Part shown: one piece after another, positions 1-42,978 of the stretch
Position numbering within the stretch: position 1 is the first letter of the stretch
How the letters are laid out: each line of letters starts with the position of its first letter
Source of the DNA: an uncultured Spirochaetales bacterium
GTDB lineage: Bacteria > Spirochaetota > Spirochaetia > Sphaerochaetales > Sphaerochaetaceae
Direction: 5' to 3'
Length of the DNA: 42,978 nucleotides
NCBI GenBank assembly: GCA_949297785.1
Contig: CASFTW010000017.1
Span: forward strand, 1-42,978
Program-made: the position numbers and the translations under genes
Notes under the pieces: model-generated
The model's input: the letters and a program-made list of their open reading frames with translations, nothing else
What the model was told of the DNA's origin: nothing
The model's database searches: none

Positions 1-248
1 TCCGGAGACGGAGGCGTCGGAGGCCAAGGCAAAAGTTCCTGGCTTATCCGCACGGGCCACATGCACCCTGTCCACCTATATCAGTCTTCTTGCGGTGAGG
101 GCTTTGGCCTGAGCTGAGAGAAGACCCGGCGGTGGAAGGGAAGTCCCCGCTCTCTAAAGGAGCAGGCACAGCAAGAGCTGTGTAGCGGGAAGCACCATCT
201 TCTACAAGGTGGTGAGGTTCACTTTTGTCCGCGATTTGCCCACGCTTT
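1..248 (+). ncRNA. candidate structured RNA, family not recognised
   Basis: No plausible protein is encoded here, but base pairing is dense. Helices visible: 21-30 with 101-110 (10 pairs), 48-52 with 91-95, a hairpin with stem CACAGC/GCUGUG around 166-182 closed by CCGCU/AGCGG, and a 9-pair hairpin at about 193-214 with loop CUAC. Bases 84-90 (GTCTTCT) match 119-125 (AGAAGAC), which crosses the first helix and would form a pseudoknot. Three helices contain a pair that is G-U on the + strand but would be C-A on the minus strand, so the RNA is probably read on +. The 5' end may lie outside the window. I looked for RNase P, 6S, tmRNA, SRP, TPP and cobalamin signatures and none fits convincingly. 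Confidence 0.45.
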
Positions 249-272
249 TTGAAAATTACCGGTGATTTTCAA
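249..272. terminator. 12-pair AT-rich inverted repeat, weak terminator candidate
   Basis: TTGAAAATTACC is followed directly by its near-perfect complement (one T-G pair). A T run (246-250) precedes it and only GTTTAAAT follows, so it is a weak intrinsic terminator. It may end the upstream candidate RNA. Confidence 0.35.
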
Positions 273-330
273 GTTTAAATGATATGTGCAAAACGGAATC
301 TGAAATAGAATAACATGATGCTCTGAAAAT

Positions 331-363
331 AAATGAAAACGCCCGGAAAAACTCCCGGGCGTT
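331..363 (-). terminator. intrinsic terminator of oppA
   Basis: Nine-pair stem AACGCCCGG/CCGGGCGTT (338-346 with 355-363) with an 8-base loop. On the minus strand it is followed by a T-rich stretch (TTTTCATTTATTTT). It lies 20 bases after the oppA stop codon. Confidence 0.85.
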
Positions 364-383
364 ATTGGAACATCTGTATCCAA

Positions 384-2051
384 CTACTTGAGGTAGATGT
401 TCTTTACCGGATGGTAGTCCATTGTGTTGTTGTACCAGCCGCCCCACTTGTTGGTATCGATCATACCCTGTGATACGTATACATAAAGCGGGATGATAGC
501 CTGATCCTGGTTGATGAGGATATCTTCAGCCTGCTTGAGAACTGCGAATCTTTCCTCACCGGCCGGCATTGATGCAGCCTGTCTGATAAGTGCGTCATAC
601 TCTTCGTTTGAGTACTTACCGCCGTTCATACCTGCACCTGTGATGAACATATCGAGGAATGTGTTGGGATCCTGATAGTCACCGACCCATCCTGCACGTG
701 CGATCTGGAAGTTGCCTGCATTTCTGTTGGCAAGGTATGTTGCCCATTCCTGGTTCTCAAGCTCAACGTTGATATTGAGGTTGTCCTTGAGCTGCTGCTG
801 GATGTACTCAGCCTGCTGGCGGTGTGCGTCATCAGTATTGTAGAGTACTGTGATTGTCGGGAATCCTACGCCGTTAGGATAGCCTGCTTCGGCAAGGAGC
901 TGCTGTGCATATTCAGGATCGAAGAGGACTCCGCCTCTGGCGCTTTCCTCAAGCGGTTCGTAACCTGCCATTTCAGGAACGATGCCCCAGCAAGGAATCT
1001 GACCGGCACGTGTGACTGTGTCAACAAGACCCTGTCTGTCAATTGCGTAGCTGATAGCCTTTCTTACGAGAGCGTTGTCAAGTGGCGGCTCAGTTACATT
1101 GATTGTGTAATAGTATGTTGAGAGCTGAGGAGCAACCTGATAATCGGATCTCATGCTGATTGCATCAAGGTTGTTGAGGTCGATACCTGTATCCCAGTCA
1201 ACTTCTCCTGAGAGATACATGTTGTAGTTTGTGGCTGTATCGTCGCTTGCGAGGAATACAACTTCATCAAGAGCTACGTTCTCTGCATCCCAATAGAGCT
1301 CGTTCTTGACACAGACGATTCTGTCCTGAGGAGTATGTTCCTTGAGGACGAACGGACCGTTGCCTACGAAATTCTCTGGCTTTGTCCAGTCTGTACCGTA
1401 CTTCTCGATTGCATGCTGCGGAACGATGCCGAATGAATAGTGGCACAGTGCACCGATAACATACGGAAGCGGTCCGATAAGAGTCATTTCGAATGTGTGA
1501 TCGTCAATGGCCCTGATCTGAAGTGCGCTTGCATCTGCTTCGCCTGCATTGAATTCAGTAGCACCTGCGATGAACATTGCAGGGAACCATGCATACGGAC
1601 TTCCTGTTGCAGGATCAAGCTCACGTGTCCAGGAATAGACGACATCCTGTGCTGTTATTGGAACACCGTCTGACCATACTGCATCTTCTCTGAGATGGAA
1701 GGTGTAGGTGAGACCGTCTTCTGAAATATCCCAGCTTTCTGCAACGCCCGGAACGCCGTCAGCTGTCTGAGGATCTACTGCAACAAGACCTTCAAAAAGA
1801 GCTTCGAAAATTCTATGCTCAGGAACACCCTGGATCTGGCTTGGATCAAGAGATTCCGGTTCTGCAGCATTTGCAATTACGAAAGATACGTAATCATCTT
1901 CCGGTGCTGCAGCTGTTGAAGTTGCTGCTGTTGTTGTGGTTGTCGTGCTGCTTGCTGCCGGAGCGGAAGTAGCTTCACTGCTGCCGCCTGCAAAAGCACT
2001 GAAAGAAATAAGAGCAATTAATGCTAATGCTAATGCTAATACTTTTTTCAT
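384..2051 (-). CDS. oppA: oligopeptide ABC transporter, periplasmic substrate-binding protein
   Basis: 555 residues, family 5 extracellular solute-binding protein (SBP_bac_5). It captures oligopeptides in the periplasm and delivers them to OppBCDF. Residues 1-22 form a signal peptide with a Leu/Ala-rich core ending AFAGG. There is no lipobox cysteine, so signal peptidase I cleavage is expected rather than lipidation. A Ser/Thr/Ala-rich linker follows (about 23-50). The mature part shows the family motif PESLDPSQ near residue 65 and a C-terminal half with repeated aromatic peptide-binding motifs. The ATG has AGGAGG seven bases upstream. The gene is near oppBCDF but not in that operon, because the + strand gene at 2296 lies between. 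Dipeptide or other small-peptide specificity cannot be excluded. Confidence 0.92.
   Translation of the reverse strand: MKKVLALALALIALISFSAFAGGSSEATSAPAASSTTTTTTAATSTAAAPEDDYVSFVIANAAEPESLDPSQIQGVPEHRIFEALFEGLVAVDPQTADGVPGVAESWDISEDGLTYTFHLREDAVWSDGVPITAQDVVYSWTRELDPATGSPYAWFPAMFIAGATEFNAGEADASALQIRAIDDHTFEMTLIGPLPYVIGALCHYSFGIVPQHAIEKYGTDWTKPENFVGNGPFVLKEHTPQDRIVCVKNELYWDAENVALDEVVFLASDDTATNYNMYLSGEVDWDTGIDLNNLDAISMRSDYQVAPQLSTYYYTINVTEPPLDNALVRKAISYAIDRQGLVDTVTRAGQIPCWGIVPEMAGYEPLEESARGGVLFDPEYAQQLLAEAGYPNGVGFPTITVLYNTDDAHRQQAEYIQQQLKDNLNINVELENQEWATYLANRNAGNFQIARAGWVGDYQDPNTFLDMFITGAGMNGGKYSNEEYDALIRQAASMPAGEERFAVLKQAEDILINQDQAIIPLYVYVSQGMIDTNKWGGWYNNTMDYHPVKNIYLK
2019..2042 (-). repeat. 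hexanucleotide repeat in the oppA signal peptide
   Basis: TAATGC occurs three times in tandem (2019-2036) plus a partial fourth copy. It encodes the Leu-Ala repeat of the signal-peptide core and is in frame, so copy-number change would alter the length of the hydrophobic segment without breaking the gene. Confidence 0.6.
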
Positions 2052-2259
2052 TTATTGACCTCCTGATAAAATTCAACTTGCTACACACTTTAACTTATTT
2101 TCTGTTTTTTTTCTATATGTGATATGTAATTTTTTTAATTTTTATTCACTTATTATGCAAATAATAAACAAAGAGATATTTAGATTTTTGCAATACAAGA
2201 AAATATTCCGCTGACAGATGGAATGTGACTTTCACTTTTTTCAAATGAATTTTCTGTGA
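2052..2259. other. AT-rich divergent intergenic region
   Basis: Spacer between oppA (minus) and the + gene at 2296. It is very AT-rich with runs of T/A at 2104-2145. The oppA promoter must lie here, but no single -35/-10 pair stands out. Confidence 0.4.
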
Positions 2260-2289
2260 TTGTATTTGCATGTCTTCTTGGCATATGAT
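2260..2289 (+). promoter_or_regulatory. promoter placing the start codon at the transcript 5' end
   Basis: TTGTAT (2260-2265), an 18-base spacer and TATGAT (2284-2289), six bases before the ATG at 2296. No Shine-Dalgarno sequence is present. The in-frame TTG at 2260 is therefore better read as the -35 box than as a start codon. Confidence 0.5.
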
Positions 2290-2295
2290 TGTCAT

Positions 2296-2850
2296 ATGAG
2301 TGCATTCACACTGAAAAAAGGAAGGAACGGGAATCTTAATTATTCTCTTTCTCCTGTTATGAGAATCATCTGTATTGCCTTTGCAATTCTGCTTGTCCTG
2401 GGCCTCATATCGGCACTTGGTGACGGGTTCGGCATATCTTACATTTTTGCCGCTTTGTTTACCCTTATACTTATTCTTGTAGCTCTTTACCGTGATGACT
2501 GGATATTTTCCAACAAGAGCAGAACGATAACAGTCTCCTATGGTGTGGGACCGTTCATCTCAAGGACTGAAATTGAATACGGCATGGTCGAAGCTGTGGA
2601 AATAAGACATTTTCATAAAGGCATTGCCGATGGCAGCACTGCAATAAAACCTACATGGCGCAATAAGGAAATGGCCGTACTGCGTCTTAAGCTGGCAAGA
2701 GAGGACAAGCCATATATGAATATCGAGTTCGTCAATGCAAGAAGAGGAGGCCTTCATCTTGAATCAATGGCCAATGTGATTGCATCCTACTGTGCCCTTC
2801 CTCTTGATATCGACAGAAACGCGCTTCAGAAGGGGCTCTTGAGACGATGA
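2296..2850 (+). CDS. small membrane protein, function unknown
   Basis: 184 residues from the ATG at 2296. Two closely spaced hydrophobic segments (about residues 22-41 and 46-66) form a hairpin in the membrane. About 115 soluble residues follow, rich in beta-type alternation, which would be cytoplasmic if both segments span. I recognise no family; the layout resembles PH-like or DUF membrane proteins of two helices plus a beta domain. It is a single gene between oppA and oppBCDF on the opposite strand, ended by the hairpin at 2905-2946. An extended start at the TTG at 2260 is possible but overlaps a good promoter. Confidence 0.65.
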   Translation: MSAFTLKKGRNGNLNYSLSPVMRIICIAFAILLVLGLISALGDGFGISYIFAALFTLILILVALYRDDWIFSNKSRTITVSYGVGPFISRTEIEYGMVEAVEIRHFHKGIADGSTAIKPTWRNKEMAVLRLKLAREDKPYMNIEFVNARRGGLHLESMANVIASYCALPLDIDRNALQKGLLRR

Positions 2851-2904
2851 GGCAGAATTTCATTGCTGCCTGACAGCTTTCCCCGAATGCTTGTCACATA
2901 TGAA

Positions 2905-2946
2905 AAAACCCTCCGCATCCGGATATTTATCCGTGAGGAGGGTTTT
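2905..2946. terminator. bidirectional terminator between convergent genes
   Basis: Ten-pair stem AAAACCCTCC/GGAGGGTTTT (2905-2914 with 2937-2946) with an internal CGGAT/ATCCG helix. It carries T runs on both strands and serves both the + gene ending at 2850 and oppF ending at 2975. Confidence 0.88.
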
Positions 2947-2974
2947 GCAACAACTGCTTTCTGTATGATGATTC

Positions 2975-4066
2975 TCAGTTTTTAGCTTTCTTTTCCGTTT
3001 TCTTTCTGAGCTTCAGGTCGCCTTCTGTAGGTGTATCGTCTGCAGGCTCTGCAACAGGCTTGTCGTCATAGAGGAAACATGCGACATGATGGTTGTTTCC
3101 GCAGTCGAACATAGGCGGAACCGCACATGAGCATTTGTCCATTCTCTTTGAACATCTGTCATAAAAATAGCAGCAGTGGCGTTCTTTGTCAGGAGAGGGA
3201 ACATCGCCTTCAAGCACTATCCTCTGTCTTGTTCTCTCAAGTTTCGGATCAGGGACCGGTGCTGCGGAGAGCAGTGCCTGTGTATATGGATGAAGAGGAT
3301 TCCTGTAAAGCTCATCCGATGATGAGATTTCCATGATCTTGCCCAGATACATTACGATGACACGGTGGGAAATATGCTGGATAACTCCCAGATCGTGTGC
3401 TATGAAGATGAATGTGACACCCATTTCCTTCTGGATGTCGGAAATGAGATTGAGGATCTGCGCCTGAATTGAAACATCAAGTGCGGATACCGGCTCATCT
3501 GCAAGAATGATTTCAGGATTGAGCGCAAGGGCACGTGCTATTCCGATTCTCTGCCTCTGGCCGCCTGAGAACTCATGTGGATAGCGGTTTACGAATGCCT
3601 TGTTTATACCGACTTTCTCCATGAGATCTTTGACTTTCTCGTCAAGCTCCTCTTCTGTATAGTTTTTATCGAGAAGATTTCTTTTATTGTAGATCCTGAG
3701 CGGTTCGAGGATGATGTTCCTGACTGTCATTCTCGGATCAAGCGAGGCATATGGGTCCTGGAAGATCATCTGGATGTTTCTTCTTTCCTTGAGAAGAGTG
3801 TCCTTGTCAGCTGTGCACAGGTCAACTCCATGAAAGACAACCTGTCCTGTAGTCGGCTTATAGAGCTGTGCGATTGAACGGACTGTCGTACTTTTTCCGC
3901 ATCCGGATTCACCTACGATACCTACGGTTTCGCCTTTGTATACATCAAAGCTGATACCGTCGACAGCGCGGATGTAACCTATGGTTTTCTTGAAGAGGCC
4001 TCCTCCGTCGATGGGGAAGTGCTGCCTTAAATTCTTTACTGAGAGTATGACTTCTTTATTTTCCAT
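2975..4066 (-). CDS. oppF: oligopeptide ABC transporter ATPase OppF
   Basis: 363 residues. Cytoplasmic ATPase that pairs with OppD to power peptide import. It shows Walker [10 protein letters not shown], signature FSGGQRQRIGIARAL, Walker B with ILADEP and an H-loop histidine in IAHDL. The C-terminal oligopeptide-transporter extension is Cys-rich (HCCYFYDRC and later Cys), as in OppD/F/DppD/F proteins. I chose the ATG at 4066, which has GAGGGAG eight bases upstream and overlaps the oppD stop by 11 bases. A longer form from a TTG at 4117 lacks a ribosome site and adds a Lys-rich stretch. It is last in the oppBCDF operon; a hairpin at 2905-2946 follows. Confidence 0.93.
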   Translation of the reverse strand: MENKEVILSVKNLRQHFPIDGGGLFKKTIGYIRAVDGISFDVYKGETVGIVGESGCGKSTTVRSIAQLYKPTTGQVVFHGVDLCTADKDTLLKERRNIQMIFQDPYASLDPRMTVRNIILEPLRIYNKRNLLDKNYTEEELDEKVKDLMEKVGINKAFVNRYPHEFSGGQRQRIGIARALALNPEIILADEPVSALDVSIQAQILNLISDIQKEMGVTFIFIAHDLGVIQHISHRVIVMYLGKIMEISSSDELYRNPLHPYTQALLSAAPVPDPKLERTRQRIVLEGDVPSPDKERHCCYFYDRCSKRMDKCSCAVPPMFDCGNNHHVACFLYDDKPVAEPADDTPTEGDLKLRKKTEKKAKN

Positions 4067-5093
4067 TGTTTCCAGCTCCCTCAAGTGCTTCTTTTCTTTC
4101 TTCTTCGCTGCAGGCAAGCCAGCATGCCACGTAATGATCTTCTCCGACCTGCTTTACCGGCGGATACGCATGACGGCATACTTCACACGTCCTGTTGCAT
4201 CTCGGATGGAACGGACAGCACGGCGGCAGATCAATGACGTTTGGCGGCTGACCTTCAATGGAGAAGAGTCTTTCTTCCCTGTTGCCGTCCATCTTGGGAA
4301 CTGACGCGATGAGTCCCTTTGTATACGGATGTGCCGGAGAAGCATACAGATCGTCTGTGAGCGCACTTTCGACAATACGTCCTGCATACATGACACAAAC
4401 CTTGTCGCACATGCCGGCAACTACACCGAGATCATGCGTGATGAGGATCACTGCAGTCTTCAGCTGCTCTGTGATTTTCTTTATAAGCTCTAGAATCTGA
4501 GCCTGAATGGTAACGTCGAGAGCTGTCGTGGGCTCGTCTGCAATAAGCAGGTCGGCATTGCAGCTGAGTGCCATTGCAATCATTACACGCTGTCTCATTC
4601 CGCCTGAGAACTGGTGCGGATAACAGTCTATCCTGCTTTCAGCGGACGGGATGCCGACAAGCTTGAGCATTGTGATTGCCCTCTCCCTTGCTTCCTGTTT
4701 TGTCATGTTCTGATGCAGTCTTATTGTCTCGATCATCTGTGTGGAGATCCTGAGATAGGGGTTGAGGCTGGTCATCGGATCCTGGAAGATCATTGATATC
4801 TTGTTTCCGCGGATATTTCTCAGTTCCTTCTCGCTTAGCTTCATGATATCTGTTCCGCGGTAGAGAACCTCTCCTCCTACGATTTTTCCCGGAGGGGAGG
4901 GAACCAGTCTCATGATTGAGAGGTTTGTAACTGACTTTCCACAGCCTGATTCGCCTACGAGGCCGACTGTCTCACCTTCGTGAACAGTGAAGGATACACC
5001 GTCAACTGCTTTCAGAATACCGTTATCTGTCTTGAAATGTGTTCTCAGGTCCTTAACCTCGAGAAGCACGTTCGCATCTTTGAAACTGCTCAT
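4056..5093 (-). CDS. oppD: oligopeptide ABC transporter ATPase OppD
   Basis: 345 residues. Cytoplasmic ATPase partner of OppF. It has Walker A GESGCGKS, signature [15 protein letters not shown], Walker [13 protein letters not shown], the H-loop histidine in ITHDLG, and the C-terminal Cys-containing oligopeptide domain (CCPFHPRC). The ATG is preceded by AGGAGG at seven bases. It starts 12 bases after oppC and its end overlaps oppF. Length is normal for the family (about 330 residues). Confidence 0.94.
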
Positions 5094-5105
5094 CTTCAGT
5101 CCTCC

Positions 5106-6701
5106 TTATAACTGGTTTTTAGTCTGCGGATCAAATGCATCTCTCAGACCATCGCCGAGGAAGTTCATGGAGAACAGGAAGATGACCATGACAATGCTGG
5201 GAATGATGAGCTTGTACGGATACAGAGCCATCGATGAGACAGCATCGCCGATCAGAGAACCCCATGATGCATATGGTGCCTGGACACCGAGACCGAGGAA
5301 TGAAAGGAAACTTTCCTGCATGATGAATGCCGGAATACGGATTGTTGAATAAACGATGATGATTGAAAGGCTGTTGGGAATCATGTGCTTGAATATGATA
5401 TGCATTGTTCCTGCACCCATGCTTCTTGCTGCCTCAACATATTCCTGATTCTTCAGCGACATTATCTGGCCGCGCACCATTCGGGCTATGGTCAGCCAGG
5501 AAACGAGAGCAAGTGCGAAGAACAGGTTGACTATCTGACGGCCGAATATGGCCATGCAGATGATTACCAGCAGCATGTATGGCAGTCCGTACATGATATC
5601 GACGAATCTCATCAGGTAATAGTCGACCTTACCGCCGAGGTAGCCGGCAAGGGAGCCGACAAGAATACCGATGAAAATACTTGTGACGGTACCTACGATA
5701 CCTACTGCAATGGACACCTGGCTGCCGTAGATTATTCTGCTGAGAAGATCACGTCCGAGATAGTCTGTTCCGAAAATATAGCGTCTTTCGTGCATCTTGG
5801 TGACTTCAAGTTCCACATGAAGCCCGTTTGAAAGGTCAAATGTTCCTTTGTATGGGAATGTCATCGAACCGGAATCGATCATTGCCTGGATATCTGAATT
5901 TGCATTGCGCTGTGCAATCTGCTCAATATAGCCGATGATGTTTGTTGAAGCTCTGTCATGGATGCCGTTTTCTCCGAGTGCGTCCATTTCCATTTCGACA
6001 GAAGCATCAAGATCTTCGCCGGAAAGAGTCGAGTCCTTTGATCTCAGTTCGTTGCTGACTGCCGAACGGACTTCGTTCACCAGTGATTCTTCAAGTGTGT
6101 TCTCATCAACGCCGAGCAGGGAAGCATAGAGAGTGCGCAGTTCTTCATAGGACATATCCTCGATGTTCATGGTCTCGCCTTCATAAACCACGCTGACTTT
6201 GTCGATTGTGATCTGCGTTTCTGTTTCTATGTTGTTGAGCATTCTGTCTATGCGGCTCTGTTCTGACGAGTTCCATTCAAATGAACCTGCCTCAAGAGCT
6301 TCCATGCCGCGGGCATACACAAGATCCCATACCTGGTTTGTCTTGCTCTCCATTACCCATGCTTCGATCTGGGCGTCTTCCTCATCACTTAGTTCAAGAC
6401 GTCCCTGCCTCCATGCCTGGAAAAAGAGGTTCTTCATTTCCTGTTCAAGCATGAGATCCCCGGCTGTTTTTGTAAGGGAAGGGCGGAGGTTCCTGTGGAC
6501 TGTTATAGCCTCGTCATACGGGTAGATCGGAAGCAGGCTTGCGCACAGTGCGATGAGAGTGTAGATGATTACGATAACACCGCCTACAACCGCAAGCTTG
6601 TTTTTCTTAAGTCTCTTCCATGCTTCTTTTGTAAGACTGGTTCCGACAATAACCTGGTTGAATTCATTTGTCGCAATTTCTTTCTTTCTGAATAGTGCCA
6701 T
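5106..6701 (-). CDS. oppC: oligopeptide ABC transporter permease OppC with a large extra domain
   Basis: 531 residues against about 300 in typical OppC. The first membrane segment (about 37-60) and the C-terminal permease domain are normal. The permease starts at FGTDYLGRD (residue 310 on), has five further membrane segments and carries the EAA loop EYVEAARSMGAG. Between them lie about 240 polar, acidic, mostly helical residues (about 65-305) which by topology face the periplasm. The coding frame is continuous with neighbouring codon use, so this is not an assembly join. It is third from the end of the operon, 12 bases after oppB and 12 before oppD. The insert could interact with OppA or the cell wall; I recognise no domain in it. 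Confidence 0.93.
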   Translation of the reverse strand: MALFRKKEIATNEFNQVIVGTSLTKEAWKRLKKNKLAVVGGVIVIIYTLIALCASLLPIYPYDEAITVHRNLRPSLTKTAGDLMLEQEMKNLFFQAWRQGRLELSDEEDAQIEAWVMESKTNQVWDLVYARGMEALEAGSFEWNSSEQSRIDRMLNNIETETQITIDKVSVVYEGETMNIEDMSYEELRTLYASLLGVDENTLEESLVNEVRSAVSNELRSKDSTLSGEDLDASVEMEMDALGENGIHDRASTNIIGYIEQIAQRNANSDIQAMIDSGSMTFPYKGTFDLSNGLHVELEVTKMHERRYIFGTDYLGRDLLSRIIYGSQVSIAVGIVGTVTSIFIGILVGSLAGYLGGKVDYYLMRFVDIMYGLPYMLLVIICMAIFGRQIVNLFFALALVSWLTIARMVRGQIMSLKNQEYVEAARSMGAGTMHIIFKHMIPNSLSIIIVYSTIRIPAFIMQESFLSFLGLGVQAPYASWGSLIGDAVSSMALYPYKLIIPSIVMVIFLFSMNFLGDGLRDAFDPQTKNQL

Positions 6702-6713
6702 TGCCAGTCCTCC

Positions 6714-7646
6714 TTATTTATAGCTTATTCTCGGATCGAGGTATGCATACACGATATCGACAATGAAGTTCATTACGATGAGAATTGCCGAATACACGAT
6801 GACGACACCTACGATGAGCGTATAGTCACGGTTGAATGAGGACTGAACGAAGAACTTGCCCAGACCGGGGACAAGGAAGACCTGTTCTACGACGATACTT
6901 CCGGTGAGGATACCGGCAAATGCAGGGCCGAGATAGCTGACGATCGGCAGCATTGCACCTTTCATGGCATGCTTGAAGATGATCGTGCTGTTCTTCATGC
7001 CTTTTGCCCTTGCCGTGCGGATATAGTCGCTTCTCAGTGTTTCCACCATGCTGGAGCGGGTCAGACGTGCAATGTCGGCGTAATATGCGAAACTGAGCGC
7101 AATGACCGGAAGCACGGCCGTTCTCAGCGGCGCATTGTTGTTCATGAACCATCCCGTTGTCGGGAACCATCCCAGCTGCATGCAGAATATCTGCTGAAGC
7201 AGAGGGGCAAATACGAAAAGAGGAATTGAAAGTCCGAAGGCTGCCAGTATCATTGGTATGTAGTCAAGCAGGGTATTCTGCCTGACCGCAGCTATCGTGC
7301 CAAGCGATACCCCGAATATTATTGCCACTATCATTGCCATTGACCCGAGTACGACTGAGTTGGGAAGCGATACTGCGATGAGAGTGTTTACGTCATAGTC
7401 TTTGTATTTGTAGCTCGGTCCGAGATCTCCTCTTACCACATCGAAAAGATAACGGCCGTACTGGACAATGAGAGGCTCGTTCATATGATACTTTGCCTCT
7501 ATGTTTCTCTTTACAGCTTCAGGCAGTGCCCTTTCTCCGTCGAAAGGTCCGCCGGGTGCAATTCTCACGATAAAGAAACTCAAGGTTATGATGATGAACA
7601 ATGTCGGTATCATACCTATAAGACGTCTGATAATATACTTTGTCAT
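6714..7646 (-). CDS. oppB: oligopeptide ABC transporter permease OppB
   Basis: 310 residues, normal for OppB. Six membrane segments, the N-terminal IIRRLIGMIPTLFIIITLSF helix and the cytoplasmic EAA-type motif DYIRTARAKGM that contacts the ATPases. First gene of the oppBCDF operon. The nearest ribosome-site-like sequence is GAGG 12 bases upstream of the ATG. A possible promoter (TTGCAC, 17 bases, TAAAAG) lies about 30 bases further up. The gene is divergent from the hydrate-repair gene at 7803. Confidence 0.93.
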   Translation of the reverse strand: MTKYIIRRLIGMIPTLFIIITLSFFIVRIAPGGPFDGERALPEAVKRNIEAKYHMNEPLIVQYGRYLFDVVRGDLGPSYKYKDYDVNTLIAVSLPNSVVLGSMAMIVAIIFGVSLGTIAAVRQNTLLDYIPMILAAFGLSIPLFVFAPLLQQIFCMQLGWFPTTGWFMNNNAPLRTAVLPVIALSFAYYADIARLTRSSMVETLRSDYIRTARAKGMKNSTIIFKHAMKGAMLPIVSYLGPAFAGILTGSIVVEQVFLVPGLGKFFVQSSFNRDYTLIVGVVIVYSAILIVMNFIVDIVYAYLDPRISYK

Positions 7647-7802
7647 GTCTTTTGCTATCCTCGTAATGTATTTCTTTTAGATGAATTTTTCCATTTGTGC
7701 AAGACTACTGAAAACAAATTGCATGAATATTTAATTTCTATGCATTTGAATACAAAAATTTTTTGTAGACCAAAACCCGGTTTTAGAGTTAAGTTTTAGC
7801 AC

Positions 7803-9218
7803 ATGGAATATCTAAAGGGCGATGCAGAGTGTAAAAGAGCTGATAAGATAAGTCAAGAGAGGTTCTCGATTCCCTCCCTGTCTCTCATGGAGGAGGCGGC
7901 TCTGCTCTCATTCATGGAACTCAAACAGAAGCTGAAGAAAGATACATCCGTATTATTTCTTGCAGGTGGAGGAAATAACGGGGCAGATTCTCTTGCTCTT
8001 GCAAGAATATGCCGCATCAATGGATATGGTAATATACGTATATATGCGCCTGATTATCCAAGCCGCAGCAGGGAAAATGAAATCCAGCTGGAATGCTGCA
8101 GGGCACTTTCGATTCCTTTTGCTGAAGATATTGTTCCATCCGATATTCTCATAGACGGTCTTCTCGGAGTAGGAATTAAAGGTTCGCTCAGGGAAAGGGA
8201 AGCGGAGATAATAGAGAAAGTCAATGAAAAAGACTTTTATGTAATTTCTGTGGATTTGCCTTCCGGCCTTTGCGACTCCTGCTTCAATAATGCCGTAATT
8301 GCTGATGAGACATATACTTTCGGCAGCAGAAAGAGATGCATGTATGCTTTGGGAAACAGAAAATACTGCGGAAAGATAAGTGTCCTGAATCCTTCTTTTC
8401 CCCAGGAAGTCCTCAACGACATTCCTTCCCGTGATATTTCACTTCACGATGCATCGGAATACGGCAGGCTGACTCTCGAAAGCGACGACTACAAAGTCAC
8501 GCGCGGCAGGGTTGCCGTAATCGGCGGCAGTACAGGGTATGTCGGTGCAGTGCGCCTTTCGGCGAAGGCTGCGCTGAAAGCCGGAAGCGGCATGGTCACC
8601 GTTTTCACTGATGAGAATATAATATCCCTTGTTAGCCTTGACTGCGGGGCATCTGTGATGGTGCGTCCGTTTGAGGATTTCTTTGCAATGCATGACAGCT
8701 TCGATGCCGTACTGCTCGGACCAGGACTGGGCAGGGAGGAGAGAGCGCGTCTTCTGGTTGAAAGAATTGCCGCCCTGCATCTCAGGACGCTTGTGCTGGA
8801 TGCTGATGCAATACGGCTTTTTGACGGAAAATGCAATGCAGACCATCTTGTCCTGACACCTCATGTCGGAGAGTTCCGCACACTCAGCGGCAAAGACAGG
8901 TATGCATCTCCTGATGAATTCTACGATACTCTTATTGAAACAGGACACCGTCTTGGGGCAGTAATCATCCTGAAAGCTGATGCTGTTTATCTGTGCGAGG
9001 AAAAAAGGATAAGGATTGTCGATGGGCAGAACCCTTATCTCGGAACGGCTGGCAGCGGTGATATCCTTTCAGGCATCACGGCAAGCATTGCGGCTCTTGG
9101 ACGGGAAGATATCATCAATGCCGTGATGCTGCATCAGCTGAGCGGTTTTGAGGCGCATGAGAAACTCGGATGTTATACCAGTGACGAACTTATTGATATT
9201 ATGGGTGCAATACGCTGA
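7803..9218 (+). CDS. nnr: bifunctional NAD(P)H-hydrate epimerase/dehydratase
   Basis: 471 residues; repairs hydrated NADH and NADPH. The N-terminal YjeF domain (about 20-215) carries GGGNNGADSLALAR and epimerises R- to S-hydrate. The C-terminal ribokinase-like domain (about 230-470) carries GGSTGYVGA, LDADAIRLF, LTPHVGEF and TAGSGDILSG and dehydrates S-hydrate with ADP or ATP. The fusion is the common bacterial form. Only a weak ribosome site precedes the ATG. It opens a + strand set with a membrane protein and a Nudix hydrolase, the first overlapping by one base (TGATG). Confidence 0.95.
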   Translation: MEYLKGDAECKRADKISQERFSIPSLSLMEEAALLSFMELKQKLKKDTSVLFLAGGGNNGADSLALARICRINGYGNIRIYAPDYPSRSRENEIQLECCRALSIPFAEDIVPSDILIDGLLGVGIKGSLREREAEIIEKVNEKDFYVISVDLPSGLCDSCFNNAVIADETYTFGSRKRCMYALGNRKYCGKISVLNPSFPQEVLNDIPSRDISLHDASEYGRLTLESDDYKVTRGRVAVIGGSTGYVGAVRLSAKAALKAGSGMVTVFTDENIISLVSLDCGASVMVRPFEDFFAMHDSFDAVLLGPGLGREERARLLVERIAALHLRTLVLDADAIRLFDGKCNADHLVLTPHVGEFRTLSGKDRYASPDEFYDTLIETGHRLGAVIILKADAVYLCEEKRIRIVDGQNPYLGTAGSGDILSGITASIAALGREDIINAVMLHQLSGFEAHEKLGCYTSDELIDIMGAIR

Positions 9219-9595
9219 TGCAGATATATTTTCTAACACTCGCATATTATGTGTTCACAATATTGATTCTCCTGCTGGACGAGTACAGGCTCCAGCTCGG
9301 ATTCATGTTCAAGCTCAAGCATTATCTTATCGTGAAAAGGGAAATGAGGCTGTTTTTCTTTTTCTCCGGCATTGTGCTCTGTCTTCTCAATCTTTTCTTC
9401 CCTGTATATCCGGGACCGGTGCTGGCCGGGGATCTTTTTCCTGCAGTCGTATGTTTTTTCATTGCTCTTTATTACGTACGTTATGCAAAGGAAGACAGGA
9501 AGACATATCTGAAAGCAAGTGACAAAACCTGTGCCGTTGCACTTGCAGTTTTCTCCCTTATTCATTTTTTCTTTCCAAATCTGGTATTGTTCTGA
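9218..9595 (+). CDS. small four-helix membrane protein, unknown function
   Basis: 125 residues with four hydrophobic segments (about 3-20, 44-62, 70-88, 103-122) and short loops. The ATG overlaps the stop codon of the hydrate-repair gene, so the two are translationally coupled. No family is recognised. The position between two metabolite-repair enzymes is the only hint of function. Confidence 0.7.
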   Translation: MQIYFLTLAYYVFTILILLLDEYRLQLGFMFKLKHYLIVKREMRLFFFFSGIVLCLLNLFFPVYPGPVLAGDLFPAVVCFFIALYYVRYAKEDRKTYLKASDKTCAVALAVFSLIHFFFPNLVLF

Positions 9596-9608
9596 TCAGG
9601 AGGCAGTG

Positions 9609-10001
9609 ATGAATGAAAGAGTGACCACCGCAGGAATTGTCGAAAAAGACGGAAAGTATCTTCTCGGATGCAGGAATACCGAAGGAAGCGTGAACAATGA
9701 GAAATGGGAATTCATAGGCGGCAAGAACCGCTGGGGGGAGAGTGAGAAAGATACGCTTAAGAGAGAATTCATGGAGGAACTCGGAGTGTCTGTTTCTGTA
9801 GGGGATCTTGCTGCGCAGGTCGATTTCACAAATAAGGACACCCTGTACCATCTGAAGGCCTATTATGTTTATCCTGATTCGGAAGATTTCATCCTCAGTG
9901 TTCACAGCAGTCTTTCCTATTTCACGCTTATGGAGATGGAAGGACTGGATATGGTGAATTCCGATAAGGAAATTGTGAGGATTTTGGGTAAATCGGTATG
10001 A
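9609..10001 (+). CDS. Nudix hydrolase, nucleotide-pool sanitising type
   Basis: 130 residues. A complete Nudix box lies at about residues 37-59: G, five residues, E, seven residues, then REFMEELGV. This matches the consensus for divalent-metal-dependent hydrolysis of nucleoside diphosphate derivatives. Length and N-terminus (TTAGIVEKDGKYLLGCRN) resemble MutT and CTP-pyrophosphohydrolase-like members that remove oxidised or unusual nucleotides. AGGAGG lies five bases before the ATG at 9609. It follows the membrane protein by 13 bases, so it is probably in the same operon. The exact substrate cannot be read from sequence. Confidence 0.9.
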   Translation: MNERVTTAGIVEKDGKYLLGCRNTEGSVNNEKWEFIGGKNRWGESEKDTLKREFMEELGVSVSVGDLAAQVDFTNKDTLYHLKAYYVYPDSEDFILSVHSSLSYFTLMEMEGLDMVNSDKEIVRILGKSV

Positions 10002-10072
10002 TAGCAACTTTACTTTTTTTTCCGATAAGAATAATTTGACAGCAAATACAGGAATTTGCAGGGAGGTTTAAA

Positions 10073-11101
10073 ATGGAGAAGAAAAATATCGAATGGGGGA
10101 AGATAGGATTCGGCTATATCAGAACGGATTACCGCTATTCAAGGCACTGGGAAAACGGGCAGTGGGATGAAGGCGGCCTGACTGACAAGGCAGATGTCAC
10201 AATCAGCGAGTGTGCCGGTGCGCTTCAGTATGCACAGACAGGCTTTGAAGGCCTCAAGGTCTATGAGACAAAGAACGGTGATATCGTCGCCTTCCGTCCT
10301 GATCTCAATGCTGAGCGTCTTCAGAGCACATGTGACCGTCTCATCATGCCGAAGATATCAACGGAGGATTTCATCAAGGCTCTTGATGAACTTGTAAAAG
10401 CCAATCTCGGCTACGTTCCTCCATTCGGAAGCGGAGCAACCCTTTATATCAGGCCGTTCATTTACGGCTGCGGACCGGTTATCGGGGTGGCACCGTCCCC
10501 ATCATATGAATTCAGGATGTTCTGTACTCCCGTAGGACCTTATTTCAAAGGCGGCATCAAACCTATCAGGATCATGCTTTCCGATTTTGACAGAGCCGCA
10601 CCGCATGGAACCGGAAACATAAAGGCGGGTCTCAACTATGCAATGAGTCTCTATCCGGGTGAATATGCTCATAAGCAGGGATACAGCGAGAACATGTATC
10701 TTGATGCAGCAACGAGAACATACGTTGAGGAGACAGGAGGTGCCAACTTCCTGTTTGTCTCAGCAGACGGAAAGAAGGTCGTGACTCCGAAGTCTGACTC
10801 AATCCTGCCTTCAATCACGAGAAGGTCTCTTACTGTAATAGCAAAAGATTATCTTGGTCTTGAAGTTGAGGAGCGTCCTGTAAGATTTGACGAGATCACA
10901 TCTTTCAGTGAATGCGGACTGTGCGGCACTGCAGCTGTAATAAGCCCTGTCGGCCTCATTCATACGAAGGAAAAGGATATCATGATTCCAAGCGGCATGG
11001 ATGAGATGGGACCGGTTCTCACAAAGCTCAGAGAGACAATCACCGGTATCCAGATGGGTGAGATTGAAGGCCCTGCTGGCTGGGTTCACAAGATCTGCTG
11101 A
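10073..11101 (+). CDS. ilvE: branched-chain amino acid aminotransferase
   Basis: 342 residues, class IV PLP aminotransferase of the longer BCAT form. It transfers the amino group between glutamate and the keto acids of leucine, isoleucine and valine. The PLP lysine is K184 in GNIKAGLNYA. The motif YVEETGGANFLFV and the CGLCGTAA segment are typical of the family. GGGAGG precedes the ATG by seven bases. It lies 71 bases after the Nudix gene and ends at a strong terminator. Confidence 0.95.
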   Translation: MEKKNIEWGKIGFGYIRTDYRYSRHWENGQWDEGGLTDKADVTISECAGALQYAQTGFEGLKVYETKNGDIVAFRPDLNAERLQSTCDRLIMPKISTEDFIKALDELVKANLGYVPPFGSGATLYIRPFIYGCGPVIGVAPSPSYEFRMFCTPVGPYFKGGIKPIRIMLSDFDRAAPHGTGNIKAGLNYAMSLYPGEYAHKQGYSENMYLDAATRTYVEETGGANFLFVSADGKKVVTPKSDSILPSITRRSLTVIAKDYLGLEVEERPVRFDEITSFSECGLCGTAAVISPVGLIHTKEKDIMIPSGMDEMGPVLTKLRETITGIQMGEIEGPAGWVHKIC

Positions 11102-11123
11102 TTATCCTTTTATCCTGACTGTC

Positions 11124-11160
11124 AATCTGCTTCCTGAAAAAGAGGAAGCAGATTTTTTTA
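11124..11160 (+). terminator. terminator of ilvE
   Basis: Twelve-pair perfect stem AATCTGCTTCCT/AGGAAGCAGATT (11124-11135 with 11143-11154) followed by five T. Confidence 0.95.
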
Positions 11161-11162
11161 TA

Positions 11163-11190
11163 AAAAGACTGCCGGAATAAAATCCGGCAG
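11163..11190 (-). terminator. terminator of the glgA-glgC operon
   Basis: Eight-pair stem CTGCCGGA/TCCGGCAG (11169-11176 with 11183-11190). On the minus strand it is followed by CTTTTTA. It lies 22 bases after the glgC stop. Confidence 0.9.
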
Positions 11191-11211
11191 CACAAGAGTG
11201 ATGAAGACGGT

Positions 11212-12510
11212 TTACATTACAGTGCCGTTCTTGATGACTGCATTCTTGTTGATGACGATGATGCCGTCATGAACTGAATACATCTCATAGTCGCCTTCTG
11301 GACGCGGGATGTCATCAATACCGATTCTGCAGCCGTCACCGATTCTCACATTCTGGTCGATGATTGCCTTTCTGATAATGGTTCCCTTTCCGATACCGAT
11401 ATTCGGGATACCTTTACGTGCATTCTCGATCTTCTCTTCTTCTGTTTCGTAGCGGCTGGCACCCATGCAGTATACACCGTCAAGCGATGCACCGGACTCG
11501 ATGATGGTTCTGACACCTACAATCGAGTTCACGATATATGCATTTGTGATGATTGAGCCTTCGCTTGCAAGAGAGTAGGAGATGTTGCAGAAGTTCATCT
11601 TGGTTGCCGGCAGGTGGCGGCGGTGCGTATAGATGGGCATTTCCTCATTATAGAAGTTGAAGCTCGGATTGATGGAGGCGAGGTTGAGGTTTGTCTCATA
11701 GAATGCCTTGATCGTTCCGATATCTTCCCAGAAGTCGTCAAAGAGATATGCTGCAACCGGACGGGTCTTAATGACTTCGGGAATGATTTCCTTGCCGAAG
11801 TCTGTCTCATCATTGTTGAGTACTTCTTCCATGACCTTTGCGTTGAAGATATAGATACCCATTGATGCAAGATATTCGTTTGAAGCACTCACATCCTGCT
11901 TGAGCTGATCCTGCATCAGCTTGTTCGGAACCTTGTACTGTGAGATGTCCATGTCCGGAGCCGGCTTTTCATAGAATGCCTTGATCATGCCGTTCTCATC
12001 AGCTCCGATGATTCCAAGTCCCGTTGCCTGCTGTCTGCTGATCGGTTTTGCTGCAATCGTGAGATCTGCACCTGCCTTGATATGGCGGTCGAGCATGAGC
12101 TGGAAATCCATGCTGTACAGCTGGTCACCTGAAAGAATGATGTAGTAATCAGCCTCATGGTCAGAGAAATGCTTGAGGTTCTTTCTGACTGCGTCAGCAG
12201 TTCCCTGATACCAGCTTTCAGAAGCATATGTCTGCTCGGCAGCGAGTATTTCAACGAATCCGCCGGAGAACTGGTCGAACTGGTATGTGTTGACGATGTG
12301 GTTATGAAGTGATGCAGTATTGAACTGTGTCAGAACATAAATCTTGTTCACTCCGCTGTTGAGACAGTTGGAGATAGGGATATCGACGAGACGGTACTTG
12401 CCGGCAAAAGGAACAGCTGGCTTGGATCTGTCCATGGTAAGCGGATAAAGTCTCGTGCCTCTGCCTCCGCCCAGAATGATGGCGATGACTTTCTTTCCTT
12501 TTTGACTCAT
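11212..12510 (-). CDS. glgC: glucose-1-phosphate adenylyltransferase (ADP-glucose pyrophosphorylase)
   Basis: 432 residues. Makes ADP-glucose, the first committed step of glycogen synthesis. The N-terminal nucleotidyltransferase motif GGGRGTRLYPLT and the downstream SKPAVPFAGKYRLVDIPISN are diagnostic. The C-terminal part (about 300-432) is a left-handed beta-helix with isoleucine-rich hexapeptides. GGAGG lies nine bases before the ATG, inside the end of glgA. The gene overlaps glgA by four bases (ATGA), so they are co-transcribed and coupled. Confidence 0.95.
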   Translation of the reverse strand: MSQKGKKVIAIILGGGRGTRLYPLTMDRSKPAVPFAGKYRLVDIPISNCLNSGVNKIYVLTQFNTASLHNHIVNTYQFDQFSGGFVEILAAEQTYASESWYQGTADAVRKNLKHFSDHEADYYIILSGDQLYSMDFQLMLDRHIKAGADLTIAAKPISRQQATGLGIIGADENGMIKAFYEKPAPDMDISQYKVPNKLMQDQLKQDVSASNEYLASMGIYIFNAKVMEEVLNNDETDFGKEIIPEVIKTRPVAAYLFDDFWEDIGTIKAFYETNLNLASINPSFNFYNEEMPIYTHRRHLPATKMNFCNISYSLASEGSIITNAYIVNSIVGVRTIIESGASLDGVYCMGASRYETEEEKIENARKGIPNIGIGKGTIIRKAIIDQNVRIGDGCRIGIDDIPRPEGDYEMYSVHDGIIVINKNAVIKNGTVM

Positions 12511-13943
12511 AATTGGTTTCCTCCTAAAGTTTTTCTATATATTTCTTCATATTGTTGCGCGGATTTGGTCCAGGAGAAGTCTTCCTTCATGCCGTTGAGC
12601 ATGCAGGCCTTCATTCCTTCCTTGTCGCTGTAGTAGAATTCTACAGCTCTGTTCACCGTATCCACGATCTCATCTGAGTAGACATTGCTGAAAAGGAAAC
12701 CGTCTGCCTTGTCTTTTCCTTCGCTGATGTCATGGATCGTGTCGTTCAGGCCCCCTGTCCTGTGAGCGATGGGAAGCGTACCGTATCTGAGAGAGTACAT
12801 CTGATTCAGGCCGCACGGCTCATATTTGCTAGGCATGAGGAAGAAATCCGAAGCCGCCTCTACAAGATGTGACAATGCCTGCGAGAACACTATGTTGACA
12901 GAAATGTTCTTGTATTTCATCGCAATGTCTTTCAGCTTTGTCTCGTATCTCTTGTCGCCTGTTCCTATGATGATGAACTGACAGCGGTTTGAGGAGAGAA
13001 TCTGCTCAAGTGCACAAGGAGAACCTTCAAGAAGGGGACCGAAACCTTTCTGCTCGGCAAGCCTTGAGATCATTGCGATCAATGGCTTTTCCGGTTCGAC
13101 GTTGAGACCGAACTGGATCTGGGCTCTTTCCTTGAGCTTTGCCTTTCCGCTCAGATCACTGATGCTGAAATGGTCTTTGAAGAAAGCATCGGTTTCCGGA
13201 TTCCATTCTTCTGTATCAATTCCGTTTATGATACCGTACAGTCTTGAGTTCCTGCTTCTGAGCAGGTCATCGATGCCGCAGCCTTGCTCCCTTGTCTGGA
13301 TTTCCCCTGCATATGTGGGACTGACAGTGGTGATGGCATCAGCATATTCCACTCCTGTCTTCAGCATGTTGAAGCATTTTGTGAGACCGGTGCCGGAAAG
13401 CATTTTACCGGTCGGCCTGAATGAGGCTGAAAGCGCATCATAACGCGGGAATTCTCCCATATAGGCGAGGTTATGTATTGTAAATACCGTTTTACAATCC
13501 AGTCTGCTTTCCTTTGCAAGGTAGCATGCAAGTCCTGCTGTCCAGTCATGGCAGTGAAGTATGTCTGCATGCATGTCTTCTGCTATTTTCACGGCTGTCT
13601 TGCACATCAGTGCGTAACGGTAGAAATTGTCGCTGTATGGCGAAAATGAAGAATCTCCGTATATTCCGTTCCTCTGTGTATAAAGAGGGTGGCAGAGTGC
13701 AAGATATGTCACATTCTCGACTTTTCTGGAGAGAATTTTCACCGTTTCCGTTCTGTCCAGCATCTTGATTTCATATTCACCATGCTCTGTGAATCCTGAT
13801 GCATTTATGGAACCGTAAAGGGGCATGACGATGCTCACTTCGTTATTTGAAGAGAGCGCGCCGGATAATGCTCCGACAACATCCGCAAGTCCTCCTGATT
13901 TGGAGAATGGGACTGTTTCAGATGTGAGCATCAAGATTTTCAT
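12507..13943 (-). CDS. glgA: glycogen synthase (ADP-glucose type)
   Basis: 478 residues, GT5 family. Extends alpha-1,4-glucan from ADP-glucose. The N-terminal KSGGLADVVGAL binds the glucosyl donor. The C-terminal half carries the catalytic Glu region PSKYEPCGLNQ. First gene of the glgA-glgC pair. No Shine-Dalgarno sequence precedes the ATG; instead a -10 box ends seven bases before it, so the message is probably leaderless. Confidence 0.95.
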   Translation of the reverse strand: MKILMLTSETVPFSKSGGLADVVGALSGALSSNNEVSIVMPLYGSINASGFTEHGEYEIKMLDRTETVKILSRKVENVTYLALCHPLYTQRNGIYGDSSFSPYSDNFYRYALMCKTAVKIAEDMHADILHCHDWTAGLACYLAKESRLDCKTVFTIHNLAYMGEFPRYDALSASFRPTGKMLSGTGLTKCFNMLKTGVEYADAITTVSPTYAGEIQTREQGCGIDDLLRSRNSRLYGIINGIDTEEWNPETDAFFKDHFSISDLSGKAKLKERAQIQFGLNVEPEKPLIAMISRLAEQKGFGPLLEGSPCALEQILSSNRCQFIIIGTGDKRYETKLKDIAMKYKNISVNIVFSQALSHLVEAASDFFLMPSKYEPCGLNQMYSLRYGTLPIAHRTGGLNDTIHDISEGKDKADGFLFSNVYSDEIVDTVNRAVEFYYSDKEGMKACMLNGMKEDFSWTKSAQQYEEIYRKTLGGNQL

Positions 13944-13950
13944 ATGTCTA

Positions 13951-13979
13951 ATTACAACTCACAAGAGCTCTCAAGTCAA
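13951..13979 (-). promoter_or_regulatory. glgA promoter, probably leaderless
   Basis: On the minus strand TTGACT (13974-13979), 17 bases, TGTAAT (13951-13956), then seven bases to the ATG. It starts immediately after the trxB terminator. Confidence 0.6.
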
Positions 13980-13980
13980 G

Positions 13981-14007
13981 AAGAAAAGAGGCTCCCAGGC
14001 CTCTTTT
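13981..14007 (-). terminator. terminator of the TPR-tsaE-tsaB-trxB operon
   Basis: Nine-pair stem AAAAGAGGC/GCCTCTTTT (13984-13992 with 13999-14007), followed on the minus strand by TTTTCTTCTT. Confidence 0.88.
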
Positions 14008-14043
14008 CTGAACATATTCATAAGTGGTTTTCAGGACTTTCCG

Positions 14044-14949
14044 TCAAAGACCGGAAATGTATTCATCCGCTCCATGTGCGGCGATTGCACCGTCCCCTGC
14101 AGCAGTGACAACCTGGCGGAACGGAGTTGTCCTGACATCTCCGCATGCAAATATGCCGGGCAGGCTTGTTTCCATTTTTGCATCTGTCACTATGAAACCC
14201 TGACTGTCAAGTTCGACAAGGTCTTTCACAATGCCGCTTGACGGAATTATACCGGTGAAGATGAATATGCCGTCGCAGGTGAGGGCCGTACCGTCATCAA
14301 GGGTCACGGAGGTGACTTTGCTGCCGTCCCCGTTGATCTGTTTCACTGTGTGGGGAGTTACGATTTCAATATTGCTGCAGGCCCTGACTCTGTCCTGAAG
14401 GACTTTCTGCGCCCTGAATTCGTTTCTCCTGTGCACCAGATAAACCTTGCTGCAAAGCTTTGAAAGATAGAGCGCATCAGTGAGGGCTGTGTCTCCGCCT
14501 CCCACGACAGTCACGGTCTTGTCCCTGAAGAAAGGTCCGTCGCATGTGGCGCAGTAACTTACTCCTCTGCCTTCGTAATCACTTTCTCCCGGAACATCAA
14601 GATGTCTGTGCTTTGCCCCCATTGCCAGGATTACGGCTTTTGCATTCACATCTCCGTCTGCGGTTGTGACAGTGAAACCTTCATCTGCTTTTGAAACGGA
14701 TGAGACTTCGCTGTATTCAATTTCAACTCCGAAGGAGAGTGCCTGCTTCTCCATTTCCTCGGCAAGAGTGAAGCCTGAAACACTTTCCCTGCCGGGGTAG
14801 TTCTCGATTGTGTCAATGAAAAGCAGCTGGCCTCCGGGTGCAGCTGCATCAAGTGCGAGAGTGGAGTATCCTGCACGGGCTGCATAGCCGGCAGCAGACA
14901 GTCCTGCGGCTCCGGCTCCGATGACAACTATGTCATATGATGAATTCAT
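14044..14949 (-). CDS. trxB: thioredoxin reductase
   Basis: 301 residues. Cytoplasmic FAD and NADPH enzyme that reduces thioredoxin. FAD-binding GAGAAG is at residues 11-16, the redox disulphide is CATC (C133, C136), the NADPH-binding site is GGGDTA (150-155), and the second FAD motif is GIFACGDVR. Length is normal. The ATG overlaps the tsaB stop by four bases. Last gene of the operon. Confidence 0.96.
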   Translation of the reverse strand: MNSSYDIVVIGAGAAGLSAAGYAARAGYSTLALDAAAPGGQLLFIDTIENYPGRESVSGFTLAEEMEKQALSFGVEIEYSEVSSVSKADEGFTVTTADGDVNAKAVILAMGAKHRHLDVPGESDYEGRGVSYCATCDGPFFRDKTVTVVGGGDTALTDALYLSKLCSKVYLVHRRNEFRAQKVLQDRVRACSNIEIVTPHTVKQINGDGSKVTSVTLDDGTALTCDGIFIFTGIIPSSGIVKDLVELDSQGFIVTDAKMETSLPGIFACGDVRTTPFRQVVTAAGDGAIAAHGADEYISGL

Positions 14950-15647
14950 TGTCTGTTCTTCTCCTTTGCAAGCAGAGCTTCTTCGGCATCACTGCGTCTT
15001 ATGTAGACAGGACCGGTTCCGATGTCATCCGGACCTTCTTCCTCAAACTGTCTTATTCCCATTTCGATAAGCACTCTGCCAAGCGGCCGTATGCTTATAC
15101 TGTCCATGATAATATTCAATGACGGAAGGTGTTCTTTTATCTGGCAGCTGAATTTTCCGGCATCGGGACCTGTGAGTGCTAGGTTTTTTTCCTTTTCAAT
15201 GAGAGGCAGGATGTCTTCCACATTGCCGTCAATGTTTTCTCCTTCCTTTTTTCCGTTTCTGTACAGGCCGAGATAGTATCTTTTCTTCTTGGCATCAAGC
15301 ACGGCAAGCGTAAGCACGTCGGGAATCATGTATGCGCCGGCAACAGCCTCAAGTGTCGGAACCGATACGAGAGGGATGTTCTTTGCAAGAGAAAAACCTT
15401 TCAAAGTAGCCATTGCGATGCGCAGGGAGGTGAATGATCCCGGTCCTCTTGTACAGACAAGCAGATCCAGATCAGCCACTTTAAGGTTTCTGCGCTCAAG
15501 CATGTATGTTATTTCCTGAAGAAGATCCTCTGAATGCTGGAAGCCGCCTGCTATCATGCGCTCCTCGAATCCCTCTTCACATTTCAATGCGATGTGTAGG
15601 GTGGATGTGGATGTGTCGCAGGCAAGTATGTTCCTGATTTCAGCCAT
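14946..15647 (-). CDS. tsaB: tRNA t6A synthesis protein TsaB
   Basis: 233 residues from the ATG at 15647. That start has GGGAGGA about six bases upstream; an ORF start seven codons earlier has no such site. TsaB is the ASKHA-fold partner that dimerises with TsaD and works with TsaE and TsaC to make N6-threonylcarbamoyladenosine at tRNA position 37. The N-terminal ILACDTSTSTLHIAL and the motif GPGSFTSLRI are characteristic. It overlaps tsaE by eight bases (ATGGCTGA) and trxB by four. Confidence 0.94.
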   Translation of the reverse strand: MAEIRNILACDTSTSTLHIALKCEEGFEERMIAGGFQHSEDLLQEITYMLERRNLKVADLDLLVCTRGPGSFTSLRIAMATLKGFSLAKNIPLVSVPTLEAVAGAYMIPDVLTLAVLDAKKKRYYLGLYRNGKKEGENIDGNVEDILPLIEKEKNLALTGPDAGKFSCQIKEHLPSLNIIMDSISIRPLGRVLIEMGIRQFEEEGPDDIGTGPVYIRRSDAEEALLAKEKNRQ

Positions 15648-16062
15648 ATATTCCTCCCGTGATCTCAATGGTCCTCGTCAGATCCTCATTGATCGTGATC
15701 CTCACATAAATTGTATCATCCGGAAGCATTGATTCTATTTTCTCGCTCCATTCGATCAGCGTGACACCGTCGCTGTAAAGAAAATCCTCACCGCCCATTG
15801 ACTCGAATTCGTCTTCACCGCTGAGACGGTAAAGATCCAGATGATACATCTTCTCTCTTCCATCATATTCCTGAACAAGAGTGAAGGTGGGGCTTACAAT
15901 AGCCTCCTCGATTCCGAGCTGTTTTGCAAATCCTTTTGCGAAAACAGTCTTTCCGGCACCAAGAGAGCCCGTAAGCGATATTACATCGCCTTTCTTTATC
16001 TTTTCAGCGACTTCATATCCGATTTTCTGAGTCTCATCCTCACTGTGCGATAAATACTTCAT
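15640..16062 (-). CDS. tsaE: tRNA t6A synthesis ATPase TsaE
   Basis: 140 residues. P-loop ATPase that regulates the TsaBD complex. Walker A GSLGAGKT, then SPTFTLVQEY and the HLDLYRL motif are typical. It overlaps the TPR gene by four bases and tsaB by eight, so the whole set is translationally coupled. Confidence 0.95.
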   Translation of the reverse strand: MKYLSHSEDETQKIGYEVAEKIKKGDVISLTGSLGAGKTVFAKGFAKQLGIEEAIVSPTFTLVQEYDGREKMYHLDLYRLSGEDEFESMGGEDFLYSDGVTLIEWSEKIESMLPDDTIYVRITINEDLTRTIEITGGIYG

Positions 16063-17309
16063 TCGTCTTCATCCTCTTCAGCATCTTCAGCATGATCATG
16101 ATTGCAGTGCTCTCCATGTTCATGATGGTGATGGTGGTGCTCATGGTCTTTTTCCTTTCCTTCAGGATCATGAACATATTCTTCTCTTATCACCGGACCG
16201 AATTCTTCTCCGGTTTTCTCGGTGTACTCCTTCATCATTGACTGCACCTGTCTGTCTTCCGGTGCGAGGATGCGGCATTTCTCAATCCATTCTTTCGCCA
16301 GATCCCAGTCCTCATCCATCAGATGAAGGAACGCCAGGTTCGAGGCCAGTGTGAGATTCTCTCCGTCAAGGTCGACAGCGGCATCAAGATAGCTTTTCGC
16401 AAGTTCCCTGTTGCCTTTTTCAAGAGCACAGATTGAGAGTTCGTTGTAGATATCTGCGTTGGACTCGCCGCAGGAAATGCACTTGAGAAGGGCTTCTTCC
16501 GCTTCTGCATATCTTTTGAGTTTTCTCAATGCCCATCCCTTGATGAAGTACCCGTGCCATATCCTGGGATTCTTGCTTATGAATTTTTCTATTACTTCCA
16601 GGGCTTTGTCCTCTTCATTGAGCATCATGAAATCATAGGCCTGCTTGATCTCCTGATCTGAATCAAGGCGGAAGGTGACATCGCGCAGCATTTTCTTCAT
16701 TTTCTGCTTTTTCTCACCTTCTTCGGCAACTTTCATGTAACGCTCAAGATAGTCCTGCGCGGTTTCAAGATTGCCAAGATATGTGTGGAACGAACCCAGC
16801 TCACACAGAATATCCTCATTCTCTCCGAACCGCTCAAGCCCGTCTTCCAGTGTATTCAGGCATTTTGTCAGATAGAAATCTTCCGCTTTCTCATCTTTCG
16901 CATCGGCTTCATAGACAGCCCATGACGAATACAGGGTTGCAAGATTTATGCAGCTGGCACTCTGCGGCAGCATATGATATACAGTCAGAAACAGCTGTTC
17001 AGCAAAAGGATAGTCCTTCTGCTTTTCCTTTGTGATTGCAGCGGCATTGAGTTCCTGCACCGCATCCGGCTGACAGGCAAGAACGAAATTCCTGTAATAA
17101 TTGAAATTCTTGTCATTCTCCCTGTATGCGATGACCACAAGCATGCCCGCACATATGGACTCTATTGTAACATCTTCGGCCCTGAGCTGCTCCTGTCCTT
17201 CTTTCAGCTGGACCGGAATCGGGATTGAACTGTCAATTTTGAAACCTGTTATTTTCTCTTCCATGCTTTTGGGAAGACTTATGAATTGGATTGTATCTAA
17301 TTTACTCAT
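16059..17309 (-). CDS. tetratricopeptide-repeat protein with a His-rich tail
   Basis: 416 residues from the ATG at 17309; a longer frame to 17468 runs through non-coding-looking sequence. The N-terminal 60 residues resemble no known domain. About residues 80-360 contain several TPR-like helical pairs, including a clear set at about 230-350 (AWALRKLKRYAEAEEALLKC and following). The last 35 residues are a His/Glu/Asp tail with six consecutive His and a Cys, a likely Zn or Ni binder. First gene of an operon with tsaE, tsaB and trxB. There is no good ribosome site; TATACT ends 11 bases before the ATG. Function unknown; protein-protein scaffolding is likely. Confidence 0.82.
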   Translation of the reverse strand: MSKLDTIQFISLPKSMEEKITGFKIDSSIPIPVQLKEGQEQLRAEDVTIESICAGMLVVIAYRENDKNFNYYRNFVLACQPDAVQELNAAAITKEKQKDYPFAEQLFLTVYHMLPQSASCINLATLYSSWAVYEADAKDEKAEDFYLTKCLNTLEDGLERFGENEDILCELGSFHTYLGNLETAQDYLERYMKVAEEGEKKQKMKKMLRDVTFRLDSDQEIKQAYDFMMLNEEDKALEVIEKFISKNPRIWHGYFIKGWALRKLKRYAEAEEALLKCISCGESNADIYNELSICALEKGNRELAKSYLDAAVDLDGENLTLASNLAFLHLMDEDWDLAKEWIEKCRILAPEDRQVQSMMKEYTEKTGEEFGPVIREEYVHDPEGKEKDHEHHHHHHEHGEHCNHDHAEDAEEDEDE

Positions 17310-17648
17310 TGCAAGAGTGAAGTATATATAGAAAAAACATAATTGAAAAGAAGAAAAGAAAAGCAGTGCTTCTGAACGGATGTCCGGGATGGACAGTGGA
17401 AAATGTTTTGCCTTGCAGTTTAAAAAATAAGACGGGCAGACTGCGTACTCTTGAACCTGTGTGTTCAAGGGGGAGGCCTAGTTGAGCAGGATTTTCTGTT
17501 CCTTTAAACATTGTAAAGAGGTAGGAGCAATTCAGTCCTTCTATTCACCGGTCTCCGTAATTTTAAGTTTGAGCCAAGAGACCTATGCATCTGCCCTATG
17601 ATTAATATAAATCATAAAAAAAGAGTCTTGTAAACTGGTTTTCTGCCT
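17310..17648. other. gene-free region of about 340 bases
   Basis: No credible ORF on either strand. It contains the TPR operon promoter region near 17330, a set of short hairpins listed separately, a 6-pair GGTCTC/GAGACC inverted repeat near 17551-17584, and a TATAAT just before the acetyltransferase gene. Confidence 0.6.
17395..17545 (+). ncRNA. possible small structured RNA
   Basis: A chain of hairpins: CTCTTGAAC/GTTCAAGGG (9 pairs), GAGCAG/CTGTTC (6 pairs) and CTTTA/TAAAG, with a TGTCC/GGACA hairpin just before. Two stems keep pairing on + through G-U but would be C-A on the minus strand, which favours +. No clear promoter or T-run terminator bounds it, and no known RNA family is matched. 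Confidence 0.25.
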
Positions 17649-17654
17649 TATAAT
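17628..17654 (+). promoter_or_regulatory. promoter directly before the acetyltransferase pseudogene
   Basis: Consensus TATAAT (17649-17654) ends seven bases before the ATG at 17662. The best -35 (TTGTAA, 17628-17633) is only 15 bases away, which is short. There is no ribosome site, so a leaderless transcript is likely. Confidence 0.5.
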
Positions 17655-17661
17655 GGACAGT

Positions 17662-18287
17662 ATGAGCAAAACAGACATTCTTCACAGCGGGAAAATTTAC
17701 AACCCTAATGATGATGGGATAATGCAGGAGCAGAAAGAACGTTTGCGCATGCTGAAGGATTACAATGATACAGATCCTGCTGATTTCGAACTGAGGGAAA
17801 AAAAGCTCAGGGTAATGTTCGAATATTTCGGTAAAAATGCTTATATTGAAATTCCTTTCAGGCAAACTGAGCCGGTAAATTCGTTCATTTTGGTGACGGC
17901 AGCTATGCGAATTTCAACCTGACACTTGTTGATGACACTTACATTTTCATAGGCGAGCACACAATGCTGGGCCCGAACGTTACAATTGCAACTGCCACTC
18001 ATCCTCTTTCTCCATCGCTGCGTCAAAAAGGAGCGCAGTACAACAAGCCTGTGCATATCGGCAACAATTGTTTCATCGGTGCTGCTGTCACGGTTCTTCC
18101 CGGTGTGAGTATCGGAGACAACTGTGTGATCGGTGCCGGTTCTGTCGTGACGAAAGACATTCCTTCATCTGTTCTGGCCTATGGAAATCCATGCCGTGTG
18201 ATCAGAAGTATCGATGAGAATGATGAAAGATTTTATGACGGCGGGAAGCTGATTGACAGCGCATGGCAGGAAAACAGATTGCTGTAA
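17662..18287 (+). pseudogene. maltose/galactoside-type O-acetyltransferase, frameshifted
   Basis: The first part (17662-17867) reads like the N-terminal Mac domain of maltose or galactoside acetyltransferases, up to KNAYIEIPFR. After that this frame degenerates and stops at 17922. The remainder continues in another frame: GKFVHFGDGSYANFNLTLVD, the hexapeptide beta-helix with GPNVTIATATHPL, catalytic His in TATHPL, and GNPCRVIR near the end. Between PF and GK the DNA has 14 bases where 12 or 15 are expected, so one indel near 17863-17877 breaks the gene; a TGA also lies in the second frame there. No slippery heptamer is evident, so programmed frameshifting is unlikely. An assembly error is possible. 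Confidence 0.82.
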
Positions 18288-18296
18288 TGATTATTA

Positions 18297-18326
18297 TTGA
18301 ATTACCATATTTAAATTATTTATAAA
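18297..18326 (+). promoter_or_regulatory. promoter of the GNAT gene
   Basis: TTGAAT (18297-18302), 18 bases, TATAAA (18321-18326). Transcription would begin near 18333, so the ATG at 18331 is unlikely to be used. Confidence 0.5.
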
Positions 18327-18390
18327 CGATATGAATTCAGTTATATTTTATACTGCGAGAGAACATATAGCTGCGCCTTTGAGAGGGAAA

Positions 18391-18900
18391 ATGAGACTGA
18401 GAGTGGCTGAAATATCTGATCTTGATGATCTGAAGGCAATGTACGGCAAAGTCGTGAAAAATATGAAAGACTCCGGCTTGGATGTCTGGAATGATGTCTA
18501 TCCATGCAGTTTTCTTGAGGAAGATATCCAGACAGGATGCCTTTATATTCTGTGTGATGAGAAATGTTTTGCAGGTGCTTTCTCTTTGAAAGATGAGAAC
18601 AAAGGTGCAGGGGAAGTCACCTGGAATCTTTCTGGCAGGAAACCTGTCTATATCGAGAAACTTGCAGTGGCGGCAGAATACCGTGGAAGAGGATGTGGAA
18701 GTGTTCTGCTGGATGAAGCTGTCAGACTTGCCGGAAAGACGGGGCATGATGTCCTGCGGCTGTTTGTTGATGTGTCAAACGGGATGGCAGTAAGACTGTA
18801 TGAGAAATACGGCTTCAGAAAGGCAGCTGGAATCTGGCATGAGATGATTGATGAGCACCGTTTTCTTGATGAAGCCGGATATGAGCTGGCCCTCACATGA
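18391..18900 (+). CDS. GNAT-family N-acetyltransferase
   Basis: 169 residues from the ATG at 18391, which has GAGAGGG five bases upstream and begins with the usual RLRVAEISDLDDL. The acetyl-CoA-binding motif is YRGRGCGSVLLDEA, preceded by EKLAVAA and followed by the AVRLYEKYGFRKA segment. It transfers an acetyl group from acetyl-CoA to an unknown amine. The upstream ATG at 18331 would add 20 residues without homology. Confidence 0.85.
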   Translation: MRLRVAEISDLDDLKAMYGKVVKNMKDSGLDVWNDVYPCSFLEEDIQTGCLYILCDEKCFAGAFSLKDENKGAGEVTWNLSGRKPVYIEKLAVAAEYRGRGCGSVLLDEAVRLAGKTGHDVLRLFVDVSNGMAVRLYEKYGFRKAAGIWHEMIDEHRFLDEAGYELALT

Positions 18901-18904
18901 ATAC

Positions 18905-18936
18905 AAAAAAAAGGATGGGAAGAAGAACCCATCCTT
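18905..18936 (-). terminator. terminator of the infC operon
   Basis: Nine-pair stem AAGGATGGG/CCCATCCTT (18911-18919 with 18928-18936). On the minus strand it runs into eight T. It lies 20 bases after the last gene. Confidence 0.93.
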
Positions 18937-18955
18937 AAAGTCTTGTGTTTTGGAC

Positions 18956-19294
18956 TCAGATATTCTCGTCCTCGAATGTATCGAGCTCCTGACCTTCTCC
19001 GTTGAGAGTGAAGTCTTCGGCTTCGGCGAGTTCGGCAGAATCGAGAGTTCCGAAATCTCCCATATCGTCCAGATTGAGACTGTCGAGAGATTCGAGAGCA
19101 GAGGTGATTGCTTCTTCAATCACAGCAGTATCTGCACTTGTCTTGCTTAAGAGTTCCTGAAGCTCCTCGTTATGGTTGTTGACCAGATTGAGTCGCTCTG
19201 TCAGCTCCGTGTTGTCAGCCCTGAGTTTGTTGATCAGACTGATTGCTTTCTTGACACGCTGTTCAAGAAGTTTACTGCTTTCAATTAAAGACAT
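18956..19294 (-). CDS. small coiled-coil protein, ZapB-like
   Basis: 112 residues from the ATG at 19294, with AGGAGG five bases upstream. The alternative GTG at 19300 falls inside that ribosome site. Residues 1-50 form a leucine-heptad coiled coil (SSKLLEQRVKKAISLINKL). The C-terminal half is very acidic and probably disordered. It resembles the small cell-division coiled coils (ZapB type) by layout only. It follows rplT in the infC-rpmI-rplT operon. Confidence 0.75.
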   Translation of the reverse strand: MSLIESSKLLEQRVKKAISLINKLRADNTELTERLNLVNNHNEELQELLSKTSADTAVIEEAITSALESLDSLNLDDMGDFGTLDSAELAEAEDFTLNGEGQELDTFEDENI

Positions 19295-19316
19295 AACCAC
19301 CTCCTTTTGGTTTCGC

Positions 19317-19673
19317 TTATGCGAGAACTGCCTTTACCTGTGCAACGAGTGCGCTGAATGCAACCTTGTCTTCAATTGCCATGTTAGAAAGAGCCTTTCT
19401 GTTAAGGTCAATGTTGGCAAGCTTCAGACCATGCATGAACTGGGAGTAGTTGAGACCCTCAGCCTGAACAGCCGCACTGATACGTGCAATCCAGAGCTTT
19501 CTGAAATCTCTCTTTCTCTCTTTTCTGCCGCGGTAAGCGTACTGGCCTGCCTTTGCAACTGCATCCTTTGCAACGCGGTAATTGGTGCTTCTGCGACCGA
19601 AATAGCCTTTAGCCTGGTCGAGAATTTTCTTTCTTCTGTCCTTGTGTTTTGTTCCGTCAACTGCTCTTGGCAT
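19317..19673 (-). CDS. rplT: 50S ribosomal protein L20
   Basis: 118 residues, full length. It begins with the typical PRAVDG and the Lys/Arg-rich region ([18 protein letters not shown]), with the globular domain at the C-terminus. Binds 23S rRNA early in 50S assembly. AAGGAG lies about ten bases upstream. It follows rpmI by 14 bases in the canonical infC-rpmI-rplT order. Confidence 0.98.
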
Positions 19674-19687
19674 TTTTTTCTCACTCC

Positions 19688-19885
19688 TTATGCATAAGGA
19701 AGCATTGACTTTGCTCTCTTTGCTTCCACGTCTTTTAAGATTCCAGCATGTCTAAGATTCATCTTACGCTTTGAACTCTTCTTTGTGAGAATATGGCGGA
19801 GGCCCATCTTCTTGTAAGCCACCTTGCCAGAACCGGTAACCCTGTAGCGCTTTGCAGCACTCTTTCTTGTTTTCATCTTTGGCAT
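19688..19885 (-). CDS. rpmI: 50S ribosomal protein L35
   Basis: 65 residues starting [18 protein letters not shown], the family's canonical N-terminus. AGGATGGG lies about eight bases upstream of this ATG, so the in-frame ATG at 19897 is rejected. Basic throughout. Confidence 0.97.
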
Positions 19886-19959
19886 TTTACTACCCATCCT
19901 TATCGCACCGCAGGGAACAAGAACCCCTGAAGTTACGTTATATAAAAGCCGTACGGCTC

Positions 19960-20493
19960 TTATTTCTTCTGATTCTTGACAGGGGAGACGAACATGCTCA
20001 TCATCTTGCCTTCCATGAACGCACCCTTATCAAGATTATACTGTACACCATTTTCACTCAGAATCTCAAGTATCCTGTCGAGAACATCTTTTCCGAGCTC
20101 AGGGTGTGCCAGTTCACGGCCGCGGAAACGTATCGAAACCTTCACTTTGTTGCCCTCAGTGAGGAATTCTGCAATGAACTTGCTCTTTGTCTCAAGGTCA
20201 TGCTTGTCGATTTTGGGCTGCATCCTTATTTCCTTGACCTTTATTACAGCCTGGTTTTTCTTTGCATCCCTCTGTTTCTTTTCCAGTTCGTAGCGGTATT
20301 TCCCGAAATCCAGAATCTTACAGACCGGAGGATTTGCATTCGGAGACACTTCAACTAAATCAAGTCCTGCTTCCTCTGCCATGTGAATGGCATCAAATGT
20401 TTTCATAACTCCTTTCTGTTCGCCATTCTCATCAATGAGTCGCACTTCATGTGCACGAATCTGCCTGTTAACGCGTAAATCCCTAGTAGCCAA
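19960..20493 (-). CDS. infC: translation initiation factor IF-3
   Basis: 177 residues with both IF-3 domains: N-terminal [14 protein letters not shown], linker [17 protein letters not shown], and C-terminal with [17 protein letters not shown]. It keeps the 30S subunit free and checks initiator tRNA. The start codon is TTG: a TAA stop lies directly upstream in frame and the next ATG is at codon 30. GGGAG is five bases before the TTG. Non-AUG starts are known in infC, where they allow autoregulation. First gene of the operon. Confidence 0.96.
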
Positions 20494-20562
20494 TTAAACT
20501 CCCTGTAACCACCCCTGTGGCTTTTTCTGAATTTCAAGTTTTGCGGTTGCCCACAACTGAGG

Positions 20563-20592
20563 AATATAGCACAGGTAACAGTTTACTGTCAA
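20563..20592 (-). promoter_or_regulatory. infC operon promoter
   Basis: On the minus strand TTGACA (20587-20592), 18 bases, TATATT (20563-20568). The leader is about 60 bases and can form an AGCCAC/GTGGTT hairpin near 20508-20523 just before the ribosome site. Confidence 0.8.
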
Positions 20593-20630
20593 AATGTTTA
20601 AGGAACATTTCCTTCAAAAAAAGACTAAAA

Positions 20631-20664
20631 ATGAAAAATCCCGGACAAATCACATGCCCGGGAT
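20631..20664 (-). terminator. terminator of fba
   Basis: Seven-pair stem ATCCCGG/CCGGGAT (20638-20644 with 20658-20664), followed on the minus strand by TTTTTCATTTTTAG. Confidence 0.85.
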
Positions 20665-20689
20665 GAATATCAGAATTCACAGTGACATA

Positions 20690-21688
20690 TCAGTCAAGTG
20701 CGTGTCCTGCAGAACCGAGAACATCGATGTTCTTTCTCATGTACATCTCTTTGAGAGCGTCACGGGCAGGTCCGAGGTACTTTCTCGGATCGAATTCAGC
20801 AGGCTTCTCATCGAAGATTCTTCTGATGGTTCCTGTCATTGCAAGGCGTCCGTCAGAGTCGATGTTGATCTTGCATACTGCGGACTTTGCTGCTTCTCTG
20901 AGCTGCTCTTCAGGAATTCCGACGCTGTCCTTGAGCTTTCCACCGTGCTCATTGATCATCTTTACATATTCCTGAGGAACTGATGATGAGCCGTGCAGTA
21001 CGATCGGGAAGCCCGGAAGTCTCTTCTCGACTTCCTTGAGGATGTCGAAGCGGAGCGGTGGCGGAATGAGGATGCCGTCTGCGTTTCTTGTGCACTGCTC
21101 CGGCTTGAACTTGTTTGCACCGTGGCTTGTTCCGATTGAGATTGCAAGTGAGTCAACACCTGTCTTTGAAACGAAGTCCTCAACTTCTTCCGGCCTTGTG
21201 TAGTGAGTCACTTCAGAAGCAACCTCATCCTCAATACCGGCGAGAACTCCGAGCTCGCCTTCAACTGTCACGTCGAACTGGTGAGCGTAATCAACAACTT
21301 TCTTTGTGACTTCCACGTTCTTTTCGTATGGAAGGCTTGAACCGTCGATCATGACTGATGAGAAACCATTGTCGATGCAGTCCTTGCATGTTTCAAATGA
21401 ATCACCGTGGTCAAGGTGAAGCACTATTGGGATATCGCAGCCGAGTTCGTGTGCATATTCGACAACACCTCTTGCCATATTGCGCAGAAGGTTGATATTA
21501 GCATAGTCACGTGCACCGCGTGAGACCTGAAGAATGACAGGGCTCTTTGTTGCAACACAAGCCTGAACGATTGCCTGCATCTGCTCCATGTTGTTGAAGT
21601 TGTATGCAGGAATTGCATAACCACCCTTGATTGCCTTTGCGAACATGTCACGGGTGTTGACAAGACCTAAGTCCTTGTAGCTGATCAT
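20690..21688 (-). CDS. fba: class II fructose-bisphosphate aldolase
   Basis: 332 residues from the ATG at 21688, with AGGAGG nine bases upstream; the frame continues upstream without homology. Zn-dependent cleavage of fructose 1,6-bisphosphate into dihydroxyacetone phosphate and glyceraldehyde 3-phosphate. The Zn-site histidines are in VLHLDHGDS and in TSHGANK/VLHGSSS; VEGELG contains a conserved Glu. Single gene with its own promoter and terminator. Confidence 0.95.
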   Translation of the reverse strand: MISYKDLGLVNTRDMFAKAIKGGYAIPAYNFNNMEQMQAIVQACVATKSPVILQVSRGARDYANINLLRNMARGVVEYAHELGCDIPIVLHLDHGDSFETCKDCIDNGFSSVMIDGSSLPYEKNVEVTKKVVDYAHQFDVTVEGELGVLAGIEDEVASEVTHYTRPEEVEDFVSKTGVDSLAISIGTSHGANKFKPEQCTRNADGILIPPPLRFDILKEVEKRLPGFPIVLHGSSSVPQEYVKMINEHGGKLKDSVGIPEEQLREAAKSAVCKINIDSDGRLAMTGTIRRIFDEKPAEFDPRKYLGPARDALKEMYMRKNIDVLGSAGHALD

Positions 21689-21722
21689 AGGATTTTTCCT
21701 CCTGATAATTATTTCGTGAATT

Positions 21723-21751
21723 ATTCTAGTTTTTAGTTTGCTCTTCGTCAA
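21723..21751 (-). promoter_or_regulatory. fba promoter
   Basis: On the minus strand TTGACG (21746-21751), 17 bases, TAGAAT (21723-21728). The leader is about 27 bases and carries AGGAGG. Confidence 0.75.
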
Positions 21752-21758
21752 TTGAGAC

Positions 21759-21788
21759 TTGCTGTACGGTATTCCTTTCATTTATCAT
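21759..21788 (+). promoter_or_regulatory. promoter of the exported protein at 21797, probably leaderless
   Basis: TTGCTG (21759-21764), 18 bases, TATCAT (21783-21788), eight bases before the ATG at 21797. No ribosome site. Confidence 0.5.
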
Positions 21789-21796
21789 GAAGCGCA

Positions 21797-22594
21797 ATGA
21801 AAAGGAAACATCTGCTGTTAAAGTCGGTAATATCGGCGGCAGTTATTGCCGCAGCGCTTCTTCTCATCCGTTATTTCTCGCTTGACAGGATCAATTTCGT
21901 TGTAAGCAGATATGATGAGTATTTATACAGCAGCCTTCCTGAGAGAGGGATTCTTGCGCCGTACAGATGCACCGTAAGCGTATATCCTGAGAAACTGGAT
22001 GATGCGGATGCGGCAATATACTCTCCATCTGCTGCGCTTTTTCTCATCAGAGACGGCGCTTCATCCGGTGTGAGAAGTGCCTGTTTCGGTATCAGCGACG
22101 CAGAGGCTTCCGATTATTTTGATGTTGTATTCTCAGATGATATCCAGGCGCAGTGGAATCTTGCATATGAGAATGCCGGTATGGATGCATTGCTTCCTGC
22201 ACTCATATATGATGAAAGCGATTATGAGGAAAGTGAACTTGCCTCTCTTGCTCCTGAATCAATTCCTTCTTTCGGTTATGATGAAACTCTGAGCCGTGTT
22301 GCCGCCGAAACCCTTTCTTCCGAACTGGCTGCAAACGGTGTACAGACCCTGATAATCTATGATCCGTCAAAAACTTCCGAGCTTCTGCAGCTTGATGATG
22401 GCTGCACATATATTGTAGACAGTATTTATCAGAAAGCTTTTGAGTCAGGTCAGAGAGCCGACACTGTCGGGTATGATTTCACGCAGATGACAAGATTTCT
22501 TCTCGATGAAGAAACAGAAGGAATCATCACTGCTCCGTATATGTATTCAGAGTTCAAGAATTCTTTTGAAGTTTTCCTTGACAATCTCATTTAG
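21797..22594 (+). CDS. exported or membrane-anchored protein, unknown function
   Basis: 265 residues. Residues 8-26 form a hydrophobic signal anchor after MKRKH, with no clear cleavage site or lipobox. The rest looks soluble and periplasmic, with alternating alpha/beta segments such as GVQTLIIYDPSKT and CTYIVDSIYQKAF that recall periplasmic-binding or Rossmann-like folds. No family is recognised. Its last 48 bases overlap the end of tatD on the other strand. Confidence 0.65.
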   Translation: MKRKHLLLKSVISAAVIAAALLLIRYFSLDRINFVVSRYDEYLYSSLPERGILAPYRCTVSVYPEKLDDADAAIYSPSAALFLIRDGASSGVRSACFGISDAEASDYFDVVFSDDIQAQWNLAYENAGMDALLPALIYDESDYEESELASLAPESIPSFGYDETLSRVAAETLSSELAANGVQTLIIYDPSKTSELLQLDDGCTYIVDSIYQKAFESGQRADTVGYDFTQMTRFLLDEETEGIITAPYMYSEFKNSFEVFLDNLI

Positions 22595-23299
22595 TTCTTC
22601 ACTGCTTATCTTCTTGATTTCAGCAATTGTCTTGTAAGTATATTCAATATTCAGGGGTGTGTTTGTTTTTCCTCTCATCGGAACAGGTGAAAGGTATGGC
22701 GAGTCTGTTTCAAGCAGGATGCACTCAAGAGGAGTGTATGCGGCAACTGCTCTCAGTTCATCACTTGATTTGTAGGTCACATTCCCTGCAAATGAGATGC
22801 AGAAGCCAAGGTCGAGGAAAGCTTTTGCCGTTTTTATGCCGGATGAGAAACAGTGAATGAGGCCGCGCTTTTCGTTTCTGTGGGATGAAAGTATTTCCAG
22901 CGTTTTGACATCCGCATTTCTTGTATGGATTGCAACGGGAAGATTCAGCTCATCCGCAATATCAAGCTGCATGGCGAATACATCCTCCATTTTCCCCTCC
23001 GGTCCGTAATTCCAGTAATAATCAAGACCGATTTCACCGATGAAATACGCTTTGTATTCTTCCGCCTCTTTTTTTATCTGCGCGGCAATTTCCGATGCTT
23101 TTCTTTCAGATTCAGCTGTCCCCGGATCCGCTCCGACTGAGAAATACAGGGAAGGAAATTTGCTGATCACTTCAATACGGCGTACGATATCGCCGGGATC
23201 GCATCCGATATCCATTCCCTCAATTCCTCTGAGAGTGTCAAGGTCAATTCCTTTATCCATCATTGCAGTCAGGTGAAAATGCGTGTCGAAATAACTCAT
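22547..23299 (-). CDS. tatD: TatD-family metal-dependent hydrolase/DNase
   Basis: 250 residues from the ATG at 23299. Metal ligands are visible in order: DTHFH at the N-terminus, GEIGLDYYW (Glu), HTRNA (His), HCFSSG (His) and the LLETDSPYLSP segment (Asp). The family acts as Mg-dependent 3'-5' DNase and RNase in DNA repair and tRNA quality control. The start at 23299 is preferred over 23314, because a -10 box (TATCAT) lies between them. Confidence 0.92.
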   Translation of the reverse strand: MSYFDTHFHLTAMMDKGIDLDTLRGIEGMDIGCDPGDIVRRIEVISKFPSLYFSVGADPGTAESERKASEIAAQIKKEAEEYKAYFIGEIGLDYYWNYGPEGKMEDVFAMQLDIADELNLPVAIHTRNADVKTLEILSSHRNEKRGLIHCFSSGIKTAKAFLDLGFCISFAGNVTYKSSDELRAVAAYTPLECILLETDSPYLSPVPMRGKTNTPLNIEYTYKTIAEIKKISSEELNEIVKENFKRILEL

Positions 23300-23305
23300 G
23301 CAGAT

Positions 23306-23334
23306 ATGATACATTCCTGCCTGCCATTTGCAAA
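23306..23334 (-). promoter_or_regulatory. tatD promoter, probably leaderless
   Basis: On the minus strand TTTGCA (23329-23334), 17 bases, TATCAT (23306-23311), six bases before the ATG. The -35 lies in a 14-base sequence repeated at 23461-23474. Confidence 0.5.
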
Positions 23335-23474
23335 GACATGAAAATATTTTATCTTATTAAAAAATAATAAACCTAAAACGGTATATAAATTAAAATCAAT
23401 CTCAAATTTATACAGATTGCGTTATACGGCGGTTAAGATGAAATCATTGTCCGGGTGAGAATTTGCAAAGACAT
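23326..23474. repeat. 14-base direct repeat pair in the tatD/tRNA intergenic region
   Basis: ATTTGCAAAGACAT occurs at 23326-23339 and again at 23461-23474. The AT-rich DNA between them has no gene. Confidence 0.6.
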
Positions 23475-23492
23475 TCATTTCACGTCATGAAA

Positions 23493-23521
23493 TTGACTTA
23501 GCGTTATAAAGTGTGTATCAT
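23493..23521 (+). promoter_or_regulatory. tRNA-Leu promoter
   Basis: TTGACT (23493-23498), 17 bases, TATCAT (23516-23521), about 30 bases before the mature tRNA. Confidence 0.8.
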
Positions 23522-23550
23522 AGCCTCTGTTCTGTTTTCACAGCAGTCAT

Positions 23551-23634
23551 GCCCGAATGGCGGAATTGGTAGACGCAAGGGACTTAAAATCCCTTGACCG
23601 CAAGGTCGTATGGGTTCGAAACCCATTTCGGGCA
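23551..23634 (+). tRNA. tRNA-Leu (anticodon TAA)
   Basis: 84 bases with acceptor stem GCCCGAA/TTCGGGC, anticodon stem GGGA/TCCC with loop CTTAAAA (anticodon TAA), a long class II variable arm (TTGACCGCAAGGTCG) and a T arm with GGTTCGAAACC. The discriminator is A. CCA is not encoded, since TTTTTT follows directly and probably helps end transcription. Confidence 0.97.
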
Positions 23635-23750
23635 TTTTTTTAATTTATTGTACTGTAATATTTTGCTGACATTTTTCATTAGTGTTTGAACCTGTGTTTT
23701 CTCTTGTCTAAGGGTGAATAATATAGTATTTTATTAAATGAGGTTCAGGT

Positions 23751-24218
23751 ATGGCACAGGTATTGTATTGTCTTGCATCTGCCTTGATAGCCGGTCTTCT
23801 GGTTTTCATGGTGATGGCAGTCAGGCTTAAAAATCAGAAGAATCAGGCGGACAGGGAAGTGGCACGCTATAAGCAGATGCTTACTGACAGGATGGAACTG
23901 GAAAGCGAGGGTGTCAACAAACTCAAGAAGGAAAATGAGGATCTCAGGAAAGCCAATGAGAATCTCCGCATCACAGTTCAGACCTATTCCCAGAAACCCG
24001 GCAGAAAGGAACTGCAGCGGCTCAATGTCTATCAGACTGCTGTTGACAGGCTCATAATCAACAGTCCCGGATTCGGTGCCGCATGGCAGGCCGCACTCAA
24101 GGAAAGCGAGGAGGAGTTTGAGAAGACTTATGTCGGGGTACAGGCTTTCATAAAAAAACTCATACCGATCAAGACTGATGCACAGGTCATCAGCGAGATT
24201 GAGGATAAAAAAGAATAA
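23751..24218 (+). CDS. membrane-anchored coiled-coil protein, unknown function
   Basis: 155 residues. Residues 4-24 form one membrane helix, then a coiled coil from about 27 to 80 rich in Lys/Glu/Leu with NKLKKENEDLRKANENL, then a helical C-terminal region ending in charged residues. N-out/C-in topology would place the coiled coil in the cytoplasm. GAGG is about seven bases before the ATG. It precedes desulfoferrodoxin by 16 bases and may be co-transcribed. No family recognised. Confidence 0.7.
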   Translation: MAQVLYCLASALIAGLLVFMVMAVRLKNQKNQADREVARYKQMLTDRMELESEGVNKLKKENEDLRKANENLRITVQTYSQKPGRKELQRLNVYQTAVDRLIINSPGFGAAWQAALKESEEEFEKTYVGVQAFIKKLIPIKTDAQVISEIEDKKE

Positions 24219-24234
24219 TGTAAGGAGAAGAAAT

Positions 24235-24609
24235 ATGAAATTCTACATCTGCAATCACTGCAAGAACATCATCGGTAAGATCCAAGACAAGGGCGTGCCG
24301 GTTGTCTGCTGCGGCGAGAAAATGGCTGAGCTTGTTCCCAATACAACCGAAGCTGCTACAGAAAAGCACATTCCGGTTGCATCTGCTGAAGGCAATCTCA
24401 TTACAGTCCAGATCGGCTCAACTCTGCATCCGATGACAGAAGAGCATCTCATTCAGTGGGTATATCTTGAAACAGAGGAAGGCGGACAGAGAAAGAGTCT
24501 CAAGGCCGGAGACAAGCCGGAAGTGGTGTTTGCACTCAGCCCGAGCGACAAGGCAAAAGCTGTCTATGCCTATTGCAATCTTCACGGATTGTGGAAAGCT
24601 GATCTTTAA
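24235..24609 (+). CDS. dfx: desulfoferrodoxin, two-iron superoxide reductase
   Basis: 124 residues from the ATG at 24235, with AAGGAG seven bases upstream; the longer frame adds a basic non-homologous leader. The N-terminal centre I domain has all four ligands (C6, C9, C25, C26). The superoxide reductase site has EKHIPV (H45), H65, H71, C114 and H117 (CNLHG). It reduces superoxide to peroxide without making oxygen, typical of anaerobes. Some treponemes such as T. pallidum are known to carry a form lacking centre I iron; this one is complete. Ends at a strong terminator. Confidence 0.95.
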   Translation: MKFYICNHCKNIIGKIQDKGVPVVCCGEKMAELVPNTTEAATEKHIPVASAEGNLITVQIGSTLHPMTEEHLIQWVYLETEEGGQRKSLKAGDKPEVVFALSPSDKAKAVYAYCNLHGLWKADL

Positions 24610-24628
24610 CTGATCTGTATCCGCTATG

Positions 24629-24665
24629 GCTCCTGACGTGTGAAAAATCTGTCAGGAGCTTTTTT
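24629..24665 (+). terminator. terminator of dfx
   Basis: Nine-pair stem GCTCCTGAC/GTCAGGAGC (24629-24637 with 24651-24659), then six T. Confidence 0.95.
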
Positions 24666-24673
24666 ATGTGCAA

Positions 24674-26521
24674 TCATATTTTCTCTGCAAGAAAGAAGTA
24701 GCGCTGCGTTTTTTCTTCTATTTCCTCACAGACTCTGGTATATTTTTCATTTCGCTCCTGAAGAGTCCCGTCTTCAGTTATCTGCGCAGTTGAGAAACTT
24801 GCCTCAAGTTTTCCCTTGTATTCTTCCAGCCTGGTTATTTCCCCTTCCAGGGAATCGAATTCCTTCTGTTCTTTGAATGACAGTCCTTTTTTCTCCCTTC
24901 TGGGTTTATCTTCTGTCCTCCTGGTTTCACTTCTGACCTGCAGCGGAGGGATATCATTATCCTTTTTCCACTGGCTGTATGTTGTGGGGACATTAAGTAT
25001 CATTGAGTTGTCAAAAACGAAAAGGGAAGTGCAGGTGCAGTTGAGAAAAGCTCTGTCATGAGAGACAATGAGCGTGCAGCCGCTGAAAGCCGAGATATAC
25101 TCTTCCAGATTCTCCATCGTCTTTATATCCAGGTCATTTGTCGGCTCATCGAGGATCAGAAAATTGGGATTTTGAACAATTTTTGAAATGAGATATATTC
25201 TTCTTTTCTCTCCGCCCGAGAAAACGGAAAGACTTGTTCTGCTTTTCTCCCTTGAAAAGCCGAAAAGTTCCAGCAACTGCTGTGCGCTCATTTCAGTTCC
25301 GGCAAAATTTATGCGGCTTCCAAGCTCTTCTATGAATTCAATTGCGCTTTTCTTTGTATCAAGCGTACGGCTCATCTGATCATAATATGCAAAATATGTG
25401 TTGACACCTTTTACGACTTTTCCTTCATCAGGCGTCTCAAGCCCGGCAATTATATCGAGGAACGTGGACTTCCCGCAGCCGTTGTCGCCGACAATGCCTA
25501 TCTTGTCCCCTTTCTTGAAAGAATACGAGAAATTTCTGAAAAAACATTTTCCTTCATATGATTTTGAAATATTGTCGATTTCAAGAATTGTCTTACCGAG
25601 CCTTCTGTCAAGAGAAGAGAAACCAGTCTGTCTTGCATCCTGAACGTTATGGACAGATGCGAGCATGTTCTCGATCCTCTCTTTCCTGTTCTTGTCCTTT
25701 CCTGTTCTTGCCTGAGGTCCTCTCTCCAGCCAGACAAGCTCGCGGCGCAGGATCGATGCAAGGCGGTCCTGTTCTTTCTGCATCATGCTTATTCTCTCGG
25801 CTCTGCGTTCAAGATAGGCTTCGTAGTTTCCCGGATGACGGTAGACTGTTCCTCTGTCAAGTTCCCAGATTGTCGTGCATACCGAATTCAGGATGTATCT
25901 GTCATGAGTGACGATTATGACTGCTGCATTGCTGCTTCTCAGCTCGCTCTCAAGCAGTTCAATCGTCTTTATGTCAAGATGATTCGTAGGCTCATCCAGC
26001 AGCATTATGCCGGGTTTGAGTGCGAAAAGACGTGCGATTGCGGCCTTTTTCCTCTCTCCTCCCGAGAGATCCTTCATCGGCGTTTCCATCGGCAGCCTCA
26101 GGCCGAACTGTGTCAGGCGTGCCTTATAGTCATTCTCAATATCCCACAGGTCATTCTTTTCAATCTCTCCCATAAGATGCTGATACGTTCTGACGTAACC
26201 TTTTTCCACTGCGCTGTTGTAATCATTCAGCAGACGGATCTTCCAGCAGCCTGATTCATAAAGGTAGCTTCCTATTGTGGCATCATCCTCTGATGAGACG
26301 TTCTGCTCGAGTGTTTCCATGAAGACGGAGCTGCTTATGCTTATTCTGCCTTCGTCAGGATGCAGGAGTCCTGTCAGAGTGTGGATGAAGCTGGTTTTGC
26401 CGGCTCCGTTCATGCCGACTATGCCGGCTTTCTCTCCTTCATCCAGACCCAGTGTCACGTTTTCAAAAAGCGGTCTGTCATCAACTGTCTTAGAAAGATT
26501 TTCAACTGAGAGTACGTTCAT
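24674..26521 (-). CDS. uup: ABC-F family ATPase, Uup-like
   Basis: 615 residues, no membrane segments. Two ABC domains: Walker A GMNGAGKTS and GDNGCGKST; signatures LSGGERKKAAIARL and FSGGEKRRIYLISKI; both with LDEPTN. A linker lies between them. The C-terminal 90 residues form a charged linker and coiled coil beginning LSFKEQKEFDSL, the Uup hallmark, which in E. coli binds DNA or ribosomes. ABC-F proteins act on ribosomes or branched DNA rather than in transport. No ribosome site; a -10 box ends nine bases before the ATG. Confidence 0.9.
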   Translation of the reverse strand: MNVLSVENLSKTVDDRPLFENVTLGLDEGEKAGIVGMNGAGKTSFIHTLTGLLHPDEGRISISSSVFMETLEQNVSSEDDATIGSYLYESGCWKIRLLNDYNSAVEKGYVRTYQHLMGEIEKNDLWDIENDYKARLTQFGLRLPMETPMKDLSGGERKKAAIARLFALKPGIMLLDEPTNHLDIKTIELLESELRSSNAAVIIVTHDRYILNSVCTTIWELDRGTVYRHPGNYEAYLERRAERISMMQKEQDRLASILRRELVWLERGPQARTGKDKNRKERIENMLASVHNVQDARQTGFSSLDRRLGKTILEIDNISKSYEGKCFFRNFSYSFKKGDKIGIVGDNGCGKSTFLDIIAGLETPDEGKVVKGVNTYFAYYDQMSRTLDTKKSAIEFIEELGSRINFAGTEMSAQQLLELFGFSREKSRTSLSVFSGGEKRRIYLISKIVQNPNFLILDEPTNDLDIKTMENLEEYISAFSGCTLIVSHDRAFLNCTCTSLFVFDNSMILNVPTTYSQWKKDNDIPPLQVRSETRRTEDKPRREKKGLSFKEQKEFDSLEGEITRLEEYKGKLEASFSTAQITEDGTLQERNEKYTRVCEEIEEKTQRYFFLAEKI

Positions 26522-26530
26522 CAGAAATGC

Positions 26531-26567
26531 ATTCTAATTGATTGACAGGCCTCATACAAGCTATTCT
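26531..26567. promoter_or_regulatory. overlapping divergent promoters for uup and the FAD protein
   Basis: Minus strand: TTGTAT (26554-26559), 17 bases, TAGAAT (26531-26536), nine bases to the uup ATG. Plus strand: TTGATT (26538-26543), 18 bases, TATTCT (26562-26567), seven bases to the ATG at 26575. The two promoters occupy the same 37 bases, so they should compete for polymerase. Confidence 0.5.
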
Positions 26568-26574
26568 TTAATCC

Positions 26575-28104
26575 ATGATCAAGGATATAGACCTCTGCCT
26601 CTCTCCTCAGGAGGCTTATGAAAAAGAACTGCTCAGGAAGAAATGCGCGGCAAAATGCGGTATTAAGGCTGAAAATGTGACATCTGCGGTGTATTTGAGA
26701 AAATCAATTGATTCCAGAAGAAAGGACATCAGGATAAACGCAAGGGTCCGTGTATTCATTGATGAAGAGGAAAAACCTGTTTTCTCTCCGGTGTCTTTCA
26801 GATCCGTTGAAGATGCGCCTCCTGTCATCGTTGTCGGTGCAGGACCTGCAGGGCTTTTTGCTTCCCTTACGCTGCTTGAGAAGGGATTGAAGCCTGTGGT
26901 CATTGAAAGGGGTAAGGGATCAGGAGAAAGAAAAAGGGATCTTGCCGTTCTCAACAGGGAAGGCCGTCTTGACTGCGAGTCAAACTATGCATTCGGTCTG
27001 GGCGGGGCAGGTGCCTTTTCGGATGGAAAGCTTTTCACCAGGTCCGTCAAGAGAGGCGATGTCTCCAAAGTGCTCGCGCTTCTCGTTCAGCACGGTGCCT
27101 CAAATGAAATACTGAGCGACGCGCACCCGCATATCGGAAGCGACAAGCTTCCTTCCGTGGTTGAGAATATAAGGAAAACAATAGAAAAATACGGAGGAGA
27201 GGTTCATCTGAGAACCAGAGTTGTCTCTCTGCTCAGGAAGGATGAAAAGGTTACAGGAGTGACATGTGCGGACGGCCGGGTATTTCACGGTCCTGTCATA
27301 CTGGCAACCGGTCACAGTGCAGGAGATGTGTATTCATTCCTGCAGAAAGACGGTTTTGCTCTGGAAGCAAAGGATGTGGCAATCGGAGTGAGGCTTGAGC
27401 ATCCGCAGGCACTCATAGACCGGATGCAGTACCACAGCACGGAAGGAAGGGGAAAGTATCTTCCGGCTGCAAGTTACAAATTCGTGACGCAGACATCAGG
27501 GCGCGGAGTATATTCCTTCTGCATGTGCCCCGGCGGTATCGTCGTTCCTGCAGCAACCGAAGACGGTCATCTTGCCGTCAACGGCATGTCACCTTCAGCG
27601 CGTGGCAGTTTCTGGGCAAACAGCGGTATTGTCGTACAGCTGAGGGTATCGGATCTGGAACATCAGGATGCATTTGCGATGCTCAGGTATATCACTGATA
27701 TTGAAAGGAAATGCTATAATCCCGGTTTCAGGGCGCCTGCACAGAGAATGACGGATTTCCTCCAAAACAGGCTTTCTTCCTCCCTGCCGCGTTCTTCTTA
27801 CATACCCGGTCTGGAGATGATGCGGATGGATGAAGTGCTTCCTTCTCTCATTGCCGGGAGTCTGAGGAGTGGTATTGAGGACTTCGTGCGCATGAGCCGC
27901 GGCCGTTTTCTTACGGACGAGGCTCTTCTCATTGCTCCGGAGACCCGTACCAGCAGTCCTGTGAGAATACTGCGTGATGAGAATTTCTGTCAGGTCGATG
28001 GCCTCTATCCATGCGGGGAGGGTGCAGGTTACGCCGGAGGCATCGTTTCCGCCGCACTTGACGGAATAGCCGTTGCAGGGCGCATTGCGGATGGAATGAG
28101 ATGA
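26575..28104 (+). CDS. FAD-dependent oxidoreductase of the COG2509 type
   Basis: 509 residues. An N-terminal 80-residue domain (SPQEAYEKELL onward) precedes the FAD-binding Rossmann motif VVGAGPAGLFASL (GAGPAG at 88-93). The GLGGAGAFSDGKLFTR region and the C-terminal PCGEGAGYAGGI motif are typical of the uncharacterised FAD-dependent dehydrogenases found across bacteria. Physiological substrate unknown. No ribosome site; probably leaderless from the promoter overlapping that of uup. Confidence 0.88.
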   Translation: MIKDIDLCLSPQEAYEKELLRKKCAAKCGIKAENVTSAVYLRKSIDSRRKDIRINARVRVFIDEEEKPVFSPVSFRSVEDAPPVIVVGAGPAGLFASLTLLEKGLKPVVIERGKGSGERKRDLAVLNREGRLDCESNYAFGLGGAGAFSDGKLFTRSVKRGDVSKVLALLVQHGASNEILSDAHPHIGSDKLPSVVENIRKTIEKYGGEVHLRTRVVSLLRKDEKVTGVTCADGRVFHGPVILATGHSAGDVYSFLQKDGFALEAKDVAIGVRLEHPQALIDRMQYHSTEGRGKYLPAASYKFVTQTSGRGVYSFCMCPGGIVVPAATEDGHLAVNGMSPSARGSFWANSGIVVQLRVSDLEHQDAFAMLRYITDIERKCYNPGFRAPAQRMTDFLQNRLSSSLPRSSYIPGLEMMRMDEVLPSLIAGSLRSGIEDFVRMSRGRFLTDEALLIAPETRTSSPVRILRDENFCQVDGLYPCGEGAGYAGGIVSAALDGIAVAGRIADGMR

Positions 28105-28238
28105 TGGCGCGCATGTTTTGAAAAAATTTAGTAAAAAGTTTAAAAAATATATCTGAAAGTTAAATTTTTATTATTTCATATATTTTAAAATAAAAAATTT
28201 ATGAAAAACAAAAATTTTGGGAGTGCATTATTGCGAAT
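28105..28238. other. very AT-rich spacer upstream of the BMP operon
   Basis: About 85 percent A+T with no gene. It may act as an UP element or a bent upstream region for the promoter at 28254. Confidence 0.4.
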
Positions 28239-28282
28239 TTTGTCAATATTGTTTTGACAAATCCCTGATATAGATTTAATAA
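28239..28282 (+). promoter_or_regulatory. promoter with overlapping inverted-repeat operator
   Basis: TTGACA (28254-28259), 17 bases, TAATAA (28277-28282). The -35 forms the right half of a perfect 8-7-8 inverted repeat TTTGTCAA/TTGACAAA (28239-28246 with 28254-28261). A repressor bound there would block polymerase. A leader hairpin ATACC/GGTAT follows near 28296-28311. Confidence 0.65.
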
Positions 28283-28332
28283 TGAGGGTAGAAATACCAG
28301 ATCAGGTATATAAAATTACAGGAGGCATAATG

Positions 28333-29355
28333 ATGAAGAAGCTTGTTCTTTTTCTAGTTGTACTTTTAATGGCTGCTCCTCTTGCCGTCTTTGCCGGCGG
28401 TGCAGGTGAAGAGGCTGCAGGTGCTGATGACGGTCAGTACAAGGTTGCTCTTATCATCGAGAACACAATTGATGATAAAGGCTGGTGCCAGTCAATGCAT
28501 GACGGTATTCTTGCTGCACAGGAACAGCTTCCCGGCAAGATCCACTATGAGTATTCCGAGAAGATGACCACAGTCGACTCCGAGTCAATCGCAAGACAGT
28601 ACATTGCCGACGGCTTTGATCTTATCATCGCCCATGGCGCACAGTACAAGAACATGGTCACTGATCTTGCTGCGGAATTCCCTGATGTTTCATTCGCTTT
28701 CGGCACTTCCAGCGAGATTGTCGGCGACAATGTCTTCACTTATATGCCTGAGTCTGAGGAAACAGGCTATCTGTCCGGTATTCTTGCAGGCATGCTCACA
28801 AAGGACAACAACATCGGTTTCGTAGGTCCTGTCGACAGCGGTGATGCTGCACGTTATGCAAGAGGCTTCGTCCTCGGCGTCGAGGCTGCAAATCCCGATG
28901 CGAATATCAACATGGCATTCATCGGAAGCTTCTCTGACTATGTCAAGTCCGCTGAGCTTGCAACAACGCAGATCAATGCCGGTGCTGATGTTCTTACAGG
29001 TGCTTCACAGCAGGCAATCGGCGCTCTGAGAGCATGTGCCGAGTATGATGACGTGCTCTGGCTCGGCCAGGACCTTGCACAGCTCGACACTCCTGAAGGA
29101 CAGGCAAAGTGTGTTGCGGCATCCAGCTACAACTATGCTGCAGTCGTTGTCGGTCTCATCGAAAGTCTTGATGAAGGCGTAACTGGCGGCGTATGTATCC
29201 CGATGAACTTCAACAACGGCGGTTTCGTATTCGATTACAACCCTGAGCTTTCCTCACTTGTCACAGACGAGATGAGAAGTGCTGTTGATGAGGCTATCGC
29301 AGAATTCACTGCACAGGCAGGCGTTCTTTCCAACTGGGCAGACGTTCAGCTCTGA
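28333..29355 (+). CDS. BMP-family nucleoside/purine ABC transporter substrate-binding protein
   Basis: 340 residues from the second of two adjacent ATGs; AGGAGG is seven bases upstream (the first, at 28330, is four bases away). The signal peptide ends VFAGGAGEEA without a lipobox Cys. The mature protein begins YKVALIIENTIDDKGWCQSM and shows ADGFDLIIAHGAQY and GPVDSGDAARYARGF, typical of Bmp/PnrA/Med proteins. T. pallidum PnrA binds purine nucleosides. First gene of an operon with an ATPase and two permeases. Confidence 0.92.
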   Translation: MKKLVLFLVVLLMAAPLAVFAGGAGEEAAGADDGQYKVALIIENTIDDKGWCQSMHDGILAAQEQLPGKIHYEYSEKMTTVDSESIARQYIADGFDLIIAHGAQYKNMVTDLAAEFPDVSFAFGTSSEIVGDNVFTYMPESEETGYLSGILAGMLTKDNNIGFVGPVDSGDAARYARGFVLGVEAANPDANINMAFIGSFSDYVKSAELATTQINAGADVLTGASQQAIGALRACAEYDDVLWLGQDLAQLDTPEGQAKCVAASSYNYAAVVVGLIESLDEGVTGGVCIPMNFNNGGFVFDYNPELSSLVTDEMRSAVDEAIAEFTAQAGVLSNWADVQL

Positions 29356-29373
29356 TTGTCATTTGAAAATTAC

Positions 29374-29399
29374 CGGGCACCTTGAGACATGGGTGCCCG
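29374..29399 (+). terminator. attenuating or stabilising hairpin inside the transporter operon
   Basis: Eight-pair stem CGGGCACC/GGTGCCCG (29374-29381 with 29392-29399) followed by CTGTGTTTTAG. The imperfect T run suggests partial termination or 3'-end protection, giving more binding protein than ATPase. Confidence 0.6.
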
Positions 29400-29418
29400 C
29401 TGTGTTTTAGAGAGTGTT

Positions 29419-30951
29419 ATGGAAGAAAGAATAAAATCACTCAGGATGGAGGATATCACAAAGCGCTTTCCGGGCGTTCTGGCATCTGATCACATCAGCC
29501 TGAGTGTTGAGGAAGGAGAGATTCTCGCCCTTGTGGGAGAGAACGGAGCGGGAAAGACAACGCTTATGAATATTCTGATGGGTATTTACCAGCAGGATGA
29601 AGGCAGAATATTCATAAACGGAGAGGAGGTGCATTTCAAAGGGCCCGATGATGCATTCAAGGCTGGGCTCGGCATGGTGCATCAGCAGTATATGCTGGTT
29701 CCGGGCATGACTGTCACGGAAAACGTTGCCCTCGGCTATAAACAGGCATGGAAGCCTCTGCGCCTGGATCTTTCAATGGTAAGGGACAGGGTCATGCAGG
29801 TCAGTCAGCACTATGGGCTTGCCGTAAATCCTGATGCATATGTCTGGCAGCTTTCGGTAGGTGAGCAGCAGAGAGTCGAACTTGTCAAAACGCTCTGTCT
29901 GGGTGCACGTTTCCTCATACTTGATGAACCTACAAGCGCATTGACACCGCAGGAGACGGATGAGCTCATAGATCTTCTCAAGAGAATGAAGGATGAACTT
30001 TCAATCATCTTCATTTCCCATAAGCTGAATGAAGTCAAGTCGCTGAGTGACAAGATTGCCATTCTCAGGCATGGCAAGGTTGTCTTCTCCGGCAGCACGG
30101 ACGATTATTCATCCCGCCAGATTGCTGCGATGATGACCGGACATGAGATCACGCTTCCAGAAAACAAAGAGCATGATTTCAACGGGGCAGAGGCGCTTTC
30201 CATCAGAAACCTGTGCGTCCGCTCAGACAGGGGCTTCCTTGCCCTTGACGGTTTCACACTTGATGTGAAGCAGGGAGAGATTGTAGGTCTTGCCGGTGTA
30301 TCGGGAAATGGTCAGAGAGAGCTTGCAGAAGCGATCAACGGACTGAGAAGCGTTGAAAGCGGCAGCATAAACTTCTTCGGCACGGAGATTGCAGGAAGAA
30401 GCGCATCATTCATCATCAGCCAGGGTATGGGATACATACCTGAAGAGAGGAATGTCGAAGGTATTGTCCCTTCTTTCTCAATCAGGGAGAATTTCATCCT
30501 CAAGGACAGTGACAGGCCTCCTTTCGCGAAACACCGCATCATAAGCAGGAAGGCCGTAAGCGACAACGCCGAGAGGCTCAGGGATTCTTTCGACATACGC
30601 TGTCCCGGTGTGAACACTCCTGCGGGGAGCCTGTCAGGCGGCAACATACAGAAAGTGATTCTTGCCAGGGAGCTTACCAGATCCCCTAAATTCCTCCTTG
30701 CGGTCTATCCGACCAGAGGTCTTGATATGGGTGCCATAGAGTTCATACATCAGGAGCTGCTTAAAAAGAGAAGGGAGGGAATAGGAATCCTTCTCATCTC
30801 AGAGGAACTTGAGGAACTTATGAACCTTTCCGACAGGATAGCCGTAATCTATAAGGGCAGAATACAGAAAGTGCTCAACCACGGAGAGGCGAATAAGGAG
30901 AATCTCGGTATTCTCATGGCCGGACTGAAAGAGGAGGATGACAATGAATAG
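29419..30951 (+). CDS. nucleoside-type ABC transporter ATPase (double ABC cassette)
   Basis: 510 residues from the ATG at 29419. Two ABC domains as in NupA/YufO and RbsA. First cassette: GENGAGKTT, LSVGEQQRVELVK, LILDEPTSALTP. Second: GVSGNGQRE in place of a standard P-loop, LSGGNIQKVILAREL and AVYPTRGLD in place of a Walker B DEP; degenerate second sites are normal for this family. The start has only an AGAGAG ribosome site. Its end overlaps the next gene by eight bases. Confidence 0.93.
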   Translation: MEERIKSLRMEDITKRFPGVLASDHISLSVEEGEILALVGENGAGKTTLMNILMGIYQQDEGRIFINGEEVHFKGPDDAFKAGLGMVHQQYMLVPGMTVTENVALGYKQAWKPLRLDLSMVRDRVMQVSQHYGLAVNPDAYVWQLSVGEQQRVELVKTLCLGARFLILDEPTSALTPQETDELIDLLKRMKDELSIIFISHKLNEVKSLSDKIAILRHGKVVFSGSTDDYSSRQIAAMMTGHEITLPENKEHDFNGAEALSIRNLCVRSDRGFLALDGFTLDVKQGEIVGLAGVSGNGQRELAEAINGLRSVESGSINFFGTEIAGRSASFIISQGMGYIPEERNVEGIVPSFSIRENFILKDSDRPPFAKHRIISRKAVSDNAERLRDSFDIRCPGVNTPAGSLSGGNIQKVILARELTRSPKFLLAVYPTRGLDMGAIEFIHQELLKKRREGIGILLISEELEELMNLSDRIAVIYKGRIQKVLNHGEANKENLGILMAGLKEEDDNE

Positions 30952-32032
30952 GAATTTCAAGATAATCTACAAGCTTTCGATCATCCTTCTTGCCGTGCTT
31001 GCAACACTGCTCCTGTCCTCCTTCATTCTCATCATACTCGGAGCTGACATCATACAGACGTTCTATACTATAATCATCACTCCGCTGACAAGAATGGGCC
31101 ATCTGAGCGAGGTGCTCGTCCGCGCGGTTCCGCTGTGTGTGATTGCTCTCGGTGTGGCTGTCGCATACAGATCCGGAATAATAAATATCGGGGCTGAAGG
31201 CCAGATGGCCATGGGTATACTCGGTTTCACAACAGTTGCACTCGCTCTGCCGGATCTTCCAAGAGCAGTCCTTCTGCCGTTCGCTCTGCTCGCTTCTGTA
31301 CTGTGCGGCGGGCTGTGGGGCTTCATCCCGGGCATACTCAAGTCAAAGCTGCAGGTATCAGAACTGCTTTCAACCGTTATGCTCAATTATATTGCCGCAC
31401 AGTTCTATTCATTCTGCCTGCGTGTTCCCATGCTGGATCCGGCCGAGGCTCTTTCCGGTGCCGGAACTCCCCAGTCGGCACGTCTGTCGGCATCCATAGA
31501 GATCGGAAGAATAACGGGAAGAATGCATTATGGCATCTTCATTGCCCTTGTGCTTGCTGTCATAGTCTACATCTTCATGTGGAAAACGAGCTTCGGTTAC
31601 AAAATGAGGGCAAGCGGAGCACAGAGCAGGGCCGCACGCTACGGCGGAATAAACGTGGCTGCATACGTGACGACAGCCATGGTCATTTCCGGTGCATTCG
31701 CAGGGCTTGCAGGCGGTATCGAGATCGCCGCAGTGCACAGAAGGGCAATTGAGGGAATAACGAATAACTATGGCTTCAGTGCAGTCGTCGTTGCTCTTTT
31801 CGGCATGCTTCATCCCTTCGGTATCATACCGGCATCTTTCTTCTTCGCGCTTCTCATCTACGGCTCTACGCTTACTCCCAGGGCAGTAGGCGTTCCGGCG
31901 AACATAGTGGAAGTAATGCAGGGGCTTATCATAATAGTGATCGTCACCACCCAGATGATTCTCCAGAACAATTATCTTGAGGACAAGGTCTACCGCTGGT
32001 GGTGCTCGAAGAAAGACATGAAGGAGGCGTGA
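30944..32032 (+). CDS. nucleoside-type ABC transporter permease 1
   Basis: 362 residues from the second in-frame ATG (30944), seven bases after GAGGAGG; the first ATG (30938) abuts the ribosome site. About eight to nine membrane segments, BPD_transp_2 family, with IINIGAEGQMAMG typical of NupP/YufP-like permeases. Overlaps the ATPase gene by eight bases and precedes the second permease by three. Confidence 0.92.
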   Translation: MNRNFKIIYKLSIILLAVLATLLLSSFILIILGADIIQTFYTIIITPLTRMGHLSEVLVRAVPLCVIALGVAVAYRSGIINIGAEGQMAMGILGFTTVALALPDLPRAVLLPFALLASVLCGGLWGFIPGILKSKLQVSELLSTVMLNYIAAQFYSFCLRVPMLDPAEALSGAGTPQSARLSASIEIGRITGRMHYGIFIALVLAVIVYIFMWKTSFGYKMRASGAQSRAARYGGINVAAYVTTAMVISGAFAGLAGGIEIAAVHRRAIEGITNNYGFSAVVVALFGMLHPFGIIPASFFFALLIYGSTLTPRAVGVPANIVEVMQGLIIIVIVTTQMILQNNYLEDKVYRWWCSKKDMKEA

Positions 32033-32035
32033 AAG

Positions 32036-32980
32036 ATGGATTTGATCGTTAATATTCTGGCAATGACAGTACCGTTCTCCGTTGCGCTTCTGCTTGCGTC
32101 AATCGGAGAGATGTTCAACCAGCGCAGCGGTGTCTTCAACCTCGGCTGTGAGGGAATCATGGCGATGGGGGCTTTCCTTGGAATGCTCATTCCGTTCTCT
32201 GTCGGTCATGGAGGTCATGTAAGCCAGCTGTACAACGTTGCAGGACTTCTGGCCGCAACACTCTGCGGAGCTCTTCTTGCCCTGTTCTTCGGCCTTATTG
32301 TGATAACCTTCCGTGCCCCGCAGGGCATTGCCGGCATCGGACTGCAGATGTTCGGGGTCGGAACAGCCGGAACTCTCTTCCGTCATTTTGTCGGCGGAAC
32401 ACAGTCCATCCCCGGCATTCCCGACACTCGTATTCCTCTTCTCGGCAGCATTCCTGTGATCGGGGATATCTTTTTCTCCCACAACATGCTGGTATACATC
32501 GCATTCCTCCTTGTTCCGGTTGCATGGTATGTGCTGTTCAAAACCAGCTGGGGCCTCAAGGTGAGGGCAGTGGGCAGCTATCCCAGGGCTGCGGACAGCA
32601 TGGGCATCAATGTCAACAGGACGCGTTATGAGGCGCTTGCACTCGGCGGAGCGCTTGCCGGGCTGGCAGGTGCGTATCTTTCGGTATGCCAGGTCAAGAT
32701 GTTCTCTGACGAGCTGATAGCCGGACGCGGCTTCATTGCGGTTGCACTTGTGTATTTCGGACACTGGCATCCTGTGAAGATCATGCTCGGTGCCCTGCTG
32801 TTCTCATTCGCGCAGACAATACAGTACAACGTTCAGGGGCTTGGCATAAACCTGCCGTACGAGTTCTTCGTCATGCTGCCTTATGTCGTTGTAATAGTTG
32901 TCCTTGCATTCACATCAAAGAACCAGACTTCAAGTCCTGCGGCTCTCGGAAAGCCGTTCAACAGGGAAATAAGGACATGA
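32036..32980 (+). CDS. nucleoside-type ABC transporter permease 2
   Basis: 314 residues, about eight to nine membrane segments, BPD_transp_2 family (NupQ/YufQ-like) with VFNLGCEGIMAMGAFLG near residue 35, the counterpart of the motif in permease 1. AAGGAGG lies eight bases upstream. Last gene of the transporter operon, followed by a terminator. Confidence 0.92.
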   Translation: MDLIVNILAMTVPFSVALLLASIGEMFNQRSGVFNLGCEGIMAMGAFLGMLIPFSVGHGGHVSQLYNVAGLLAATLCGALLALFFGLIVITFRAPQGIAGIGLQMFGVGTAGTLFRHFVGGTQSIPGIPDTRIPLLGSIPVIGDIFFSHNMLVYIAFLLVPVAWYVLFKTSWGLKVRAVGSYPRAADSMGINVNRTRYEALALGGALAGLAGAYLSVCQVKMFSDELIAGRGFIAVALVYFGHWHPVKIMLGALLFSFAQTIQYNVQGLGINLPYEFFVMLPYVVVIVVLAFTSKNQTSSPAALGKPFNREIRT

Positions 32981-33001
32981 GGTTCAAAGTGTAATCTTTT
33001 C

Positions 33002-33038
33002 CGGGCTTGTCTTTTGAAAGGCGGGCCCGTTCCTTTTT
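33002..33038 (+). terminator. terminator of the transporter operon
   Basis: Eight-pair stem CGGGCTTG/CGGGCCCG with two G-U pairs (33002-33009 with 33022-33029), followed by TTCCTTTTT. Confidence 0.7.
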
Positions 33039-33091
33039 GCTTTCACAAATACGGTTTTTGTGTCATGCTTTTTTCACTACAGGAGGCTGGT

Positions 33092-34108
33092 ATGCTCAGG
33101 ATCAGGGCTGATGAGGTTTTCAGCACAATAAAGGATATCCTTCTCTCACGTTCTCTTTCTCCCGACAAGGCGGAAATACTCTCGCAGATTATTTATGACA
33201 ATACTCTTGACGGAGTCTACACGCACGGAATAAACAGATTCCCAAGAATAGTCAGCAATATCGACAGCGGTGTTCTTGATGTGAATGCTGAGCTGGAGAA
33301 GATCTCGTCCTGCGGTGTGATCGAAGCATATGACGGTCATTTCGGAATCGGGCCGGTGAATGCATACCGTGCCGTACAGAGGGCTGTTGAGATCGCTCAT
33401 GACAAAGGTACCGGCATTGTCGCCCTTGCACACAACAACCACTGGCTGCGCGGCGGCACGTACGGGCTTTATGCGGCGGAAAATGGCTGCATTGCAATCG
33501 CATGGTCAAACACCAAGCCCAACATGATGCCGTGGGGAAGCAGCGAGCTCAGGATCGGCAACAATCCTCTTGTGATAAGCGTTCCTGTGGACAACGGCGT
33601 TCATTTCGTATTTGATGCGGCTATGTCGCAGTTCTCATACGGAAAGCTCGAGGAATACAGACTCAGAGGTGAAATGCTTCCGGTCGACGGCGGTTTTGAC
33701 GATGAGTGGAAGCTGACAAAAGATCCGTGCGCAATTGAAAGGAACAGTTCCGTAATTCCTTTCGGCTTCTGGAAGGGTACATCCCTTTCGATAGCGCTTG
33801 ATCTTGTCGCTGCTGTCCTTTCAAATGGTTTTACCGTCATGGATGTCGGAATGGAAGGAGAGGAAAGAGGACTGAGTCAGGTGTTCATAGTCATCGATCC
33901 GTCGAAAATATCAGACGGGGAGAACATCAGGAAAAACACCCGCAAGGTTCTTGAAAGCATTACTTCATGCACTGCAAGGAATGGAAAAAAACTCAGATAC
34001 GCCGGAGAGCGTCTTGCTGCTGCAAGAGAGGATAACCTTGCAAACGGCATTCCTGTGCATGAGAGTGTATGGAAGACAGTGCTCGGCCTTGCCGGAAGGA
34101 CTGTGTGA
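33092..34108 (+). CDS. dlgD: 2,3-diketo-L-gulonate reductase-like malate/lactate dehydrogenase family
   Basis: 338 residues from the ATG at 33092, with AGGAGG five bases upstream. Closely follows the E. coli DlgD (YiaK) pattern: DGVYTHGINRFPR, IVALAHNNHWLRGGTYG, WGSSELRIGNNPL, MSQFSYGKLEEYRL, LPVDGGFDDE and FGFWKGTSLSIALDL. DlgD reduces 2,3-diketo-L-gulonate to 3-keto-L-gulonate with NADH in ascorbate or sugar-acid breakdown. The catalytic His is in the THGINRFPR segment. It lies after the transporter terminator, so has its own expression, and is near a YiaL-like gene, as in E. coli. Confidence 0.88.
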   Translation: MLRIRADEVFSTIKDILLSRSLSPDKAEILSQIIYDNTLDGVYTHGINRFPRIVSNIDSGVLDVNAELEKISSCGVIEAYDGHFGIGPVNAYRAVQRAVEIAHDKGTGIVALAHNNHWLRGGTYGLYAAENGCIAIAWSNTKPNMMPWGSSELRIGNNPLVISVPVDNGVHFVFDAAMSQFSYGKLEEYRLRGEMLPVDGGFDDEWKLTKDPCAIERNSSVIPFGFWKGTSLSIALDLVAAVLSNGFTVMDVGMEGEERGLSQVFIVIDPSKISDGENIRKNTRKVLESITSCTARNGKKLRYAGERLAAAREDNLANGIPVHESVWKTVLGLAGRTV

Positions 34109-34138
34109 GAACAAAGGCTCCTTTGCTGCAAAAAAACT

Positions 34139-34167
34139 TTGTTTGTGCTTTCTTTTGCGTGTATAAT
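34139..34167 (+). promoter_or_regulatory. promoter of the kinase-like/YiaL-like pair
   Basis: TTGTTT (34139-34144), 17 bases, consensus TATAAT (34162-34167). Transcription from about 34174 gives a 12-base leader that consists almost only of AGGAGG. Confidence 0.75.
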
Positions 34168-34185
34168 TGACTCAGGAGGAGTTAT

Positions 34186-34830
34186 ATGGATAAGACAAAA
34201 GTTGTATACACAATCGGACGTCAGTTCGGAAGCGGCGGGCGCAAAGTCGGACGCACCCTTGCCGAGAGACTCGGCATTCCGTTCTATGACAAGGAAATCC
34301 TGACGCTGGCAGCAAAGGACAGCGGACTGAGTGAGGCTCTTTTCCATAATGCTGATGAGAAACCAACCTCATCTCTGCTTTATTCTCTTGTCATGGGGAA
34401 TTACCCGATGGCGACAGGAACACTGGGTTTCAATGAAATGCCACTCAATGATCAGCTTTTCCTGATTCAGTCAAAAACAATAAAGAAGGTTGCGGACACA
34501 GGCAGCTGTGTGATCATAGGACGCTGTGCCGATTATATTCTGCGTGACAATCCCAATGTGATATCAGTATTCATCCATGCTCCGCTTGACGCCAGGGTGA
34601 AGAGGGCTGTCAGCGTTTACGAAGTGCCTTCTGACAAGGCTGAGGATGTCTGTCTCAAAGCCGACAAGACACGTGCGAACTTCTACAACTATTATTCTGA
34701 CAAGAAGTGGGGTATGTGCAGAACCTATGACCTTGCGCTTGACAGCTCTGTGCTCGGTATAAACGGATGTGTCGACCAGATACTTTCGTTTACTGAAGTT
34801 GCAGCTTCCCACAAGGGAGATGACATTTGA
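34186..34830 (+). CDS. cytidylate-kinase-like P-loop protein
   Basis: 214 residues, Cytidylate_kin2 family by pattern. P-loop GRQFGSGGRKVGRTLAERL at about 11-29, then IPFYDKEILTLAA (the family's DKEIL motif), and VIIGRCADYILRD near 110. True CMP kinases are longer or differ in the CMP-binding insert, so substrate is uncertain. AGGAGG lies six bases upstream. Its stop overlaps the start of the next gene (TTGA). Confidence 0.82.
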   Translation: MDKTKVVYTIGRQFGSGGRKVGRTLAERLGIPFYDKEILTLAAKDSGLSEALFHNADEKPTSSLLYSLVMGNYPMATGTLGFNEMPLNDQLFLIQSKTIKKVADTGSCVIIGRCADYILRDNPNVISVFIHAPLDARVKRAVSVYEVPSDKAEDVCLKADKTRANFYNYYSDKKWGMCRTYDLALDSSVLGINGCVDQILSFTEVAASHKGDDI

Positions 34831-35210
34831 TCTACGATACGCTGAGCCAGATGGAAAGCTATCAGACATGCTTCAGGAATCTGGCATTCGTGATTTCCAT
34901 TCTTGACAGAAGCCTGCCGTATGACAAACCGGACGGCAGCTATGTGTGTGATGAAAATAAGGATGTGACATACGTCACGCAAAGCTATGTCACATCCTCC
35001 AGAGGTTTGCCTTTCACTGTGAAGAAAGGGGAGTGTGCACTGCTTGCCGCTCTTGATGGCGAGTGCATGGTCAGCACAGCTGATTCCTCTGCAGTCTTCA
35101 AAGTGATGGAAGGAAGCTTCATCCTTCTCACCGAAGGAGAGTATAAAAAAGGCCTGAGTGCCAATTTGCCCTCAGACTTCAGAGAAGTTCATTTCTCATT
35201 CATGGCATAG
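34827..35210 (+). CDS. short YhcH/YjgK/YiaL-family (DUF386) protein
   Basis: 127 residues from a TTG start, with AAGGGAG seven bases upstream, overlapping the kinase-like stop by four bases. The N-terminus MIYDTLSQMESY and the spacing up to VTYVTQSYVT match the YiaL/YhcH/EbgC family, cupin-like sugar-acid proteins. The usual C-terminal PGDxHxP metal motif is absent and the protein is about 25 residues short, so it may be divergent or non-catalytic. E. coli yiaL lies next to yiaK (dlgD), which agrees with the DlgD-like gene upstream. Confidence 0.68.
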   Translation: MIYDTLSQMESYQTCFRNLAFVISILDRSLPYDKPDGSYVCDENKDVTYVTQSYVTSSRGLPFTVKKGECALLAALDGECMVSTADSSAVFKVMEGSFILLTEGEYKKGLSANLPSDFREVHFSFMA

Positions 35211-35230
35211 GCTGGATATCAGCCCATGCC
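35204..35230. terminator. hairpin between convergent genes
   Basis: Stem GGCAT-GGCTG/CAGCC-ATGCC with one mismatch (35204-35214 with 35220-35230). T-richness after it is modest (TTATTCATTCATTA), so it is a weak terminator. Confidence 0.5.
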
Positions 35231-35241
35231 TTATTCATTCA

Positions 35242-36546
35242 TTACTCTACAATTCCATGCAGCTGGATATCGAAGATGAGGAGGGAATTCGGCTCGACTG
35301 AACCGGCTCCTGACTCACCGTAACCCAGAGATGGGTGAACGTATGCAATTGCCTCTCCGCCGACTCTCATGTTGGAAACGGTCTCGCTGAAACCCGGGAT
35401 GAGATTTGCAAGTGCAAAGTCGACATTCTCACCCTGATCAAGGAGATTGCCGTCGATGTCCCTGAGAGTGTAGGTTACCGTTACAGTATCATCTGTATCC
35501 GGCTGAGCTCCGTCTCCTTCGCTTACGATTTCATACTGAAGTCCTGATTCTGTGGCGATGACGCCATCAGCTTCTGCATTTTCGCTGAGGAACTCTTCAG
35601 CCGCACTGAGGTTTGCCTGTGCGAGCTCGCTTATATATGCCTCGTATTCAGCCTGCATCTGTGCCATATAGTCCGACATTGCCTGCTGTCTTTCAGCATT
35701 GTCGAGAAGCGGGGTGACGCCGAATATGGCAGAAAGCGCGCCTTCAACGAATTTCTCAGGTTCGACCATTATGCCGTAGTAGTAATCCTGGAATGCGGAG
35801 ACATAGCCGTATGCGTAGCTGAAACGCTGGCTGAGATCTTCAAAATCCGTGATTGCATAGATTTCATCGAGGCTTGAGGGAGCCTCTCCCGTTGTCTCTT
35901 CCACTCCGGGTGTGAAAATCGTGTCGATATATTCGTCCACATAGCCTGACATCTCATCAGAAGGAATGAGCGGTTCGCTGACATTCCAGAAGTCAAGGAT
36001 GCCGCGTGCGAAATAACTGCCGCGGAAAGTAACGCCCTGAGATGCATAGCCTGATGCCAGATCATAGCCGTATGCATAGCTGAAACGGGATTCGACTGTA
36101 TCATCAAGAGTTATTTCCCATAATGAGGGTGCACCAGTATCGTCGGCGACAGGAGGAACTGCATAGACATCCGACGGATCTGCAAAAGTGAAGGAATATG
36201 CTCCGGCATTCACACCGAGGGTCAGATCCCTGATTTCCACAGCCCACATCTGGGCAGGAATGCTCATTGTGGCAATGCCGTTGTCCTTGATGGCAAGTAT
36301 GCTTCCCTCCGAAATCTGGTCAAAAGGAACCGAGCATACAGTATTTTCCTCATCTGCCCTGTAGATGATTATGACACCGTCTTCTTTCTGTACTCTGAGC
36401 CGGTATGTGCCATTCTCATCCTGTGAGATCTCAATGACTTTTACGACTGTCTCATCGCTGCTTATTTCCTTAGCGCCGGATGCGAAAAGGGCGAGAGATG
36501 AGATGACAGTCAGGATAAGCATGAAAGCAAGAATTTTTCTTTTCAT
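35242..36546 (-). CDS. exported FKBP-type peptidyl-prolyl isomerase with duplicated N-domain motif
   Basis: 434 residues. Signal peptide 1-23 ends LFASGAKE without a lipobox Cys. Residues 30-115 form a beta-rich domain. FSYAYGY followed by a Mip/FkpA-like helical segment occurs twice, at about 153-188 and 240-276, each ending in a G-x-L/L-x-x-x-F pattern like FKBP N-terminal dimerisation units. A long helix at about 286-325 leads to the FKBP domain (about 328-433) with LIPGFSETVSNMRVGGE and YVHPSLGYG. It probably folds periplasmic proteins. It has its own promoter and an AAGGA ribosome site. Confidence 0.88.
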   Translation of the reverse strand: MKRKILAFMLILTVISSLALFASGAKEISSDETVVKVIEISQDENGTYRLRVQKEDGVIIIYRADEENTVCSVPFDQISEGSILAIKDNGIATMSIPAQMWAVEIRDLTLGVNAGAYSFTFADPSDVYAVPPVADDTGAPSLWEITLDDTVESRFSYAYGYDLASGYASQGVTFRGSYFARGILDFWNVSEPLIPSDEMSGYVDEYIDTIFTPGVEETTGEAPSSLDEIYAITDFEDLSQRFSYAYGYVSAFQDYYYGIMVEPEKFVEGALSAIFGVTPLLDNAERQQAMSDYMAQMQAEYEAYISELAQANLSAAEEFLSENAEADGVIATESGLQYEIVSEGDGAQPDTDDTVTVTYTLRDIDGNLLDQGENVDFALANLIPGFSETVSNMRVGGEAIAYVHPSLGYGESGAGSVEPNSLLIFDIQLHGIVE

Positions 36547-36578
36547 TTGTTTTTTCCTTTGTTTTTGTTGTTAATGAC

Positions 36579-36607
36579 AAGTTAAACAAAGACAATATAC
36601 TCGTCAA
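36579..36607 (-). promoter_or_regulatory. FKBP gene promoter
   Basis: On the minus strand TTGACG (36602-36607), 17 bases, TAACTT (36579-36584). Confidence 0.6.
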
Positions 36608-36707
36608 GCCGATATGAAGAAGCTGTGAAGCATCTTCATTCCAACTACAAAAAGGGACTTCCAGAAATACAAAGCTGTGTGTTAGGATTTCCCAGCGGAG
36701 TTTTCAT

Positions 36708-37214
36708 ATGGGAAAGGTAATTGAAGACAGAATAACACAGAAAGACATAAGACATCTTTATGAATGTGCCGAGCTTGCAGCCTCAAGCCGCAGCAAGGGC
36801 AATCATCCTTTTGCCAGCGAGCTTGTGGATGAGAATGACGAGGTCCTCCTGACTCAGGAGAATGAGTTCACAACCGGCGGCTCTGCCTATCATGCAGAGA
36901 CATTGCTGACCCTCAGGGCCGCAAAGCTTTATTCTCCGGAAAAACTTGCAAAGTGCACACTCTATACGAATTTCGAACCGTGCGTCATGTGCACCGGTGC
37001 CGTATACTGGGCCAACATAGGGAGAATCGTATACGGCGTAAGCGAGGCTGATCTTCTCCGTCTTACCGGAGACAATGAGGAGAACCCGACATTCTCCCTT
37101 TCCTGCAGGGATGTCATAAGTGCAGGGCAGAAGGACATAATGGTGGCAGGACCGGCTGAAGATGAAGATCTGAAGAAAAGGATTCTTGCGGACCATGAGG
37201 GCATGTGGGATTGA
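36708..37214 (+). CDS. nucleoside/nucleobase deaminase (CDA superfamily)
   Basis: 168 residues. Zn-dependent deaminase with HAE (YHAETLLTL, near residue 62) and FEPCVMCTGAVYWANI (near 95), the GuaD/TadA-type layout. The PCxMC-GAxxWA pattern recalls guanine deaminase more than TadA, but substrate cannot be fixed. GGAG is seven bases before the ATG. It opens a three-gene unit with an MtnA-like and an MtnP-like protein, so a purine nucleoside or base substrate is likely. Confidence 0.85.
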   Translation: MGKVIEDRITQKDIRHLYECAELAASSRSKGNHPFASELVDENDEVLLTQENEFTTGGSAYHAETLLTLRAAKLYSPEKLAKCTLYTNFEPCVMCTGAVYWANIGRIVYGVSEADLLRLTGDNEENPTFSLSCRDVISAGQKDIMVAGPAEDEDLKKRILADHEGMWD

Positions 37215-38191
37215 ACATAGAGAAGATGCTTCCCTCAATTCTCCGTCATGAGAATGTCGCACGCATTGAAGATGATGTTCTGCTTATAGGAGACCGCAGA
37301 AAACTTCCTTTCAGACGGGAATTCTATAAGGCCTATGATGCTTCTGATGCCGCATGTGCGATACGGATGATGGTCACGCAGGGCGGAGGCCCTCTGGAAA
37401 CGGCTCTCCAGGCCATGGTTCTTACTGCGCGGAAGTTCGGTAAAAACATGGATGAGCTGAGAAAAGCCGGAGATATGCTCGCCTCGGCAAGGAAAACAAA
37501 TACGACAATGAAAAGAGAGCTTGCCTCTCTCCTGGATGAGTTTGAGACCATGGGCAGCAGGGCTTTTGCGGATGCAGCTCAGGAGCTGGTGAACTCCCGT
37601 CTTGAGGAATATGATGAAAAATATCTTGCCATGGCTGAATGCGGCTGCCGTCTGATAAAAGACGGAGACGGTATACTGACGACCTGCTTTCCTGAGCATT
37701 CATTCTTTCTCTCTCTTTCCCTTGCCAGGGAGGCAGGAAAGAGATTCACGGTATATGCACAGGAGACAAGACCTTATCTTCAGGGAGCCCATCTTACCGC
37801 GCCTTCTCTTGCAGAACTCGCTTTCGATCATTACCTCATCACTGACAATATGGCGGCATTCCTCATAAGCAGCGGCAAGGTGAATATATACATGACGGCA
37901 AGCGATCTTGCCACAAGGCGGAAATGGGTCATCAATAAGCTTGGAACCCTTTCATCTGCCATTTCATGCCATGCATACGGTGTGCCTTATTATGCCTTCT
38001 CTATGGGATTTGATGATGCATATGCAACTTTAAGCGGAAAAGAGGTTGAGTTCCGTGATCCGCAAGAGGTGAAGGAATGCCAGGGAATTCCTGTGACAGG
38101 CGCTGATGTGATGGCTTTGTATCCCTGTTTCGATGTGATCCCGCCTGAGTATGTGAGCGCAATCGTCACGCCTGATGAAATTCTCAGGTGA
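37205..38191 (+). CDS. divergent MtnA/eIF2B-family sugar-phosphate isomerase
   Basis: 328 residues, starting from GTG at 37205 (GAGGG three bases upstream) or TTG at 37211, both overlapping the deaminase end. Family marks: ETRPYLQGAHLT (187-198), LITDNMAAFL (211-220), NKLGT (244-248), and FDVIPPEYVSAIVT at the end. The MtnA catalytic Cys and Asp align with C161 (ILTTCFPEHS) and D234 (TASDLA). However, the standard RGAPAIG is TQGGGPLE, THCNTG is TTCFPEHS and GADRIAxNGD is TASDLATRRK. It probably isomerises a pentose-1-phosphate, but perhaps not methylthioribose-1-phosphate. Confidence 0.82.
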   Translation: MGLNIEKMLPSILRHENVARIEDDVLLIGDRRKLPFRREFYKAYDASDAACAIRMMVTQGGGPLETALQAMVLTARKFGKNMDELRKAGDMLASARKTNTTMKRELASLLDEFETMGSRAFADAAQELVNSRLEEYDEKYLAMAECGCRLIKDGDGILTTCFPEHSFFLSLSLAREAGKRFTVYAQETRPYLQGAHLTAPSLAELAFDHYLITDNMAAFLISSGKVNIYMTASDLATRRKWVINKLGTLSSAISCHAYGVPYYAFSMGFDDAYATLSGKEVEFRDPQEVKECQGIPVTGADVMALYPCFDVIPPEYVSAIVTPDEILR

Positions 38192-38216
38192 GAAACGCAG
38201 TTTAAAGGAAGGAAAG

Positions 38217-38906
38217 ATGAAAGCAGTAATTGCAGGAACCGGAGTCGATGAAGTCCTCTCGTCTTTTGATGAAAGTACGGAGGAAACATATTACGGATAT
38301 GTGACCTATTACAGGAAAGATGATGTCATCATCATACCGCGTCACAGGAAAAAACATACGGACAGTCCGTCAATGGTCAACTACAAGGCGAACATAAGCG
38401 CGCTTGTGAGTCTTGGCTGCAAAGAGGTCATAGGAATTTATGCCGTTGGTTCAATTACAGACAGGCTTCCTCCTTCATCTTTTGCCCTTGTCGGTGATTT
38501 CATGGATTTCTCAGGCCGCAACATCTCGTTCTTCAACGGGGAGGAGAATCCTCTGAAACATACATGCATGGATAATGTTTTCGATTCTGAGCTGAACAGG
38601 AAAATCATGGAAGCTGCAGGCTGTGTGCTTGCTGATGACATCGTCTATGTCATGACCAACGGACCGCGTCTTGAGACTGCAGGCGAAATCAGGGCATTCG
38701 GCCGTCTCGGGGCTGATGTCGTAGGCATGACACTGGCAACAGAGGCATCACTGCTGAAGGAACTCGGTCTCAGATACAGCGCACTTGCATATTCAATCAA
38801 CTGGGCACAGGGTGTGAAGGGTGGAGAACTGTCGTTTATCAGCGGCTGTGACACGGCAAAGCTCTGCCGCCATCTCCTTGACACCGCCATAAAGGCGTTA
38901 AGCTGA
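38217..38906 (+). CDS. MTA/purine nucleoside phosphorylase family protein
   Basis: 229 residues from the ATG at 38217, with AAGGAAGG about six bases upstream. MtnP/PNP marks: PRHRKKH near 44 (RHG-type phosphate site), YKANISALVSLG, GIYAVGSIT, TNGPRLETAGEIRAF and VVGMTLATEA (nucleoside site). The usual Asp in the base-binding ATDY motif reads YSINWAQG, Asn-like as in PNPs that accept 6-oxopurines. It would release a base and ribose- or methylthioribose-1-phosphate for the MtnA-like enzyme 25 bases upstream. Its last 48 bases form part of a 75-base repeat found again at 42800. Confidence 0.88.
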   Translation: MKAVIAGTGVDEVLSSFDESTEETYYGYVTYYRKDDVIIIPRHRKKHTDSPSMVNYKANISALVSLGCKEVIGIYAVGSITDRLPPSSFALVGDFMDFSGRNISFFNGEENPLKHTCMDNVFDSELNRKIMEAAGCVLADDIVYVMTNGPRLETAGEIRAFGRLGADVVGMTLATEASLLKELGLRYSALAYSINWAQGVKGGELSFISGCDTAKLCRHLLDTAIKALS

Positions 38907-38933
38907 AAATTTTGTGCACCTTCCGATGCGAAA
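38859..38933 (+). repeat. 75-base direct repeat, copy 1
   Basis: Covers the last 48 bases of the phosphorylase gene and 27 bases beyond it. It matches 42800-42874 with three differences (C/T, G/A, A/T). The two copies enclose about 3.9 kb. Confidence 0.95.
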
Positions 38934-39454
38934 GATCAGAAAAAAGCGGTCGAATGATGAAGATTCTTCGTGGTGCTCATGGTTTCCGTTCGTAAGATTT
39001 GCTGTTTCTCTGTAAAACCTTACGGCATCGGCCTCTGATAGCGCTTTCTCGTCAGTGAAATCTCAAATATCTATCATGAAAGGTTAGTCCCCTTCTTCAA
39101 TGAATGCTTTGAACGTGTTTTCAAAGTGTCCAAAGAGAGCTACATCTCTTCTTCGTCCAGCGTGCCAAGCTTTTTATGTTCGTTTATGACATGTCCGCTC
39201 TTACTGAGGTCGATTGCCTCTATGAACGGATTACTGTCAGGGCTTGAATCGACTTCAGAGAACATCACGATTTCGTATGAGGAGAGGATGCATACCAGTA
39301 CAAAAGAGAGCATCCCTTTTCATGGCGCAACCTTCCTGAGTTGACTTCAGCCTTATGCTGATCTGCGTTTATTTTCTACTCTTATGCTCTCAATCGAATA
39401 TACCTGAATAAGTTCGTTTATTATAGGGAAAAATGCCTTAATCAGATGTCTTTC
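38898..39454 (-). pseudogene. minus-strand gene debris, several broken frames
   Basis: Three open stretches with protein-like composition lie in order on the minus strand. 39454-39353 includes FFPIINELIQVYSIESIRVE and ends at TAA. 39313-39140 includes EVDSSPDSNPFIEAIDL and ends at TAG, although deleting two bases in the GAAGAAGAG tract would continue it as EDVALFGHFENTFKAF. 39062-38898 includes EKALSEADAVRFYRETANLT and ends inside the repeat. I cannot name the family; the first stretch loosely resembles recombinase or transposase C-termini. Stops and frame changes indicate decay. Confidence 0.45.
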
Positions 39455-39616
39455 TCAGTTATCGAATGTTTGTATTTTTGCAGAAAACTATTGATTCTTA
39501 TCATGTGAATCTTGACATCGGGGGGGGGTAAATGTGGTAGAGCTATTTATTGGTAGCATATGGTAAATTCTTCGGAATCAGCTACTTAAATTGCTTTTAT
39601 AAGGAGAGGCTGAGAA
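38934..39616. other. gene-poor region of about 680 bases upstream of the lipoprotein gene
   Basis: Holds the minus-strand debris (to 39454) and then an AT-rich promoter region with TTGACA and a nine-G run. No intact gene on either strand. Confidence 0.6.
39512..39534 (+). promoter_or_regulatory. -35 box followed by a homopolymeric G9 tract
   Basis: TTGACA (39512-39517), TC, nine G (39520-39528), then TAAATG. With nine G the gap to TAAATG is only 11 bases; other AT-rich -10 candidates lie further down (TATTTA at 39544-39549). Slippage at the G run would change promoter spacing, as described for poly-G tracts of T. pallidum tpr promoters. Confidence 0.6.
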
Positions 39617-42600
39617 GTGCGTAAGATCGCTGTTGCTTTTTTTGCATTGGTTGCGCTTTTTGTATTTGCTTCGTGCAGTAATGAAACACAGGAACCTGTA
39701 TTCTATACTGTCACATTTGTTTCTGATGGAGGAAGTGACGTTGCGTCACAACTTATTGAGCAGGGACAGCCTGCCAGTAAGCCGGAAGATCCTACAAAGG
39801 CAGGATATAATTTCGTCGGATGGTATACGGATCAGAAACTGTCGATTCCATACGATTTCAATACTCCTGTAACGGAAAATATTACGCTTTATCCGAAATG
39901 GGAGGCGGAATCTATTGAGGTACCTGAAGGAAGCTATAAGGTAACATTTGAAACAGATGGCGGAAGTGCTGTCCCTGAACAGGTTGTCGAAGAAGGAAAG
40001 TCTGTAACAAAACCGGAAGATCCTACAAAGGCAGGATACAAGTTCATTGGATGGTATATGGATTTGAATTCTTCGGATCAATATGATTTTACTACTCCTG
40101 TGACATCAAATACCACGCTTTATGCGAAGTGGGAGGCTATTGAAACGCCTGCAAAAAGCTTTACAGTGACATTTAATTCTCTTGGAGGTTCTGCTGTTAA
40201 TAGCATCACGGTTGAGGATGGTAAGACTATTACGTTGCCGTCAGAAGCCCCTGTAAAAGAGGGTTATGACTTTACAGGATGGTTTACTGATGAAAAATGC
40301 ACCACTGAATTTGATGCTAATACCATTATAACGAAAGATATCACACTGTATGCAGGGTGGAAGGCTAAAGAAGCAGCGACATCTCCTCTATATGGCACTT
40401 GGGAATCGACAGAGAATCTCACGATTTATGATTCAGCATTCAATGCTCATGAAGCAAAGCTGTATATATCATTTAATAATGATCAGATGGTAGTCTATTT
40501 CCCGTATAACGGCTCAACAAATTATATTCCTTATACATATGATCAGACCGCCCCTTCAGCAATTGTCCTTAATTGGAATGAGAATGGCCAGCAGATGATG
40601 ACCTTTCTCACGATAACGGACAGCGGTATTCAGTTTTATCCCGTAATACAGGTAAGCGTGACTCAAGGCATATTGGCAACAAGTTCGGTAACGATGAAGA
40701 AGGTTTCTTCTTCCTTTGATCTTTATCCTAATATGCCTACAAAACCTTTTGAGAGCCCGAATGACTGGTTTACATTCAAATCTTATGGTGACGGATACAT
40801 GGTTGAGTATTTTAGAGGTGATGAATCGGTTACCGATGTCGTGATTCCATCAACATACAATGGCTTGCCTGTAATTAGAATAGGGTCGAGTGCATTCAGT
40901 AATGAGTACAGCATAAGATCAGTCATCATCCCTGATTCTGTAACATCAATCGGTGCGTACGCATTCGATAACTGTAGGAACTTTGAAAGCGTTGAAATGT
41001 CTGAGAATATCACCACAATTGGGAACTATGCATTCAGAGATTGTATTAATCTTAAAAGTATTGAGATTCCTGCACCTGTTACAAGCCTCGGATATAATGC
41101 ATTTGAGGGATGTTCGGATTTGGAGAGGGTCACATTCCATGGAGAAGGATTGACGTTGCTTGATTATCAGACATTCAGGGATTGTACCAGTTTAATGGAA
41201 ATAGAGATTCCGTCATCTGTTACAGAACTCGGATACAGTGTTTTCAGTGGCTGTTCTTCTCTTACTCGCGTAAAACTTCCTGAAAACCTTCTTGAAATTA
41301 GCGATGCATGTTTTTCCGATTGTTCATCTCTGACAGAGTTCAATATACCGTCAACAATTAAAACGATCGAATATAGGACGTTCGCAAATTGCACTTCATT
41401 GAGAGAGTTGTTTGTCCCTTCTACAGTTGAAAGAGTGTATTGCGAAGCATTTGATGGATGTTCAAATCTGACGGTTAAATTTGATTTTGCAGAAGGGGAA
41501 GGAAGAATTCATTCCAGCGGAGCAATGCCATCGCTATATGATTTCGAATGCAATGTAGAATACACATATGCAACTATATCTTTCAATTCATTTGGCGGTT
41601 CTAAAATAGGTAATGTTTATGCGAAGAAAGGATTTGTTGCCTCAGCTCCAACCGAAGATCCTATTTTTGAAGGTGCAATATTTGATGGCTGGTATACGGA
41701 TATAAGCTGTACGACTCCTTTTGATTTCAATTCTCCTGTCAACGAGAGTGTTGTGCTCTATGCAGGATGGGATGTCTCTGATCCATCATCTGTTATTCTC
41801 AATGACGGTACATACAGATATAAGATTTCTGATGATAAATCATATGTAATCGTCTCCAGTTATGTTTCCGGTAGCATTGAGGAGGGAGATGCTATAGAAT
41901 TACCCGCAACTGTTCAGAAACTTCCAGTGAAAGCTATCGGATCAGGATTTGGAAAATCTCTGGATGATTGGGTAACAGAATTCACCGTACCATCTTTCAT
42001 AAATGAATTGGAGGATAACGCTTTCTCCAACTCAAAGCTGAGTAAGGTTGTATTTTCTAAAAATATTGAAAAGTTAGGCAACTATACATTCAATGGTAGC
42101 AAAAAACTGACAGAGGTCGTTTTCCCGGAAGGTTGGAAGACAATATCAGATTTTATGTTCTACGCCTGCGATTCCTTGGTTGCATTGACACTTCCTGAGT
42201 CGGTTGAGTACATAGGTGGTTATTGGGCTGGGGGCTCAGGTATTACCACAATAAATATTCCAGCTTCTATCAAGGAGGTCGGAGAAAGTGCCTTTGGATC
42301 ATTGACGATTAGTTCTAGCGAGAATGTGGAGAATCTGGAAAAAATCGGAGCGAGGGCATTTGCAAGTACCGAAGGATTCAACGGAATCATTAATTTTAAG
42401 AGGCTGAAATCCGTTGGAGATATGGCTTTTACTGGAGTTAAAGGTATTGAAGGAATTTCGTTCAATGAAGGAGTGGAAGAAATTGAGGACCAGGCATTCC
42501 GTTATGATGGAGGTTCAATTATTCAGTCACTTACTATGCCTTCTTCTCTTAAGACGGTTGGATCTTATGTTCTTCCAGCAAATGTAGAGAAGGTCATAGT

Positions 42601-42691
42601 TAACTGGCCTGACGGTGTAAAACCTGAAGGATGGGATAATTTCTGGATGGGAAGTTTGAGAGATGACCAGATTGAAATCAATTCAATCTGA
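39617..42691 (+). CDS. surface lipoprotein with InlB B-repeats and BspA-type leucine-rich repeats
   Basis: 1024 residues from a GTG start with AAGGAG upstream. Signal peptide with lipobox VFASC (Cys20), so a lipid-anchored surface protein. Three InlB/Listeria-Bacteroides repeats at about 29-95, 106-172 and 182-248 (each ending in the GW-LY-W pattern), a beta domain to about 365, BspA-like LRR_5 repeats at about 405-625 (SIGAYAFDNC-type), a fourth InlB repeat at 651-718 and more LRR_5 to the C-terminus. Such proteins bind host or bacterial surfaces. It lies between two 75-base repeats and has its own terminator. Confidence 0.93.
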   Translation: MRKIAVAFFALVALFVFASCSNETQEPVFYTVTFVSDGGSDVASQLIEQGQPASKPEDPTKAGYNFVGWYTDQKLSIPYDFNTPVTENITLYPKWEAESIEVPEGSYKVTFETDGGSAVPEQVVEEGKSVTKPEDPTKAGYKFIGWYMDLNSSDQYDFTTPVTSNTTLYAKWEAIETPAKSFTVTFNSLGGSAVNSITVEDGKTITLPSEAPVKEGYDFTGWFTDEKCTTEFDANTIITKDITLYAGWKAKEAATSPLYGTWESTENLTIYDSAFNAHEAKLYISFNNDQMVVYFPYNGSTNYIPYTYDQTAPSAIVLNWNENGQQMMTFLTITDSGIQFYPVIQVSVTQGILATSSVTMKKVSSSFDLYPNMPTKPFESPNDWFTFKSYGDGYMVEYFRGDESVTDVVIPSTYNGLPVIRIGSSAFSNEYSIRSVIIPDSVTSIGAYAFDNCRNFESVEMSENITTIGNYAFRDCINLKSIEIPAPVTSLGYNAFEGCSDLERVTFHGEGLTLLDYQTFRDCTSLMEIEIPSSVTELGYSVFSGCSSLTRVKLPENLLEISDACFSDCSSLTEFNIPSTIKTIEYRTFANCTSLRELFVPSTVERVYCEAFDGCSNLTVKFDFAEGEGRIHSSGAMPSLYDFECNVEYTYATISFNSFGGSKIGNVYAKKGFVASAPTEDPIFEGAIFDGWYTDISCTTPFDFNSPVNESVVLYAGWDVSDPSSVILNDGTYRYKISDDKSYVIVSSYVSGSIEEGDAIELPATVQKLPVKAIGSGFGKSLDDWVTEFTVPSFINELEDNAFSNSKLSKVVFSKNIEKLGNYTFNGSKKLTEVVFPEGWKTISDFMFYACDSLVALTLPESVEYIGGYWAGGSGITTINIPASIKEVGESAFGSLTISSSENVENLEKIGARAFASTEGFNGIINFKRLKSVGDMAFTGVKGIEGISFNEGVEEIEDQAFRYDGGSIIQSLTMPSSLKTVGSYVLPANVEKVIVNWPDGVKPEGWDNFWMGSLRDDQIEINSI
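39782..40038 (+). repeat. 231-base tandem unit encoding InlB repeats 1 and 2
   Basis: 39782-39807 and 40013-40038 are identical over 26 bases, exactly 231 bases (77 codons) apart, and similarity continues on both sides. This indicates recent duplication of the repeat unit; repeats 3 and 4 have diverged. Confidence 0.75.
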
Positions 42692-42719
42692 AATCACACC
42701 ACACAATAGCGTAAGATAT

Positions 42720-42759
42720 GGAGAAGAGTGGTATTATCAATCGCTCTTCTCCTTTTTTT
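42720..42759 (+). terminator. terminator of the lipoprotein gene
   Basis: Nine-pair stem GGAGAAGAG/CTCTTCTCC (42720-42728 with 42744-42752), then seven T. Confidence 0.95.
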
Positions 42760-42799
42760 CTATTATGCAAGCAGTGTATTATCCAATAAGAAATTTATT

Positions 42800-42874
42800 A
42801 AGTTCTGCCGCCATCTCCTTGACACCGCCATAAAGGCATTAAGCTGAAATTTTTGTGCACCTTCCGATGCGAAA
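42800..42874 (+). repeat. 75-base direct repeat, copy 2
   Basis: Second copy of 38859-38933, 72 of 75 bases identical. Here it is detached from any phosphorylase gene and includes what is the 3' coding end in copy 1. Confidence 0.95.
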
Positions 42875-42978
42875 ATGATTATAACACAACGAGAGCGAAA
42901 ATTAGGTACACGAGTACTATCCAAGGCACTTTTTTGAAGGATCAAGTGCAATTCCAAGTGTGCTGCACACATCAACAT
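42875..42978. other. end of window, no gene seen
   Basis: AT-rich then mixed sequence. The minus-strand frame crossing the repeat is an artefact of it. Possibly the ancestral downstream flank of the phosphorylase gene. Confidence 0.4.

Follow-up and report, generated by a model that had tools for sequence, protein, structure and literature searches.

A putative phase-variable poly-G promoter before a spirochaete lipoprotein gene belongs to a promoter family recurring at lipoprotein genes

On the combined evidence, a run of nine G in an uncultured Spirochaetales genome quite likely serves as slippage tract in a phase-variable promoter that drives the downstream lipoprotein gene and that belongs to a family of such promoters in the same genome. 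For the family, this reading is well supported at the level of sequence: the architecture, the recurrence at lipoprotein genes, the constraints on the -10 box and on spacing, and the tract-length differences between paralogues can all be read directly from the genomes. That the copy studied here itself switches is what we infer. RNA polymerase needs a distance of about 16-19 bases between the -35 and -10 boxes. Under the proposed mechanism, with poly-G lying between them, G added or lost at replication would alter this distance and bring the promoter into or out of register, so that transcription would rise or fall cell by cell.

Results

The window is the whole stretch of DNA analysed, 42,978 nucleotides, and is contig 17 of a 2.22 Mb genome assembled in 50 contigs. 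An initial annotation had named a TTGACA box followed by two bases and nine G, about 90 bases before a lipoprotein gene with BspA/InlB repeats, as the only such homopolymer in the window. In all of this it was accurate: the motif is exact, 88 bases separate the tract from the GTG start codon, the product has a lipobox and both Pfam repeat types (LRR_5/BspA, 303 bits; Flg_new/InlB-type, 243 bits), and no second G or C run longer than six was found anywhere in the window (Table 1). Under a first-order Markov model, 0.06 runs of G9 or longer are expected in the window. The probability that TTGACA lies by chance no more than 12 bases before a particular tract is ~0.006, or ~0.0015 for no more than two bases.

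Table 1. Features around the tract in the window, and promoters of the same design before lipoprotein genes elsewhere in the genome.
Feature	Position	Strand	Basis or remark
TTTGCA-16-TATCAT, possible upstream promoter	39477-39504	+	consensus scan
-35 box TTGACA	39512-39517	+	perfect consensus, read from sequence
TC, two bases separating TTGACA from the tract	39518-39519	+	sequence
G9 homopolymer, putative slippage tract	39520-39528	+	sequence
TAAATG, -10 candidate of the initial annotation	39529-39534	+	spacing 11 at G9; family-profile score -5.9, poor
TAGAGC, alternative -10 candidate	39538-39543	+	spacing 20 at G9; score 0.6, weak
Ribosome binding site AAGGAGAGG	39601-39609	+	sequence
Lipoprotein gene, 1024 aa	39617-42691	+	GTG start; Flg_new/InlB B-type repeats, then BspA-type LRR_5
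Lipobox FAS-C	Cys codon 39674-39676	+	sequence
TTGACA-N7-G9-TACTCT	C1:216183		before lipoprotein gene
TTGACA-N10-G9-TAGTTT	C9:3170		before lipoprotein gene
TTGACA-N8-G9-TACCTT	C20:28320		spacing 17; before lipoprotein gene
TTGACA-G9-ATGGTA-TAGAAT	C9:47831		spacing 15; before lipoprotein gene

The product, a lipoprotein (MRKIAVAFFALVALFVFASC), is predicted from lipobox and repeats to be a cell-envelope or surface protein. A search for this lipoprotein in GTDB contigs returned a single, distant match in Ruminococcaceae. Upstream of the gene lies a long intergenic region (38907-39616), on the minus strand of which a degenerate reading frame (MLSFVLVCILSSYEIVMFSEVDSS..., 39080-39325) is possibly the remnant of a gene.

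Recurrence in the rest of the genome was assessed by pattern searches, from which the genome-wide tract counts come. There are 18 tracts of G8 or longer, and runs of G9 or longer number ten against ~3 expected (first-order Markov). TTGAC stands within 12 bases upstream of seven of the 18, where 1.7% would be expected for each (binomial P ~1e-8), and a lipoprotein gene follows five of these seven, the window included; the other four are given in Table 1. The same design is seen at C41:7966, where the contig ends without a lipoprotein ORF, and C27:6802 looks like a chance match. At the five other sites with a TANNNT -10 box, spacing at the assembled tract length is 15, 16, 17, 19 and 19.

The design also recurs in relatives. 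We used the pattern TTGAC-N0-12-G8-TA, with the reversed pattern and poly-C in place of poly-G as controls. It matched 31 times in 9 of the 16 genomes of the genus, and 259 times in 53 of the 139 genomes examined from the order, which comprise one family and 22 genera; the controls gave 0 (reversed) and 3 (poly-C). The matches are densest in a sister genus, where a single genome has as many as 13. Of 393 genomes sampled from the phylum, 89 have the pattern, mainly in another family of the class; this is the Treponema family, to which the genome of the window does not belong. Tracts there (G454 included) are longer, G10-G17, often with TATAAT directly after them, and mostly precede lipoprotein-like ORFs. 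The complete genomes G478 (L223-L230) and G454 (L231-L236) have TTGAC[AT]-N1-6-G10-17-TATAAT-like promoters, most of which lie upstream of small lipoprotein-like ORFs. In IMG/VR the promoter pattern occurred on 20 contigs, about the chance level by a rough estimate.

Since the poly-G plus TTGAC design recurs both in this genome and in relatives while the controls stay near zero, chance can be ruled out as its origin. The same evidence bears on the window run taken singly. That it is a chance homopolymer or an assembly error with no role would agree with the ~3 G9+ runs expected for a genome of such size and with the G8 tracts found in unrelated places (L012, L029), but the same -35 box recurs at lipoprotein genes, and we strongly disfavour this explanation.

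Four poly-G promoters lie within 5.2 kb at one locus (L188, G011:C24:8600-15600), and lipoprotein genes follow three or more of them. In G039, G042, G044, G045, G063 and G073 many poly-G promoters lie less than 150 bases from contig ends (e.g., L164, L183, L187), as would be seen if assembly failed where promoter-signal peptide modules are repeated; such modules could also recombine with each other. Flagellin was absent from all 16 genomes of the genus. Together with the single family in the order and the position of the Treponema family elsewhere in the class, this suggests a Sphaerochaetaceae-like, non-motile spirochaete.

The anatomy of the family was then read from 92 distinct promoters, in 76 of which TA follows the tract directly (first layout, class 1). 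The searches required only TTGAC, the tract and, mostly, TA, and all other features are free evidence. Among the 76, 73 have T as the sixth base of the -10 (background ~25%), giving a family -10 of TANNNT; 66 have a -35 box ending in A (TTGACA), which precedes the tract as it does in the window; and spacing is 15-19 in 73. The start codon typically lies 30-45 bases past the tract. By a simple rule, a lipoprotein-like ORF lies downstream of 77 of the 92 promoters. A second layout (L048, L058, L062, L067, L075, L087, L132, L135) has the tract adjoining the -35 box, mostly as TTGAC-G8, with TANNNT 6-9 bases past the tract and a spacing of 15-17.

Three relatives of the window lipoprotein have a poly-G promoter. 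One homologue from the genus, L087, shows the second layout and a good -10 box, TATACT; another homologue (L095) has the first layout with TACCAT, as does the paralogue on C1 of the same genome (L097) with TACTCT. The homologues L081 and L091 are without poly-G.

Several genomes give evidence of slippage. In G039, two promoters (L164/L166) with identical flanks of 50-odd bases have G9 and G8, respectively, and in G042 a pair (L171/L172) with flanks 96% identical and free of gaps has G10 and G9. Paralogous promoters with matching flanks and a differing number of G carry the signature of slippage. Furthermore, in Treponemataceae the length of the tract and that of the rest of the spacer compensate for each other (r = -0.65), the total staying near 16-19 with a variance of 3.7 vs 10.3 when shuffled (P 0.0001, a rough value because some of the loci are paralogues). 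This compensation was not significant in the window's own genus (P 0.28) or in the sister genus (P 0.15). No other tract length was found within the species, as a DNA search of the genus, with one assembly per species, found the window's upstream region in its own genome only; an IMG/VR probe for that region returned nothing.

The copy in the window stands apart from the other members: its spacing is 11 or 20, neither -10 candidate has T at the sixth position, and its leader measures 88 bases where 30-45 are usual. Both candidates match three of six consensus positions. TAAATG, which the initial annotation had taken for the -10 box, ends in G and scores far below the family median of 7.6, and the family profile does not support it as a normal -10. 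TAGAGC is preceded by TGG, resembling an extended -10, and its offset of 9 bases from the tract is that of the second layout (L048, L062, L075, L132, L135). A spacing of 15-19 would take G13-G17 for TAAATG or G4-G8 for TAGAGC. Because G9 is out of register for either candidate, the promoter as assembled is probably off or weak. If TAAATG serves as -10, a longer tract, about G14-G16, could be the ON state, which fits treponeme promoters in which 1-4 bases precede G12-G17; if TAGAGC does, a shorter tract, about G5-G8, could be, which fits the second layout of the own genus.

These departures from the family are the substance of the main rival, a locked-off member whose phase-variable ancestor lost its -10 box and correct spacing, leaving the gene silent or transcribed from another site. 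In its favour, TAAATG and TAGAGC both depart from the family -10, tracts of a length near G9 bring no TANNNT to a spacing of 15-19, and the intergenic region is long. However, the 1024-codon ORF is intact, the -35 box is perfect and G9 has been kept, although an unused site should lose its tract; on balance we regard decay as unlikely.

A further alternative places the promoter upstream, with the tract within the first 20 transcribed bases, its length tuning promoter escape or leader structure. A consensus scan did pick up TTTGCA-16-TATCAT there, and in Treponema pallidum the tprL tract is not between the boxes either (PMC7864442). Against this, the scan found 2 such sites vs 1.5 expected in shuffles, in relatives the position of the tract is consistently between -35 and -10, and TTGACA would seldom fall so close to a tract by chance; we consider this alternative improbable. 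Between the tract and GTG, the consensus scan found no complete promoter; the best hexamer, TAGCAT at 39554, has no -35 box at 15-19 and was rejected.

The preferred reading, a phase-variable promoter as the initial annotation proposed, is thus well supported for the family, given four other lipoprotein genes in the same genome, hundreds of loci in relatives and differences in G number, whereas the window copy is atypical of it.

Other homopolymers were noted elsewhere in the genome. An HmaA-HmaB-HmaC anti-phage system (L038:4514-12601; PADLOC 1446, 1030 and 601 bits) has an in-frame C9 in the HmaB methylase gene just before the DPFAGGG motif (L038:8362-8370, C7:84761-84769), possibly a translational phase switch of the defence system. 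A G9 lies inside a lipoprotein gene ~30 codons past the lipobox (L036:4031-4039, C4:97430); the signal-peptide frame stops soon after it and a long ORF goes on in another frame, so translational switching by poly-G may occur in this genome as well. A small lipoprotein gene (L040:4247-4897, C9:48582) has an in-frame G8 shortly past the lipobox and is located one gene upstream of the C9:47831 poly-G promoter, on the same strand. At two gene junctions (L032:4157-4164, L035:4061-4068) a G8 has the next ATG within ~10 bases and could double as a ribosome binding site.

Discussion

The closest known counterpart is T. pallidum tp0126, an OmpW homologue with poly-G between -35 and -10, as shown by experiment, and best transcribed at a spacing of 17 (PMC7864442). 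Like the promoters described here, it is a poly-G spacer promoter of a spirochaete surface protein gene. It differs in driving a single outer membrane protein gene, and its host is an obligate pathogen from a different family, whereas here there are several lipoprotein genes with repeat domains per genome, and in that the window spacing at G9 is out of register. The tprE/G/J/L genes are similar in having variable poly-G near promoters of surface protein genes. At tprL, 7-11 Gs occur in vivo and reporter output depends on the length, the tract overlapping the -10 region and leaving the -35/-10 spacing unchanged, and at tprE/G/J a CRP homologue takes part (PMC7864442). Outside the spirochaetes, Neisseria meningitidis porA has a poly-G spacer between -35 and -10, the shortening of which abolishes transcription, according to the passages of PMC7864442 that cite it. 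This is, in contrast, one porin gene in an unrelated phylum. In the vlp system of Mycoplasma hyorhinis, each gene of a variable lipoprotein family has a homopolymer spacer promoter, but the homopolymer is poly-A, the genes are clustered and the host lacks a cell wall.

The mechanism is therefore known; that it extends across a spirochaete family other than that of Treponema is something we did not find described in the literature searched. Homopolymers in treponemes were counted in PMC8049484, the portion of which considered here does not describe poly-G spacer promoters. No literature linking Sphaerochaeta with phase variation was found, the coverage being partial and such absence weak evidence.

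Our findings make it likely that non-motile, probably host-associated spirochaetes outside the Treponema family, together with many Treponema species, use poly-G spacer promoters genome-wide to switch several to more than 10 surface lipoproteins per genome independently of each other. If true, this would amount to combinatorial surface variation through one shared mechanism. The list of loci is ready for tract-length counts in existing metagenome reads. Studies of poly-G promoter switching in spirochaetes have dealt with a few T. pallidum genes, and breadth, more than mechanism, is the point of interest here: the presence of the same promoter design in another family and in several species of Treponema, chiefly at lipoprotein genes, suggests a general strategy of surface variation in spirochaetes that reaches beyond syphilis.
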